Origin: Rhodospirillaceae bacterium
GTDB taxonomy: Bacteria > Pseudomonadota > Alphaproteobacteria > Rhodospirillales > JABHCV01
Length of the DNA stretch: 55,063 bases
Direction of reading: 5' to 3'
Assembly: GCA_013204045.1 (NCBI GenBank)
Contig: JABMOQ010000104.1
Location: 1 to 55,063, forward strand
Shown: piece after piece, positions 1 to 55,063 of the stretch
Layout of the letters: each line of letters opens with the position of its first letter
Position numbering within the stretch: position 1 is the stretch's first letter
Notes under the pieces: generated by a model
The model's database searches: none
What the model saw: only the letters and a program-made list of their open reading frames with translations
Told to the model about the DNA's origin: nothing
Program-made: the position numbers and the translations under genes

Positions 1-55
1 AAGGTGCTTTATGGCGCCGGCGGTGGCCTCGTTGGCCGTGCTGCGCCAGCCCAAA

Positions 56-107
56 ATGAGGTCCGCTTTAGTCCCTAAAAACAGACATTCCAGAGATTAA
101 TGTCCGT
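56..107. repeat. GGTCCGC-type repeat, left copy
   Basis: The 12-mer ATGAGGTCCGCT at 56-67 recurs at 2875-2886. Just right of it is an imperfect inverted repeat, ACAGACATT at 81-89 and AATGTCCGT at 99-107 (8 of 9 pair). Together with the copy at 2875-2906 it brackets acr3, the radC remnant and rsgA. The first 78 bases carry only a truncated open frame with no recognisable similarity, and I see no gene in 1-242. A core 9-mer (AGGTCCGCT) also occurs by chance inside fliX, so the repeat is suggestive only. Confidence 0.35.
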
Positions 108-242
108 TAAGCGCAGAAAAACGGCCACCTTCGGGATATGATTGGTACGTCTGTTTCTAGCCAATTGCAGACAAGTAGCAATTTACAAATCCATACCTCA
201 GATACAGTATGAATTCTCATAAATCACCATAGGAACAGGTAT

Positions 243-1304
243 TTGTCTTCATCCGATAAACCCAAACAATCTTCCTTGGAATTTAGTATGGGACTGTTTG
301 AGCGCTGGCTATCGATATGGGTTGGCACAGCGATTGTTTTGGGAATTGGATTGGGCAGGTGGCTGCCTGATTTGTTCCAGTTACTGGCGACCCTTGAATA
401 TGCAAACGTAAACTTTATCGTCGCTATTCTTATCTGGGTAATGATCTATCCAATGATGGTGAATGTTGACTTTGCCAGCCTTACCCATATCGGTGAGCGG
501 CCTAAAGGGCTTGTCATCACATTAACCGTAAACTGGCTAATCAAACCCTTCACCATGGCAGCATTAGCTGTATTGTTCTTTGACTTCGTGTTCAGAGATT
601 TGATTAATCCTGAGGATGCTAAACAATATATTGCGGGATTGATCTTGCTTGGTGCTGCGCCCTGTACTGCGATGGTGTTCGTATGGAGCCAACTCACAAA
701 AGGCGATGCAACATATACGTTGGTTCAAGTATCAATGAACGATGTCATTATGATATTCGCTTTCGCCCCAATTGTTGCATTTCTGCTGGGCGTTACTGAC
801 ATTTCCGTTCCTTGGGAAACGCTTCTGACTTCCGTTTCTATGTATGTCGTCGTTCCGCTCATCGCGGGTGTTGTAACACGGAAGGTTATTAATCAAAGTT
901 CGGCTCTTAGCATCGAAAATTTCACCGCGAAACTGAAACCATTTTCTATCCTTGGGTTGTTAACGACAGTCATTATTCTATTTGGGTTTCAAGGTGGTGT
1001 GATTATCGACAAGCCGCTCCTTATACTTCTGATTGCTATCCCGCTCATCATTCAGAGTTACGGAATATTTGTCGGGACTTATTTTGCTGCTTGGATATGG
1101 AAAGTCCCTTACAACGTCGCAGCGCCCTGTGCATTGATTGGAACCTCAAATTTCTTTGAATTAGCAGTTGCGGTTGCTATTAGCTTATTCGGACTACATT
1201 CCGGGGCGGCCTTGGCTACTGTAGTAGGTGTGCTTGTGGAGGTGCCTGTGATGCTATCGTTAGTTGGGTTTGCCAACAAAACTCAAAAATATTTTGATAC
1301 TTAA
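243..1304 (+). CDS. acr3: ACR3-family arsenite efflux permease
   Basis: Inner-membrane transporter expected to export arsenite, As(III), using the proton motive force. The 353-residue length is normal for bacterial ACR3, and about ten hydrophobic segments run through the protein. The family's essential cysteine is in the [11 protein letters not shown] motif (Cys141), and a conserved acidic residue lies in the [12 protein letters not shown] helix near the C-terminus. The start chosen is TTG at 243 because AGGAACAGG lies just upstream; ATG at 288 (MGLFERW, the usual family N-terminus) is an alternative with a poorer ribosome site. No arsR or arsC is adjacent, which is unusual. The gene is visibly more AT-rich than the flagellar genes and is followed within four bases by a radC remnant, so I infer it was acquired. 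Confidence 0.93.
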
Positions 1305-1307
1305 GCG

Positions 1308-1457
1308 ATGTCGGCTCAACAGCCTCAGCCAGAAGTGGACATCAACATGACCAAGGACCTGAGGGAAGTTGGCGACATACTGGGCATCCAGATCCACGAC
1401 CACATCGTGGCGAGCAAAAGCGCAAACATCTCGTTTAACACGTTGGGGGTGTTGTAG
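1308..1457 (+). pseudogene. radC: radC 3' remnant (JAB/MPN-type RadC C-terminus)
   Basis: The frame reads PQPEVDINMTKDLREVGD, then LGIQIHDHIVA, and ends in NTLGVL and a TAG. It matches the C-terminal third of RadC, where the catalytic HNHPSGDP motif is followed by an acidic-helix segment, an LGI-HDHI strand and a final LG(L/V)L. The HNHPSGD motif itself is missing: similarity begins at the P that would follow it, and the upstream bases belong to the acr3 stop region. The frame is therefore a truncated leftover, not a gene. RadC genes commonly sit on genomic islands, so this marks a recombination junction behind acr3. Confidence 0.75.
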
Positions 1458-1737
1458 GATATTACGGCTAAAAATATTGAAGTAAGTAGGTGTTTTTGCC
1501 ATAATTAGGCAATGTAATCGTGAGTAACTGAAAGGGTAATTTGTGATTGTCGTTGTACCCCAGTTGGCTGGTGAAGCCCGCTTAGCAGCATAACTATATT
1601 CGTCGATCAATAATATTGATTGACCGTTTCCCACCAGCCAAATGCTAGATCCTGCTGTCGCAAGCGATAGAGGGCTGGCGCGTTTATTGTTTCCTGTGCA
1701 CACGCCTATGGCGTCGCGCAAAGCTGGTGTATGACCA
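1458..1737. other. gene-free stretch before rsgA, with inverted repeat
   Basis: No coding frame is convincing here. A perfect 10-base inverted repeat is present: TTGGCTGGTG at 1564-1573 and CACCAGCCAA at 1632-1641. A weak sigma-70-like promoter overlaps the right arm: TTGACC at 1620-1625, a 17-base spacer, and TGCTAG at 1643-1648. This could drive rsgA about 90 bases downstream. Confidence 0.4.
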
Positions 1738-2799
1738 ATGACATTTAATATTTCCGAACTCACCGATTTTGGCTGGAATGCCTTTTTCACCTCTCAACTT
1801 GAAGCCGACGATTTCGCCCTAACGATCCCTGCAAGGGTGATGGCGGTCCATCGTGGTGCCATACAGATCGCTGGCCCCAACATCGACACATCGATTCCCA
1901 CATACATTGCCAACGATGAAGATGAAGAATCCTTCGCCACTGTGGGCGATTGGCTGTTGCTTGAACGTGAGACGTTTCGACCTCAGCGGCTTTTAAGGCG
2001 CAAGTGCCTGTTCAAGCGCAGGGCAGCAGGAACTGGGCGAAAATTGCAGCTCATCGCGGCAAACATCGACACTCTATTTATCGTCACGTCTTGCAATCAA
2101 GACTTCAACATCGCAAGGCTTGAACGCTATTTAGCACTGTCGCAGGAGGCTTGCGTCACGCCCGTGATCGTCCTTACCAAAGCCGATTTGACACTTAAAA
2201 CAGATGAATATGTCAGAGCAGCCGCCAAGCTTCTGCCAAACCTGATGATTGAGGCACTGGATGCACGCAGTGAAAACAGCGCCGCCCATCTCGCCCCCTG
2301 GTGCGCACGCGGACAAACCGTTGCACTCGTTGGTTCCTCAGGCGTTGGAAAATCAACGCTGATCAACACGTTAACCGGCATTACCCACATCGTAACTCAT
2401 GGCATTCGGGAAGATGATGCCAAAGGACGGCACACGACCACCGGTAGCGTGCTTCATCGCCTACCCGCGGGAGGTTGGCTTTTGGACACCCCCGGCATGC
2501 GTGAATTACAACTGACCGACGTACGTTCTGGCCTTGATGAAGTGTTTGCCGACATTGTCACCCTGGCAGAGTCTTGCCGCTTTAACAGCTGTCAACACGA
2601 AACCGAACCTGACTGCGCAGTTCAAGAGGCTATTTTATTGGGGAACCTTGACGCAGACCGCTTAAAACGATGGCGTAAACTCGTCGCAGAAGAAGCTTAC
2701 AACACCGAAAGTCTCGCAGAACGCAGGTCACGGGATAAGGCTTTTGGAAAAATGGTCAAGCGCGTCATGAAAGACAAAAAGCAATGGCAAAAAGACTGA
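1738..2799 (+). CDS. rsgA: small-subunit ribosome biogenesis GTPase RsgA
   Basis: A circularly permuted GTPase that binds the 30S subunit late in assembly and checks the decoding site. Domains in order: an N-terminal OB-fold (about residues 30-85); the permuted G domain with LTKAD (G4, 146-150), GSSGVGKST (Walker A/G1, 199-207), RHTTT (231-235) and DTPG (G3, 250-253); and a C-terminal zinc finger with Cys280, Cys285, His287 and Cys293. The 353-residue length is typical. The ATG start lies seven bases after another out-of-frame ATG and has only a weak ribosome site. It stands alone between the acr3/radC remnant and the flagellar region, and its link to flagella, if any, is not visible. Confidence 0.95.
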   Translation: MTFNISELTDFGWNAFFTSQLEADDFALTIPARVMAVHRGAIQIAGPNIDTSIPTYIANDEDEESFATVGDWLLLERETFRPQRLLRRKCLFKRRAAGTGRKLQLIAANIDTLFIVTSCNQDFNIARLERYLALSQEACVTPVIVLTKADLTLKTDEYVRAAAKLLPNLMIEALDARSENSAAHLAPWCARGQTVALVGSSGVGKSTLINTLTGITHIVTHGIREDDAKGRHTTTGSVLHRLPAGGWLLDTPGMRELQLTDVRSGLDEVFADIVTLAESCRFNSCQHETEPDCAVQEAILLGNLDADRLKRWRKLVAEEAYNTESLAERRSRDKAFGKMVKRVMKDKKQWQKD

Positions 2800-2874
2800 G
2801 GATGCGGTTTCGTCAAAAGCATGGCCCGCTGCTTCCCATGACAACCTATCTTTTGACCGACACCCCACAAACCT

Positions 2875-2906
2875 ATGAGGTCCGCTCAGGGCCATAAGCG
2901 GACCTC
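2875..2906. repeat. GGTCCGC inverted repeat, right copy
   Basis: A perfect 10-base stem, GAGGTCCGCT (2877-2886) and AGCGGACCTC (2897-2906), with a 10-base loop. No T tract follows, so it is not a classical terminator, although it lies 77 bases after the rsgA stop. Its left 12 bases (from 2875) repeat 56-67 exactly. Confidence 0.55.
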
Positions 2907-2967
2907 AGAAGGCCTCCCGGATATTGTCTGCTCTGCGGGTCACCGGGGAGGAAGCGGTAAACGATCC

Positions 2968-2996
2968 TTGACATTTACCTAAATTAGGACTATTAT
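2968..2996 (+). promoter_or_regulatory. strong sigma-70-type promoter with no gene downstream
   Basis: TTGACA (2968-2973), a 17-base spacer, then TATTAT (2991-2996): six of six and five of six matches to the housekeeping consensus at ideal spacing. Transcription would start near 3003 and run rightwards into 3003-3182, then antisense to the 3' end of the minus-strand TPR gene. Confidence 0.5.
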
Positions 2997-3002
2997 CCCC
3001 TT

Positions 3003-3175
3003 TCGCTCTTTGCCCTGCTCTTTGCCATTGTCTATATGAAAACCCCCGCCCGTTCTGCCTGCAGGCATCGGGGCGGCGTCATCGGGGGCGCCCATAGGGC
3101 CCTTCCCGCGCCCCGGCCAAAATACAGGCCCATTGATTCCAAAGGGAAAAATGGCTTTGTTTTTTCATTTTTTTT
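3003..3175 (+). ncRNA. possible small RNA (or 48-codon ORF) below an orphan promoter
   Basis: The stretch is GC-rich and self-complementary: runs of C pair with GGGGCGG and CGGGGG, and it contains the GCCTGCAGGC palindrome. It ends in a small CAAAG/CTTTG hairpin followed by T6-C-A-T9 (about 3143-3177), which could act as a terminator. An ATG frame at 3036-3182 encodes 48 residues but has no ribosome site and no family resemblance. I do not recognise the RNA; it does not match the conserved parts of 6S, SRP or tmRNA as I know them. Only the promoter and the T-rich end support it. Confidence 0.22.
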
Positions 3176-6100
3176 TAGTTGATGGCGCTGAGCTTCCGTT
3201 CTTTCAGGCGTTCCCGATAGGCCGCCATGAAGGACTGGAAGTTCTCCACATCGGCGACCTTGCCGGCGATCGAGCGATAGCTGATCAGGCCCAGGGTTTC
3301 CGGGCTGGCGATCAGCTGGAAGGCATCGCGGAAAGGCCCCTGCTCCATGGCCACCCCATAATCGCGCATCAGCCGGTCGATGCCGCGTTCGTCCCTGGCC
3401 AGGGTCTCGGCGATGGCCAGGTTAAGAATATGGCGGCCCACCAAATCGTTAACGGGCTGGTCCGGTCGGGCGCCGAGCAACCGGATCAGGCGGCGCAGGG
3501 TTTGCCCCGCCTGTACCCAGTCTTTATCGCCCCAGAAAATTTCCGTGCGCAGCAGCTCGGCGTCGATGCTTTTGTCCTTGTCCAGCAGGGCCAGGGCTTC
3601 TTCGTTGCTGTACAGTCCTATCAGGGCACGGGCCCTGAGGTGGCGGCGCTGCTGGATCAACTCCTCGGGCAATCCTTCGCCTTCCGAGCCGTCAAGGGCT
3701 CCAATTGCCTCGTCGTATTCAAGGGCGATGATGTGAATAAGCGCCAGCTGCGTGCCGACCCGTGATTTTTCCAACCCTTCCAGGCGGAATTCGACCTGGC
3801 CTTGTAATAGGCGCGTCGCCCGGTCAAGGAGATCCACATCGACCAGCCGGTCGGCCAGCTTGCGGATCATCTCGTCGCCCTTTTCGCCGGGCGGCGTCAA
3901 TTCCTTGAATTCGTCGTAAAGGGCGATGGCGGTGACCGGAGAAAGCTCATCGGCCACGTCATCCAGATAGAGCGAATCGAAGGCTTCCGTCATCTGCTGG
4001 GTGACGTCCGGTGCTTCCTCGTAGTCGCGGAAATGAGTCGCCGCCTGGCGCAGGGTGCGTAGGCCGTTGCGATAATCGCCGATATCAATGTAAAGCGTTC
4101 CCAGGCGGCGCAGAAGGTTGAATTCGAACGCATCGCCGCGCCACGCGAAGCGCAGTTTCTCAAGTTCTTCGGCGGCCTCTCTTTTGCTGATTTTTTTCAG
4201 CTTCAAAAGCAGCTCGGTCCGGGCGATGGCTGCCTTGGCCCGGCTTGGCCGGTGCGGCCCTTCCTGGACCACTTCCCACATACCAACGGCGCCGTCAAAA
4301 TCGCCGGACAGCTCCTTGAGCCGGCCATCCACGAATTCCAGCTGGTTTAGCTGCGCCGCATTTGGCTCTATGGCGCGCACGGTTTCCATATAGCGGGTCG
4401 CCTGTTTGATGTCGCCAAGTTCGATGGCCGCTTCGGCGATAAGGGTGTTAAGGGGAATTTTAAGGGGGTTCGGATAGGGCCGCGTTATGGCCCCGGTGCG
4501 CCTGAGGTCCGGTGCTGCTCCGAACAGGTCGCCGCCATAGGCGCGCAGGACGGCACGCCAGAATCGGGCCTCGTCATTGTCGTCAAGGAGTGGATTGGAA
4601 AAATCTTCGGCGGACTCGGCCAAACGCCCCATAAGAAGGTTCGAGGCGCCGCGGATGCCAAGGAATTCCTTATCCTCGACGATTTCCGGGCGGCTTTCGG
4701 CGATGATCTCCATAACCCCCAGGGCCTCGGCCGCGAAGCCGTTGGAGAAATAAACCCGGACCAGGTCCATGCGGGCCTTTTCCTTGTTCGCCTTGGAAGC
4801 GACGGCGGCGGCCATTTCGTAACGTCGCTTGTTATTATTAAAGGTAATGAAATCCGTCTGGCGCCATTTTTCGAAATCAAAGATGCGGGTTAAAGAGCGC
4901 ATCAACGAGCCCAGGCCGAGACCGAGATCGGCGGTCAGGTTGGCGGTGACCGAAGACAGTTGCAGCCCTGAGGCGCTTGTCAATTCGACCCCCTGGCGCA
5001 GGGGCCGCACCCGCAAATCGTCGCTGGTCGGCTGGATCACCAGCCCCTGGCTGCTCGGCAGGATATGGGCCTGGGGATATTCATAGGCGTTGGCGATGCC
5101 GTAGCCGAGCGGGATCACCGGCACCACGATCAGGCTGTCGCCGACTTCCGGGTCGGTAAAGGCGATGGCATTGCCCGGCTCGGTAACCGGCAGGAACAAT
5201 CGTGCGCCAATCGGCGAATTGGGTTGCGGGGTCGCCTCGATGGCCGTTTTCGGGCCTTCCGGTTGCTGGCGAAATTCAAGAATCCAGGCCAGTCCGGCGC
5301 GCCTGAGATTCGGGTTGATGCCCGTGACCGTAACCATCCTGAGGATGGTGGCGCGGGAGCTGGGAATCTGTTCGATGTAGCGAATGACATTGCCACCGGC
5401 CTTGCGCAGGGCCGCCACATTCATTTTCGCTGCCTTGTCGAATATGACCCACAGGTAGCCGACGCGCCGGAACACGGCAGCCGCCACCGGCTCGTCCCAG
5501 TCGATCTTGATGCCGATGGCCTTGATCTCGCCCGTCGGTGCCGGTGTATTGGCAAGCTGTGCCGCCGGCGACGTCTCCTGAGACGGGGGCTTGGCCGTTG
5601 TCAGTCGGCTGCCACCGCCATCCTGGGCCACGGCCTTCTTGGTCAGGGCCGCAGCATCCCCGGTGGGCGTCGCCTCCGGTGCTGTGCGGGCCGGCGGTGT
5701 CAGGGCGGTCGGTTTACCGGCCTGTTCGACCGGTTGATCCGGGGTCGGCTCTGAGGCCGATTCAGAAGATTGTTCAGGGTCCTGTTCGGGAGCTTGTTCG
5801 GAGGTCTGGGATGTCGGCGGGATCGCGGCCGGTTCGACGGGGGCTGCCGGCATTGCCGCGGGGGCCGGTTGTTCGGGCGGCTTTTTGGGTTCATTGGTGG
5901 CCTGTTGCTCGGCAGCGGCAGGGGCCGGGGCTGGGGCGGCCTCCGTCGGCTTCATGACGTCGACGACAACCTTGGGGCCGGATATGAAGTGCTTTATTTT
6001 GGACGTTTCCGGCACCATCAGGGTGACCGTCAGGCCACCATCGCCGATGCTGGAACGGGCGCCGGAAATCAGCTTCGGTGGTTTTTTCTGCAAGGGTCCA

Positions 6101-6675
6101 AGATCCACATCGGCGGCCTGGTCAAAGCTGATGACCGCCTCGCCGCCGTTCTGGCTGAGGGTGTAGTCGACCTTGCCGGGCCAGTCGAAGACGATGCGGG
6201 TATAGCCTTCGTGAACGCCTGTACGGACCTTGATCCGGGTTGCGGTGAAGGCGGTTTGTGGTTTTTTGTCCTCCGTTTCCGCCTGGGCTGGTTTCGGGGC
6301 CGGGGCCTGTGACGCCTGGCCGATGATATCGACGATGGCGGCGGCCCCCATATTGAAACTGCGGATCTGAAAATCGCCGCGCAAATTGAAGATGACGCTG
6401 CGCCCGTCAGCCCCCGCCGTCGCACCGGCAAGATATCCTGCCAGCGCCTGCACCACGCCATCATAAGAAGCCTCTATTGGGCCATTGAAGCGAACCGTCA
6501 GGCGGCGTCCTTGGGTGCTGGCCGTAAACGATACCGGTGATGACCGGTTGAATACAATACGTCCATAGCCCTTTTGCGGAGATGCCTGGACCTCGACCGG
6601 TTCGGCGGTTGCGGTGGCCGACAGAAAAGCCGCCAACAACACGTTCATGAAAAGGATTTTGAAATATGTACGCAT
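3175..6675 (-). CDS. large periplasmic TPR/helical-repeat protein of the motor operon
   Basis: 1166 residues beginning with a signal peptide (about 1-24, ending ATATA-EP). Two similar beta-rich segments follow, each with a GYxRIVF pattern (KGYGRIVFNR at about 36, EGYTRIVFDW at about 157), resembling AMIN-like modules. Next comes a Pro/Ala/Glu/Gln-rich linker (about 240-385), a third beta segment (about 386-480), and a long helical C-terminal half with degenerate TPR-like repeats. The start codon overlaps the stop of motB (TGATG), so the two are translationally coupled. I infer a periplasmic accessory to the flagellar stator, with the AMIN-like parts perhaps touching peptidoglycan or outer-ring proteins. 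Proteins of this layout occur beside motB in related genomes, but no function is certain. The linker would be expected to vary between strains. Confidence 0.85.
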   Translation of the reverse strand: MRTYFKILFMNVLLAAFLSATATAEPVEVQASPQKGYGRIVFNRSSPVSFTASTQGRRLTVRFNGPIEASYDGVVQALAGYLAGATAGADGRSVIFNLRGDFQIRSFNMGAAAIVDIIGQASQAPAPKPAQAETEDKKPQTAFTATRIKVRTGVHEGYTRIVFDWPGKVDYTLSQNGGEAVISFDQAADVDLGPLQKKPPKLISGARSSIGDGGLTVTLMVPETSKIKHFISGPKVVVDVMKPTEAAPAPAPAAAEQQATNEPKKPPEQPAPAAMPAAPVEPAAIPPTSQTSEQAPEQDPEQSSESASEPTPDQPVEQAGKPTALTPPARTAPEATPTGDAAALTKKAVAQDGGGSRLTTAKPPSQETSPAAQLANTPAPTGEIKAIGIKIDWDEPVAAAVFRRVGYLWVIFDKAAKMNVAALRKAGGNVIRYIEQIPSSRATILRMVTVTGINPNLRRAGLAWILEFRQQPEGPKTAIEATPQPNSPIGARLFLPVTEPGNAIAFTDPEVGDSLIVVPVIPLGYGIANAYEYPQAHILPSSQGLVIQPTSDDLRVRPLRQGVELTSASGLQLSSVTANLTADLGLGLGSLMRSLTRIFDFEKWRQTDFITFNNNKRRYEMAAAVASKANKEKARMDLVRVYFSNGFAAEALGVMEIIAESRPEIVEDKEFLGIRGASNLLMGRLAESAEDFSNPLLDDNDEARFWRAVLRAYGGDLFGAAPDLRRTGAITRPYPNPLKIPLNTLIAEAAIELGDIKQATRYMETVRAIEPNAAQLNQLEFVDGRLKELSGDFDGAVGMWEVVQEGPHRPSRAKAAIARTELLLKLKKISKREAAEELEKLRFAWRGDAFEFNLLRRLGTLYIDIGDYRNGLRTLRQAATHFRDYEEAPDVTQQMTEAFDSLYLDDVADELSPVTAIALYDEFKELTPPGEKGDEMIRKLADRLVDVDLLDRATRLLQGQVEFRLEGLEKSRVGTQLALIHIIALEYDEAIGALDGSEGEGLPEELIQQRRHLRARALIGLYSNEEALALLDKDKSIDAELLRTEIFWGDKDWVQAGQTLRRLIRLLGARPDQPVNDLVGRHILNLAIAETLARDERGIDRLMRDYGVAMEQGPFRDAFQLIASPETLGLISYRSIAGKVADVENFQSFMAAYRERLKERKLSAIN

Positions 6676-7382
6676 CAGAATTCACCGACCGTCGGGAAGA
6701 CAACCACATCGACCCGGCGCGCTAACGCCCGGCGGCTCTGTTCGGGCATATCCGGCAGGTCATTATAACCGCTGTCAGCATATCCGAAGGCGACAATATC
6801 TTCCGTGTACCCGGATCGACGAATGGAATTGGCGACTGCTGCGGCGCGCGCTATGGAAAGTTCCCAGTTCGATGCAAAGCCGCTGCCGACAGGCGCATCA
6901 GGATCCGTATGGCCGTTGATGCCTACCCGGTTACCGATATTGCGAAGAACCCCACCCAGATTGAACAGGGCGCGTCTGGCCTTTTCTTCAAGTACCGCCT
7001 TGCCGGGCTGGAACATCAAATCACCGGGAAGGGCGATGACCAAGCGGTCTTCAAGTCGCATCAATATGCCATTCTTTAGCAATTCATCCTGGGCTACGGA
7101 TTCTTCAAGTACCGCCGCCAGATAATCAAGATTAATGGCACGCTTGCGGAATAATGTCGCGATGTTAAAGCTGGAAGTTGCCGCCGATTCCGCTTTCGTG
7201 CTCGAGGGATTAAGACTCTGCGACAGCGCATCAATGACATCGTTCCAGCGATCAACCTTGATACTCGACATCGAAAACATCAGGACGAAGAACGTCAGCA
7301 TCAAAGACACAAGATCAGTGAACGTGATCATCCAGGCCACGCCCTGCTTGGTCTCCATACGAATGTCGTCTTCGTCGTCCAT
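6675..7382 (-). CDS. motB: flagellar stator protein MotB
   Basis: Stator subunit that couples ion flow to rotation and anchors the stator to peptidoglycan. The N-terminal membrane helix (about 15-38) contains Asp23 in the TFTDLVSLM motif, the position of the ion-binding aspartate of MotB/PomB. The C-terminal OmpA-like domain shows FQPGKAVLEE, NGHTD, NWELSIARA and ARRVDVVV, the residues that bind peptidoglycan. The 235-residue length is slightly short for the family. It lies 11 bases after the MotB-like gene and overlaps the TPR gene by one base. Its partner motA is not here but about 42 kb away at 49259. The sequence cannot tell whether protons or sodium are used. Confidence 0.92.
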   Translation of the reverse strand: MDDEDDIRMETKQGVAWMITFTDLVSLMLTFFVLMFSMSSIKVDRWNDVIDALSQSLNPSSTKAESAATSSFNIATLFRKRAINLDYLAAVLEESVAQDELLKNGILMRLEDRLVIALPGDLMFQPGKAVLEEKARRALFNLGGVLRNIGNRVGINGHTDPDAPVGSGFASNWELSIARAAAVANSIRRSGYTEDIVAFGYADSGYNDLPDMPEQSRRALARRVDVVVFPTVGEF

Positions 7383-7393
7383 GAATACGTTGC

Positions 7394-8092
7394 CTAGTTT
7401 TTTTCGCCGTTTTTTGTTTCAATAAATTTGAGCTGCGCTTCATCGATATCACGGATATAGAACCAGATGCTGATCTCCTTGGGATCGCCATGTTTGATGC
7501 CTATGGCAACGCTATCCGGCGGAGCCCCGCGGCCTAGCATTTCTCTTGCAAAAACGCCTGCTCTTGCAATTTCAAGCGTCTCGCCGATGGGTAGACTTTT
7601 GCCCACCGCATAAGCTGTGCCGATAATAAATTCCATGTCATAGCGGAACCCGGTTGGTCGGCTACTCAGCGAGGCGACGATACGATCCAGCAGTGGCTGG
7701 TTCGAAGGTCGTATATCAGCCTTATCCGTCTCGAACAGAATATCTGAATTAAGTTTTACGCGCATCAGGCGACCGGGCTGAATAACATCCACCTTGGTGA
7801 CCTGAATCGTTGTCGAGAAAATTTGAGTTACTTCCTGCTGGAATTGCTGTCCGGCTAGAACTTCACCATCGGATCCGGAAACCGCCGTCAACTGAAGGCT
7901 GGGAGGCAATATTGTCGTAAAGGTGGAAGACAGGCTATCCATGGCCGCCTGGGATTTAACCTCTTCAACGGTCGAAATGCTGACTAAAAGGATGAAAAAT
8001 GCAAGAACCAGAAGGTACAACGCCAGGAACAAGGCAATGCTGCTCCCACCATGGCCTTCCGTCGGATCGTGAAACTCTTCCTGAGCGGACAT
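7394..8092 (-). CDS. MotB-like protein lacking the ion-binding aspartate
   Basis: 232 residues with the MotB plan: a short cytoplasmic tail, one membrane helix (about 18-40, ending FFILLVSIS), a plug-like linker, and a degenerate OmpA-like domain with LFETDKADIRP and ETLEIARAGVFAREM. Aligning the FF(V/I)L segment with the neighbouring MotB puts Ala24 where Asp23 should be, and the helix has no acidic residue. The peptidoglycan motif NGHTD is replaced by IIGTA. It therefore cannot conduct ions like MotB and probably does not bind peptidoglycan in the usual way. I infer a structural or regulatory stator partner, perhaps forming a heterodimer with the true MotB. It lies six bases after cheZ in the same operon. 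Confidence 0.85.
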   Translation of the reverse strand: MSAQEEFHDPTEGHGGSSIALFLALYLLVLAFFILLVSISTVEEVKSQAAMDSLSSTFTTILPPSLQLTAVSGSDGEVLAGQQFQQEVTQIFSTTIQVTKVDVIQPGRLMRVKLNSDILFETDKADIRPSNQPLLDRIVASLSSRPTGFRYDMEFIIGTAYAVGKSLPIGETLEIARAGVFAREMLGRGAPPDSVAIGIKHGDPKEISIWFYIRDIDEAQLKFIETKNGEKN

Positions 8093-8098
8093 ATGTGT

Positions 8099-8740
8099 TT
8101 AATCAAAACCTGCCAATAATGCGTCAATCTCCGCCTGGGATGTTGCCTTATCCGAACTCTGCGGTCCGTTAAGGAGGTCTTCGTCGCTTAGTACTTTTTT
8201 GTCTTTCTTCGTTATGGTTTTCTTTTTCACAGGACGGCCATCACCGAAGGCATTTAGAAGGCCGTCAATTTTTTCTTCAATCTCCTTGAGCGTGCTGACC
8301 ACCTTGGTGATACGTTGACCAGTGATATCTTGAAAGCCGCAGGCCTCGTATATATTGGTCGTCGCAGTCATCAGGGAAGCGGCAGCCTTTCCGTCAAGGC
8401 CAGACATGGTTTCTTCGATAATTTCTGTGGCGTCCATGATGGCATTGGTGGCATCTGCCGTCGCTTCGATGATGGCATCGAGCTCGTCAGAAGCTGTCGG
8501 CAGGAAATCATCCTTTACCTCGTCAGGGCGCAGGGAAAATATCTCTTTCTTGGCATTTTGGATATATTTGGCGAGCTCTTCCAGTTCGCCAAAAAGGCTC
8601 TCCTTGCTGGGAGCAGAGCCTTTCGACCCCTTCATTACCTTATCGACGACCTTTACCGCCTTACGTGTTTTGACTGGAACCCTGGCGACAGCTTTCTTTT
8701 TCTTTGGTGTTTTTTTAGCCTTAGGCTTGCGGGTTGGCAT
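8099..8740 (-). CDS. cheZ: chemotaxis phosphatase CheZ
   Basis: Dephosphorylates CheY-P. After a Lys-rich N-terminus (1-45), a long helical hairpin contains the catalytic segment CGFQDITGQRITKVV, with Asp138 and Gln142 at the positions of E. coli CheZ Asp143 and Gln147. The C-terminal CheY tether reads SQAEIDALLAGFD (201-213). It resembles the E. coli FliM N-terminal CheY-binding peptide more than the usual CheZ tail, and also matches FliM of this operon (NQDEIDSLLGFD). The 213-residue length is normal. GGGGAG lies before the ATG. It sits directly downstream of cheY, so substrate and phosphatase are made together with the switch protein. No cheA, cheB or cheR is in the window. Confidence 0.92.
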   Translation of the reverse strand: MPTRKPKAKKTPKKKKAVARVPVKTRKAVKVVDKVMKGSKGSAPSKESLFGELEELAKYIQNAKKEIFSLRPDEVKDDFLPTASDELDAIIEATADATNAIMDATEIIEETMSGLDGKAAASLMTATTNIYEACGFQDITGQRITKVVSTLKEIEEKIDGLLNAFGDGRPVKKKTITKKDKKVLSDEDLLNGPQSSDKATSQAEIDALLAGFD

Positions 8741-8751
8741 TAGGTGCTCCC

Positions 8752-9138
8752 CTAGAATTCACCAAGCACGCTAACAAGCTTGGACTTCAGGGTCTCCGCA
8801 TTAAAGGGCTTAACAATATAGTTGGAAACACCGGCTTCCTTGGCAGCAATCACGTTTTCAGACTTACTCTCGGCCGTGATCATAATGAACGGCAGGTGTT
8901 TCAGGGTATCGTCTTTACGCACATCCCGCAGTAGTTCGATCCCGGTCATCGGTTCCATATTCCAGTCGGATATGACCAACCCAAATTTATCGCCGCGCAG
9001 CTTCTCAAGTGCCATAGTCCCGTCTGTGGCATCTTCAACATTTTCAAAATGCAACTGCTTGAGGAGATTTCGAAGAATCCTGAGCATCGTATTGTAATCG
9101 TCCACGATCAGGACTTTCATATTCATATCAACAGCCAT
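8752..9138 (-). CDS. cheY: single-domain response regulator CheY
   Basis: A stand-alone receiver domain of 128 residues. The acidic pair is in LIVDDYNTM (Asp13-14), the phosphorylated residue is Asp58 in VISDWNMEP, the switch Thr is in MITAES, and the conserved Lys is in YIVKPFN. MTGIELL and the Trp after the phospho-Asp are typical of CheY proteins that act on the motor. The ATG at 9138 has GGAGAG about nine bases upstream; ATGs at residues 5 and 7 are possible but have poorer sites. Phosphorylated CheY would bind the EIDSLL peptide of FliM and be cleared by CheZ, both encoded in this operon. Confidence 0.95.
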   Translation of the reverse strand: MAVDMNMKVLIVDDYNTMLRILRNLLKQLHFENVEDATDGTMALEKLRGDKFGLVISDWNMEPMTGIELLRDVRKDDTLKHLPFIMITAESKSENVIAAKEAGVSNYIVKPFNAETLKSKLVSVLGEF

Positions 9139-9262
9139 TTAATCTCTCCATTCTGGCTTCTCCAGGGTTCAAATAAACAAAAATACAATGCCCCGGATTC
9201 TCCCCTAACTCATTGGGTATATTAGTTAAGACAAGGAAGCTGCGTTCGCAACCTTTTTTCGG

Positions 9263-9997
9263 TCAGCCACCAGCATTTAGTGCCTCATTCGGTAAATTCC
9301 TAAGCCTTGATAATTCAACGGTAATTTCGGTTGCTTTCGCCGGATTCATTTTTGCCATGATTGGCGCCAACTTGCGTTCATTCATGCGTTCGGTGACAAG
9401 AAGCAGGGTATCCATTTCCAATTCCTCGAAAATACGTGCAGCATCTTTTGGTTTCATATTTTCATAAATTTTAACCAGGCTCTGAATCTTGGCAACTTGC
9501 TGTTCATCGTAAGTTTTTATGAGTTTTTCGATCGTATTCTGAAAATTCTTCAGTTCCGCAATCTTGTTCTCGATCCTGTCTTCTGCCGCCGTCAGAAGAC
9601 CTTCGCGCATTGCCATTTCTTTTTCACGGTCTTCCAGATTCTCGCGACGATCAGCAAGACGTTGCAGAAGATCGATTTCGGCCTGGGTCAACAGTGTCGG
9701 GTCATTGGTAACGATACGCGAGACCGTTTCAGGGTCTTCTTCAGGCTCGTCCATGATATTCTTCCCGGCGGCCACAGCGTCGGTATTTTCACCGGCAACC
9801 GGATCGGCAGGCATGCCATCCGCAGGCGGAGTCGTCGTCCCCTGAGCCTTGGCCGACGAAACCGAAATGCTCTCCGACATTGCCGCCCTGCCGCTGGAAA
9901 GGTTATCGACCTTGTCCCAGATGTTGCCGAGCTTGATCGTCAGCATCAGGACAGATGCAAATATCACAGTCGGTATAAAACGGAGCTTCATCGTCAT
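9263..9997 (-). CDS. motE: MotE-family flagellar protein (MgtE-N domain)
   Basis: 244 residues with an N-terminal hydrophobic signal or anchor (about 5-23), an Asp/Pro/Ala-rich spacer, a coiled coil (about 105-175, RENLEDREKEMAMREG and onward) and a C-terminal MgtE-N-like helical domain (KPKDAARIFEELEMDTLL, then MNPAKATEITVELSR). This is the layout of the MotE family; in Sinorhizobium MotE is a periplasmic chaperone for a motor protein. Here it lies between DUF6468 and cheY in the motor operon, which fits a stator-assembly role. The start has no strong ribosome site; ATG at residue 3 is equally possible. The 124-base gap to cheY is the longest in the operon. Confidence 0.85.
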   Translation of the reverse strand: MTMKLRFIPTVIFASVLMLTIKLGNIWDKVDNLSSGRAAMSESISVSSAKAQGTTTPPADGMPADPVAGENTDAVAAGKNIMDEPEEDPETVSRIVTNDPTLLTQAEIDLLQRLADRRENLEDREKEMAMREGLLTAAEDRIENKIAELKNFQNTIEKLIKTYDEQQVAKIQSLVKIYENMKPKDAARIFEELEMDTLLLVTERMNERKLAPIMAKMNPAKATEITVELSRLRNLPNEALNAGG

Positions 9998-10048
9998 TTA
10001 TAAGTATCGTCCTTCTTGCTGTCCCGTCTTGCCTCAATCGAAAGTGCC

Positions 10049-10552
10049 CTAACGAACGGAACGCAAAGCTTCTATCAATTCTTTTTCGGCGCGCAATCTT
10101 TCCGCGTCGTTGTTTTCATCGCCCAAACCATCATCCTTCATACCGAAGGTGCTGTTGCCCCTGAAGGCATCGCCGATGGTTTCAATACCAATTGGTTCCA
10201 CGGGTCTCTTGGCCGCGCTTCGCGGCGCCATGTCTACTTCCCCGCGAGAACTACGAACGGCATTTTCCAGACGATCAGCAGCAGATGTGCCGCGATCTAT
10301 CAGAAAAGCCAAATCATCGTTCAACGCTTGAGCTTTTTCAATTCTGTTCTGCAAATCGGTTGTCGTCGCCTTCAGGCGCTGGATGCTATCATCGGCCCGG
10401 CTTGTGGAGTCTCCGAAAGTGGTCGCCAGCCGTTCAAGCTCTTCTTTATGGCGGCGCAGACTTCCAAGCCTTTTGTTAAGCACAGCGGCATAGCCGATGG
10501 TAGCCACCAGCAATACGGCTATGAGAATATCCAGTCCCAACGATAACGTCAC
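10049..10552 (-). CDS. DUF6468 flagellar-operon membrane protein
   Basis: 167 residues: one N-terminal membrane helix (about 7-25), a long coiled coil (about 30-115, with Ser/Thr/Asp/Arg heptad-like repeats) and a basic, flexible tail. This pattern and the position between fliM and motE fit the DUF6468 family found in alphaproteobacterial flagellar clusters. Its start overlaps the fliM stop by four bases (ATGA), so the genes are coupled. The topology, a short cytoplasmic or membrane anchor with a coiled coil, would suit an adaptor between switch and stator, but no experimental role is known to me. Confidence 0.75.
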   Translation of the reverse strand: MTLSLGLDILIAVLLVATIGYAAVLNKRLGSLRRHKEELERLATTFGDSTSRADDSIQRLKATTTDLQNRIEKAQALNDDLAFLIDRGTSAADRLENAVRSSRGEVDMAPRSAAKRPVEPIGIETIGDAFRGNSTFGMKDDGLGDENNDAERLRAEKELIEALRSVR

Positions 10553-11727
10553 GCTTCGTCCCCTCCATCACTGATAAGGCGGTCTTCAATACGAATGGCT
10601 ATTTGCTCGCCGCGCCGTCCCATCGATCCCGTATACAGATCCAAGTCGCCGCAGCTTAACCGCACCTGAGATGTCGGCGTTGCGCTCAGCATGATTTGCG
10701 ATCCTACTTTGAGAGCAAAAACTTCACTTAGCTTCATCGTCATCTTGTCGAGAACTGCCTCCAACTCTACGTCAGTCAACCACAATTCTTCGGCCAAGTG
10801 CGTTTCCCAAATTGAGTCACGACCGAACTTCTCGCCCATAAACATCTGCAATAGAAGCTCACGAACCGGCTCCAGTGTAGCATATGGCAACAGCATTTCC
10901 AGCCGACCGCCACGATCTTCCATGTCGATCCTCAGGCGGATCACGATTGCCGCGTTTGAAGGCCTTGATATTGTTGCAAATCGCGGGTTCGTTTCCAGTC
11001 TGTCGAAGCGGAAAGTCACCGGGCTGAGGGGCTCGAAAGCAGCCGAGAGATCCCCAAGCATGACATGAACCATACGTTCAACGAGACTGCGCTCAATGGT
11101 CGTATATGGGCGGCCTTCAATGCGCATGGCAGCCGTGCCTCGGCGTCCGCCTAGAAGCACATCAACGATTGAATAGATCAGGGATGAATCGACTGTTATG
11201 AGGCCATAGTTATCCCATTCTTCCGCCTTAAATACGCTCAGCATGGCCGGCAGAGGAATCGAGTTTAGGTAATCGCCAAAACGAATGGAGGCGATGTTAT
11301 CAAGAGAAACCTCCACATTATCGGAGGTGAAATTGCGCAAGCTAGTCGACATCAGACGCACCAACCGGTCGAATACGACTTCCAGCATCGGCAGGCGCTC
11401 GTAGGATACGAGCGCGCTGTTTAAAATGGCCTGTATGCCCGACTTTTCAATACCTTCGTCGTGTTCGTCGTCAAACCCCAACAGGCTGTCAATTTCGTCC
11501 TGGTTAAGGACGCGGGTCGACTGTCCGGCCGATGAGGACGTGTCTGCGGCTCCGTCGCTATCGCTGCCGCCGGCCATCATGGCTTCCCATTCGGCCGCTA
11601 AATCATCCTGATCGTCACCACCGCCACCGCCACCATCGGATTCGGCGGCTCCACCATCGCCACCTGCAGCGGCTTCCCATTCAGCCATCATGGCTTCCTG
11701 ATCGACGTCGTCTCCCGGTGCTGTCAT
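10549..11727 (-). CDS. fliM: flagellar motor switch protein FliM
   Basis: C-ring protein that receives CheY-P and sets rotation direction. The core (about 95-390) has the GIQAILNSALVSYERLPMLEVVFDRLVR start, a CheC-like middle domain and a C-terminal SPOA domain (VRLSCGDLDLYTGSMGRRGEQIAIRIEDRL). It is longer than usual (392 residues) because of an acidic, Gly-rich N-terminal extension. The extension carries two AEWEA motifs (residues 15-19 and 45-49) before the CheY-binding peptide LNQDEIDSLLGF (74-85), which in E. coli FliM is at the extreme N-terminus. It lies 38 bases after fliL and overlaps DUF6468. fliN is not in this operon; it is at 48880. Confidence 0.95.
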   Translation of the reverse strand: MTAPGDDVDQEAMMAEWEAAAGGDGGAAESDGGGGGGDDQDDLAAEWEAMMAGGSDSDGAADTSSSAGQSTRVLNQDEIDSLLGFDDEHDEGIEKSGIQAILNSALVSYERLPMLEVVFDRLVRLMSTSLRNFTSDNVEVSLDNIASIRFGDYLNSIPLPAMLSVFKAEEWDNYGLITVDSSLIYSIVDVLLGGRRGTAAMRIEGRPYTTIERSLVERMVHVMLGDLSAAFEPLSPVTFRFDRLETNPRFATISRPSNAAIVIRLRIDMEDRGGRLEMLLPYATLEPVRELLLQMFMGEKFGRDSIWETHLAEELWLTDVELEAVLDKMTMKLSEVFALKVGSQIMLSATPTSQVRLSCGDLDLYTGSMGRRGEQIAIRIEDRLISDGGDEA

Positions 11728-11765
11728 TTGCTGACTTCCGTCACTTTCATTTCAGACCCCTTGCC

Positions 11766-12308
11766 TTATTGGACAAGCATCTCCTTGAACAAAACATCAT
11801 TAATTTTTGCCGGAGCAATCGCCGCGCCGACCCTTTTCAGCAATTCCTCTCGCAATCGATACATACCGGCAGACCCTTTCAGGTCTTCGACCCGCAGTTC
11901 CCTGAGGTAAACCTGGAAATTATCGACGATCTTGGGCATGACCCTTTCAATATTTGGCACATCCTCGGGTTTTTCTAGTTCTAAGCTGATCCTGATCTTC
12001 AAAAAGGTCGACTTGCGACCCGCCGTACTCAGATTTACCAGCAACTCGGGTAAATCATAAAAAACGGCATCCTGGGCAATTCCGTCCCCGTCTTCCGCTG
12101 ACTGTCCGTCGCCTGCAATCATGTCGATCAGCGGCTGCAAGAGGCCCGTAAAATAAGCCGCACCGGCGCCGCCAACCACGAGAAGCAATGCCAAACCAAT
12201 GATAATGAAGAGTTTTTTCTTGCCACCCCCTTCGGATGAAGCACCTTCCTCATCATCGTCTAGATCATCTTCGTCCTGTTCCTCGTCGAATTCGTCATCG
12301 TCGGCCAT
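11766..12308 (-). CDS. fliL: flagellar basal-body protein FliL
   Basis: 180 residues: a highly acidic cytoplasmic tail (Asp/Glu in more than half of the first 22 positions), a membrane helix (about 32-53, LFIIIGLALLLVVGGAG) and the periplasmic FliL domain with YDLPELLVNLSTAGRKSTFLK and the C-terminal INDVLFKEMLVQ. FliL forms a ring around the stator plug and links it to the basal body. GAGAG precedes the ATG. It is the first gene of the nine-gene minus-strand operon ending at 3175. A CtrA-like box lies about 95 bases upstream (12400-12414), consistent with fliL being an early (class II) flagellar gene in Caulobacter. Confidence 0.93.
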   Translation of the reverse strand: MADDDEFDEEQDEDDLDDDEEGASSEGGGKKKLFIIIGLALLLVVGGAGAAYFTGLLQPLIDMIAGDGQSAEDGDGIAQDAVFYDLPELLVNLSTAGRKSTFLKIRISLELEKPEDVPNIERVMPKIVDNFQVYLRELRVEDLKGSAGMYRLREELLKRVGAAIAPAKINDVLFKEMLVQ

Positions 12309-12399
12309 ATGTCACTCTCGGCAATATTCAGGAATCTCTTGGTCGGAACTGTACGCGGATTCTCACATGACGTGGGCATATAATGTAGGCATCAGTAGG

Positions 12400-12414
12400 T
12401 TAACAAGTCGTTGA
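12400..12414. promoter_or_regulatory. CtrA-like box upstream of fliL
   Basis: TTAA-CAAGTCG-TTGA, seven of eight half-site bases of the CtrA consensus TTAA-N7-TTAA. On the minus strand it lies about 92 bases before the fliL start, with a poor TATAAT-like stretch (12378-12384) between. Confidence 0.4.
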
Positions 12415-12530
12415 GAACCATAGGGTCTCAGGGATTGATTGACCTTCCTCGCCGGTCCTTGACTGGCGCATGGTCTTCTCCCTTAAAACAGTGTTTCAGC
12501 CTCGCTTAGCCCCCTTTTCCTGCCGAAAAG

Positions 12531-12546
12531 GGTAATTCCTGCCGGG
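12531..12546. promoter_or_regulatory. FlbD-type dyad upstream of flgF
   Basis: Read on the minus strand: CCC-GGCAG-GAA-TTACC, eight of ten matches to GGCAA-N3-TTGCC, preceded by CCC like the other four copies in this window. It ends 87 bases before the GG of the flgF sigma-54 promoter. An 8-base inverted repeat (CCCTTTTC/GAAAAGGG, 12512-12532) touches it. Confidence 0.5.
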
Positions 12547-12631
12547 CAGCGCTAAACCGCGTCGCCCTCTGGCCCTTTCTGCCCATGGTGAAAGTGCTGC
12601 AACCAATTGAAATTAAACAAAAGAAAGTATT

Positions 12632-12647
12632 GGCACGGCATATGCAG
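12632..12647 (+). promoter_or_regulatory. sigma-54 promoter of flgF-flgG-flgA-flgH
   Basis: TGGCACG-GCAT-ATGCA. GG at 12633-12634 and GC at 12645-12646 are separated by ten bases, matching the consensus TGGCACG-N4-TTGCA except at one base. The expected start near 12658 leaves a leader of about 44 bases. It also shows that any start codon upstream of 12650 is wrong for flgF. Confidence 0.8.
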
Positions 12648-12701
12648 GGTCATGGACGGGAACGTGTTTGCTTTAACGAAGCGGGATTGTGGAGACAGAT
12701 T

Positions 12702-13436
12702 ATGGAAAATACATCGATTATCGCAGCATCCAAACAGGCGGCCATTCGCCGCAATATGGATGTTATCGCCAATAACATCGCCAATATGAACACCACCGGG
12801 TTCAAGGGCGGAAAAATGATGTTCACGGAACATCTTGAACGCTCGAGAGGCGGCTACAGGATCGGCGGAGACAAAAACTCATACGTTCGCGATATCGCGA
12901 CGGCACGGGATATTACGGAAGGCCCCATGATATCCACCGGTAACAAACTTGACCTGGCAGTTAGCGGCGATGGTTATTTTGTCGTCAACACGGCAACCGG
13001 CAACAATTATACCCGCAACGGCAACTTTCAACTGGATAATGCTGGTCAACTTGTGACCCGCAATGGCGATCCATTACTTTCTGATCAAGACGAGCCCTTT
13101 TTCTTCAGTCCCGAAGACACCCAAATCACCATTGCGCGTGACGGCTCCGTATCGACGGAAAATGGCGTCATCGGAAAACTCAACCTGGTCACTTTCCAAA
13201 ACCTTCAGGATATGAAGCCGGTTGCTGGTGGCCTTCACACCACAAAACAGCAGCCGCAACCGGTCACAAATCCGCTCATTCTCCAGGGCATGCTGGAAGG
13301 ATCAAACGTCAACCCAATCATTGAAATGACACGCATGATCGAGGCGCACAGATCCTATGGAAGCGTCAAGGACATGATTCAGAAGGAAGACGAACGGGTT
13401 AAGAAAATGATCGAGGAATTTGCCCGCGTCGCTTAA
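12702..13436 (+). CDS. flgF: flagellar basal-body rod protein FlgF
   Basis: Proximal rod protein exported through the flagellar type III system. The N-terminus has the rod/hook family motif NMDVIANNIANMNTTGFKG, the middle has GDGYFVVNTATGNNYTRNGNFQLD, and the C-terminus has QGMLEGSNVNPIIEMTRMIEAHRSY. The 244-residue length is typical. The frame stays open to an ATG at 12585, but that extension is rejected: a sigma-54 promoter lies inside it, GGAGA sits eight bases before 12702, and MENTSIIAAS is the normal family start. First gene of flgF-flgG-flgA-flgH, with a 90-base gap to flgG. Confidence 0.95.
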   Translation: MENTSIIAASKQAAIRRNMDVIANNIANMNTTGFKGGKMMFTEHLERSRGGYRIGGDKNSYVRDIATARDITEGPMISTGNKLDLAVSGDGYFVVNTATGNNYTRNGNFQLDNAGQLVTRNGDPLLSDQDEPFFFSPEDTQITIARDGSVSTENGVIGKLNLVTFQNLQDMKPVAGGLHTTKQQPQPVTNPLILQGMLEGSNVNPIIEMTRMIEAHRSYGSVKDMIQKEDERVKKMIEEFARVA

Positions 13437-13526
13437 GGCAGCACCGGGCCCCATAACAAAACAAGCAGGGGAAACACCTGCCTCAGACAAATAGAACGTC
13501 ACGAATACAAGGAAAGGAACGGGAAA

Positions 13527-14312
13527 ATGAGATCACTGAATATAGCTGCAACAGGCATGGTCGCCCAGCAGCGCAACGTCGAAGTTGTGTCCAATAACCT
13601 CGCCAACATGAATACCACCGGCTATATGCGCAGGCGGTCGGAATTTCATGACCTGCTTTATCAAAATCTGCGACGGGTCGGCTCGACATCGTCAGATGCC
13701 GGTACAATTGTTCCATCGGGCGTCCAAATTGGGCTAGGCGTCAAGCTAGCCGCCGTTTACAGAATTCATGAACAAGGCAACCTGACGTCGACCGACAACT
13801 CCTTCGACATGGCCGTTCAGGGTCAGGGAATGTTCCAGATTCTGTTGCCCAGCGGCGATACCGCGTACACCCGCGACGGTACTTTTCAGTTGAATGCGGA
13901 CGGCGAGATTGTCACCCACGATGGCTATAAGCTGCAACCGAGTATCTCTGTTCCAAACACAGCCATTGACGTGACCATCAACTCAAGTGGTGAAGTTCTG
14001 GCTAAGATCGAGGGCAAGGTCGCCTTACAGAATGTCGGCCAGATCAAGGTCGCCGTTTTCGCCAATGATGCCGGCCTGCAAGCCGAGGGCAACAACCTGT
14101 ACGTTCCAACCCCGGCTTCCGGCCAGGCATCGACGGGCACGCCCGGCTCGACCGGTTACGGCTCGATCCTGCAAGGGTTTCTTGAAACATCGAATGTCAA
14201 TGCGGTGGAGGAAATATCAAACCTTATTTCCGCCCAGCGGGCCTACGAAATGAATTCGAAGGTCATTCAGACATCCGACGAAATGATGGGCACCGTCGCC
14301 AACATGCGATGA
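13527..14312 (+). CDS. flgG: flagellar distal rod protein FlgG
   Basis: Distal rod subunit of 261 residues, the usual FlgG length. It starts MRSLNIAATGMVAQQRNVEVVSNNLANMNTTGY (the rod signature), has QGQGMFQILLPSGDTAYTRDGTFQLN in the middle, and ends QGFLETSNVNAVEEISNLISAQRAYEMNSKVIQTSDEMM. AAGGAACGGG precedes the ATG. Its stop overlaps the first possible flgA start. It assembles on FlgF inside the P- and L-rings made by flgI and flgH of this region. Confidence 0.97.
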   Translation: MRSLNIAATGMVAQQRNVEVVSNNLANMNTTGYMRRRSEFHDLLYQNLRRVGSTSSDAGTIVPSGVQIGLGVKLAAVYRIHEQGNLTSTDNSFDMAVQGQGMFQILLPSGDTAYTRDGTFQLNADGEIVTHDGYKLQPSISVPNTAIDVTINSSGEVLAKIEGKVALQNVGQIKVAVFANDAGLQAEGNNLYVPTPASGQASTGTPGSTGYGSILQGFLETSNVNAVEEISNLISAQRAYEMNSKVIQTSDEMMGTVANMR

Positions 14313-14323
14313 GGAGTATGATG

Positions 14324-15391
14324 ATGTCATTGCGTAAAAGCACAATCACCGTCAACCAGGGCCAGGGCCTGTCGATTTTCCTAGCCTTGACGTTGGGCAT
14401 CGTTGCATCCCTGCCTTCTGCTGCCAATGCCGCCGAAGACAGTAATGCCGCGCAGAAGGTCTACGACAGATCAGTATCCGGAGAGCCTAACGAAATCATC
14501 CCTACGGCCCCTGCAATGCTTCGTGAAAGGACCGTCGTCGCGGGACGGCTCGTTCGCCTCGGCGACCTTTTCGAAGGAACGGGCGACAAGAGGGACATCG
14601 TCGTCGCCTATGCGCCGGAGCCAGGCAAGCAAGGATCGTTTGATATCAACTGGCTGTTCCGGGTGGCACGTGCGAACGGCTTGGACTGGAAACCGCTAAG
14701 CACGAAGCAACGGGCCATTGTGATCCGTAAAAGCATCACTATCGAGCGTGCTGAAATAGAGGATTACATCCTGGCTGCCCTTATAGAAAGGGGCGTATCT
14801 GCGGGTATGAATGTTGAACTGAGTAATCGCATGCAGCGTATTCATGTGGATGGCGACAGTTCGGCGACGCTGGCGATCGAGGATATACTGTATGATCAGC
14901 GAACAAAACGCTTTACTGCCATCATTATTGCTCCGGCGGACGATCCCGCGCCATCGCGTACACGGGTTACGGGGCGTGTCATCAAAATGGTCGATGTTCC
15001 GGTCATTGTCCGCCGACTGTTAAAGGGCGAAATCATACGAAAAACCGATATCGACTGGATCCGCGTGAATTCCGCTCAACTGCAGCGCGATATCATCATG
15101 AACAGCGCCGAGCTAATCGGAAAAACACCAACACGCGGATTGCCGACCCTTACGCCGGTTCAGGTTTCCGATGTCAGACGACCTATTCTTGTCGACAAAG
15201 GTTCCTTGGTGACGATGATTCTCAAATCGCCATTCATGACCCTGACCGCGCAGGGTCGCGCCGGCGAAAGCGGCAGCGAGGGCGATGTTATTGCCATCAC
15301 TAATATGCAAAGCAATACAGTAGTTCACGCAGTAGTCACCGGGTCGGGTCGGGTAAAAATTACCCCCGTCAGCAGCATGGCGATGAACTAG
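14324..15391 (+). CDS. flgA: P-ring assembly chaperone FlgA
   Basis: Periplasmic protein that assists assembly of FlgI into the P-ring. A signal peptide (about 1-30, ending ANA-AED) is followed by an FlgA N-terminal region and a SAF-type C-terminal domain (VPVIVRRLLKGEIIRKTDIDWI, then GKTPTRGLPTLTPVQVSDVRRP and KGSLVTMILKSPFMTLTAQGRA). At about 355 residues it is longer than E. coli FlgA, as is common in alphaproteobacteria. Start: AGGAG at 14312-14316 best suits ATG 14324. ATGs at 14309 (overlapping the flgG stop), 14318 and 14321 are in the same frame and cannot be excluded. Confidence 0.9.
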   Translation: MSLRKSTITVNQGQGLSIFLALTLGIVASLPSAANAAEDSNAAQKVYDRSVSGEPNEIIPTAPAMLRERTVVAGRLVRLGDLFEGTGDKRDIVVAYAPEPGKQGSFDINWLFRVARANGLDWKPLSTKQRAIVIRKSITIERAEIEDYILAALIERGVSAGMNVELSNRMQRIHVDGDSSATLAIEDILYDQRTKRFTAIIIAPADDPAPSRTRVTGRVIKMVDVPVIVRRLLKGEIIRKTDIDWIRVNSAQLQRDIIMNSAELIGKTPTRGLPTLTPVQVSDVRRPILVDKGSLVTMILKSPFMTLTAQGRAGESGSEGDVIAITNMQSNTVVHAVVTGSGRVKITPVSSMAMN

Positions 15392-15402
15392 GGAACTTAA
15401 AC

Positions 15403-16158
15403 ATGAGCACAAAAACAACCATCAGCAGAATGTCCATCGTCCTTTTGGCCGGAACTTTGGTAGCCTGCACCGACACCATGGGTCGGTTGGCCGATGTGGG
15501 CAGCGGCCCCAAATTGACCGAGATCGTCAATCCAACGGCGCAATCGGATTATCGCCCCGTCAGCATGCCCATGCCGACGCCGGAAATTGCCGAGGAAAAC
15601 CCAAATTCCCTATGGCGGGCCGGAGCCAGGGCTTTTTTCAAGGATCACCGGGCCAAGGAAATCGGAGATATCCTGACCGTCAGTCTGGATTTCACAGACA
15701 GCGCGACGCTGGATAACACAACCACCCGGGACCGAGCCGATTCGGAAGATACCAACGTCACTAACCTGCTTGGATACGAAGACGAATTCACCAAAATACT
15801 ACCGCAAGCCATTAACCCCCTCAGCGTGATGAAATTTGGCAATGCCCATTCAACAAGTGGAGTCGGCGGCATTGCGCGAGAAGAAGTCATTTCCCTTTCC
15901 ATGGCAGCCGTGGTGACCCAGATTCTGCCCAATGGTAATCTGGTGATCATGGGTCGCCAGGAAATGCTGGTGAATAAGGAAATGCGGGAACTGATGGTCA
16001 CCGGTGTGGTCAGGCCCGGCGATATTGAATCAGATAACACCATCGCCCATACATCAATTGCCGAAATGCGCGTCGCCTACGGTGGTCGCGGCACCCTGAG
16101 CGAGCTTCAGAAGCCGCGTTGGGGAACACAAATCTGGGATATTATTTTCCCGTTCTAG
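15403..16158 (+). CDS. flgH: L-ring lipoprotein FlgH
   Basis: Outer-membrane L-ring subunit. The signal peptide ends in a lipobox, LAGTLVAC, so Cys22 would be lipidated. The FlgH domain follows: NSLWRAGARAFFKDHRAKEIGDILTV, the usual strand pattern, then MAAVVTQILPNGNLVIMGRQE and the C-terminal VAYGGRGTLSELQKPRWGTQI. The 251-residue length is typical. It begins 11 bases after flgA and is the last gene of its operon; a strong terminator follows at 16185. Confidence 0.97.
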   Translation: MSTKTTISRMSIVLLAGTLVACTDTMGRLADVGSGPKLTEIVNPTAQSDYRPVSMPMPTPEIAEENPNSLWRAGARAFFKDHRAKEIGDILTVSLDFTDSATLDNTTTRDRADSEDTNVTNLLGYEDEFTKILPQAINPLSVMKFGNAHSTSGVGGIAREEVISLSMAAVVTQILPNGNLVIMGRQEMLVNKEMRELMVTGVVRPGDIESDNTIAHTSIAEMRVAYGGRGTLSELQKPRWGTQIWDIIFPF

Positions 16159-16184
16159 GCTCTTTGACAGAACCTGGAAAACTC

Positions 16185-16216
16185 AAGGCCGGCGCTATTG
16201 CGCCGGCCTTTTTTTG
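16185..16216 (+). terminator. rho-independent terminator after flgH
   Basis: GGCCGGCGC (16187-16195), loop TATT, GCGCCGGCC (16200-16208), then T7. A perfect 9-base GC-rich stem. Read from the minus strand the same hairpin has a weaker T tract, so it may also help end dksA transcription. Confidence 0.95.
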
Positions 16217-16240
16217 TTTGTGCCAGGATTAGCAAAGCTG

Positions 16241-16927
16241 TCATTCGTCGCGGTGGGTTTTTTCCATCCGCTCGTGACGCTCCTGGGCCTCGATACTTAG
16301 GGTAGCGATCGGACGTGCTTCCAGTCGAGACAGACCGATCGGCTCGCCGGTTTCCTCACAATAGCCATAAGCGCCGGCTTCAATGCGCTCAAGCGCATCA
16401 TCTATCTTGGAAATAAGTTTTCTGGCCCGGTCACGGGTGCGTAATTCAAGGGACCGGTCGGTTTCTATGGAAGCCCGATCCGCGATATCCGGCTCCTGAA
16501 TTCCACCTTCCTGCAAATGCATGAGTGTTTCGTTCGATTCGTTCAGCAACTCGGCGCGCCATAACGTAAGCTTGTGACGAAAATATTCCGTCATCACCGG
16601 ATTCATGAATTTTTCTTTTTGTGAAGGACGGTAATCCGGGGCCAGAGTGACATTCATGGCTGTCGTTCTTCCTTTTATTTTTGCTCTTGATTTCGGCCCG
16701 ACAGTCTTTTTGGACTTGGCCTTTGGTTTGGTGGATACCTTAGCCTTGGCCTTGGCCTTAGCCTTGGGCTTAACCTTGGGCTTAACCTTGGGCTTAGCCT
16801 TGGGTTTAGCCTTGGGTTTAACCTTGGGTTTAGCCTTAGGCTTAACCTTGGGCTTAACCTTGGCGACCTTCTTGACCTTGGCTTTCGCCTTAGTCTTGCT
16901 CTTCGATTTTACTTTGGCTTTCGCCAT
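16241..16927 (-). CDS. dksA: DksA-type RNA polymerase-binding regulator with Lys-rich tail
   Basis: Binds the RNA polymerase secondary channel and acts with ppGpp. The DksA body starts at MNVTLAPDYRPSQKEKFMNP and continues with the coiled coil and a C-terminal region GYCEETGEPIGLSRLEARPIATLSIEAQERHERM. Only the first Cys of the zinc finger remains, as in other alphaproteobacterial DksA. In front is a tail of about 90 residues built from KPK, KAK and KVK repeats, like a histone H1 tail. Two starts are plausible. ATG 16927 (MAKAKVKS, after GGGAAAG) gives the long form; ATG 16657 has AGGAAG about ten bases upstream and gives the conventional short form. The tail is expected to bind nucleic acid (inference). 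Confidence 0.9.
   Translation of the reverse strand: MAKAKVKSKSKTKAKAKVKKVAKVKPKVKPKAKPKVKPKAKPKAKPKVKPKVKPKAKAKAKAKVSTKPKAKSKKTVGPKSRAKIKGRTTAMNVTLAPDYRPSQKEKFMNPVMTEYFRHKLTLWRAELLNESNETLMHLQEGGIQEPDIADRASIETDRSLELRTRDRARKLISKIDDALERIEAGAYGYCEETGEPIGLSRLEARPIATLSIEAQERHERMEKTHRDE
16739..16870. repeat. tandem low-complexity array encoding the DksA tail
   Basis: Near-identical 6- and 12-base units (TTGGGC/TTAACC/TTAGCC/TTGGCC on the plus strand) repeat for about 130 bases and encode the KPK/KAK/KVK tail. All units are multiples of three, so slippage would change tail length without breaking the frame. Confidence 0.85.
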
Positions 16928-17097
16928 GGCTTTCCCAATCGAGTTCCCAACCACGGTTTTAATCAGGCGCGGAATATAGTGGGGGTGGCTGGTCCCTGCA
17001 AGGGGGCTTTTCCATAAATGCCGGTAGCCGCACAAATAGGGCACTTCTGACCTTGGAATGGCGTCGTTTCGATAGTAAATAGCCTGTAGCGGGGGGA

Positions 17098-17523
17098 TTA
17101 ACGAGTCAGCTTGGCGATTTCAACCTCGGCACGCAATTCGATCTCGTCGATAATCTGATTAAGCCTCGGATCATCTGTGCCGCGTCGTTGCGCCCGCATC
17201 TTCTGGGCAAGATTACTCAGTTTTTCCTTGGGGATAGCCCCCAACAGCAAATCCCGGCGCAGTCCCTCAAGGTGATCCAGCAGGTCCGCTCCGTATCTCG
17301 TAGCCAGATTCCGCGAACGCCGGTCCATAGAATCAGGGGCTTCCTGAACGCTGAGAATGACATCCATTGAATTGACAGCGACGGATTCCGTCGCCCCCGA
17401 AGTTTCAGACACACTCGCCGCTTCTTTAAGATGTTCGGCAAATTCACTACCCTTTCCCGCAGATACTTTCTTGCGAGATGCGGTAGTTGTCGATTTTCCT
17501 AAACCTACTTTGGAAACTTTCAT
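17098..17523 (-). CDS. fliX: flagellar assembly regulator FliX
   Basis: 141 residues. The C-terminal half carries the FliX signature: GADLLDHLEGLRRDLLLGAIPKEKLSNLAQKM, then DDPRLNQIIDEIELRAEVEIAKL. In Caulobacter, FliX is a trans-acting partner of the sigma-54 activator FlbD and couples early basal-body assembly to late gene expression; flbD is at 50098 here. The N-terminal 60 residues are basic and Ser/Thr-rich. It is divergent from the first hook gene, and a perfect CtrA-like box lies 85 bases upstream of its start, consistent with control as an early gene. Confidence 0.9.
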   Translation of the reverse strand: MKVSKVGLGKSTTTASRKKVSAGKGSEFAEHLKEAASVSETSGATESVAVNSMDVILSVQEAPDSMDRRSRNLATRYGADLLDHLEGLRRDLLLGAIPKEKLSNLAQKMRAQRRGTDDPRLNQIIDEIELRAEVEIAKLTR

Positions 17524-17607
17524 GTCGTATGTTCAAGCATTCTCGGGTTGTTGTCGGCGGATGCGTACCCGCACCACACCCTACACTAAAGCATGCACCG
17601 CACGGGT

Positions 17608-17622
17608 TTAAAAAGCGGTTAA
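17608..17622. promoter_or_regulatory. CtrA-like box upstream of fliX
   Basis: TTAA-AAAGCGG-TTAA, a perfect match to TTAA-N7-TTAA, 85 bases upstream of the fliX ATG on the minus strand. It is the best CtrA-like box in the window. Confidence 0.6.
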
Positions 17623-17709
17623 GCCGGAAGGACACGACCATTCATTATCTCTTGCGGTAGGCCATTCTCGGCGGGTGGGCAGAACATGCATCAAGACGGA
17701 AAATGTAAC

Positions 17710-17725
17710 CCCGGCAATATCTGCA
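17710..17725. promoter_or_regulatory. FlbD-type dyad upstream of the first hook gene
   Basis: CCC-GGCAA-TAT-CTGCA, eight of ten dyad matches, ending 95 bases before the -24 GG of the promoter at 17818. A further short palindrome, ATGCCA-AAA-TGGCAT (17732-17746), lies seven bases to the right and may be part of the same control region. Confidence 0.5.
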
Positions 17726-17817
17726 CTCCCCATGCCAAAATGGCATAAACGCCACCTACCGGACGATGGCATCCAAAATAAATGCTTTATTATCAAATAG
17801 TTGTGCAACGAACAAGG

Positions 17818-17834
17818 TTGGCATCCATCTTGCT
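17818..17834 (+). promoter_or_regulatory. sigma-54 promoter of the first hook gene
   Basis: TTGGCATCCATCTTGCT: GG at 17820-17821 and GC at 17832-17833 with ten bases between, close to the full consensus. The expected start near 17845 gives a leader of about 87 bases to the ATG at 17932. Confidence 0.85.
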
Positions 17835-17931
17835 TTAAAAACAATGGAATTTCATGTCAGCCCGGCTTTAACCGCAGGCAGACCCAGAACGTCCGGGCGG
17901 CAAACGCTACAAAAACGGAGTTGCGACTAAG

Positions 17932-20172
17932 ATGACCGTATATTCGGCCTTTTCCATACCCACATCCGGCATGATGAGCCAGGCGCATTCGCTCAACAAC
18001 ATTGGCAACAATATTGCCAATATATCGACGGGTGGATACAAGCGAACCGAGACGAATTTTTCGACCGTTCTGAGCAGAACCTCTTACCAGCAGTCTGATC
18101 TGGGCGGTGTCAGGCCACAGGATGTCAGCCTGATATCCAAGCAGGGCAACATGGTGTCCAGCGCCAGTGATTTGGACCTGGCCATCAACGGGAAAGGATT
18201 CTTCATCTTTTCTACCCAGTTCAGCGGCGGCACAAACGTCTATGGTCGTGATGGCTCATTCGAGATGAGGACCGTCAACGACATCAGTGTGCCCGGCATC
18301 GGTGGCAGCACCCTTTCATCAAAAGACGGTTATCTTGTTGATAAAAATGGTTATTTTCTGCAAGGCTGGACGGCGGGTGCTGATGGAAGCTTCGCCTCGA
18401 AGACGCTTTCGTCGCTTCGCATAGACCAATTTGCCTTTCAAGATTTCGGCACGACGACCACATCGGGGAAACTTGACCTCAACCTTCCGGCCACTGATTC
18501 TCCCGGCTTCGGACAAGTCGATTCCATCCTGCTGGGCGGTACCGTCGAAGCCGGAGATATCTATAGCGTTACCGTCAGCGGCACCAAGGTCGACTACATT
18601 GTCCCTACCACGGGGGCAACCCTCGATAGCGTACGCAACGGCCTGGTCGCAGCCATCAATGCAGATACCACCGTCGCCGCCCTGGTCACGGCATCGGCCA
18701 GCCCGACAACCGGTACCCTGCTTATTACCGGCAAAGCGACAGGCGACACCTTGACCACCTCTGCCTCGGTAACAGACGCTGGCACCATGGACACAACTGC
18801 TGTCCTGAATAAAGTGCAGTCCGCCATCGCCGGCAAAGCCCAGTTTTACAATATTGAAGTCATTGATCTGAACAATAAGCCCCGTTCGGCCCGGATGGAT
18901 TTTTCCAAGACCGATACCAACACCTGGAAACTGGAAGCTACAGTACCGACAGTGCCAGTCGCCCAGGTCGATACAATCAGCTTAGCCGGTACCGTTGAAG
19001 CCGGAGACATTTACACTACTACCATCAATGGAACGACCCTCACCTACACGGTTCTCGGTTCCGAGGGCACCATTGATGGCGTGCGCGACGCTATTGTCGC
19101 TGCCATCAATGCCAACACCAGCGTAAATGCCTCGGTCACGGCCGCAGCAGCTGGCGCCGGGAAAATGACCCTGACTTCCGACTCTGCAGGCACTGCAATC
19201 ACCACGACGGTCAACACAACCAACCGAACAGCCGTCGCCCAAAAAGAAACGGTGACGATTGCCACCGGTTCATCCCAAGCCAATGATGTTTATACGACAA
19301 CTGTTGCCGGCAACATATACACCCACACCTCGCTCGTTCCTGAAACCGAGACGGTAATCGCAAATGCCCTAGCGTTACAAATTAACGGCGATCCGAATGT
19401 CAGCGCAATTAGTGCTGCGGGCGTTATCACCATCACCGCGCTCGTCCCTGGCACGGCTTTCGCGTCAGCCGCCACCGTCGTCACCGACTTTGACTTAGGC
19501 GGTGACGCACTGGCGGCGACGGACCTGGTCACTCAGGCCAACGTTGTCGCCACTGCGGATAACACATCGACGGTGGCGGTAACGACCGCCAATGCGGGAG
19601 CCGGAACGGATTCCACAACTGTGTCGACTATCGTTTTTGATGAAAACGGGAAACTTATAACCCCGACATCAGGAACTGTTTCCATGACCCTGAACTTCTT
19701 GGAACAGGGAAGCTACGCCGCAAGTTCGGCCACCATGACTCTTGATATCAGTAAAATTTCGCAGTTTTCAGGGGACTTCCTCCCCATCAGCTACAGCCAC
19801 AACGGCTTCGCTGCCGCCGATTTGCGGACGATCAGCTTCAACGGCTCCGGGGAGATCGTCGCCAATTTCGATAACTCGACCAATCGCACCGTTTACAAAA
19901 TTCCCCTGGCCGTGTTCTCGAATCCCAATGCGCTGGCCTCTAACAACGGCAACGTCTACGAGGAAACAGAGAATTCCGGAACGGCGCGGGTCGTTGCGGC
20001 GGACGACAGCGGTTACGCGACCTTCCTGCCCAACACCCATGAATTGTCCAACGTTGATATGGCCGGTGAATTCTCGCGCATGATCATGACCCAGACCGCC
20101 TACAACTCGTCGGCGACTGTCTTTAAAACCGTCGATGAAATGGTGATGACGGCGCGCGACCTGAAAAGGTAG
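17932..20172 (+). CDS. FlgE-type hook protein with repeated insert modules
   Basis: 746 residues. The termini are those of the FlgE/F/G family: SLNNIGNNIANISTGGYKRTE at the start, GKGFFIFSTQFSGGTNVYGRDGSF near residue 90, and MAGEFSRMIMTQTAYNSSATVFKTVDEMV at the end. The centre (about 196-525) holds three copies of one module, beginning near residues 196, 346 and 438. The first two have the pattern VD(S/T)I-GGTVEAGDIY-TV-GT, a VR-(I/L)VAAINA helix and a threonine-rich strand end; the third is diverged. Such inserts form the outer D2/D3 surface of hooks. A second, fliK-flgD-linked hook gene (41098) is the more conventional flgE, so this copy may build a separate segment or alternative hook. 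Single gene under its own sigma-54 promoter; flgI follows 253 bases later. Confidence 0.85.
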   Translation: MTVYSAFSIPTSGMMSQAHSLNNIGNNIANISTGGYKRTETNFSTVLSRTSYQQSDLGGVRPQDVSLISKQGNMVSSASDLDLAINGKGFFIFSTQFSGGTNVYGRDGSFEMRTVNDISVPGIGGSTLSSKDGYLVDKNGYFLQGWTAGADGSFASKTLSSLRIDQFAFQDFGTTTTSGKLDLNLPATDSPGFGQVDSILLGGTVEAGDIYSVTVSGTKVDYIVPTTGATLDSVRNGLVAAINADTTVAALVTASASPTTGTLLITGKATGDTLTTSASVTDAGTMDTTAVLNKVQSAIAGKAQFYNIEVIDLNNKPRSARMDFSKTDTNTWKLEATVPTVPVAQVDTISLAGTVEAGDIYTTTINGTTLTYTVLGSEGTIDGVRDAIVAAINANTSVNASVTAAAAGAGKMTLTSDSAGTAITTTVNTTNRTAVAQKETVTIATGSSQANDVYTTTVAGNIYTHTSLVPETETVIANALALQINGDPNVSAISAAGVITITALVPGTAFASAATVVTDFDLGGDALAATDLVTQANVVATADNTSTVAVTTANAGAGTDSTTVSTIVFDENGKLITPTSGTVSMTLNFLEQGSYAASSATMTLDISKISQFSGDFLPISYSHNGFAAADLRTISFNGSGEIVANFDNSTNRTVYKIPLAVFSNPNALASNNGNVYEETENSGTARVVAADDSGYATFLPNTHELSNVDMAGEFSRMIMTQTAYNSSATVFKTVDEMVMTARDLKR
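18517..19500. repeat. three tandem module repeats within the first hook gene
   Basis: Diverged repeats begin at about 18517, 18967 and 19244, each 250-310 bases. A fourth member is in flgL at about 25284-25540. Modules 1 and 2 and the flgL copy are similar at DNA level around GTCGAT, GGTACCGTCGA and GATAT(C/T)TA; the third is the most diverged. Confidence 0.7.
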
Positions 20173-20218
20173 GAACTCCCTCTAAATTTATTCTGAAACA
20201 GTTGGAGATGAAAGCTAG

Positions 20219-20234
20219 CCCGGCATTTTCTACC
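20219..20234. promoter_or_regulatory. FlbD-type dyad upstream of flgI
   Basis: CCC-GGCAT-TTT-CTACC, seven of ten dyad matches (the weakest of the five), ending 106 bases before the -24 GG of the flgI promoter. Confidence 0.42.
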
Positions 20235-20337
20235 GCCTTGTGAGGCCTTTTCTCTTCATCATGGAGTGAATGAACCCATAACGTAAGGATGCAACATAAA
20301 TATCCTTTTAATTCAAAGCACTAGGTGGATTTGGTTT

Positions 20338-20354
20338 TTGGCACGAAATTCGCA
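20338..20354 (+). promoter_or_regulatory. sigma-54 promoter of flgI-flgJ-flgN-flgK-flgL
   Basis: TTGGCACGAAATTCGCA: GG at 20340-20341, ten bases, GC at 20352-20353. The -24 half is perfect. Expected start near 20365, so the ATG at 20369 would be almost leaderless and is not the flgI start. Confidence 0.8.
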
Positions 20355-20425
20355 AGAAAACAGGGGGAATGGTGCCAAATACAGCTGCCACAAACGAATA
20401 TACGGGATCTCGAAGCAGGAATAAA

Positions 20426-21619
20426 ATGACTAATAAGATGAAAATCACGGGAAACATTGAATATTCGGAGGGAATTGCCGAGGTGGATAGTACCATCCGG
20501 ACAATCCGCCAGCTTTTTATCTGTTTCATCGCCGGCCTGTTTGCCGTGCTGATCGCCGCGACCTCGGCCCAGGCGGCCTCCAGAATCAAGGATATCGTGT
20601 CCTTTGAAGGCGTCCGCGACAATATGCTGGTCGGATACGGCCTTGTCGTCGGCCTCAACGGAACCGGCGATTCACTGGCCAATGGGCATTTCACCAAACA
20701 AAGCCTGCAGGCCATGCTCAACCGGCTAGGCGTCAAGCCGACCGACGCCGGGCTCGATTCCAACAACGTCGCCGCCGTTATGGTGACCGCCGTCTTACCC
20801 CCATTCGCCCGCAAGGGATCACGCATCGACGTCACCGTCAGTTCCTTGGGCGATTCCTCGAGCCTGCTCGGGGGCACCTTGCTGGTAACTCCCGTTCTTG
20901 GTGCAGATGGCGAAGTTTATGCCGTTTCCCAGGGACAGCTCGCGGTCGGCGGCTTTGCCGCATCTGGAAATGCGGAAACCATAACCAAGGGCGTGCCGAC
21001 AAGTGCGCGTATCGCTAATGGGGCCATCATTGAACGCGAGGTCAATTTCGAACTGGCCAGCTTGAAGTCCATCAAAATGACGCTGCGTAACCCGGATTTT
21101 ACCACCGCGCGCCGCATTGCACAGGCCATCAACGCCTTCTTAGGCACTTTCGCCGCCCGTCCAAGCGACCCGACAACGGTCCAGCTTGAAATTCCTGGTG
21201 ATTACAAAGGCGACGTTGTCAACCTGCTAACTGACATCGAACAGCTTAGGGTCGAACCCGACCAGCTTGCCCGGGTGGTCATTGACGAGCAATCCGGCAT
21301 TATTGTTATGGGCGAGAACGTGCGTATCAGCACCGTTGCTATTGCGCAAGGGTCCCTGACGATCCGCATCACCGAATCTCAACAGGTATCACAGCCTGGT
21401 CCCTTCGCCGAAACAGGCGATACGACGACTGTTGCACGCACCGATATTGCCTTCGACGAAAACACCGACCGGCAACTGGCAGTCGTCAACGAGGGCATCA
21501 CCCTGCAGGAAATGGTCAACGGGTTGAACGCGCTTGGCATCGGCCCCAGAGACATGATTACCATATTGCAGGCGGTCAAAACAGCCGGTGCCATGCAGGC
21601 CGAAATCGAGGTCATGTGA
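20426..21619 (+). CDS. flgI: P-ring protein FlgI
   Basis: Periplasmic P-ring subunit around the rod. The sequence from SRIKDIVSFEGVRDNMLVGYGLVVGLNGTGDS to the final LNALGIGPRDMITILQAVKTAGAMQAEIEVM is canonical. Start: the frame is open from 20369, but the sigma-54 start point near 20365 and AGGA six bases before ATG 20426 favour 20426. This leaves about 25 residues before the hydrophobic signal segment (LFICFIAGLFAVLIAATSAQA), so ATG 20438 is also possible. The mature domain is of normal length. It overlaps flgJ by one base and heads a five-gene operon. Confidence 0.95.
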   Translation: MTNKMKITGNIEYSEGIAEVDSTIRTIRQLFICFIAGLFAVLIAATSAQAASRIKDIVSFEGVRDNMLVGYGLVVGLNGTGDSLANGHFTKQSLQAMLNRLGVKPTDAGLDSNNVAAVMVTAVLPPFARKGSRIDVTVSSLGDSSSLLGGTLLVTPVLGADGEVYAVSQGQLAVGGFAASGNAETITKGVPTSARIANGAIIEREVNFELASLKSIKMTLRNPDFTTARRIAQAINAFLGTFAARPSDPTTVQLEIPGDYKGDVVNLLTDIEQLRVEPDQLARVVIDEQSGIIVMGENVRISTVAIAQGSLTIRITESQQVSQPGPFAETGDTTTVARTDIAFDENTDRQLAVVNEGITLQEMVNGLNALGIGPRDMITILQAVKTAGAMQAEIEVM

Positions 21620-21945
21620 TGAACACATCATATACCAGCGCCACGACCATGCAGGCAGATGTCGCGATGGCACAGGCGAAGCACATGCCGACCCCGACCA
21701 AGTCAACAAGCATTACTTCTATTCGCAAGGTTGCACAGGATTTCGAGGCCTTTTTTCTCGGCCAGATGCTGCAACCCATGTTCGCAAACCTTGATGTCGA
21801 AGAGCCCTTCGGCGGCGGTTCCAGCGAACAAATGTGGCGCTCGCTGCAGGTCGATGAATACGGCAAGGCGGTCGCCAAGAATGGCGGCATTGGGATTGCC
21901 GATAATCTGGTTAAGGAAATGCTGAAAATGCAGGAAGGATTGTAA
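21619..21945 (+). CDS. flgJ: rod-binding protein FlgJ (N-terminal domain only)
   Basis: 108 residues with the rod-cap motif KVAQDFEAFFLGQMLQPMFANLD followed by GGGSSEQMWRSLQVDEYGKAVAKNGGIGIADNLVKEML. It lacks the C-terminal muramidase domain of gamma-proteobacterial FlgJ, as is usual in alphaproteobacteria, so peptidoglycan must be opened by a separate enzyme. ATG 21619 overlaps the flgI stop (TGATG) and has GAGG upstream; GTG at 21616 is in frame but less likely. Confidence 0.9.
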   Translation: MNTSYTSATTMQADVAMAQAKHMPTPTKSTSITSIRKVAQDFEAFFLGQMLQPMFANLDVEEPFGGGSSEQMWRSLQVDEYGKAVAKNGGIGIADNLVKEMLKMQEGL

Positions 21946-21947
21946 TC

Positions 21948-22391
21948 ATGGATGCAACCGAAAGGCTATTGGGCCTGATCGATATCACTGAACAACTTGC
22001 AGCCCTGTTAATGAAAGAGAACAAGGCGCTGAAAGATCAGCAAGCCGATGAAGCCACCAAACTGCTGACAGAAAAAAACAATCTCAGCCGCATTTACGAA
22101 ACCCGGGTGCGCGGGTTGATGGATGACCAGGAGGCACTTTCGAAGACAGATGCCGGCCTGCGCCAGAAACTGCGCGAGATCGGCGAGAAGGTGAACGCGA
22201 TGATCATTGAAAACGCATATCTTCTCAAGGTCGCCATCGACACCAACCGGCGTATCGTCGATATGGTCGCCGATGCGGTTAAAACACAAAAACCCGGTCC
22301 CGGAACCTACAGCGCCAATGGAACATCCGGAAATGACGAAGTGCATTCCGCACCAAGAAACATGGCTATTTCGCTGGATCAGTCACTCTAG
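21948..22391 (+). CDS. flgN: FlgN-like export chaperone
   Basis: 147 residues, almost wholly helical: RLLGLIDITEQLAALLMKENKALKDQQADEATKLLTEKN at the start, a second long helix to about residue 110, then a flexible tail. Size, coiled-coil character, and position between flgJ and the junction genes flgK and flgL fit FlgN, the chaperone that delivers FlgK and FlgL to the export gate. Similarity in this family is weak, so the call rests on layout and neighbourhood. AGGAAGGA precedes the start, which lies two bases after flgJ. Confidence 0.75.
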   Translation: MDATERLLGLIDITEQLAALLMKENKALKDQQADEATKLLTEKNNLSRIYETRVRGLMDDQEALSKTDAGLRQKLREIGEKVNAMIIENAYLLKVAIDTNRRIVDMVADAVKTQKPGPGTYSANGTSGNDEVHSAPRNMAISLDQSL

Positions 22392-22415
22392 GGTAACCCC
22401 AGAGGGAGTTTTATT

Positions 22416-24617
22416 ATGAGTGGATCAATAACCGGCGCCCTGAGAACAGCCCAAAGTGGCCTGCGGACCAATCAGGCGGCGCTGGATGCTTCAGCCAACA
22501 ACATCGCTAACGTCAATACCGAGGGTTACTCACGCAAGAAAATCAACTTTGAAGCTAATGTCGTCAATGGTGCCGGTTCCGGAGTTATCATTTCCGAGAT
22601 TACCCGTATTGTTGACGAAGGATTGCTGAAAAACCTGCGCCAGGAATTGGGTAATCTGTCAAAATATGGCGTGCAGACGAATTTTTTTGAACGCATGCAG
22701 GAAATGTTCGGGGCTCCTGCCGATAACACATCCATCAGCCACATCATTTCATCGTTCACGCAGTCCCTGGACTCGCTGATCGACGCCCCAAGCTCCTCGC
22801 TGACCCAGAATGAAATGGTTCGCAAGGCCCGGGAAATGGTGGTGCGGTTTCAGGATATGACGACCACCGTACAAGACCTTCGCCTGCAGGCCGATCAGGC
22901 TATTAGCAGTGCGGTAACGGATATCAATGCCCTGACTGCATCGATAGGGGATTTCAACGATAAAATTGTCCGGTATTCTTCCGCCGGTCGAGACGTCAGT
23001 GACCTGAGGGATCAACGCGATCTAGCCGTCGACAAATTGGCCGCGCTGGTCGAAATCCGTTATTTCTACCGTTCAGATGGCGACATTGTGGTCTTTACAT
23101 CATCGGGGCGGACTCTCGTCGATAACATACCCTCAACGTTGTCACACACACCAACCAGTTCCATTAGTGCAACATCGACTCATTCCCAAGGCGATATTGA
23201 CGGCATTTATGTTGGCGCCAAGATCGCCGGCAATGATCTGACCAAAGATATCACCGGCGGTGCGTTGAAAGGCTATATCGATCTTCGCGATGATGTCCTG
23301 ACCAATCTACAAAGTCAGCTCGACGAACTGGCGGCAGAGATAAAAACGGTATTCAACCAGGTCCATAACCGCGGAACGGCCTACCCCGGCGCACAGTCCA
23401 TGTCCGGTACCCGCATATTCGTCTCGCCGGCAAACCAGACGATTGATATTGATCCATCCAACAGTGCCGCCGATGTGACTATCTCGCTGTACGATAACGA
23501 CGGCAATCAATCAGCGACGACGACCCTGAACACCATCATGCAGGTCGCCTATGGCGCCGGTGACCGAGCGGCCAAAGCATCTTATGCCCCATGGACCGTC
23601 AACGAGGTCGCCGCCCATATACAAGATTGGTTGCTGATCAACGGCACCGCGGCGGCTACTGTGTCAGCGGCTACCGGAAAATTGGAAATTAACCTCAATT
23701 CGACCACCCTGAACCTTGCCTTCCGCGACGAAACGGCACCGGCCAACGGCAGCACTCAAGCAGATATCTCTATTGGCTTCGATGCCAACTTTGATGGTGC
23801 GGTCGATGAAACAGTTTCCGGGTTTTCCAATTTCTTCGGCCTGAATGACTTCTTCGTCACTGGCCAGCCGAATAATATTCACGAATCGAACGTTATGGAC
23901 ACCACGTTCTCAGGCACCGCATCGACATTGAGCTTCCTTGATGGCGCCGTCAGTCTTGGCAGCGTCGTGGTTGCCGCTGGCGATGGGTTGTCGGAAATCG
24001 CCACCAAGATCAACAACGCCAATTACGGTGTGACAGCGACGATTATTGCCGACGGGTCCGGCAACCGGTTAAGAATTTCCCATAATAACGGCGCCAGTCT
24101 GGCCATCACCGGCACCAACACGTTGCTGACGACCCTTGGCATGCATGTAGCTGACGTTCGTACGGCCGGCGTCATCGACGTCAGAAGCGATATCATTTCC
24201 GCGCCGTCGAAAGTTGCCAGCGCAACCGTACAGTGGGATGCCAATCTCGGCTCCAGCGGCGAATATTTCCTCAGCGTCGGCGATAATACGAACGCCGTCG
24301 CCATGGCCAAGCTGATGACCTCTAAAAATACATTTGATGTATCCGGTGGCCTTGCGGGCTTGAACACCTCATTCGAAGATTATGCCTCGGCCATCCTGGC
24401 GACCAATGCCAGCAAGGGGGACAGCAACGAATTCAGCAGGGCCTATCAGGAGACCCTCAGCGACAGCCTGCAACTGAAATCCGACAGTATCAAGGGCGTA
24501 AACCTTGACGAAGAGATGTCAAACCTTATTCTATTTGAACAGGCCTATTCTGCAGCCGCCAGGGTTATTGCCGTCATCCAGAACATGTTTGACGCCCTTG
24601 ACCGGGTTATTGGCTAG
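22416..24617 (+). CDS. flgK: hook-filament junction protein FlgK
   Basis: First junction protein (HAP1). The N-terminus has the hook-family start with ALDASANNIANVNTEGYSRKK, then the FlgK helical domain (FFERMQEMFGAPADNTSISHIISSFTQSLDSL, VSDLRDQRDLAVDKLAALVEI), and ends MSNLILFEQAYSAAARVIAVIQNMFDAL. At 733 residues it is longer than E. coli FlgK (about 550). The extra length is in Thr/Ala/Asp-rich surface domains (about 320-620). GAGGGAG lies before the ATG, and flgL follows after nine bases. Confidence 0.95.
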   Translation: MSGSITGALRTAQSGLRTNQAALDASANNIANVNTEGYSRKKINFEANVVNGAGSGVIISEITRIVDEGLLKNLRQELGNLSKYGVQTNFFERMQEMFGAPADNTSISHIISSFTQSLDSLIDAPSSSLTQNEMVRKAREMVVRFQDMTTTVQDLRLQADQAISSAVTDINALTASIGDFNDKIVRYSSAGRDVSDLRDQRDLAVDKLAALVEIRYFYRSDGDIVVFTSSGRTLVDNIPSTLSHTPTSSISATSTHSQGDIDGIYVGAKIAGNDLTKDITGGALKGYIDLRDDVLTNLQSQLDELAAEIKTVFNQVHNRGTAYPGAQSMSGTRIFVSPANQTIDIDPSNSAADVTISLYDNDGNQSATTTLNTIMQVAYGAGDRAAKASYAPWTVNEVAAHIQDWLLINGTAAATVSAATGKLEINLNSTTLNLAFRDETAPANGSTQADISIGFDANFDGAVDETVSGFSNFFGLNDFFVTGQPNNIHESNVMDTTFSGTASTLSFLDGAVSLGSVVVAAGDGLSEIATKINNANYGVTATIIADGSGNRLRISHNNGASLAITGTNTLLTTLGMHVADVRTAGVIDVRSDIISAPSKVASATVQWDANLGSSGEYFLSVGDNTNAVAMAKLMTSKNTFDVSGGLAGLNTSFEDYASAILATNASKGDSNEFSRAYQETLSDSLQLKSDSIKGVNLDEEMSNLILFEQAYSAAARVIAVIQNMFDALDRVIG

Positions 24618-24626
24618 GAACGACAC

Positions 24627-26261
24627 ATGACCGAAAGAGTAACCAGCCTCGCCTCCAATAATCAGCTTGTGAAATACATGCTGAAAATCGATAAACGCGT
24701 CTTCGACAGGCAAGTTCAGCTTGCGACCGAAAAAGTCAGTTCTACGTATGCTGGCGTCGCTACAAATTCGGAACGCCTGGTCAATATCGAAAACACCCGC
24801 GATCTTCTGAGCAATTACTCAAAGAACAACACATTGCTGGACATGCGCCTGCAGATCACGGAAACCACGATGACCAATACGGACACGGTGATCAACGATT
24901 TCTACAAGGAGCTTGTCAAATTCCGCGCCGATGACAAAACCGATTCCACCAAGGTCGCCAACATACAAAAAATAGCCTACCGCTCGCTGGAGGCCATGCA
25001 GATCAACATGAATACCGAGATCAACGGAGAATATACTTTTGCCGGTGGTCGAAGGTCGACTCAGCCCGTTGATCTGAAGCTGACGTCGCTGGCCGACCTG
25101 CAAACCAAATGGGACGGGGCAAATATCACTTACCCGAAGACGCGTGACCTGAATATCCATACTAAACTAACCACGTCCACCGGCCATCCGTCCGATCCGG
25201 CGGCGACCGGGTTTACCGATTTGACAATCACTGCTGGTGCCGGGGGAACAATCACGGCTGCCGCTGCCAGTATGGCGGCCCAGGTCGATACCATCACCAT
25301 TGGTGGTACGGTCGAGAAGGATGATGTTTACAGCGCCACCGTTAACGGCACCACCGTCACCTATAAGGTAACCGGCCTTGAGGCCAACCTCGCGGCAGTT
25401 CGTACCGCCTTTGGCGCCCTTATCAATGGCATTGCCGGTGTCACCGTCACCGACGGTGTCCCCAATGGCGACATAATCATTACGGCAGATGTTGCGGGCA
25501 CCTCGTTCAATGCCTCGACCAAGGTAGACATTAAAGGTACCAACACAGACAATTTGTCGTCATTGGCCCATACCACCGCCAACAAGAACGCCTTCGCCAA
25601 TATCCCCGTCGGCGCCAAGATCATCATCGCCAACGCCACCAGCGCCACCAACAACGGAACCTTTACCGTTGCCTCCAACAGCGGTGGCGTTATCGCGGTA
25701 TCTGCCGCTGATACCCTTGCGCTTGCCACCAATGACACCGGCGGCGGCAATATCCAGATTACCGTCGACAACACCTATTACCATGGCGACGAGGTAGATC
25801 AGGCCCATCGGGTCAACAAGAACCAGGACATTTCCATGGACCTGAACGCCGTTGACCCGGCATTCGAGAAAGCCATTCGTGCCATGTTCATTATCGCCCA
25901 GGGCAAGTTCAATACCGGTGGCGGCCTTGATCAGAACCAGGGACGCATAGACGATGCGCTTTATCTTGCAAAAGGTGCCAGGTCCCAGAATCCCAGTGGT
26001 ACGCCGCCCTATGGGACAGAGCTTACAAGCAATATTGAGCAGGTTACACTGGACCTGGGTTACAACCGTGTCCTTATTAAGCAGTCGAATGCCACCAGCG
26101 ATACTTTGATCGGCTTCTACGACGATAGGGTGACGGATACGGAAAACATCAATCCGGTGGAAATCATCTCCAAGCTGCTTGATGACCAGCAGGCACTCGA
26201 AGCTTCCTACCAGACCATGGCGCGGATTCGCCAAATAAGCCTGCTTCAGTACCTAACCTAA
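24627..26261 (+). CDS. flgL: hook-filament junction protein FlgL with hook-type insert
   Basis: Second junction protein (HAP3), 544 residues, well above the usual 300-350. The flagellin-like N-terminus (about 1-170) includes NTEINGEYTFAGGRRSTQPVDL, and the C-terminus (QQALEASYQTMARIRQISLLQYL) is standard. Residues about 220-305 are an inserted module, VDTITIGGTVEKDDVY and onward, closely resembling those in the hook protein at 17932. Another Ala/Thr/Asn-rich segment follows (310-375). Last gene of the flgI operon. Confidence 0.92.
   Translation: MTERVTSLASNNQLVKYMLKIDKRVFDRQVQLATEKVSSTYAGVATNSERLVNIENTRDLLSNYSKNNTLLDMRLQITETTMTNTDTVINDFYKELVKFRADDKTDSTKVANIQKIAYRSLEAMQINMNTEINGEYTFAGGRRSTQPVDLKLTSLADLQTKWDGANITYPKTRDLNIHTKLTTSTGHPSDPAATGFTDLTITAGAGGTITAAAASMAAQVDTITIGGTVEKDDVYSATVNGTTVTYKVTGLEANLAAVRTAFGALINGIAGVTVTDGVPNGDIIITADVAGTSFNASTKVDIKGTNTDNLSSLAHTTANKNAFANIPVGAKIIIANATSATNNGTFTVASNSGGVIAVSAADTLALATNDTGGGNIQITVDNTYYHGDEVDQAHRVNKNQDISMDLNAVDPAFEKAIRAMFIIAQGKFNTGGGLDQNQGRIDDALYLAKGARSQNPSGTPPYGTELTSNIEQVTLDLGYNRVLIKQSNATSDTLIGFYDDRVTDTENINPVEIISKLLDDQQALEASYQTMARIRQISLLQYLT
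25284..25540. repeat. hook-type module copy within flgL
   Basis: Fourth copy of the VDTI-GGTVE-DDVY-TVNGTTVTY module, related to 18517 and 18967 in the first hook gene. Sharing between genes of different filament segments suggests duplication by recombination or very similar outer-domain selection. Confidence 0.65.
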
Positions 26262-26639
26262 CGGATCCCGCGGTCAAAAAAGCGGCAAAATAGGGCTTTC
26301 GCACGAAAAAGTTGCTATTTTATTAAAATTTTATTATTTTCTTTAACTGCTTGATTTTAATATATTATTTTAAAAAACTCAAGTTTTGTGCGGTTTTTGC
26401 GTAATTATCTAAAAGGTGCCGACGCAATGCTGAATTACACTTATAATTCAATCTATTAGGGCCTCAGCAAAAGGCCGCTGACGCCGCATATAAACAATAA
26501 ACGCCCTAACATCCGTTATTGCCTGCCCGTTACGTAAAAAAACCCAAAAAAAAGGTGTATCTTTTTGGATTTTATGCTAATGTCGTTGCGAAAGTTTTTA
26601 TTTGGCTTTCTAGAATAGAAAGGTAGAGGTGTCATCAGA
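26262..26639. other. AT-rich gene-free stretch after flgL
   Basis: Strongly AT-rich between about 26320 and 26400, unlike its neighbours. I see no terminator with a good stem, no sigma-54 element and no open frame of note. Runs of A and T (26535-26560) precede the small gene at 26640. It marks the boundary between the hook-junction operon and the sugar cluster. Confidence 0.5.
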
Positions 26640-26876
26640 ATGATGCACGTCATACAAAATCAGGCAGAACCGCTTCCGACCATCACAGGGATGATCGTGA
26701 AGGCTGCTGTCGTTCGGAACCAAGAGATGAGAGAAAAGCTCGAGGCCGCCGAACGTGCGAAGGAAGCAGACGCCTCCGCAGACAGCAAGAAGGAAGCTGC
26801 GCCTAAGCAAGACATCGAGAAGGTCGAGCCCGCCGATAACAACGGCCTTGGGAAGACTGTGGACGTTCTCGCCTGA
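26640..26876 (+). CDS. small highly charged protein of unknown function
   Basis: 78 residues; I do not recognise it. The first third is moderately hydrophobic (QAEPLPTITGMIVKAAVVRNQ), followed by a charged helix rich in Glu, Lys and Ala (about 28-65) and a tail GLGKTVDVLA. There is no signal peptide or membrane segment. Support: two consecutive ATGs, AGAGG about ten bases before, coding-like composition in a stretch with no competing frame, and its own AT-rich upstream region. It lies between flgL and the convergent SDR gene. A flagellar link is possible from position only. Confidence 0.5.
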   Translation: MMHVIQNQAEPLPTITGMIVKAAVVRNQEMREKLEAAERAKEADASADSKKEAAPKQDIEKVEPADNNGLGKTVDVLA

Positions 26877-27021
26877 GCTGCGCCCGACAGGCTCGTTAGC
26901 AGCCCGCCCTGCTCTTCAGGGTCCTACCCGGCTTCGGCCATTATCCAAAAAAATTAATCTATAACCAGCCTGGTCGCGCACGTCCGCATCACACGGTTTT
27001 CCCCTATATAGAACTTCCCGC

Positions 27022-27831
27022 CTACCAGCAGGTACGTCCCCCGTCGACGGAAACAACGGCTCCGGTCATGTAGGAAGATGCGTCTGAGATCATGAACAGG
27101 ACGGTCGCCTTGTATTCATCCGGTTCGGCCATACGGCCCATGGGAATCAACCCAGAAAGCCTCTCGACAAAGGCCGGGTCCTGCCCTTGTAGGACACCCC
27201 CAGGAGCCACAGCGTTGACCCTGACGCCCCTGTCGGCCCAGTAGGTGGCCAGATACCGGGTCAACCCGATCAGCCCAGATTTAACGACCGAATAGGTGAC
27301 CGGCTTGACCGCTTGGTTGTCATCACGGAGACCGCCATCAGCATAAATACGCTGGTCCGGCCCGATCAGCCCCAGATCGGATGATATATTCAGGATCACG
27401 CCGGTGCCCGTCCGGGCCATTTCGGCGCCGATAACCCGGCTGACCAAAAAGGCGCCGGTCAGGCCGACGGCCAGATCCTGGTTCCAGGCATCGAGCGGGT
27501 AGTTTTCCAGTCGGCTCCAGTTGCCGCCGCCCTCGACCTTTGGGTTGTTAGCGGCATTGTTGATCAGGATATCGACCCGCCCATAGGCATCGAGAACCTG
27601 TGCCAAAATCCCCCTGACCGCCTCCTCGTCGGTTATATCGGCGGCTATTGCCATCGCATCGCCACCCAGTTTCCCGGCCGCACTCAATGCCCCATCGCCG
27701 TCAATATCCACAAGCACAGGTATGCCGCCGGCCTCGGACACCGCCTCGGCATGTTTGACGCCCAGCAACCCGGCGCCGCCGGTAATTACGGCGACACGCC
27801 CGGTAAGATCGAAAGTTTCCTTGACCGTCAT
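27022..27831 (-). CDS. SDR-family oxidoreductase, sugar cluster (PtmA-like)
   Basis: Classical short-chain dehydrogenase of 269 residues. The cofactor motif is GRVAVITGGAGLLG (TGGxGxxG), followed by ILINNAANN, an active-site Ser in ILNISSDLG, and YSVVK with catalytic Tyr and Lys, then the C-terminal MTGAVVSVDGG. Asp after the second strand (LVDIDGDG) suggests NAD rather than NADP. It is the last gene of the sugar cluster, 12 bases after the second SDR. SDRs called PtmA occur in Campylobacter flagellin-glycan loci making legionaminic acid. The resemblance is in context and family; the substrate is not known. Confidence 0.82.
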   Translation of the reverse strand: MTVKETFDLTGRVAVITGGAGLLGVKHAEAVSEAGGIPVLVDIDGDGALSAAGKLGGDAMAIAADITDEEAVRGILAQVLDAYGRVDILINNAANNPKVEGGGNWSRLENYPLDAWNQDLAVGLTGAFLVSRVIGAEMARTGTGVILNISSDLGLIGPDQRIYADGGLRDDNQAVKPVTYSVVKSGLIGLTRYLATYWADRGVRVNAVAPGGVLQGQDPAFVERLSGLIPMGRMAEPDEYKATVLFMISDASSYMTGAVVSVDGGRTCW

Positions 27832-27843
27832 CAGTTTTGTTCC

Positions 27844-28617
27844 TCAAGCAAGGGATTGTCCGCCATCAACGACCATCACCGACCCGGTCACAAATGCGGC
27901 GCGTTCTGACGACAAGAAAAGAACGGCATTGGCGATTTCCTCGGGTGTCGCAAAGCGATTAAGGGGCACCGCATGGGCGATGTAGTCATCGACTGATTTC
28001 TGGTCTTCGCGTCGCTTGTCGTCCCAGGTGCCGCCCGGAAACATAACGTTGCCCGGTGAAACCGTATTGACGCGAATTTTCTCGGCTGCGAGTTGCCGGG
28101 AAAGATGTTTGGCCATCATCTGCTGGGCCGCCTTGGCCGCCGCGTATGCCATCGGTGCCCGGATATATTCGCTGCCGGTTATGGACGATATAAAGGTGAT
28201 GGAACCGTCCCCTCTTTTCAGCAAATGTGGCACCCCGGCGGCAGCCAACAGGGCGCCACTCAACAGATTGATATCCAGCATCTGCTGCCAGTCGTGGCGT
28301 GACAGTTGCCAGCCCATCTTGGCTCGCCCGCTGCCGACATTGGCGATAATCGCATCAATCCCACCGAAAGTATCCCCGGTCTGTTGCAGAGCCTCGGCAA
28401 TATGGTTTTCCGCGCTCATATCGCCCAAAACGGCGAGCACCCGATCCTTTCCGTGACGCTCGGCCAGTTCATTGTAGACGGAACCCAGTGCCTTTTGGTC
28501 ACGACCGGTTATAGTCACGCTGGCACCAGCGGCGAGGAACCCCACGGCAACGGCAAGGCCGATGCCACGGCTGGAACCGGCAACAATGGCTACCTTTCCT
28601 TCCAGCTGAAGATCCAT
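27844..28617 (-). CDS. SDR-family oxidoreductase, sugar cluster
   Basis: Second short-chain dehydrogenase, 257 residues. The motifs are VAGSSRGIGLAVA (cofactor), IIANVGSG, active-site Ser in FISSITGSEY, YAAAK, and the C-terminal VTGSVMVVDGG. Arg in GRDQK after the second strand favours NADP(H). Together with its neighbour it could perform two redox steps on one intermediate, for example oxidation then stereospecific reduction. It lies 53 bases after the aminotransferase gene; GGTGAA lies before the ATG. Confidence 0.82.
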   Translation of the reverse strand: MDLQLEGKVAIVAGSSRGIGLAVAVGFLAAGASVTITGRDQKALGSVYNELAERHGKDRVLAVLGDMSAENHIAEALQQTGDTFGGIDAIIANVGSGRAKMGWQLSRHDWQQMLDINLLSGALLAAAGVPHLLKRGDGSITFISSITGSEYIRAPMAYAAAKAAQQMMAKHLSRQLAAEKIRVNTVSPGNVMFPGGTWDDKRREDQKSVDDYIAHAVPLNRFATPEEIANAVLFLSSERAAFVTGSVMVVDGGQSLA

Positions 28618-28670
28618 TTCGGTTCACCTGTTCCTTGGCGAATTATCATTCCCGGGATTTTTCAATCCGG

Positions 28671-29654
28671 TTACTTGAATTGATATGGTGTCGGCCCCTG
28701 TGATGAACTGTCACCCCTGGCCGCATCCCAGCCCTTGATCTGGCCGGCAACATCGACGCCCGCCGCCTTACTCCATGCAGCAAGCAATTTTCCAAAAACC
28801 GGACCAATCTTTCCATTCCCGATCGGCAATCCGTCCAGAGACGTTACCGGCAGCATGCAAAACGGCGTGCCGGTCATAAATGCTTCGTCTGCGGTATGGA
28901 CGTCGTAGGGTTCCAGATTACTTTCACGGACGGAAAGGCCAAGTTTTGGAGCCAATTCCTCAATAACATAGGCACGCGAAACGCCGCGCAGGATATTTCT
29001 CGGCTCCGGCGTCAGCAAAACGTTATCCTTGACGATGAAAAAATTATCTCCCGTGCCCTCGGCGATGAAGCCTTCAGGATCAAGCAGCAGTGCCCAGTTA
29101 TCGTCACCGGCAAACATGGATGTCTGGATGTTGGCCATCTGGTAATGAATTCGGGAACGGTTCTTGATCTTCGGTTCAAGCAAGTGCCCCGGGATTGCTC
29201 GCTGGGAAGGGATTACCGCATTTATGCCCGTATCGAACAAATGCCCCATACCAGCTACCGTCCAACGTAAGGGGAAATCGGCAATAATAACGTTGGCCCC
29301 CTTATCGACGCCGCCTATATCCTGATAAATCCCCAAAAGACCTCGGGTGACATCAATCATAATGCGGTGTTCGTCATCGTCCTGAAAATTTACCGCATTG
29401 GCCTCTATGGTTTCATTGACGGCCTTTTCCATTTGCTCAGGCGTCATTTCCAGGGGAATGCGCAGGATCTTTACGCCGGCATACAGTCGCTCTATGTGCT
29501 CGCTCAGCTTAAATTGCTGTTTGTTAAACGAGCGAGTCATTTCGAACAGCATGTCACCAAACATCAGGGCGGAGTCGTAAATCGACACCCGCGCCTCTGA
29601 CTCGGGCACTAACTTTCCATTAAAATAGACCACGCGTCCGGATTTTTCGGTCAT
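28671..29654 (-). CDS. class IV PLP aminotransferase (BCAT/D-amino acid type)
   Basis: 327 residues of fold-type IV, like IlvE or D-alanine transaminase. It begins VVYFNGKLVPESEARVSIYDSALMFGDMLFEMTRSF and has the PLP-lysine segment LEPKIKNRSRIHYQMANIQ. Also present are FIAEGTGDNFFIVKDN and the TADEAFMTGTPFCMLPV strand near the end. Nonulosonate pathways use fold-type I sugar aminotransferases, so a class IV enzyme here is unexpected. It may supply an amino acid or amino-acid-derived decoration for the glycan, or act in branched-chain metabolism. GGGGGG precedes the ATG. Confidence 0.85.
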   Translation of the reverse strand: MTEKSGRVVYFNGKLVPESEARVSIYDSALMFGDMLFEMTRSFNKQQFKLSEHIERLYAGVKILRIPLEMTPEQMEKAVNETIEANAVNFQDDDEHRIMIDVTRGLLGIYQDIGGVDKGANVIIADFPLRWTVAGMGHLFDTGINAVIPSQRAIPGHLLEPKIKNRSRIHYQMANIQTSMFAGDDNWALLLDPEGFIAEGTGDNFFIVKDNVLLTPEPRNILRGVSRAYVIEELAPKLGLSVRESNLEPYDVHTADEAFMTGTPFCMLPVTSLDGLPIGNGKIGPVFGKLLAAWSKAAGVDVAGQIKGWDAARGDSSSQGPTPYQFK

Positions 29655-29672
29655 TGCCCCCCCTACAAAGAT

Positions 29673-30005
29673 TCAGCGCGATTTCGCCTGCTCAAGTGTT
29701 AAACGGCCACCACTGGTCCGCCACGAATCGGCGTTGATGGCGCGGTCATCAATGAACACATCTGCCGTCGGTTTGCCCATAATCAGTTCATGGTAGCGAA
29801 CGCCCCATTCCTTCAGCTGGCGTTCCGTCACCTTGGTCCAGTCGATACCTGTCGTGCCACCGCGCGCCGTATTAAGCAAAATACGGTGACCATCTTCAAA
29901 CAGGGCATTCACCCATTCGACAACATCCTTGAACGGTTCGGCGGCTTCGTAGTCGCCTTCGGTGTTGGAGCAGATGGTGCCGTCAATATCAAAACAGTAA
30001 ATCAT
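29673..30005 (-). CDS. small HAD-family phosphatase
   Basis: 110 residues. HAD motif I is YCFDIDGTICS (nucleophile Asp and general acid Asp), motif II is the Thr in LLNTARG, and the C-terminal motif is VFIDDRAI. It has no large cap domain, so a bulky or sugar-phosphate substrate is likely. Sited between neuB-like and the aminotransferase gene, it could remove the phosphate left by a NeuB-type condensation or prepare a sugar for transfer. The start has no clear ribosome site, but the DxDGT motif lies right behind it. Confidence 0.82.
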   Translation of the reverse strand: MIYCFDIDGTICSNTEGDYEAAEPFKDVVEWVNALFEDGHRILLNTARGGTTGIDWTKVTERQLKEWGVRYHELIMGKPTADVFIDDRAINADSWRTSGGRLTLEQAKSR

Positions 30006-30073
30006 TGGTTATATACGATTATTTTATCTTAACATCCGGTTCACATACTTGGTTTTTTCGTCTTTAAACCCGA

Positions 30074-30967
30074 TCACAGCCAGTAGCGCAGTTTGGCGGC
30101 GATATCCTTTTCCTTATCGGTGATGGTATGGACGCCGCCGCCCATCACCTGGGCGACCTTGCGAACCTGGTTGACCATGGCATCGACACCGTGCTTTTCC
30201 AATGATGCCGCCTGATCGGAACCGTACATGGCCCGGTCCAGCGTAACGTGACGTTCAATCGCCACGGCTCCCATAACGGCGGCCATTACGGATGGGGAAA
30301 CGGATGGTTCGTGCCCACTATAGCCGACCAGGCAACCATAACGTTCCCGTAGATCGATCATGCCGCGAAGATTAAGGTTGGCTTCGGGGGCCGGATATTC
30401 CGATACCGTATGCAGCAGGATAAACGGGCAGTCATGTTTGCGGAAGGTTTCCACAGCATGGGTAATTTCATCGTATTCACACATGCCGACAGAAATGAAC
30501 GTCGGTTTCTTTTCCTTGGCCACCACATCAATAAATTCCCGATGCGGTGTCATCGCCGACGCGACCTTGTTGTATTTCAGGCCATATTTGCTGAGGAAGT
30601 GCTGCGACGGAATATCCCAGGCAGAGGCGAACCAGTCTATTTCAAGCTTCTTGCAATAGGCTTCAATCTCATCGTATTCGGCCTCGCTCAGCTCAATCCC
30701 TTCCTTCTGCTTCCTCTGCGTTTTCCCCCAGGGGCTTTCGCGGAACTGGTCCAGCATTTCCGGAGTGTAAACAATATCGATTGTACGCTTCTGGAACTTG
30801 ACCGCATCGCAGCCGGAGGACTTGGCGTTGTAGATCAGCTGCTTTGCTATATCTATATCGCCGTTATGGTTGATTCCGACCTCGGCAATGATGAATACAG
30901 ACTTTGGAACCGGCCACGGTTCCGTTTGAATGTAATCACTGTCATTCAGGGTGAATGGATCAGCCAT
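30074..30967 (-). CDS. NeuB-family nonulosonate synthase, short form
   Basis: Condenses phosphoenolpyruvate with a six-carbon sugar to a nine-carbon sialic-acid-like sugar. The barrel motifs are clear: FIIAEVGINHNGDI, AVKFQKR, WFASAWD, KVASAM, FISVGM, LLHTVSEYPAP and YSGHEPS, with AIERHVTLDR near the end. The protein stops at about residue 297, so the C-terminal SAF (antifreeze-like) domain of standard NeuB, PseI or LegI is absent. Start: MADPF at 30967 has AGGA nine bases before it; an in-frame ATG at 31027 is rejected as it lacks a ribosome site. No CMP-sugar synthetase or epimerase is in the window. Confidence 0.88.
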   Translation of the reverse strand: MADPFTLNDSDYIQTEPWPVPKSVFIIAEVGINHNGDIDIAKQLIYNAKSSGCDAVKFQKRTIDIVYTPEMLDQFRESPWGKTQRKQKEGIELSEAEYDEIEAYCKKLEIDWFASAWDIPSQHFLSKYGLKYNKVASAMTPHREFIDVVAKEKKPTFISVGMCEYDEITHAVETFRKHDCPFILLHTVSEYPAPEANLNLRGMIDLRERYGCLVGYSGHEPSVSPSVMAAVMGAVAIERHVTLDRAMYGSDQAASLEKHGVDAMVNQVRKVAQVMGGGVHTITDKEKDIAAKLRYWL

Positions 30968-31060
30968 TTGTCTTATTCCTTTTAAATTCAAGGCACCCAT
31001 CTGATGCCTTCGGGGTAAAATAAGCATTAAAGAAAGTCATTTACCGCCCTTTTCTGAGCC

Positions 31061-33205
31061 TCAAGCATCCAGTCCAAACTTCTTTCTTATTTCCATGGCC
31101 ATATCAGCGAAAATCGGCTCCCATGGGGCGAAAATATCATCTTTAAGGAAAAACCTAGCTGTATTGTGCCACGCGTCGTTGCCCGTGCCGAGCATGAATA
31201 CATCCTTCTTCAGGGGGTAAAATCCAAAACATGGCACTCCGAGGCCACCTGCCATTTCAGAAACGGCAGAAGTCTGGCTTATGACCAGATCCAGATTTGA
31301 CATTAAGGCCGAAATGTCATCCAGATCATTCAGCATATTGATGTCATCCCAGGTGTGAAGGGTTACACCGTATTTTTTCTTTGCCTCGGCCACATCCGCA
31401 GCGCACTCGCTATACATCAGATTGATAAAATTTACCCCGGGGAGCGCTAAAATGGGGGCCAGCCCATCCATATTGGTAAAAAAGTACTTCTTTTCCTGAA
31501 CCATGTGGCCGCTTCGCCAGACCAATCCGATGTTGCATTGTTCAGGCAATTGCGCAATCCGGTTTTTCCAAAAGGCGACCCTTTTGGCGTCGGGAACCAG
31601 ATAGCTGTCATCACCCTTGGGAAATGATTCAATTTTCGCTCGAACGAGGGGGGCAAGGTCCAGTGCAGAGCAATGATAGTCGAAATATCTTTTCCCGGTT
31701 TCTGCAGGTCCATAAGGGCTTACTTGGATTTCAGCGGCAGGAAATGAACGTGCAAAAAGATCTGCCAACCGAGACTGACACTCGATAGTGACTTCCGCCC
31801 CCATATTGATGATATCGGGAAACATGCTGGCAAACCGCAACTCGTCGCCAATACCCTGCTCATCCCACAAAAATATTTTTTTTCCACGCAGTGGCTGCCC
31901 CGCCCATTCCTCTTGTGGAAACTCTCGAATGACGGATTCGTGTACTATCAGCCCTTTCCTGCCGCGATAATACTTCCACCCCTGTTCTAGTTCACCATTG
32001 CTGAGCAAGGCCGATGCAAAATTAAATTGAACCTGCGGGTCATCTGGTTTTAATTTTATGGCTTTCTTAAAAAGCTTGAATGCCTCTTCAATCATGCCCT
32101 TCATGTGCAAGACGAAGCCAAGGTTCGATACCGCCCCCCCGTCATCAGGATGCAGGGCAAGAATCTCATCCAACATTGCTATCGATTTGTCGTATTGATG
32201 TCCGGCAAGATAAACCATCGAAAGGTTATCTTTTAAATCCATATCATCGGGTCTGTCTTCGAGAGATGCTTCGAGAAACTCCCTCGATTGGTCGAACTTG
32301 CCTAAATATCGCAACACCTTTCCGAAATTGACAAAGGTCGCCGAGTTTGTGGAATCAAGTTCCATTGCCCGCGACAATTCGATAATCGCTTCCGAATACA
32401 AATTCATTCTCATCAGGGTGCGACCCAAATTTTCAAAAATCCGGGCATTATTAGGATCTGTTTCGGAAGCCTCAATATAATGCCTGACAGCATTAGACAT
32501 TTTTCTCTGCTTCACGAAAACATCGGCCATGTTGTTATGAGCGTGAGCATTATTTGGATCTATCTCAAGCGCATGCTCAAAAAGCGCAATGGCTTCATCA
32601 AGCTTATTTCTAGAGCTGAGCACAATTCCGAGATTGGTCATCGCACCGGCGAACTCGGGATTAATTTCGATGGCCCGTCTGTACGCCTCATCGGCTTCAT
32701 CGGCCTTGAACTGGTCCCTCAGAGCCGTGCCAAGATTATTGTAGAAGATGGCTTCTTCGGGCTTCAGTTTGATGGCCTTGCGAATGAGTTGTTCTGCTTT
32801 CTTGGGCTTTTTTAACTGCACCAGAAGATTGCCCAGATCGTTCATGACATCCGGGTCACTGTTATTAATTTTCAGGCTGTTTCTGTAAGATTTTTCCGCC
32901 TTCTCTGGCATGCCCGCAGCGGCATAAACCTTTGCCAGATTATTATGAAACAGGGCATGTTTCGGCGATGCCTTGATGGCTTTTTTTATAAGCTCAATGG
33001 CTTCTTCATGAAATTCAAGTTGGTGGGCCAGGAAGCCAAGCAAATGAAGCGCATCGGCATTATTGGACTCTATTGAAAGAACCTGATGATAAAGGGCCTC
33101 TGCCTGTTCAAGGTCGCCCTGCACGTGAAGGCTTGATGCCTGTTGTAACAAAGCCTGGGTATTTACAGGGGGAAATGTGTGCCCCGTATTTTGAAGCGTA
33201 TTCAT
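31061..33205 (-). CDS. TPR-glycosyltransferase, probable flagellin modifier
   Basis: 714 residues: about eleven consecutive TPR units (20-410; consensus such as NNLGxxL-PEKAEKSYRNSLKI) and a C-terminal GT-B-like domain (about 430-705) with LWDEQGIGDELRFASMFPDI, IGLVWRSGH and LVISQTSAVSEMAGGLGVPCFGF. The GEQGIGD-type loop and TSAVSEMAG motif match TPR-linked glycosyltransferases related to GT9/GT41 in bacterial glycan loci. In this operon it likely moves the cluster's sugar onto flagellin Ser or Thr, with the TPR arm binding the protein. A second, shorter relative is at 43330. It is cytoplasmic; no signal peptide. Confidence 0.85.
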   Translation of the reverse strand: MNTLQNTGHTFPPVNTQALLQQASSLHVQGDLEQAEALYHQVLSIESNNADALHLLGFLAHQLEFHEEAIELIKKAIKASPKHALFHNNLAKVYAAAGMPEKAEKSYRNSLKINNSDPDVMNDLGNLLVQLKKPKKAEQLIRKAIKLKPEEAIFYNNLGTALRDQFKADEADEAYRRAIEINPEFAGAMTNLGIVLSSRNKLDEAIALFEHALEIDPNNAHAHNNMADVFVKQRKMSNAVRHYIEASETDPNNARIFENLGRTLMRMNLYSEAIIELSRAMELDSTNSATFVNFGKVLRYLGKFDQSREFLEASLEDRPDDMDLKDNLSMVYLAGHQYDKSIAMLDEILALHPDDGGAVSNLGFVLHMKGMIEEAFKLFKKAIKLKPDDPQVQFNFASALLSNGELEQGWKYYRGRKGLIVHESVIREFPQEEWAGQPLRGKKIFLWDEQGIGDELRFASMFPDIINMGAEVTIECQSRLADLFARSFPAAEIQVSPYGPAETGKRYFDYHCSALDLAPLVRAKIESFPKGDDSYLVPDAKRVAFWKNRIAQLPEQCNIGLVWRSGHMVQEKKYFFTNMDGLAPILALPGVNFINLMYSECAADVAEAKKKYGVTLHTWDDINMLNDLDDISALMSNLDLVISQTSAVSEMAGGLGVPCFGFYPLKKDVFMLGTGNDAWHNTARFFLKDDIFAPWEPIFADMAMEIRKKFGLDA

Positions 33206-33314
33206 CTATGTCATTACCAAAAATGATTCCCCGACAGGGATAATTTATTTTAGCAAATATATTAGTGCCGTTAATATAGCACAGCTGGCGTCCGTAATAT
33301 TTTTTCTTGATATC

Positions 33315-34703
33315 CTATATCTGTCGGAACCCCCTGAAATTCGCGTCTTTGCCTCCATAGAGGGTCTTCACCTGTGCCAACGCCCCCTGCTTGGCCGCAT
33401 TGTGGTAGTTCTCTAGAAGAGTAGTGTTCGCTTCGGCCAGGCACTCATATACCTCGTCATCGCTCATCTCGGTAAAGTTGGCGGCCAATAAATCAGAATT
33501 GAGGTGCTTGTTCTCGTAGAAGTCCTCGACATCCTTGATCATCCCCTTTCCGATGGCATCAAAGTATAAGGGAGAGCCGGGATACGGGGTAACTGGCCGG
33601 ATCGTCCGCATCTGCGCAAAGTCATCGTACTTGACAAGAAAATCGACGGCTTTTTTCAAGGTTTCCCGGGTATCGCCAATATTGCCGAACATCATGTTAA
33701 GTCCCGGGCTGATACCGACTTCAAGAGTCTCTTCGATGCCCTTGACGATCTGTTCTTCGCGTAGGCCCTTCTTCATTTTTTTCAGCACTTCGTTATCCAT
33801 GGACTCGATGCCGTAGTTGATGAAAACACAGCCCGCCTGCTTCATCATTTTCAGAAGATCCAGCGAACAATAGTTCAGGCGGCCGTTGCAGTTCCATTTG
33901 ACGCCAAGGTTACGCCTGACGAATTCCCTGCACACGTCTTCCGTATGGCTGACCGATGACATCAGAAGGTCGTCCTGAAACGAAACATAGGTAATGCCGT
34001 ATTCCTTGTTCAGGAATTCTACTTCATCCAGCAAATCTTTGGGGTTTCGCGCCCGGTAGCCGGTATCCATGCGATAACAAAAAGTACATTTAAACGTGCA
34101 GCCTCTGGCCGACATCATGGGGATGGTGAAATCAAGCGGCCCCGCATTGACTTCACGAACCATCCGGTAATATTCGATGGGGAATTTGTGATAGGCGGGC
34201 CACGGAATGCTATCCAGGTCTTCGATAAGCGGCCGTCTCGGGTTAATCGTAACCTCTTTGCCATTCCGAAACGCGATACCGGCAACACTATCCAGTGGCG
34301 TTTTGTCGGCCAATGCCGTCATCAATTCAACCGTCGTCTCCTCGCCTTCGCCCATAACGATGATATCGGCGCCGGTTTTGTGCAAGAAGAATTCCGGCTC
34401 GGGCGTCGGGCCATATCCACCGATGATATAGATAGGGCGATTCTTCGAACGATCGATGGCCTTCGATATCCCCAATAGCTTTTGGTACTGGTAGTAGCCG
34501 GCAATCAGGCTGACGCCAATTACATCATATTTATTTTCGTTCAGATATTGTGTCAGATGCTCGTCAGGATAATGATGCTGATCCTGGCTATAGACATCCA
34601 CATCATGGCCGCTTTTTTCCAGAACAGATGCCACATACCCCATCCCCATGGGGAAAATATGTGTGTATGACGCATTATCATAAACGACGAGAAGCACACG
34701 CAT
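33315..34703 (-). CDS. B12-binding-type radical SAM enzyme
   Basis: About 462 residues. The N-terminal Rossmann-like domain (about 1-140) is of the cobalamin-binding class (MGMGYVASVLEKSGHDVDVYS, YIIGGYGPTPEPEFFL) but without an obvious DxHxxG, so base-off binding is uncertain. The radical SAM barrel has the cluster motif CTFKCTFC (Cys-x3-Cys-x2-Cys), a GESEGE-like MGEGEET region, and GIESMDNEVLKKMKKG. These enzymes often methylate unreactive carbons or rearrange sugars. The start is ATG 34703 with GGAGG six bases before; the preceding GTG is not used. Gene order suggests it decorates the glycan or flagellin. Confidence 0.88.
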   Translation of the reverse strand: MRVLLVVYDNASYTHIFPMGMGYVASVLEKSGHDVDVYSQDQHHYPDEHLTQYLNENKYDVIGVSLIAGYYQYQKLLGISKAIDRSKNRPIYIIGGYGPTPEPEFFLHKTGADIIVMGEGEETTVELMTALADKTPLDSVAGIAFRNGKEVTINPRRPLIEDLDSIPWPAYHKFPIEYYRMVREVNAGPLDFTIPMMSARGCTFKCTFCYRMDTGYRARNPKDLLDEVEFLNKEYGITYVSFQDDLLMSSVSHTEDVCREFVRRNLGVKWNCNGRLNYCSLDLLKMMKQAGCVFINYGIESMDNEVLKKMKKGLREEQIVKGIEETLEVGISPGLNMMFGNIGDTRETLKKAVDFLVKYDDFAQMRTIRPVTPYPGSPLYFDAIGKGMIKDVEDFYENKHLNSDLLAANFTEMSDDEVYECLAEANTTLLENYHNAAKQGALAQVKTLYGGKDANFRGFRQI

Positions 34704-34861
34704 CACGAACCTCCGGGGTTGCTGCTACCACCACAACAGATGGCGACTCATAAACCAATCCACAAAATAGTATATTGGTATTAAATGCTTAAATTTCAAT
34801 AAGGTAAGGGTGTTTTTTTAAGAAATTCAGCTTTGCCAAATAGCCCTATCCCCGGCCCTGC

Positions 34862-35299
34862 CTAGGCCTCGGAATCGCTGCTCATGCCAGGCGGCGTTTC
34901 TTGCGGCGGTGCGCTGCTTGCCGGTTGCCTGGCCCCGGGAGGAATTTCCCTCAGTCCCGCCGCTATCTGCCGGTTGATATTTATCAGGGTATCGAGCCTG
35001 TCCGCCGAAGCTTCGGCCATCGCCCTATAGGTCTGCTTATCGACAAAAATGCTCAGACTAATGAGATTTGATTTTATGTCTTCCGGAAACGGATTTTCTT
35101 CTTCAACCAGATAGGTTTGTATGACAGTCCATATGCGCTGATTGTAGCGGAGTGCGTCAAAAAAATCCTCATGCCCGGGCACTTCTTTTGCCTGGATCAG
35201 AATCATGGCGGCATTTTCAAGCACGGCAGCGTCGGTTTCCGCCGTCGTTTCCGCCCTTTTGACGCTACTTTCATATGCTTTGATGCGGTTATCGCTCAT
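34862..35299 (-). CDS. flaF: flagellin synthesis regulator FlaF
   Basis: 145 residues. The N-terminal 120 residues match FlaF (AYESSVKRAETTAETDAAVLENAAMILIQAK, then DALRYNQRIWTVIQTYLVEEENPFPEDIKSNLISLSIFVDKQ). A Pro/Ser-rich tail of about 25 residues is extra. In Caulobacter, FlaF is needed for flagellin synthesis and acts with FlbT on flagellin mRNA stability and translation. Its start overlaps the flbT stop by four bases (ATGA), so they are coupled. Confidence 0.92.
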   Translation of the reverse strand: MSDNRIKAYESSVKRAETTAETDAAVLENAAMILIQAKEVPGHEDFFDALRYNQRIWTVIQTYLVEEENPFPEDIKSNLISLSIFVDKQTYRAMAEASADRLDTLININRQIAAGLREIPPGARQPASSAPPQETPPGMSSDSEA

Positions 35300-35712
35300 T
35301 CATCCATCCCGGTGGTATCCCCGTCCAGAATACCTTTCTCGTATTCCATCAGGTCCTTGCAGCATTTGAGTGCCGCATAAAAATTTTCATTCAATACATT
35401 CATGCCCATCTCGGAAATTAAAACAACCGCCTCCGGCGTCGGACAGGCCTTGAGAAACTGGTTGGTCAGCACAAAGAAAGTCGAATGATGTTCCTTACTT
35501 TCCTCAATCCCGCCGGCCATGTACATCAACTGGACAACAAAATATATCCTTTTAGCGGGCGTATTGGCCTTCTCCTCGGTCATGATATCCTTCTCGCGAA
35601 GGATCGTGGCCTTGTTGTGAATGACGAACGACGCGCTTTTCTGGCCGTTTTCGATAACCGAGTTACCGATAATCACCTTTTCGTGCGGCTTAAGATTCAA
35701 TCTTAGGGGCAT
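35296..35712 (-). CDS. flbT: flagellin mRNA regulator FlbT
   Basis: 138 residues. The MPLRLNLKPHEKVIIGNSVIENG start and LREKDIMTEEKANTPAKRIYFVVQLMYM are diagnostic of FlbT, which binds the 5' leader of flagellin mRNA and blocks translation until the hook is complete. The ATG at 35712 gives the standard N-terminus; the in-frame TTG at 35724 is rejected. It lies just below the flagellin terminator, with flaF behind. The flagellin leader is therefore the likely target. Confidence 0.93.
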   Translation of the reverse strand: MPLRLNLKPHEKVIIGNSVIENGQKSASFVIHNKATILREKDIMTEEKANTPAKRIYFVVQLMYMAGGIEESKEHHSTFFVLTNQFLKACPTPEAVVLISEMGMNVLNENFYAALKCCKDLMEYEKGILDGDTTGMDE

Positions 35713-35781
35713 TATCCGTTCCAAAACCTTAACAAAAGGTCATCTAAACTTAGCAAAACTTCGTGGCAAAACAAAGCGGAC

Positions 35782-35813
35782 AAAAAAAACGGGTGGAAGA
35801 ACTCTTCCACCCG
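35782..35813 (-). terminator. rho-independent terminator after flagellin
   Basis: On the minus strand: CGGGTGGAAG, four-base loop, CTTCCACCCG, then T8. The 10-base GC-rich stem and T tract make this the second clear terminator in the window. It isolates flbT-flaF from flagellin transcription, at least in part. Confidence 0.95.
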
Positions 35814-35840
35814 CCTTTCTTTTTAGATGAGACCTTGATC

Positions 35841-37013
35841 TTACCTGAACAGTTGCAGCACGCTCTGCTGTGACTGGTTGACGAAGGTAAGGGCCGAGGT
35901 ACCCAGAGCCTGTCTGGTTTGCAGGGCCAGCAAGTTGGCTGACTCTTCTTCCAGGTTGGCGTCGATCAGAAGACCGGCACCCGCTTGCAGGGTATTAATC
36001 ATGTCCGTCGTGAACGAATCACGTGTCTGCAGGACACTAAGGTCGGTACTGAACGTCGATGCCGTGGTACGAAGTGACGTCAGGGCGGATTTCGCTTCTG
36101 CGATCGACGTATCGACGGCACCGGTGACGGTCCAGTCGACGGTCGAAGACGTGAAGTTAAGCCCGGTGACGGTCATGTCGGCACCAGTGATTTGGTAAGT
36201 CGTGGTGTTTTCGTTGATGTTGACGGTCAGATTTTCACTTTTCAGCAAGTTCGTTCCCTTGTAGCCGGTATCGGCAACAAGGTTGGCAATTTCCGTCATC
36301 ACCTTTTCGAAGTCGGTTTCCAGGCTGGCAATCGTCGAGCCGGAACCAGTGGTACCGTAGGTAACGGCCGTGCCGGAAGTCAACGAGGTGCCGAACAGGT
36401 CTCCTACGTTGTTACCCGCGGTGCCATCGGTAAACGTAACCACCAAAGAGTCGGTACCCGTTAACTCGATCTTGTCCGTGGTGGCGTTATAAGTCGCTGT
36501 CAGGCCACTATCAGCCGCCGTGATATCGCTGAGGAGTGTTGACAAGGCAACATTAGAGTTGGCAACCGAGACATGAACCGTGGTGGTGCCACCAACGAGG
36601 ATATCGAAGTTTTCGTCACTGGCAATGCCGAAGAGCGATACCGAAGTCGCAGTAGTATAAGTCGACGTGAAAGCAGTTGCGGTTTCGACCTTGATGGTAC
36701 CGGTGGACGCTTCCTTGGCCTGATCGGCAAGGGATTTGGCCTGTTCAACCAACTTGGTCAGCGAGGCAAGACCTTTATCAGCCGTCTTAACGTTCTGAAT
36801 GGCCTGGCCGATACCGTCTTTGGTAGCCGTCAAATCGTTGGCACGGTTGTTCAAGGCACGCGCCGCGAAGAACGGGCTGGCACCATCGAGTGCGCTGTTG
36901 ATTCTGAGACCTGTCGAAAGACGTTCCGACGTACGGTTAAAGAGGGCGTTGGTATTGGAGAGCGCGAGCAGGTTCGTACGAATACTCGAACTTAGGTTGA
37001 TTTCGTTACCCAT
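35841..37013 (-). CDS. fljK: flagellin
   Basis: Filament subunit, 390 residues. The D0/D1 N-terminus (SSIRTNLLALSNTNALFNRTSERLSTGLRINSALDGASPFFAARALNNRA) and C-terminus (LLIDANLEEESANLLALQTRQALGTSALTFVNQSQQSVLQLFR) are canonical. The middle (about 110-300) is Thr/Ser/Ala/Val-rich and could offer O-glycosylation sites to the sugar cluster downstream. AGGAG lies before the ATG at 37013. The leader of about 110 bases from the sigma-70-like promoter gives FlbT room to bind. Only one flagellin gene is in the window. Confidence 0.96.
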   Translation of the reverse strand: MGNEINLSSSIRTNLLALSNTNALFNRTSERLSTGLRINSALDGASPFFAARALNNRANDLTATKDGIGQAIQNVKTADKGLASLTKLVEQAKSLADQAKEASTGTIKVETATAFTSTYTTATSVSLFGIASDENFDILVGGTTTVHVSVANSNVALSTLLSDITAADSGLTATYNATTDKIELTGTDSLVVTFTDGTAGNNVGDLFGTSLTSGTAVTYGTTGSGSTIASLETDFEKVMTEIANLVADTGYKGTNLLKSENLTVNINENTTTYQITGADMTVTGLNFTSSTVDWTVTGAVDTSIAEAKSALTSLRTTASTFSTDLSVLQTRDSFTTDMINTLQAGAGLLIDANLEEESANLLALQTRQALGTSALTFVNQSQQSVLQLFR

Positions 37014-37135
37014 TAGATAGGCTCCTATTCTAGGATTGAGAACAAACTTAACTCACTGAAAACATGAGATAAATCTGTGGTGAGAGTCCTTCCCACCATG
37101 TAACACACGACCTTCTGTCACCTGTTACGGAAACG

Positions 37136-37164
37136 ATACTATTGACGGGACCGGACAAAGTCAA
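37136..37164 (-). promoter_or_regulatory. sigma-70-like promoter of flagellin
   Basis: Minus strand: TTGACT (37164-37159), 17-base spacer, TAGTAT (37141-37136). No GG-N10-GC (sigma-54) and no sigma-28 element could be found between the flagellin ATG and 37263. Confidence 0.42.
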
Positions 37165-37263
37165 CGCAAAAAAATAAAAAAATCGGGAGAAAATGACCGT
37201 TCCCACCCAGGGGACAACCATTTGGAATCAAAAGAAATCTCATTGAAAACTCCCGCTTGCCCC

Positions 37264-38184
37264 CTACTCCCCCTTCAATAGTTGCCGGATTTTATCGGGG
37301 AAACCGGGTTCCTTCATTTTCCGGGATACGGCCAGCATAACATCCAGTTTTTCCCTGAATTCTCCCACTTCCAGCAATGAAAAGCCGTAGTTGTTGTAAT
37401 TGGCGGCTGCCGGGCCGTTGGCATCGGAGTCGGCGGTCAGTACAAAATCGTGCTGCTTTTCCGCCTCGACGATCAGCGATGTCAGTGGGTCGCGGTCGAA
37501 GCCGGTGACCGTGAAGTTGATGTCGTAACTGCCGTCCCTGTATTCATGCACCAGATTGTTGCGGGCGTAAAAATCCTTGTTCAGGGTCTGCCATACGGGC
37601 TCGAAGCCAACGACATGCAGGGGCTCGCGAAAATCAATGTGATCACTTTCGCCGAACTCCATACGCCGAACGTTACCGAAACCGTAAGATCCAAGCAGCC
37701 GCGTCATCATGTCCAGATCGTAAGAATAAAGATGTCCGTACCCGGCGATGAAATTTTCCAGATTGCGGTCGAACAAAACCGTATCCTGGCCCGGACTGAC
37801 GATAAAATTCATCAATTGCCCGCCAAGCCCCAGATCCAGCCGGATATTTTCGTCTTCTTCCGCCGCTTCCCTGAAAAATTCCTCGTTCCCCGCCACATAA
37901 GCCCTTGCCACGGCCTCCAGATCAGGCACCAGCAGGCGGATCGTCCCGCCGGGGCGCATAATCCGGTTTATTTCCATCAGGACGTCTTGCATCTTGATAT
38001 GCGGAATATGTTCAAGAACATGGCTAAGAAAGACATGACCGAATGTTTTATCGGCAATGTCCATGCGCGCAATATCGCCGCTGATCCGCATGTCCTCGCT
38101 GTTGGCCAGCTTATGGTCGAGAACGTGCCAGCCGTCCTTTTCCCAGTTGCGGCTGGCGCCCAGATTTATTTTCATGGATTCCAT
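37264..38184 (-). CDS. class I SAM methyltransferase
   Basis: 306 residues. The N-terminal methyltransferase fold (about 3-130) starts MKINLGASRNWEKDGWHVLDHKLANSEDMRISGDIARM, with motif-I-like NLGAS and a VFLSHVLEHIPHIKMQDVLMEINRIMRPGGTIRLLVPDLE segment, as in sugar- and glycan-modifying methyltransferases. The C-terminal half (about 200-306) does not match a family I know. It sits divergent to fliK and beside flagellin, so I infer it methylates the flagellin glycan or a side chain. ATG 38184 or 38175 (nine bases further in) can serve as start. Confidence 0.8.
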   Translation of the reverse strand: MESMKINLGASRNWEKDGWHVLDHKLANSEDMRISGDIARMDIADKTFGHVFLSHVLEHIPHIKMQDVLMEINRIMRPGGTIRLLVPDLEAVARAYVAGNEEFFREAAEEDENIRLDLGLGGQLMNFIVSPGQDTVLFDRNLENFIAGYGHLYSYDLDMMTRLLGSYGFGNVRRMEFGESDHIDFREPLHVVGFEPVWQTLNKDFYARNNLVHEYRDGSYDINFTVTGFDRDPLTSLIVEAEKQHDFVLTADSDANGPAAANYNNYGFSLLEVGEFREKLDVMLAVSRKMKEPGFPDKIRQLLKGE

Positions 38185-38207
38185 GATTGACGGCTTTCAC
38201 CCCATTG

Positions 38208-38245
38208 CAAAGACGGCGCTCACTGTAAGTGACAAAGACGGCGCT
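38208..38245. repeat. 13-base direct repeat around a small palindrome
   Basis: CAAAGACGGCGCT at 38208-38220 and again at 38233-38245, with TCACT-GTA-AGTGA (38220-38232) between. Centre spacing is 25 bases. It lies about 165-200 bases upstream of the fliK sigma-54 promoter and just before the methyltransferase start. Confidence 0.6.
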
Positions 38246-38311
38246 TTCAAAGCCTGTTGGCGTTTTTGCCCCGCCGACGGCACAAACTTCCCATATTCCC
38301 GGCCCGGCCCG

Positions 38312-38327
38312 TGAAAGATTTGCCGGG
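38312..38327. promoter_or_regulatory. FlbD-type dyad upstream of fliK
   Basis: Minus-strand reading CCC-GGCAA-ATC-TTTCA, eight of ten dyad matches, ending 84 bases before the -24 GG of the fliK promoter. Confidence 0.5.
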
Positions 38328-38408
38328 TAGCCCGGTGCCCCCCTGCCCAGAGGCCGCCATTTTCAATAAAAATTCAATGTTTTCAATAATCTAGCTTGAA
38401 CAAAAAAG

Positions 38409-38425
38409 TTGGCCCGTCATTTGCT
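38409..38425 (+). promoter_or_regulatory. sigma-54 promoter of fliK-flgD-flgE
   Basis: TTGGCCCGTCATTTGCT: GG at 38411-38412, ten bases, GC at 38423-38424. The -12 half is perfect; the -24 half has CCC instead of CAC. Expected start near 38436, about 42 bases before the fliK ATG. Confidence 0.75.
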
Positions 38426-38477
38426 AGGTAGAGGGCGAATTAGATTGTTCGAACCATGATTCAAGGATGCAGAGAAA

Positions 38478-40340
38478 ATGGCCATAGATTTTCAGACAAT
38501 CAAGTCGTTTATTTTCGGCGACAAAGTCGCTAACGGCAGCGCCCAGGCGGAGAATGCCACCGGCGCCGGTTTCGATTTTGCCGAATTCATGCGCAAGCAA
38601 GGCAACCGCATGGGAAACGGCCTGAACGATCTAAGCGACCGTGCCGGCATTACGGCAATTGGCGAAAATTCAGCCAGCCCTGTTTCCACCGAAATCCACT
38701 CAGTCGAAACTGGCGATGATATCGCCAGCAATGGTGAACACTACGACGATGGTCATGATGATACAGGCCACGATTCACATAATGAACCCACTGCCCAGAC
38801 TAACCAGCATGATGACTACACCGACCGTCAGAGTTCGGAACAAACCCAAGGCAATGACGGCAGTGAACAGGGAGAAGGCGGCAATCAGCAGGTCGAAGCC
38901 CATGGCGAAAATTCCGCTGCTGATGACGAAGACGCACCCAAGGCAGCTTCCAACGATGACGGTGGCGCCACTGATGAAGGCCAAGGCAGTAATACGGACA
39001 AACAAGGCTCCGGTGAAAATGCCGACAACGGTGAACAGAATACCGCCGGCAAGGGCGACAACCCGGAAGCCAAAGCCGACACGACATCGTCCGTCAATGC
39101 ATCGGTCGCCGCCAGTGCCGAAGAAAAACTCGCCCAGCTTCTTGCCTCGGCTCAGGCATCAGGCATTCCAGGACAAGCCGCCGACAAGTCTGTCCATCAG
39201 GGCGAAAATATGGCGTCCCGTGAAAAATCGGTCGGTGGCCTGAATAATGCCATCAACAACGTCAACAAGCAGAACGAAGGCACCAATGGGAAGGGCGCAG
39301 AGGGAAATACCCAAGCGCAGACCCATAACGTTGCCAAAACCAACACCAATGCTGCCGCCAACGCCAACGCAAACGCCAATGTCAACGCCGCGATCAGTGG
39401 CAAGGAGCAAGCGACGAGCGCCAACACCGGCAATGCCGCCGAGCAGGCTGCGCAGTTATCTAAAGCGGTCGGCGACGGCAACAAGGTCGCAGTATCGGTC
39501 CAGGTCACGGATGAATCCAAGTCCCTGGTCTCGAAACCTTCATCCAGCCTGACTCCCAACGCAGCTCTTTCCAACGATAGCGGTTCAAAATCGCTACGTG
39601 CCCAACAGGCGACCGCAAATGCCGTCGGCAACTCCGGGCAATCAGCTCAGGCCGAGACCCAGGCCAGCGCCGGGGCGTCCGCACAAACAACCCAGCAAGC
39701 GGCCCAACAGGCGGCAGGCAATCAAAATCAGACCTCGGGCACATCTCTTGCCGGCGTCAAGGGTGCCGCACAGGGGCCGCTGCATGTGGCGGCCGCGCAG
39801 GGTGCCGGTGGTGGCGAGACAACGGCGGCGACGGCGCCGAATACCCAAACCGCTACCCAGCAGGCACAGCATAATACATCACCACAGGCCGCTAATGCGC
39901 CAAGGTTTACCCTGCCCAGCCAGGCCATTCTCGACCAGGTTTCGGTGAATATCACCAAGGCGCTGAACGCCGGCAACGACAAGATCAATATTCAGCTAAG
40001 GCCGGCGGATTTGGGCCGCGTCGACGTGCAAATGGATATCGCGGCCGATGGCCGTGTCACCGCTGTCATCACTGCCGACAACAAGAACACCCTGGATCTT
40101 TTGCAACGGGATTCGAAGCAACTGCAAGAAGCCCTGCAGCAAGCCGGTCTGCAACTGGATCACGAGAGCATGAGCTTCAACCTACGCGAACAGAACCCGC
40201 AAGGCGGGGGAAATGGCAACGGTGGTTCGTCCAATCAAACCGGTGGCGATATGGCCGCCGACGATATGGCCGGCGGAAATTCCATAGCCGGAATGTCCGG
40301 AGACATCATTACCGATACCCGCATTGATGTGCGGGCATAA
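38478..40340 (+). CDS. fliK: hook-length control protein FliK
   Basis: 620 residues. A long, disordered N-terminal region (about 1-465) is rich in Gln, Asn, Ala, Asp and Gly, with stretches of alternating Asn-Ala. The C-terminal Flg_hook domain follows (about 475-580; LDQVSVNITKALNAGNDKINIQLRPADLGRVDVQMDIAADGRVTAVI). FliK measures hook length during export and switches FlhB to filament export. A low-complexity ruler region is normal. First gene of fliK-flgD-flgE, 33 bases before flgD. Confidence 0.93.
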   Translation: MAIDFQTIKSFIFGDKVANGSAQAENATGAGFDFAEFMRKQGNRMGNGLNDLSDRAGITAIGENSASPVSTEIHSVETGDDIASNGEHYDDGHDDTGHDSHNEPTAQTNQHDDYTDRQSSEQTQGNDGSEQGEGGNQQVEAHGENSAADDEDAPKAASNDDGGATDEGQGSNTDKQGSGENADNGEQNTAGKGDNPEAKADTTSSVNASVAASAEEKLAQLLASAQASGIPGQAADKSVHQGENMASREKSVGGLNNAINNVNKQNEGTNGKGAEGNTQAQTHNVAKTNTNAAANANANANVNAAISGKEQATSANTGNAAEQAAQLSKAVGDGNKVAVSVQVTDESKSLVSKPSSSLTPNAALSNDSGSKSLRAQQATANAVGNSGQSAQAETQASAGASAQTTQQAAQQAAGNQNQTSGTSLAGVKGAAQGPLHVAAAQGAGGGETTAATAPNTQTATQQAQHNTSPQAANAPRFTLPSQAILDQVSVNITKALNAGNDKINIQLRPADLGRVDVQMDIAADGRVTAVITADNKNTLDLLQRDSKQLQEALQQAGLQLDHESMSFNLREQNPQGGGNGNGGSSNQTGGDMAADDMAGGNSIAGMSGDIITDTRIDVRA

Positions 40341-40373
40341 ACGATCCAACGGGAAAAACCGGAGACCTGAAAC

Positions 40374-41045
40374 ATGTTAATCGATTCAACCAGCACAACC
40401 ACCGGCGACGGAACCAAATCGGGTGCCGCCAAGGCAAAGCTCGACGAGGACTTGAACCGGTTCCTGAATCTGCTGGTTACCCAGTTGAAGAACCAGGACC
40501 CCCTGGACCCCATGGACGCCAACGAATTTACTTCACAGCTGGTGCAGTTCGCCAGCGTCGAGCAGCAGATTTACCAGAACTCCAACCTGGAAAAACTGCT
40601 GGCCGTGCAGCAGACCTCGCAGGTCGCAAGCATGGTCGACTTCATCGGCAACACCATCGAAGCCTCCGGCAACGTGGTGCCCCTGGAAAACGCCAACGCC
40701 GAGATCGCCTACCAAATTCCGGCCAATGCCCAGGATGTCACCATCACCTTCCAGGATACCAGCGGCAAGACCGTCTTCACCATCGCTGGCGACCCCGACA
40801 TTGGCAGACACGAATTCGTCTGGGATGGCATGGACGGCAACGCCATTGCACAGGCAGACGGTGCCTACATCGTCACGGTCACTGCGCTTGACCGGGCAGG
40901 CGATCTTCTGGAAGTCCCACAAACAGTATTCGGCCGGGTCACCGGCGCCGGTGCCGTGGATGGTAAAGTTTCACTTTACATGGGCGACGCCATTACCGGG
41001 CTGGACAAGGTTCTGTCGGTCCGCGAGACGAAGCCCGCTATTTAG
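40374..41045 (+). CDS. flgD: hook cap protein FlgD
   Basis: Hook-assembly scaffold, 223 residues. The N-terminal motif LNRFLNLLVTQLKNQDPLDPMDANEFTSQLVQFASVEQQI is diagnostic. A FlgD Ig-like and TUDOR-like C-terminus follows (VTITFQDTSGKTVFTIAGDPDIGRHEFVWDGMDGNG-like strand). GGAGA precedes the ATG. It caps the growing hook formed from the flgE 52 bases downstream. Confidence 0.95.
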   Translation: MLIDSTSTTTGDGTKSGAAKAKLDEDLNRFLNLLVTQLKNQDPLDPMDANEFTSQLVQFASVEQQIYQNSNLEKLLAVQQTSQVASMVDFIGNTIEASGNVVPLENANAEIAYQIPANAQDVTITFQDTSGKTVFTIAGDPDIGRHEFVWDGMDGNAIAQADGAYIVTVTALDRAGDLLEVPQTVFGRVTGAGAVDGKVSLYMGDAITGLDKVLSVRETKPAI

Positions 41046-41097
41046 GAATTGAATTTACCGCCGCATTTTTGAAGCGGCAGATAGAAGGAGAAGAAAA

Positions 41098-43239
41098 ATG
41101 AGTTTGTTTGGTGCATTATCATCCGGTGTTTCCGGGCTTACCGCCCAGTCGAGCGCCATGGGCGCGATCTCCGACAACATCACCAATGTCAATACGGTCG
41201 GCTATAAAAACACGCGGGTCAATTTCCAGACCCTGGTGACCAAGCAGACCAGCTCCAACTTCTACTCTGCTGGCGGTGTGCAATCGAAACCGCGCCAGGA
41301 TAGCGGCGTGCAGGGCCTGTTGCAGGCTTCATCTTCGCAGACGGATATGTCCATATCCGGCACCGGTTTCTTTGTCGTCAACGAAGTTTCCGAGCCCAGC
41401 GTCGATAACCAGTTCCTCTACACCCGCTCCGGTTCTTTCTACATGGACAACGACGGCTACCTTCGCAACACGGCCGGTTATTACCTTCAGGGCTGGCCGA
41501 CCGATGCCGCAGGCAAAGTCAAACCAGCCGGCGTCGGCCTGACCATCGCCAACCAGAACATCGTTTCGACCGATTACCTGTCGACGGTCAACCTGAACCG
41601 GGTCGGCGGTACCGCCTCTGCCACGTCGAACATCGGCATTGGCGCCAACCTGCCATCCAACGACATCGCAGGCGCGGAACACAAGACAGATGTTCAGTTC
41701 TTCGACAGCCTGGGCAACGCCAACACCATGAGCGTCAACTACACCCGGCTGGGCCGTGAAAACCAATGGTCCATCGATTTGGCGCCACCGGCCAATACCT
41801 CCGTGCTGACAATCAAGGATGCGACCTCGCCGACGGCGCTGGATTACAAAAGCGTCGGCCAGCTGGAATTCAACGTCCTCAATGCCGCCGGTGATTCAAC
41901 CCGCCGCCCGGCCGACGGGGCAACGGTTACCATTGACGGCATCGTCTACGAATTTGATTCCAACGCCTCTGTAGTGCCGACCGCCACCCTGGCGGCCGTC
42001 GATATCAGCGCCACCACCACCCTGGCCCAGGACGTCGGTAAGTTGATCGACGCCGTCAAGCTCAAAGACACTGATTTTGCCAATTACGGTGATGCGACGA
42101 CCGTCAACACCCGAATCAGGGTCAGCCCGGCCAGCTCGACGACGATCCTGTTCGAGGACGATGGCACCAGGGCGATCACCGTCGATCCGACCGGCCTGCT
42201 GGACACCGCCGGTGTCCGCGTCACCACCCAGGATACTTCGTTCACGGCAAAGAAACCGGCCCTCGCCTATACCGACGCGACCCAGTTCAAGTTCACTGAC
42301 GCACCGGAAGACGCCGACTTCGTGGCCATCAACGGCATCACTTACACGTTTACGGTCGGCGAGGCACTCGCCGATGGCGATAAAGTTGTCGCCACCTACC
42401 TCGCACCCACGGCGGCCCAGATTGCAGCCATGTTGACCGACCTGGAAGACGCCATCGAAGCCAACGACCCATCGTTCTCAGCCCTCGGCGATGGTGTCGA
42501 TATGCGTAAAGACAGCAACAGCACTGAATTCAACGTATTGCAGCTTCGGTCACTGAACGCCGGCTCCTACAATGTCGATTTAGCTGGCATCACCACCGCC
42601 AACCGACCCACCGAAACCGACGGCACCGCATTTTCAAGCACCACCGTCGCCGTCGATACCGCCGCCGCCATCCAGTTCTCCAGCAGCGGCCTGCCGAATG
42701 CCATCAACGTCTCTAAAATTGAGATTCTCGACTTCGACAACGGTGCCGCCAACATGGATGATGATCCGTCCAACTCGAAGCGCATCGTGCTCGATTTCGG
42801 CACCGTCGGCGAAGCCAACGGTATGACCCAGTTTGGCTCCAGCTACACGCCGGTGTTCATCAACCAGAACGGCTCGCGCTTCGGCACCTTCGCCGGGGTT
42901 ACCATCAGTTCCGAAGGCCTGGTCACGGCGCTGTTCGATAATGGTGAAACCCGGCCCATCTACAAGCTGCCGATCGCCACCTTCGTTAACGTTAACGGCC
43001 TGGAAAGCCGTTCCGGCAATACCTGGAACGCCACCCAACAGTCAGGCGACTACACCCTTCGTGTCGCCGACAACGGCCCGGCCGGAACAACAGTTCAGGG
43101 AGCGCTTGAAGCCTCCACTGTCGATATTGGTGAGGAATTCACCTCAATGATCGTGGTTCAGAGAGCCTACTCTGCAGCCGCGAAGATCATCAGTACTGCC
43201 GACCAGATGTTGGAAGAACTGATGAGGGTGAAACGTTAG
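41098..43239 (+). CDS. flgE: flagellar hook protein FlgE (fliK-flgD linked)
   Basis: 713 residues. It begins MSLFGALSSGVSGLTAQSSAMGAISDNITNVNTVGYKNTRVNFQTLV, the usual hook start, and ends VDIGEEFTSMIVVQRAYSAAAKIISTADQMLEELMRVK. The middle (about 260-545) has large inserted domains built on an INGI-YTF/IDGIVYEF pattern, distantly like the modules in the first hook gene. Linkage to fliK and flgD makes this the main hook subunit. GGAGAAG lies before the ATG, and a terminator follows. Confidence 0.95.
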   Translation: MSLFGALSSGVSGLTAQSSAMGAISDNITNVNTVGYKNTRVNFQTLVTKQTSSNFYSAGGVQSKPRQDSGVQGLLQASSSQTDMSISGTGFFVVNEVSEPSVDNQFLYTRSGSFYMDNDGYLRNTAGYYLQGWPTDAAGKVKPAGVGLTIANQNIVSTDYLSTVNLNRVGGTASATSNIGIGANLPSNDIAGAEHKTDVQFFDSLGNANTMSVNYTRLGRENQWSIDLAPPANTSVLTIKDATSPTALDYKSVGQLEFNVLNAAGDSTRRPADGATVTIDGIVYEFDSNASVVPTATLAAVDISATTTLAQDVGKLIDAVKLKDTDFANYGDATTVNTRIRVSPASSTTILFEDDGTRAITVDPTGLLDTAGVRVTTQDTSFTAKKPALAYTDATQFKFTDAPEDADFVAINGITYTFTVGEALADGDKVVATYLAPTAAQIAAMLTDLEDAIEANDPSFSALGDGVDMRKDSNSTEFNVLQLRSLNAGSYNVDLAGITTANRPTETDGTAFSSTTVAVDTAAAIQFSSSGLPNAINVSKIEILDFDNGAANMDDDPSNSKRIVLDFGTVGEANGMTQFGSSYTPVFINQNGSRFGTFAGVTISSEGLVTALFDNGETRPIYKLPIATFVNVNGLESRSGNTWNATQQSGDYTLRVADNGPAGTTVQGALEASTVDIGEEFTSMIVVQRAYSAAAKIISTADQMLEELMRVKR

Positions 43240-43289
43240 CCTAGGCTAACCGCTTACCTACTACCACAAGCCCACGTCCCAAACCCCAG

Positions 43290-43319
43290 CCCCGGCAGCA
43301 GCAATGTTGCCGGGGTTTC
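43290..43319 (+). terminator. terminator after flgE
   Basis: CCCCGGCA (43290-43297), ten-base loop, TGCCGGGG (43308-43315), then TTTCC and TTTT. It lies between convergent flgE and the TPR glycosyltransferase, so it may serve both strands (CCCC/GGGG stem, with A-rich left flank). Confidence 0.8.
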
Positions 43320-43329
43320 CTTTTACAGG

Positions 43330-44766
43330 CTACGCCCCGACGATACCGGTCGCCGCCTTTTCAAACTGCCCCGTCAGGTCCTCATCCGACATGCCGAACC
43401 CCACATGAAGTTCGGGGAACCAGGGAAATTTTTCGGCACCCAGGAAGGCCCATTCGTCTTCTGGCCCGCCCCTAGATATACGCCATGTGGGCACCGCCAG
43501 GGATGCCGACAGCATGGGCAGGTAGGTCATGGTCGAAACCACCGCATCAAGGACCGATACCAATGCCGCCGTCCCGTCAATATCCTGGGTCAGGTCCAGG
43601 TCCTCAATGGAAACAAGGTCAATGGCGAAGCGCTTCTCCAGCTCCTCTTTCTCATGCCTGTCCAGTCCTGCCTGCAAGTTGATAAAACAACTATCCGGCA
43701 TCGAGAAAATCGGCCGCCAGCATTCCAGGGGCGGATAGAAATCATCCCGGTCCTCCGCCCTCAACAAACTTCGCCAGCAAATCCCCACCTTCCGGCCCAT
43801 ACCCAGACTAGCCAGCCGCTCGGCCATCGCCGTGGCGCGCTCCGAATCTGCACACAAACGGCCGCCCGACGAGGGAAAACTTTCCAAAGTGGGGCGGAAA
43901 AAACGCGGCAGGCTGCCCTGCATGATGAAGTAATCGACGGGCGGACAATCGTGCAACCAGCTGAAGTCCTTCCAACTGCTTTTCCCTTCGCCCGTGAATC
44001 GGGTCGACCCATGCACCAAGGCCTTCGGAAATGACCGCTGGAATAGATCAACAAGCCTGTCGTCGGCCTCGATGATGACCTGGCCGGCCCGTTCCATAAT
44101 ATCAGGCAAGCAGTTTATAAAAATGATTTGGTCGCCAATCCCCTGCTCGCCCCAAACCAGTACGGTTTTGTCGGTCACATCATCGCTGCCATTCCAGACC
44201 TTGTCCGTAAACGGGCCCAGGCTGCCGACGGTATTGCGCCATTCAAAGGCCATCCAGCCTTCCTTCAACTTGCCGCCGATAAGCAGCGGCAGTGATTCCT
44301 GGGTATCTGTGGCGGCAAGCCCGGAATCGAAGCACAGTGCCTTGCGATGCAGGACCAGGGCCTCTTCAAAAAGCCCCTTTTGCTTCAAGCCTTGAGAAAT
44401 ATCAAAATTCAATCGCGCCGTTTTCTGGGGGTCATCAAGGGCCGCCGCCACCTTTGCAAAAGCATCCAGCGCATCGGTATTTCCGGGCTCGGATATCAGC
44501 GCGCGGCCTACCAGGGCCACCGCCGTCTCAATTTTGTTGGTATTCAAGGCAATTTTCACAAGACCGACGAAGGCCGTGGCGTTTTCCGGGTCCTTTTCCA
44601 GTATTTTTTTGTAGAGAGCCAGCGCATCCCCCGGCCGGCCGGCTTTACGCGCAGCGTCAGCGGCGGCCAGGACCGTCGCCGGCCCGCCTTCCACGGCCTT
44701 GTCTTTCTGTCGATCCTTGGCCTCTCGGCGTCGCTGTTTTCTGTTCAACGGCCTGCCTCGCTTCAT
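43330..44766 (-). CDS. second TPR-linked glycosyltransferase-like protein
   Basis: 478 residues. A basic N-terminus (KRGRPLNRKQRRREAKDRQKD) is followed by three or four TPR-like repeats (about 25-160) and a C-terminal domain (about 190-475) with VLVWGEQGIGDQIIFINCLPDIMERAGQVIIEADDRLVDLFQRSFP. This is closely related to the equivalent region of the 714-residue protein at 31061 (WDEQGIGDELRF, RLADLFARSFP). Motifs WRSLLRAED and STMTYLPMLSASLAVPTW follow. It probably transfers a sugar to flagellin or another flagellar protein. It stands alone and is divergent from sciP, sharing the CtrA-box region. Confidence 0.8.
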   Translation of the reverse strand: MKRGRPLNRKQRRREAKDRQKDKAVEGGPATVLAAADAARKAGRPGDALALYKKILEKDPENATAFVGLVKIALNTNKIETAVALVGRALISEPGNTDALDAFAKVAAALDDPQKTARLNFDISQGLKQKGLFEEALVLHRKALCFDSGLAATDTQESLPLLIGGKLKEGWMAFEWRNTVGSLGPFTDKVWNGSDDVTDKTVLVWGEQGIGDQIIFINCLPDIMERAGQVIIEADDRLVDLFQRSFPKALVHGSTRFTGEGKSSWKDFSWLHDCPPVDYFIMQGSLPRFFRPTLESFPSSGGRLCADSERATAMAERLASLGMGRKVGICWRSLLRAEDRDDFYPPLECWRPIFSMPDSCFINLQAGLDRHEKEELEKRFAIDLVSIEDLDLTQDIDGTAALVSVLDAVVSTMTYLPMLSASLAVPTWRISRGGPEDEWAFLGAEKFPWFPELHVGFGMSDEDLTGQFEKAATGIVGA

Positions 44767-44798
44767 ATGACAATATTTTTATACGTTAACTATAACCT

Positions 44799-44813
44799 TT
44801 AGCCATTTTTTAA
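44799..44813. promoter_or_regulatory. CtrA-like box before sciP
   Basis: TTAG-CCATTTT-TTAA, seven of eight half-site bases, 69 bases upstream of sciP. The sequence also lies upstream of the divergent glycosyltransferase gene. In Caulobacter, sciP itself is a CtrA target. Confidence 0.42.
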
Positions 44814-44881
44814 CGAGCCTGACCTACTGTCGGTTGAAGGGGCAACCATAACGAATACAGCCTTTTTATACCGGGGATACC

Positions 44882-45169
44882 ATGTCCACGACAGACAACC
44901 GCATATCGTCCGCAATTGCCAGCTCCCGGGTCCTTGACCCGACAGGCCAGCCGATAACGCGCGCCGATTTGCCGTCACCCAATACCAAACGGTGGGTTAT
45001 TCGCCGCAAGGCCAGGGTTGTCGCCGGCGTCCAATCGGGTTTGATATCCCTGGAAGAAGCCTGCGACCGATATTCGCTGTCCGTTGACGAATTCCTGTCC
45101 TGGCAGCAATCCCTCGGCGAGCACGGCATGGAAGGCCTGCGCGCGACCCGTACGAGGAAATATCGCTGA
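44882..45169 (+). CDS. sciP: CtrA inhibitor SciP (DUF1153)
   Basis: 95 residues. The core VLDPTGQPITRADLPSPNTKRWVIRRKARVVAGVQSGLISLEEACDRYSLSVDEFLSWQ is the DUF1153 helix-turn-helix domain of SciP. In Caulobacter, SciP binds CtrA at its promoters and blocks transcription of CtrA targets, including flagellar genes, early in the cell cycle. GGGGAT precedes the ATG. Here the gene directly precedes fliF, whose promoter has a CtrA-like box. The N-terminal 15 residues are longer than usual. Confidence 0.92.
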   Translation: MSTTDNRISSAIASSRVLDPTGQPITRADLPSPNTKRWVIRRKARVVAGVQSGLISLEEACDRYSLSVDEFLSWQQSLGEHGMEGLRATRTRKYR

Positions 45170-45194
45170 TTCTCAACAATCGGAAATTTCCCTA

Positions 45195-45210
45195 GGCAAA
45201 AATTGCCGGG
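45195..45210. promoter_or_regulatory. perfect FlbD-type dyad at the fliF promoter
   Basis: GGCAA-AAA-TTGCC-GGG: ten of ten dyad bases with the flanking GGG (CCC on the other strand). It ends four bases before the CtrA-like box at 45214, so a protein bound here would interfere with CtrA-dependent initiation. Confidence 0.55.
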
Positions 45211-45213
45211 TTG

Positions 45214-45228
45214 TTAACGACTTTTTCA
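45214..45228. promoter_or_regulatory. CtrA-like box of the fliF operon
   Basis: TTAA-CGACTTT-TTCA, seven of eight half-site bases, 96 bases before the fliF start. No sigma-54 element is present in 45170-45323, so an early, CtrA-dependent promoter is the best reading. Confidence 0.5.
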
Positions 45229-45323
45229 TGATCCTCTTATTAGCTTAAGAGCCATACCAACTGGGGTTTATGCCGTCTTAAAGCAACGGCGCTTAATGTA
45301 GCTCTAAAATTAAGGGACGGATC

Positions 45324-46967
45324 GTGGATACATTCCTGCAGGCACTGCGCAATCTTGGCCCATTGCGCCTAACCGTCATGGGCGGTGTGGCGATGGGACT
45401 CATCGGATTTTTCATCTTTGTCACCGCCAAGTTTAATTCGCCACAGATGGAGCTTCTGTACGGCGGTATGCAAGGCGATGATTCAAGTCAAATAGCGGGA
45501 CAGCTTGCATCCTCCGGAACGCCCTATGAACTTAGGGGCAATGGAACCCAGATTTTTGTTCCATCCGATATGGTTGCTCAACTTCGCCTGCAGCTTGCCG
45601 GCCAGGGCATGCCGGGAAGCGGCACCATCGGCTATGAAATATTCGACAATGCAACCTCGCTCGGAACCACCGACTTCGTTCAAAACGTTAATCTTTTAAG
45701 GGCGCTTGAAGGTGAACTCGCCCGCACAATCAAGTCAATCAACACGATAAAGTCAGCCCGCGTACATCTGGTCATGCCGAAACGCAGCCTGTTCAGCCGT
45801 GAGGCGCAAAAGCCAAGCGCATCGGTGGTCCTATCCGGAAGGCTGGACAGCGAACAGGTGCAGTCCATTCAATACCTGGTCGCCGCCGCCGTTCCGGGGC
45901 TCAACCCCAACCATATCTCTATTGTCGACAACAAGGGCTCCCTACTGGCCCGCGGATTTGAAGATACCAATGTGCCCGGTGCAATGGCTGCCAAGGGTGA
46001 CGGTCGACGTCGGACACTGGAAGCCCGCCTGGGTCAGACCATTGAGGCACTACTGGAAAAAACCGTCGGTTACGGAAAAGTTCGCGCCGAAGTCACGGTC
46101 GATATGGACTTCGACCAGATAAATACCAATGAAGAGGTGTTCGACCCGGAAGGTCAGGTCGTGGCCTCTACCCAGTCAGTAGAGTCTTCAACCAGTAATC
46201 AGGAAGCGGATGGAGCCACGCCAGTCAGCGTCGCTACAAATTTACCGGACGCCAACAACAGCACGACAAATGCGGGAGCCAGCCTCAATTCTGCAGAAAG
46301 TCGCACCGAAGAAATTGTCAATTATTCCAACTCCAAGAAAATCATCAACCATATCCGCGAAGCCGGGATCATTAATCGTCTATCGGTGGCCGTTCTTCTC
46401 GATGGGACCTATGGGGAAAACGAAAATGGCAATATGGTCTATCAGCCCCGCAACGAAGCGGAAATGGAGTTGATGGCGACTCTGGTCCGCAGCGCCATCG
46501 GGTTCAGCGCCGACAGGGGCGATTCCGTGGACGTCATCAACATGCAGTTCGTTGACCCGACCGCCGGACAGGAAGAGGAACTGCAGCTGTTCTTCGGCCT
46601 GGATAAGAATGATCTGCTGCGAATGGCGGAAATTTTGGTATTAAGTATTGTTGCCATTCTGGTCATCCTGCTGGTGGTTCGCCCGCTGGTTTCCAGGGCC
46701 TTCGAAGCCCTGCCGGCGGCCATGGCGGAAGGTAAATTGCTGGCTGATCAGACGACGGCCGCCGCCGCTGCGGCCCTGACGGCGCCTTCTGCCGCAGCCC
46801 CTAGCGATGTTCCCGGCATGGATGACCAGTTTGACGAACTCATCGATATTGACCGTGTTGAAGGCCGGGTTAAGGCTTCATCGGTCAAGAAGATTGGTGA
46901 AATCGTTCAGAAACATCCGGAAGAGGCCCTGTCAATCATCCGATCATGGATGTATCAGGAAGGTTGA
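45324..46967 (+). CDS. fliF: MS-ring protein FliF
   Basis: 547 residues with two membrane segments: about 22-42 (VMGGVAMGLIGFFIFVTAK) and about 438-458 (AEILVLSIVAILVILLVVRPLV). Between them are the ring-building motifs (NVNLLRALEGELARTIKSINTIKSARVHLVMPKRSLFSREAQKPSASVVL) and a Ser/Asn/Thr-rich loop. The C-terminus (DVPGMDDQFDELIDIDRVEGRVKASSVKKIGEIVQKHPEEALSIIRSWM) is the FliG-binding tail. The start is GTG with AAGGGACGGA upstream. First gene of the early operon. Confidence 0.95.
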   Translation: MDTFLQALRNLGPLRLTVMGGVAMGLIGFFIFVTAKFNSPQMELLYGGMQGDDSSQIAGQLASSGTPYELRGNGTQIFVPSDMVAQLRLQLAGQGMPGSGTIGYEIFDNATSLGTTDFVQNVNLLRALEGELARTIKSINTIKSARVHLVMPKRSLFSREAQKPSASVVLSGRLDSEQVQSIQYLVAAAVPGLNPNHISIVDNKGSLLARGFEDTNVPGAMAAKGDGRRRTLEARLGQTIEALLEKTVGYGKVRAEVTVDMDFDQINTNEEVFDPEGQVVASTQSVESSTSNQEADGATPVSVATNLPDANNSTTNAGASLNSAESRTEEIVNYSNSKKIINHIREAGIINRLSVAVLLDGTYGENENGNMVYQPRNEAEMELMATLVRSAIGFSADRGDSVDVINMQFVDPTAGQEEELQLFFGLDKNDLLRMAEILVLSIVAILVILLVVRPLVSRAFEALPAAMAEGKLLADQTTAAAAAALTAPSAAAPSDVPGMDDQFDELIDIDRVEGRVKASSVKKIGEIVQKHPEEALSIIRSWMYQEG

Positions 46968-46980
46968 GGTAAACTGATTC

Positions 46981-48006
46981 ATGGCTAAAACCAAAGACGA
47001 TCTTCGCAATCTTACTGGCCCGCAGCGTGCCGCGATCTTCATGCTTGCGCTCGGCCAGGAACATTCTGCCAAAATGTTCGAATTGATGGATGACGAAGAA
47101 ATTCGCGATATGTCTCAGATCATGTCTACGCTGGGTAATGTTAATTCGAGCGTTATCGAGCGGCTGTTCGTCGATTTTGCCAACCAATTGTCGGGCGGCG
47201 GAGGCGGCGCAGTCATCGGCTCCTATGACACTGCTGAACGGCTGCTCTTCCAGGCATTGCCGGAAGAACGGGTGTCGCAGATCATGGAAGAAATTCGCGG
47301 CCCGGCGGGTCGCACCATGTGGGACAAACTGGGCAACGTCAACGAAGCGGTGCTTGCCAATTATCTGAAAAATGAATACCCGCAAACGGTCGCCGTTGTC
47401 CTGTCGAAGGTCAGAGCCGACCATGCGGCGCGTGTGTTGGCGGTTTTACCGGAAAACTTCTCGATGGAAGTTATCATGCGCATGCTACGAATGGAATCAG
47501 TGCAAAAAGAAGTCCTCGATCACATCGAAAAAACCCTACGCACGGAATTCATGACCAATCTGGCGCGCACATCACGGCGCGACAGTCATGAAATGATGGC
47601 CGATATCTTCAACAACCTGGATCGCAATACTGAAACCAGGTTCATGACGGGACTGGAAGAACGTAACCGTGAATCGGCGGAACGAATCAAACAGTTGATG
47701 TTTACCTTCGATGATCTGTCCAGGCTGGACAACCCCGGCATTCAGACCCTGTTGCGACAGGTCGAGAAAGACCAGCTCGCCATGGCGCTGAAAGGCGCAT
47801 CGGAAGAGGTAAAATCACTTTTCTTCCAGAACATGTCGGAACGCGCTGGCAAGATGATGAAGGAAGACATGGATGCAATGGGCGCTGTGCGCCTGAAGGA
47901 AGTCGACGAGGCCCAGGCAGTTATCGTTACCGCCGCCAAGTCGCTTGCCGATGCCGGCGAAATCGTGATTGCCGGCTCTGGCGAAGAAGACGAACTGGTT
48001 TATTAG
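46981..48006 (+). CDS. fliG: motor switch protein FliG
   Basis: 341 residues, the rotor protein that meets the MotA loop. All three domains are visible: an N-terminal MS-ring binding domain ([36 protein letters not shown]), a middle ARM domain ([39 protein letters not shown] with EHPQ-like motif), and a C-terminal charged face ([67 protein letters not shown]). It starts 14 bases after fliF and is followed by fliH after 12 bases. Confidence 0.97.
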
Positions 48007-48018
48007 GGTCTAAAATTT

Positions 48019-48856
48019 ATGTCGGCTGTAACAAAATTCCTTTTCGAAACGACCTTTGACATCATCCCGGGGCCTGTCGTCGAAGAGAAATCTGTCGCAG
48101 ACGAACCGGAAGATGCCGCCGTTGAAGAGGAGCCGGAAGAGTTTATCCCCACCTTCAGCGAAGAAGAAATGAAGGAAGCCCGCGAGCAGGGCTTTTCAAA
48201 CGGCAAGGAAGAAGCCCTGCGCGATGCCCTGGAACTGGTGGAAAACAAGCTTTTTGAAAGCCTGCAGCGTATCGACCAGAACATGACAGAGATTTTCTCC
48301 ATCCAGGCAACCACCAACGAAGAGCTGCCAAGGGCTTCTGCCAGCATTGCTGTCGCCATGGCCAGAAAAATAGTACCTGAATTAGCGTCCCGAAATGCCA
48401 TCGACGAGATTGTGAAGAGTGGTCGAAACAGCCATCGGCAGAATTTTAACAGAACCCCGTGTGACGATTACCGTAAATTCCGGAATTTTAGAGCAATTAA
48501 GCGAGCGCCTCGCCGACATCCGCAAGGGCCGTGAACAGGAAGGCCGGGTTACTATCATCGGCGATGACGAAATGGCCGTCGGTGACTGCCTGCTGGAATG
48601 GGATAATGGCGGTACCGAACGAAATGTCCAGAACCTGTGGCAGGACGTTGATAGTGTTGTCGAAAGATACCTTGAGGACGGCACCATCTGGGATCGACCT
48701 GAAACCCCCGATGACACGGCCCCGGATGAGCCCCTGACAGCTGCGGATGAAATGGTTGCGGATACAGGGGCTATTATTGGAACGGAACCCGCCGAATCCA
48801 CCGAGAATGAGGATATTCCTCCCGAAGTAACGGATGAAGCGGACAACAAGGACTGA
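48019..48856 (+). CDS. fliH: fliH export regulator, split by a frameshift
   Basis: The N-terminal half is in one frame (48019 to about 48417) and the C-terminal half in the next (from about 48419 to 48856). Frame one reads ASIAVAMARKIVPELASRNAIDEIVK and then turns to nonsense, ending at 48534. Frame two resumes at VVETAIGRILTEPRVTITVN and runs on as LSERLADIRKGREQEGRVTIIGDDEMAVGDCLLEWDNGG, a typical FliH C-terminus. Removing one base near 48418 (the A in AAG-A-GTGG) restores a continuous protein of about 279 residues. FliH (FlbE in Caulobacter) binds the FliI ATPase. This could be an assembly error, a true mutation, or two polypeptides from overlapping frames; an in-frame GTG at 48419 would allow the last, but no ribosome site is clear. 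Confidence 0.85.
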
Positions 48857-48879
48857 CACTCTGATGTCAGGAGGACAAA

Positions 48880-49248
48880 ATGGCTGATGAAAAAAATTTA
48901 GAGTTATCGGAACTTGGCGATACAACAGAGACCTCGGGTGCTGCTGCACCTGCCGCCGCACCGCCACGGGAAACCCCCGATATTCCTGCCCTGCCACAAA
49001 GCTCGCAGGATCTTGAGGCGGTTTACGATATTCCGGTTCAGGTTTCCGCAGTGCTTGGCAAGTCGTCCATGCAGGTGAGCCAATTGCTTAAATTGGGCCG
49101 CGGTGCGGTCGTCGAACTGGACCGCAAGGTTGGTGAAGCCATTGATATTTACGTCAACAACCGGTTGGTCGCACGCGGGGAAGTAGTTGTGGTCGAAGAT
49201 CGCCTCGGTGTGACGATGACGGAAATCATCAAGACGGATAGAGGGTAA
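48880..49248 (+). CDS. fliN: motor switch protein FliN
   Basis: 122 residues: an Ala/Pro/Thr-rich N-terminal 45 residues and the SPOA domain AVYDIPVQVSAVLGKSSMQVSQLLKLGRGAVVELDRKVGEAIDIYVNNRLVARGEVVVVEDRLGVTMTEI. It forms the lower C-ring with FliM (encoded 38 kb away) and docks FliH. AGGAGG lies before the ATG. The order fliF-fliG-fliH-fliN matches Caulobacter. Confidence 0.95.
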   Translation: MADEKNLELSELGDTTETSGAAAPAAAPPRETPDIPALPQSSQDLEAVYDIPVQVSAVLGKSSMQVSQLLKLGRGAVVELDRKVGEAIDIYVNNRLVARGEVVVVEDRLGVTMTEIIKTDRG

Positions 49249-49258
49249 GGCCAAAAGA

Positions 49259-50074
49259 ATGGCTGACGATGCTCCAAATATAACGGTCGGACGAAAGAAA
49301 TCCTCCATTGATCTGGCCACCATTGTTGGCCTGTTATGCGGTTTTGGCCTGATCTTGACGGCGATCATCATGGGCGGTGATGCCTTGTCTTTCATCAATC
49401 CGCCATCGATCCTGATTGTTGTGGGCGGGACATTTGCCGTGACGACCATGTGTTTCACCATCAATGAAATGATCCGTACCGGGGGCGTCATTGGAAAAAC
49501 ATTTTTTTACAGCTCCCGCGATCCGTCCGACGCCGCCATTCAAGTTCTGCAAGTCGCGGAACTTGCCCGCAGGCAGGGCGTACTCTCCCTTCAGGGCGTC
49601 CTCGATTCACTAAGGGCGGAGCCTTTCCTGCACAAAGGTATGCTGATGGTTGTCGATGGGACGCCGGGCGAAGAAGTCGAAATCATCATGCGCCGCGACC
49701 TGAATGCAACCCGGCAACGCCATCACAAAAGCTCCAGCGTGCTTCGCAAGGCAGCCGAATTCGCCCCCGCCATGGGATTGATCGGCACCCTGATCGGGCT
49801 GGTGCAAATGCTTGGTAATCTGGCCGATCCCTCGACCATTGGACCGGCAATGGCAGTAGCGTTGTTGACGACATTTTACGGTGCCGTTCTAGCCAACATG
49901 GTGTTTTCGCCGATGGCCTCGAAGCTGGAACGTAATTCCAACGAAGAAGCCATGGTTAATACCGTGTACATGATGGGGGCGGCCTCAATCGGCAGGCAGG
50001 AAAATCCGCGCCGCCTTGAAATGCTCCTGAACAGCATCCTGCCGCCTGCTAAACGTATTCAATATTTCGACTGA
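49259..50074 (+). CDS. motA: flagellar stator protein MotA (PomA-like)
   Basis: 271 residues with four membrane segments: SIDLATIVGLLCGFGLILTAIIMG (about 16-39), NPPSILIVVGGTFAVTTMCF (47-67), and the pair AAEFAPAMGLIGTLIGLVQML / PAMAVALLTTFYGAVLANMVF near 165-220. The cytoplasmic loop (EVEIIMRRDLNATRQRHHKSSS) holds charged residues that touch FliG. The family prolines are present (APAMGLIG). The N-terminal SIDLATIVG resembles sodium-type PomA, but ion use is not settled. It starts 10 bases after fliN, and its motB partner lies at 6675. Confidence 0.92.
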   Translation: MADDAPNITVGRKKSSIDLATIVGLLCGFGLILTAIIMGGDALSFINPPSILIVVGGTFAVTTMCFTINEMIRTGGVIGKTFFYSSRDPSDAAIQVLQVAELARRQGVLSLQGVLDSLRAEPFLHKGMLMVVDGTPGEEVEIIMRRDLNATRQRHHKSSSVLRKAAEFAPAMGLIGTLIGLVQMLGNLADPSTIGPAMAVALLTTFYGAVLANMVFSPMASKLERNSNEEAMVNTVYMMGAASIGRQENPRRLEMLLNSILPPAKRIQYFD

Positions 50075-50097
50075 TGTACTATCTGGAAGTTTGATCA

Positions 50098-51459
50098 ATG
50101 CGACTGCTTATAATTGGAACCCTAAATGGCCAGATTGGCGGTGCCAGCCGTATGGCTGTTGAACGTGGCGCCAAGGTAACTCAGGTGGATGATATCGAGG
50201 CCGGAATGCAGAACCTGCGTTCCGGCAACGGTGCCGACTTGCTGATGGTTGACGTTAATCTGGATGTCGCCGAGCTGATTGGCTGCCTTAAAAAGGAACG
50301 GATTACGGTTCCTGTCGTCGCCTGCGGTATCGGCAACGACACCCAGGCTGCCGTCCGCGCGATCAAAGCCGGGGCCAAGGAATTCATCCCGTTGCCTCCC
50401 GACACAGACCTGATAGCCGCAGTCCTTGCCGCCGTTACCGAAGAAACCCACGCCATTGTATATATTGACCCTCGGATGGGCGACGTCATCAAGCTTGCCG
50501 ACAAGGTTGCGCCCAGCGATGCCAGCATCCTGATTACCGGTGAATCGGGAACCGGCAAGGAATTGATTGCCCATTATCTTCACGCCCAAAGCAAACGCGC
50601 TGGGGCGCGCTTCGTTGCCGTCAATTGTGCCGCCATACCGGAAAACCTCCTTGAATCCGAGCTGTTTGGATATGAGAAAGGTGCTTTCACCGGCGCCGTT
50701 TCAAGGCGCATTGGCAAGTTCGAGGAAGCCAATGGCGGCTCCTTGCTGCTTGATGAAATCAGCGAAATGGATCCGCGTCTCCAGGCCAAGCTGTTGCGTG
50801 CGGTTCAGGAGCAGGAAATTGACCGCATCGGCGGTAACAAGCCTATCAAGATCAATACCAGAATTTTTGCTACCTCTAACCGCAACCTCCAGGATGAAGT
50901 GGCCAAGGGAACCTTCCGCGAAGACCTTTATTACCGGCTGAATGTAGTCAATCTGGAACTGCCGCCCTTACGCGAACGGCCGCTGGATATCGCCCACCTG
51001 ACACAGCATTTCATCGTCAAATATGCCGAAGCCAACGGCGTCGCTGCACTGCCAATATCGGCCGCAGCCAGCAAAATGATGGATGAATACAACTGGCCGG
51101 GTAATATCCGCGAACTGGAAAATACCATTCACCGTGCGGTGCTTTTATCGACGGGTAACGAGATCGAGCCTTCCGCCATCATGCTTTCCGGTAATTCATC
51201 GATGACGACGACAACTGACAGGGCGCAAGCCCAATCTGCCGGCGGAACGGACCAATCTTCCGGCGGGGTCGGGAGCACAGTCGCCGAGGTCGAACGCAAC
51301 CTGATTATCAATACCCTTGATCATTGCCTTGGCAATCGCACCCATGCCGCCAATATCCTTGGTATCTCCATCAGGACGCTCAGGAACAAACTGAAATTGT
51401 ATAACCAGCAAGGTTTCGCCGTACCCACACCCGGTGAAGCCGACCGCCCGTCTGCTTAA
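50098..51459 (+). CDS. flbD: sigma-54 activator FlbD
   Basis: 453 residues: a receiver-like N-terminus (about 1-115) of the atypical FlbD type; the AAA+ domain with GESGTGKE (Walker A, 148-155), GAFTGA (sigma-54 contact loop, 195-200), GGSLLLDEISEM (Walker B) and FREDLYYRLNVV; a Ser/Gln/Gly-rich spacer; and a C-terminal Fis-type helix-turn-helix (HAANILGISIRTLRNKLKLY). In Caulobacter it binds ftr elements to activate sigma-54 class III and IV genes and represses fliF. Matching target sites are present in this window. The position after fliN and motA fits the fliF operon. Confidence 0.95.
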   Translation: MRLLIIGTLNGQIGGASRMAVERGAKVTQVDDIEAGMQNLRSGNGADLLMVDVNLDVAELIGCLKKERITVPVVACGIGNDTQAAVRAIKAGAKEFIPLPPDTDLIAAVLAAVTEETHAIVYIDPRMGDVIKLADKVAPSDASILITGESGTGKELIAHYLHAQSKRAGARFVAVNCAAIPENLLESELFGYEKGAFTGAVSRRIGKFEEANGGSLLLDEISEMDPRLQAKLLRAVQEQEIDRIGGNKPIKINTRIFATSNRNLQDEVAKGTFREDLYYRLNVVNLELPPLRERPLDIAHLTQHFIVKYAEANGVAALPISAAASKMMDEYNWPGNIRELENTIHRAVLLSTGNEIEPSAIMLSGNSSMTTTTDRAQAQSAGGTDQSSGGVGSTVAEVERNLIINTLDHCLGNRTHAANILGISIRTLRNKLKLYNQQGFAVPTPGEADRPSA

Positions 51460-51493
51460 GTCTTAAAAACCACAACAATAACCGTAGGCAACC

Positions 51494-53620
51494 ATGGCCG
51501 AGGTATCGACCGAAACAACCGCCAGCAAGCCGCCGCAAGAGTTCGACTTTGCCGGTCTTCTGACAAACATCGCAGGGCGCACCGACATCATGCTGGCGGT
51601 CGGCGTGGTGGCCATACTTGTCGTCTTGATCCTGCCGCTGCCGACATGGTTGATGGATACCAGCCTGGCGTTATCCATTACCTTTGCGGTGCTCATCCTG
51701 ATGACCGCGTTGTTTGCTGAAAAACCCCTTGATTTCAACGCGTTCCCCACGGTTCTGCTGCTGGCGACCATGGTCAGATTATCGCTGAACCTGGCCTCAA
51801 CACGGCTGATCCTGTCGGAAGGGCACACCGGAACCGGGGCAGCGGGGCGCGTCATCGAAGCCTTTGGCGGCTTCGTCATGGGTGGAAATTTTGTTATCGG
51901 CATCATCGTTTTCGCAATCTTGGTAATCGTCAATTTTATTGTCATTACCAAGGGCTCCGGCCGCATCGCCGAGGTTTCAGCGCGTTTCACCCTGGACGCC
52001 ATGCCCGGCAAGCAAATGGCCATCGATGCCGACCTGTCAACCGGCCTGATTGATGAGGACCAGGCCCGCGCCCGGCGCCGGGAGCTAGAGGACGAGAGCA
52101 CCTTCTTCGGGTCCATGGACGGTGCATCCAAATTCGTCCGGGGCGATGCCATTGCCGGTTTGCTGATCACCTTCATCAATGTCATTGCCGGCATGATCAT
52201 CGGCGTGGCGCAAAATGGCCTGTCCTTTACAGAGGCCGCCGATACCTATACCCGCCTGACCGTCGGCGACGGTCTGGTGACGCAGATTCCGGCCCTGATC
52301 GTTTCCACCTCGGCCGGCCTGATGGTCACCAAGGCCGGGGTGCGCGGCGCCACCGAAAAAGCACTGTTTGCACAGATGGGCGGCCAGCCAAAGGCTCTGG
52401 GCCTGAGTGCCGTTCTGCTGATTATCCTGTCCATGCTGCCCGGTATTCCCATGACGCCGTTCATGGCCATTGGTTTTGTGGCCGCCGGCTTGGGATTTAT
52501 CATTAACAACAGATTGGAAAAAGCTAAAGAACTTGAACTGGCCAAAGTCACGGAAGCCGAACAGGGACCATCTCATGCCGAGGAAGAACCCATTTCATCG
52601 GCACTGAAAATTGATTTCATGCGCCTTGAGTTGGGCTACGGTCTTTTGTCACTGATCAACAACCCCCGTGACGGGCAGCGCCTGACCGACCAGATCAAGG
52701 CGCTAAGGAGGCAACTGGCGTCCGACATCGGCTTTGTCATGCCGTCGGTACGCATTCAGGACAACATGCAACTGCCCGCCAATACATATATCATCCGGGT
52801 CAAGGAAATCGGATCAGGCGAAGGCGAGTTGAACCCCAATATGCTGTTGATCATGGACCCACGCGGCGAGGAAATCACCCTGCCCGGCGAGAAAACCGTC
52901 GAGCCGACCTTCGGACTGCCGGCTATGTGGATTGACGAGTCGAACCGTGAAGAGGCCCTGTTCCGGGGCTATACGGTCGTCGACCCGGCCACCGTCATCA
53001 CCACCCACCTGACGGAAATCATCAAGGACAACATGTCCGAATTGCTGTCCTATGCGGAAACCCAGAAACTGATAGACGAGCTCGACAAGGAACACCAAAA
53101 ACTTATCGGCGAAATGATCCCGGCCCAGATTTCCCTTGGCGGTGTGCAGCGAACATTACAAAACCTGCTGGCCGAACGGATTTCCATCCGCGATCTGTCG
53201 ACCATCCTGGAAGGCATTTCCGAAGCCTGCGGACAGACCCGCAACATCACCATGATCACCGAACACGTACGGGCCCGGCTGGCCCGCCAGATCAGTTCGC
53301 AAAACACCAACGAAGCCGGCTTTATCCCGCTGATCACCCTGAGCCCGGAATGGGAACAGGCGTTTGCCGAATCCATTGTCGGGGCCGGCGAAGACAAGCA
53401 ACTTTCAATGCCCCCCAGCCGCCTTCAGGAATTCATCACGGCGCTGCGCAATGCCTTTGAACGCCAGGCGATGATGGGCGAAACGCCGGTGCTTCTGACC
53501 AGCCCGTCGATCCGGCCCTTCGTGCGCTCGATCGTCGAGCGGTTCCGCCCGATGACCGCCGTAATGTCCCAAAACGAGGTCTACTCAAAGGCCAGCATCA
53601 AGACCGTCGGACAGGTATAA
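51494..53620 (+). CDS. flhA: export-gate protein FlhA
   Basis: 708 residues. The N-terminal half has eight membrane helices (about 25-330) and the FHIPEP motif region (DFNAFPTVLLLATMVRLSLNLASTRLIL), with the conserved loop FTLDAMPGKQMAIDADLSTGLIDEDQARARRRELEDESTFFGSMDGASKFVRGDAIAGLL. The C-terminal half is the cytoplasmic substrate-docking domain (GGVQRTLQNLLAERISIRDLSTILEGISEACGQTRNITMITEHVRARLARQI). It follows flbD after 34 bases. No flhB, fliP, fliQ, fliR or fliI is in the window. Confidence 0.97.
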   Translation: MAEVSTETTASKPPQEFDFAGLLTNIAGRTDIMLAVGVVAILVVLILPLPTWLMDTSLALSITFAVLILMTALFAEKPLDFNAFPTVLLLATMVRLSLNLASTRLILSEGHTGTGAAGRVIEAFGGFVMGGNFVIGIIVFAILVIVNFIVITKGSGRIAEVSARFTLDAMPGKQMAIDADLSTGLIDEDQARARRRELEDESTFFGSMDGASKFVRGDAIAGLLITFINVIAGMIIGVAQNGLSFTEAADTYTRLTVGDGLVTQIPALIVSTSAGLMVTKAGVRGATEKALFAQMGGQPKALGLSAVLLIILSMLPGIPMTPFMAIGFVAAGLGFIINNRLEKAKELELAKVTEAEQGPSHAEEEPISSALKIDFMRLELGYGLLSLINNPRDGQRLTDQIKALRRQLASDIGFVMPSVRIQDNMQLPANTYIIRVKEIGSGEGELNPNMLLIMDPRGEEITLPGEKTVEPTFGLPAMWIDESNREEALFRGYTVVDPATVITTHLTEIIKDNMSELLSYAETQKLIDELDKEHQKLIGEMIPAQISLGGVQRTLQNLLAERISIRDLSTILEGISEACGQTRNITMITEHVRARLARQISSQNTNEAGFIPLITLSPEWEQAFAESIVGAGEDKQLSMPPSRLQEFITALRNAFERQAMMGETPVLLTSPSIRPFVRSIVERFRPMTAVMSQNEVYSKASIKTVGQV

Positions 53621-53626
53621 GCCGCC

Positions 53627-54412
53627 ATGTGCCCTGCCCCCACCCTCGCCCCCCGGCCTTCGGGCCGAACCCGCGGCCAGAACATGATCGCCGTCGCGTC
53701 GGGCAAAGGCGGTGTCGGCAAAACCTGGTTCGCCATCACCCTGACCCATGCCCTGGCCCGGCAGAATGCCAAGACCCTGTTGTTTGACGGCGACCTGGGC
53801 CTGGCCAACCTGGACATCCTGCTGGGCCTGATGCCGAAACATGACCTGGGCAGCGTCATCGCCGGCAGGTTGACCCTGAATCAGGCGGTCATTCCCTTCG
53901 AAGAGGGAAATTTCGACATTATCGCCGGCCGTTCCGGATCTGGCGGGCTGGCCAATGTCCCGGTCAGCCGTCTGCAAATCCTCAGCGATGACCTTGCCCT
54001 GCTGGCCGTGGCCTATGACTGGGTCATCATCGACCTGGGCACCGGGGTCGAGAGGACGGTCCGCCAACTGACCCAAAACGTCGGCACCTGCCTTGTCGTC
54101 GCCACCGACGAGCCGACGTCATTGACCGATGCCTACGCCTTTATCAAGGTGACCCATATGGAGCGCCCCGGGGCCGACATCCGTATCGTCATCAACATGG
54201 CCAATTCGACCCGCGAGGGGGAACGCACCTACAACACCCTGTTAAAAGCCTGCGAAGGCTTTTTAAAGATTTCCCCGCCGCTGATCGGGGTCATCCGGCG
54301 CGATACCAAGGTGCGCGAAGCCATTAAAAGCCAGACCTCGATCCTGACCCGGTTTCCAAATGCGGAAGCCGCCGCCGACGTCGAGGACATTGCCGGCAAG
54401 CTATTGACATGA
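53627..54412 (+). CDS. flhG: MinD-type ATPase FlhG (FleN/YlxH)
   Basis: 261 residues. The deviant Walker A is VASGKGGVGKTWFAITL, the second motif is LLFDGDLGLANLDILLGL, and VIIDLGTGVE follows, then VVATDEPTSLTDAYAFIKV. FlhG controls flagellar number with the SRP-like GTPase FlhF. Here flhA is followed at once by flhG; no flhF lies between, which is unusual. Start: ATG 53627 gives a 19-residue Pro/Arg-rich lead; ATG 53684 (MIAVAS) is also possible. Neither has a clear ribosome site. Confidence 0.9.
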   Translation: MCPAPTLAPRPSGRTRGQNMIAVASGKGGVGKTWFAITLTHALARQNAKTLLFDGDLGLANLDILLGLMPKHDLGSVIAGRLTLNQAVIPFEEGNFDIIAGRSGSGGLANVPVSRLQILSDDLALLAVAYDWVIIDLGTGVERTVRQLTQNVGTCLVVATDEPTSLTDAYAFIKVTHMERPGADIRIVINMANSTREGERTYNTLLKACEGFLKISPPLIGVIRRDTKVREAIKSQTSILTRFPNAEAAADVEDIAGKLLT

Positions 54413-54434
54413 GCCTGCCGGCGGAGAGGCCGTC

Positions 54435-55063
54435 ATGACGACGATCACACCGCCACCGCCACCCCAAGCCCTGCCCGTGCTGCCTGCGGCAAGCCCCGTC
54501 GTGGTTGTCGTCAACCCGCCGCCGGCCTTATCGCAGCTGGCCCTGGGTAGCCTGCTTAAGGCGACCGTCAGCGGGCCAGCCGGGAAGGACAGCCTGCACC
54601 TGCAAACCAGCCTCGGGCAAATCACCATCCAGACCACCCTGGCGTTGCCCAAGGGCGGCGCCCTGACCCTGCAACTGCAAGCGCTGGCGCCGCTGGTCCA
54701 GCTGCTGATCAATACCGTCAACGGGCGGCCCCTGCCCGGTCACCCGCGCCCCGATGCCCAGGCCGGATCGCCGCCGGGGGGGCCAGCCGCCGCCGGGGCG
54801 AAGGGCCAATCGGCGGGCCAATCAAATGTCGCCTCTGCCCCTACAGGCCCTGTGGCAGCGCAGGGCGCCCCCGTGAAGGCCGGCGACATTTTGCAGGCGA
54901 GCCTGCACCGGACCCTGGATACGCCGCCCGGGCGGCTGCAACCGGGACGCCCGGTCGGCGGCGGGGCACACATCGCCAAGGGCGCGGCGAACACGCCCGG
55001 CCCCCTTTCGGCATCGCCCACCGCCGCGCCAACGGCCCGCCCCGTTTCAGGCCTGCCGGGCGC
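54435..55063 (+). CDS. FliK-like Pro/Ala-rich protein, cut by the window end
   Basis: Open frame with no stop to the end of the window. Its first 209 codons give MTTITPPPPPQALPVLPA, a region LALGSLLKATVSGPAGKD / LHLQTSLGQITIQTTLALPKGGALTLQL, and a Pro/Gly/Ala/Gln-rich stretch. The short beta-like unit (L-LG-LLKATV...L-T-LG-I-IQT) and the disordered following region recall the N-terminus of FliK-like proteins in Rhodospirillaceae. The C-terminal Flg_hook domain would lie outside the window, so the call is tentative. It starts 22 bases after flhG and is much richer in G+C than its neighbours. Confidence 0.6.
   Translation, partial: MTTITPPPPPQALPVLPAASPVVVVVNPPPALSQLALGSLLKATVSGPAGKDSLHLQTSLGQITIQTTLALPKGGALTLQLQALAPLVQLLINTVNGRPLPGHPRPDAQAGSPPGGPAAAGAKGQSAGQSNVASAPTGPVAAQGAPVKAGDILQASLHRTLDTPPGRLQPGRPVGGGAHIAKGAANTPGPLSASPTAAPTARPVSGLPG

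What the first reader, a model, noticed from the sequence alone, without database searches (positions are those of the whole stretch)
7394..8092. MotB-like protein with Asp replaced by Ala next to a normal MotB
The membrane helix aligns with the neighbouring MotB, but Ala24 replaces Asp23, the NGHTD peptidoglycan motif is lost and the helix has no acidic residue. A stator with one dead subunit would be a new arrangement; alternatively it is a structural scaffold. It lies in the same operon as motE, cheY and cheZ, so it is not a stray paralogue.
Basis: partly seen in the sequence, partly recalled or inferred. Interest (0 to 1): 0.66.

Follow-up and report, generated by a model that had tools for sequence, protein, structure and literature searches.

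The report
Flagellar stator with an acid-less MotB twin
Many alphaproteobacteria carry, directly in front of the normal MotB gene of the flagellar motor, a MotB twin that lacks the proton-carrying aspartate; the two genes are found together and share one MotA, which suggests a motor unit with only one working proton site instead of two.

Summary
Window 7394-8092(-) encodes MotB' (232 aa). It has a MotB transmembrane/plug helix with Ala where MotB has its proton-carrying Asp, and a MotB-like OmpA-fold periplasmic domain without the HTD motif. Among 197 distinct relatives the residue is Ser 87, Gly 57, Ala 47, Asp 4, Pro 1, Asn 1, while the neighbouring MotB has Asp in 196/196. The tandem motB'-motB was intact in essentially every locus checked, within a conserved fliL-fliM-DUF6468-motE-cheY-cheZ-motB'-motB-motK-like operon. 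The only matching MotA is an orphan gene in the same flagellar cluster (20/20 genomes tested). Flagellated relatives without MotB' also lack this MotB type and use ordinary adjacent motAB. The MotB' helix is as constrained as MotB's channel helix and about twice as constrained as plain anchor helices. A second, non-alphaproteobacterial lineage has motA-motB''-motB with Glu or Gln at the site. Best explanation: an asymmetric MotA5-MotB-MotB' stator with one proton site. Heterodimerisation is inferred, not shown; co-evolution analysis was inconclusive. I found no paper describing this protein. New variant of a known kind.

The parts
7394..8092 (-). motB' : acid-less MotB paralogue, 232 aa; helix about residues 16-40, Ala24 at the Asp position, divergent OmpA-like periplasmic domain
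6675..7382 (-). motB: canonical MotB (plug + OmpA domains, Asp23, NGHTD), 235 aa, 11 nt downstream of motB'
3175..6675 (-). motK-like: large (1166 aa) periplasmic AMIN-like/TPR protein, conserved directly after motB; comparable to Cereibacter MotK and Caulobacter CC_2058/FssB
   Evidence: PMC10954123, PMC7885107
8099..8740 (-). cheZ
   Evidence: Pfam CheZ
8752..9138 (-). cheY
   Evidence: NCBIfam CheY 156.9 bits (below that model's cut-off of 189), Pfam Response_reg
9263..9997 (-). motE-like (MgtE_N-type, coiled coil)
   Evidence: synteny
10049..10552 (-). DUF6468 protein, in the position of pflI of Cereibacter
   Evidence: synteny
10549..11727 (-). fliM
   Evidence: named from the sequence; synteny
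11766..12308 (-). fliL
   Evidence: named from the sequence; synteny
49259..50074 (+). motA with no motB beside it (fliN-motA-NtrC-like-flhA); proposed partner of both MotB proteins
   Evidence: the same arrangement in 20/20 other genomes

Best explanation
MotB' is a dedicated, proton-site-less B subunit of the flagellar stator. One MotB (with Asp) and one MotB' (Gly/Ala/Ser) form a heterodimeric axle inside a pentamer made from the orphan MotA, giving MotA5-MotB-MotB'. Only MotB's Asp carries protons, so by the current 5:2 rotary model one turn of the MotA ring should use about 5 protons in 72-degree steps instead of 10 in 36-degree steps. The periplasmic domain of MotB', which keeps the OmpA fold and a near-invariant Arg but lost the HTD motif, would bind the MotE/MotK-like/FliL scaffold rather than peptidoglycan, fixing the orientation or activation of the unit. 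Shown here: sequences, conservation, linkage, joint absence, orphan MotA, selection, predicted fold. Inferred: heterodimer, single proton path, step size, scaffold contact.
For: (1) Acid-less site conserved in 191/197 MotB' while MotB keeps Asp in 196/196. (2) Tandem with MotB in essentially all loci; the exceptions are contig ends or weak ordinary-MotB hits. (3) MotA is encoded alone in the same flagellar cluster: this window and 20/20 genomes, while the genome's three other MotBs each have their own MotA. (4) Joint absence: of 11 flagellated genomes in the order without a MotB' hit, none has the window-type MotB except one cut by a contig start just upstream of it, and 9 use adjacent conventional motA-motB. 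(5) The MotB' helix is as constrained as MotB's (mean entropy 0.72 vs 0.67) and about twice as constrained as the anchor helices of FliL, DUF6468 and MotE from the same loci (1.39-1.66). (6) In three lineages nested among acid-less relatives the Asp is back in place, together with the Trp six residues before it that is invariant in MotB. (7) A second lineage has the two MotBs directly behind motA. (8) Purifying selection.
Against: No complex, stoichiometry or phenotype has been measured. Co-evolution between the two proteins was not detectable above noise. From memory, E. coli Asp32 mutants of MotB interfere with wild type, which is usually read as both Asp being needed. Operon linkage and joint absence would also fit a scaffold that works with MotB outside the MotA ring. 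The multimer could not be modelled with these tools.
Confidence: 0.55

Rival explanations
1. MotB' is a structural adaptor outside the MotA pentamer: it binds MotB, MotE and the MotK-like protein in the periplasm and recruits or activates ordinary MotA5-MotB2 stators, its helix serving only as an anchor.
For: The HTD motif is lost and the periplasmic domain has diverged; it lies between cheZ/motE and motB-motK-like; related periplasmic proteins MotE and MotK bind MotB2 and are needed for rotation in Cereibacter (PMC10954123), and the Caulobacter counterpart FssB/CC_2058 is needed too (PMC7885107).
Against: The helix is far more constrained than anchor helices from the same operon, keeps the FF and plug pattern of a channel helix, and has regained Asp plus Trp in three lineages.
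Confidence: 0.27
2. MotB' forms separate, non-conducting MotA5-MotB'2 units that compete with active MotA5-MotB2 units for motor sites and act as a brake or a reserve.
For: MotB' could in principle use the same single MotA; it has no acidic residue in the helix.
Against: Strict gene-for-gene pairing with overlapping or closely spaced genes suggests fixed 1:1 supply; a dispensable brake should be lost alone in some lineages, and no such case was found in the sample. Asp regain would turn a brake into a motor.
Confidence: 0.12
3. MotB' still helps to carry protons through another residue (Ser or Tyr in the helix), so the stator is not half-dead but chemically different.
For: Ser is the commonest residue at the site (87/197), and Tyr or Phe follows two positions later; a related lineage has Glu or Gln there.
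Against: Gly and Ala together are 104/197, and neither can carry a proton; no other ionisable acidic or basic residue is conserved in the helix.
Confidence: 0.04

Closest known systems
MotB/PomB, B subunit of the MotA5-MotB2 flagellar stator (MotB_plug PF13677 + OmpA PF00691)
   Same: Single N-terminal helix with FF, plug region, OmpA-like periplasmic domain; flagellar operon; profile match to PomB 8bri at E 3.5e-12 and to MotB chains 6ysf and 6ykm
   Different: No Asp in the helix, Trp at -6 mostly lost, no HTD motif; accompanied by a normal MotB; no adjacent MotA in alphaproteobacteria
AglQ/AglS with AglR, the gliding motor of Myxococcus
   Same: Two MotB/TolR-type B subunits sharing one MotA/TolQ-type A subunit; whether they form heterodimers is stated to be unknown (PMC9389320)
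   Different: Both AglQ and AglS are predicted to keep the Asp; not a flagellar stator
MotK and MotE of Cereibacter sphaeroides Fla2; FssB (CC_2058) of Caulobacter
   Same: Accessory stator proteins of alphaproteobacteria; counterparts of both lie in the same operon as motB'
   Different: Soluble periplasmic proteins without a channel helix; MotB' is neither of them
Conventional multiple stators (MotAB + MotCD, MotAB + MotPS)
   Same: More than one MotB-type protein in one cell
   Different: There each B subunit has its own A subunit and its own Asp (established knowledge, not tested here)

Membership tests
MotB (proton-conducting B subunit) | Transmembrane/plug region homologous to MotB | tested here: met
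   PF13677 32.7 bits over cut-off 24; 94 of 99 relatives match at E <= 0.01
MotB (proton-conducting B subunit) | Essential Asp in the helix | tested here: not met
   Ser/Gly/Ala in 191 of 197
MotB (proton-conducting B subunit) | OmpA-like periplasmic fold | tested here: met
   AlphaFold pLDDT 86; Foldseek to MotB periplasmic domains E about 1e-7
MotB (proton-conducting B subunit) | Peptidoglycan-binding HTD...R motif | tested here: not met
   HTD lost in MotB'; only the Arg kept (180/197)
MotB (proton-conducting B subunit) | Assembly in a MotA pentamer | not testable with these tools
   No multimer modelling; co-evolution inconclusive
MotK/MotE accessory proteins | Soluble periplasmic protein with signal peptide and AMIN domain (MotK) or coiled coil (MotE) | tested here: not met
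   MotB' has a MotB-type helix and an OmpA fold; motK-like and motE are separate genes
Motor with two paralogous B subunits and one A subunit (as AglRQS) | Two paralogous B-subunit genes served by one A-subunit gene | tested here: met
   Genomic evidence only: orphan motA plus motB'-motB, 20/20 genomes; motA-motB''-motB in another lineage
Motor with two paralogous B subunits and one A subunit (as AglRQS) | Both B subunits physically present in one complex | not testable with these tools
   Needs purification or multimer modelling

The most novel reading that the evidence does not exclude
A whole branch of alphaproteobacteria, and with Glu/Gln a second lineage, run their flagella with an obligately asymmetric MotA5-MotB-MotB' stator: one proton site per unit, five ion steps per turn, and a built-in polarity towards the rotor or scaffold. 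This would break the ten-fold symmetry that the 5:2 motor literature takes as almost certainly universal.
Probability: 0.45. Interest if true: 0.88.

Novelty: new variant of a known kind. Interest (0 to 1): 0.72.

Why it matters
Models of the 5:2 rotary motors assume two equivalent B-subunit carboxylates working alternately; a 2022 review calls the resulting ten-fold symmetry almost certainly universal and says that for AglQ/AglS it is unknown whether B-subunit heterodimers form (PMC9389320). This tandem offers a natural experiment: if one B subunit is dead by design, protons per turn, step size and torque per unit become measurable with a clean genetic handle (put Asp in, or take it out). It also uncovers a widespread stator gene that surveys can miss: a recent one (PMC12505986) assigned B subunits by proximity to MotA, and here MotA stands alone.

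Tried and rejected
Co-evolution (mean-field DCA, 197 pairs, effective number 127): beyond a handful of couplings, inter-protein pairs were about as frequent among the top scores as expected by chance, so it neither supports nor refutes contact. Gene conversion from the neighbouring motB as the source of the regained Asp: nucleotide identity in the helix is raised in L072 and L252 (70%, 67%, against a mean of 49%) but only weakly in L197/L198; suggestive only. MotB' = MotK: rejected, because MotK is the AMIN-domain protein, a separate gene here. Pseudogene or misannotation: rejected. An in-frame TAG reported inside two homologues lies just after the natural end of the protein and is without interest. 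A first contig scan with the single protein found nothing; the plasmid collection gave no match. Literature searches for MotB paralogues, heterodimers, MotB1/MotB2 and stators of Magnetospirillum/Azospirillum found no description of this protein, but bioRxiv and most subscription papers are not held.

Full report
WHAT IS THERE. The window (one contig of a 2.68 Mb, 98.7% complete genome; relatives are Rhodospirillales such as Thalassospira and Terasakiella) carries a minus-strand flagellar operon: fliL (11766-12308), fliM, a DUF6468 protein, motE, cheY, cheZ, motB' (7394-8092), motB (6675-7382) and a large AMIN-like/TPR protein (3175-6675). MotB' and MotB are separated by 11 nt. MotB' matches Pfam MotB_plug over its cut-off but not OmpA; MotB matches both. 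Aligned on the FF pair, MotB' ALFLALYLLVLAFFILL faces MotB ITFTDLVSLMLTFFVLM: Ala24 replaces Asp23. A profile of 99 relatives aligns to PomB and MotB structures along the helix and periplasmic domain (E down to 3.5e-12). An AlphaFold model (pLDDT 86) shows helix, plug helix and an OmpA-like domain whose best matches in the PDB include MotB periplasmic domains.

IS IT CONSERVED. With a profile of the family, MotB' was found in 136 of 199 genomes of the order and 88 of 385 of the class (the weakest of the latter are ordinary MotBs). I gathered 197 distinct motB'-motB pairs from these and from named contigs. At the Asp column MotB' has Ser 87, Gly 57, Ala 47, Asp 4, Pro 1, Asn 1; MotB has Asp in 196 of 196 readable cases. 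The Trp six residues before the Asp, invariant in MotB, is not among the common residues at that place in MotB'. Named carriers include many Thalassospira, Terasakiella pusilla and T. brassicae, Magnetovibrio blakemorei, Pararhodospirillum oryzae, Roseospira visakhapatnamensis and a MAG labelled Rickettsiales. The operon order fliL-fliM-DUF6468-motE-(cheY-cheZ)-motB'-motB-motK-like is kept in nearly all alphaproteobacterial loci long enough to judge; where cheY or cheZ is missing the motB'-motB-motK-like block stays. In the window's family dN/dS is about 0.03 for motB' and 0.05 for motB in the closest pair.

WHICH MotA. The genome has three other MotB genes with a MotA directly beside each (C82, C96, C98). 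The window's MotA (49259-50074) stands alone between fliN and an NtrC-like gene, before flhA. The same fliN-motA-NtrC-flhA block without a MotB was found in 20 of 20 MotB'-bearing genomes examined, in most of them tens of kilobases from motB'-motB in the same cluster. So the natural unit is one motA with two motB-type genes.

JOINT ABSENCE. I checked 20 genomes of the order that had no MotB' hit. Nine have no detectable FliG and so are probably non-flagellated. Of the eleven flagellated ones, one has the window-type MotB at the very start of a contig (the upstream gene would be cut off), one 76%-complete genome shows no MotB at all, and the other nine have only conventional MotBs with an adjacent MotA. 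No case of the window-type MotB in an intact locus without MotB' was seen. This is a sample of 20, not an exhaustive survey.

HELIX CONSTRAINT. In the same set of loci the mean column entropy of the helix is 0.72 for MotB' and 0.67 for MotB, against 1.39 (FliL), 1.66 (DUF6468) and 1.56 (MotE) for anchor helices of the same operon, while the rest of MotB' is about as variable as the rest of MotB (1.97 vs 1.81). A helix that only anchors a protein should behave like the latter. This is the main argument that the MotB' helix is packed inside protein, most plausibly the MotA ring.

ASP REGAINED AND A SECOND LINEAGE. Four MotB' proteins (three lineages: L072; L197/L198; L252) have Asp, and each also has the Trp; in a tree that leaves the MotB' helix out they are nested among Ser/Ala relatives, L197/L198 with good support (0.95), which suggests regain. 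Outside the alphaproteobacteria a family of the same phylum (handles f216, f235; perhaps Zetaproteobacteria, a guess from genome size and grouping) has motA-motB''-motB-fliL-fliM-fliN with the two MotBs directly behind motA; the first has Glu, or in two genomes Gln, at the site. In a tree, all 85 sampled MotB' form one group (support 0.998) with the MotB'' as sister (0.94; long branches call for caution), apart from all MotBs. So the pairing of two B subunits may be older than the alphaproteobacteria, with the acid lost afterwards.

MECHANISM. By the 5:2 model (PMC9389320) one proton moves the ring 36 degrees because two carboxylates alternate around five MotA sites. With one carboxylate the natural prediction is 72 degrees per proton and five protons per turn: half the ions, and half the maximal torque, per unit. 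The heterodimer would also give the unit a fixed front and back, which could matter because MotB' has lost the peptidoglycan motif HTD (while keeping the Arg, 180/197) and is encoded beside the MotE and MotK-like scaffold proteins; their counterparts in Cereibacter (MotE, MotK) and Caulobacter (FssB/CC_2058) are needed for rotation and, in Cereibacter, bind MotB2. These mechanistic steps are inference.

LIMITS. No complex was observed or modelled. Co-evolution between the two proteins was below the noise. The literature search covers open-licence papers only.

VERDICT. The heteromeric one-site stator is the best explanation (0.55), an adaptor outside the ring the main rival (0.27).

Noticed in passing
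L356-L359, L363 (handles G588, G670, G585, G605, G648): A non-alphaproteobacterial lineage has motA followed by two motB genes, the first with Glu (or Gln in L358/L359) at the Asp position, then fliL-fliM-fliN: a three-gene stator operon.
   Followed up: partly
L197, L198, L252, L072 (about 1.0-2.2 kb in each): MotB' copies that carry Asp and Trp again, nested among acid-less relatives: natural revertants that could be compared physiologically.
   Followed up: partly
window 3175-6675 (-): 1166-aa AMIN-like/TPR periplasmic protein conserved directly after motB, likely a distant counterpart of MotK (Cereibacter) and FssB/CC_2058 (Caulobacter); its fold was not predicted.
   Followed up: partly
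window 10049-10552 (-): DUF6468 protein between fliM and motE, in the position of pflI of Cereibacter and Caulobacter; may be the same protein.
   Followed up: no
G000 contigs C82, C96, C98 (L001, L003, L002): The genome encodes three further complete MotA-MotB pairs besides the window's set, many for a 2.7 Mb genome.
   Followed up: no
L360 (G586), 8565-10145: motA followed by two MotB genes with almost identical helices that both keep the Asp: a tandem duplication without loss of the acid.
   Followed up: no
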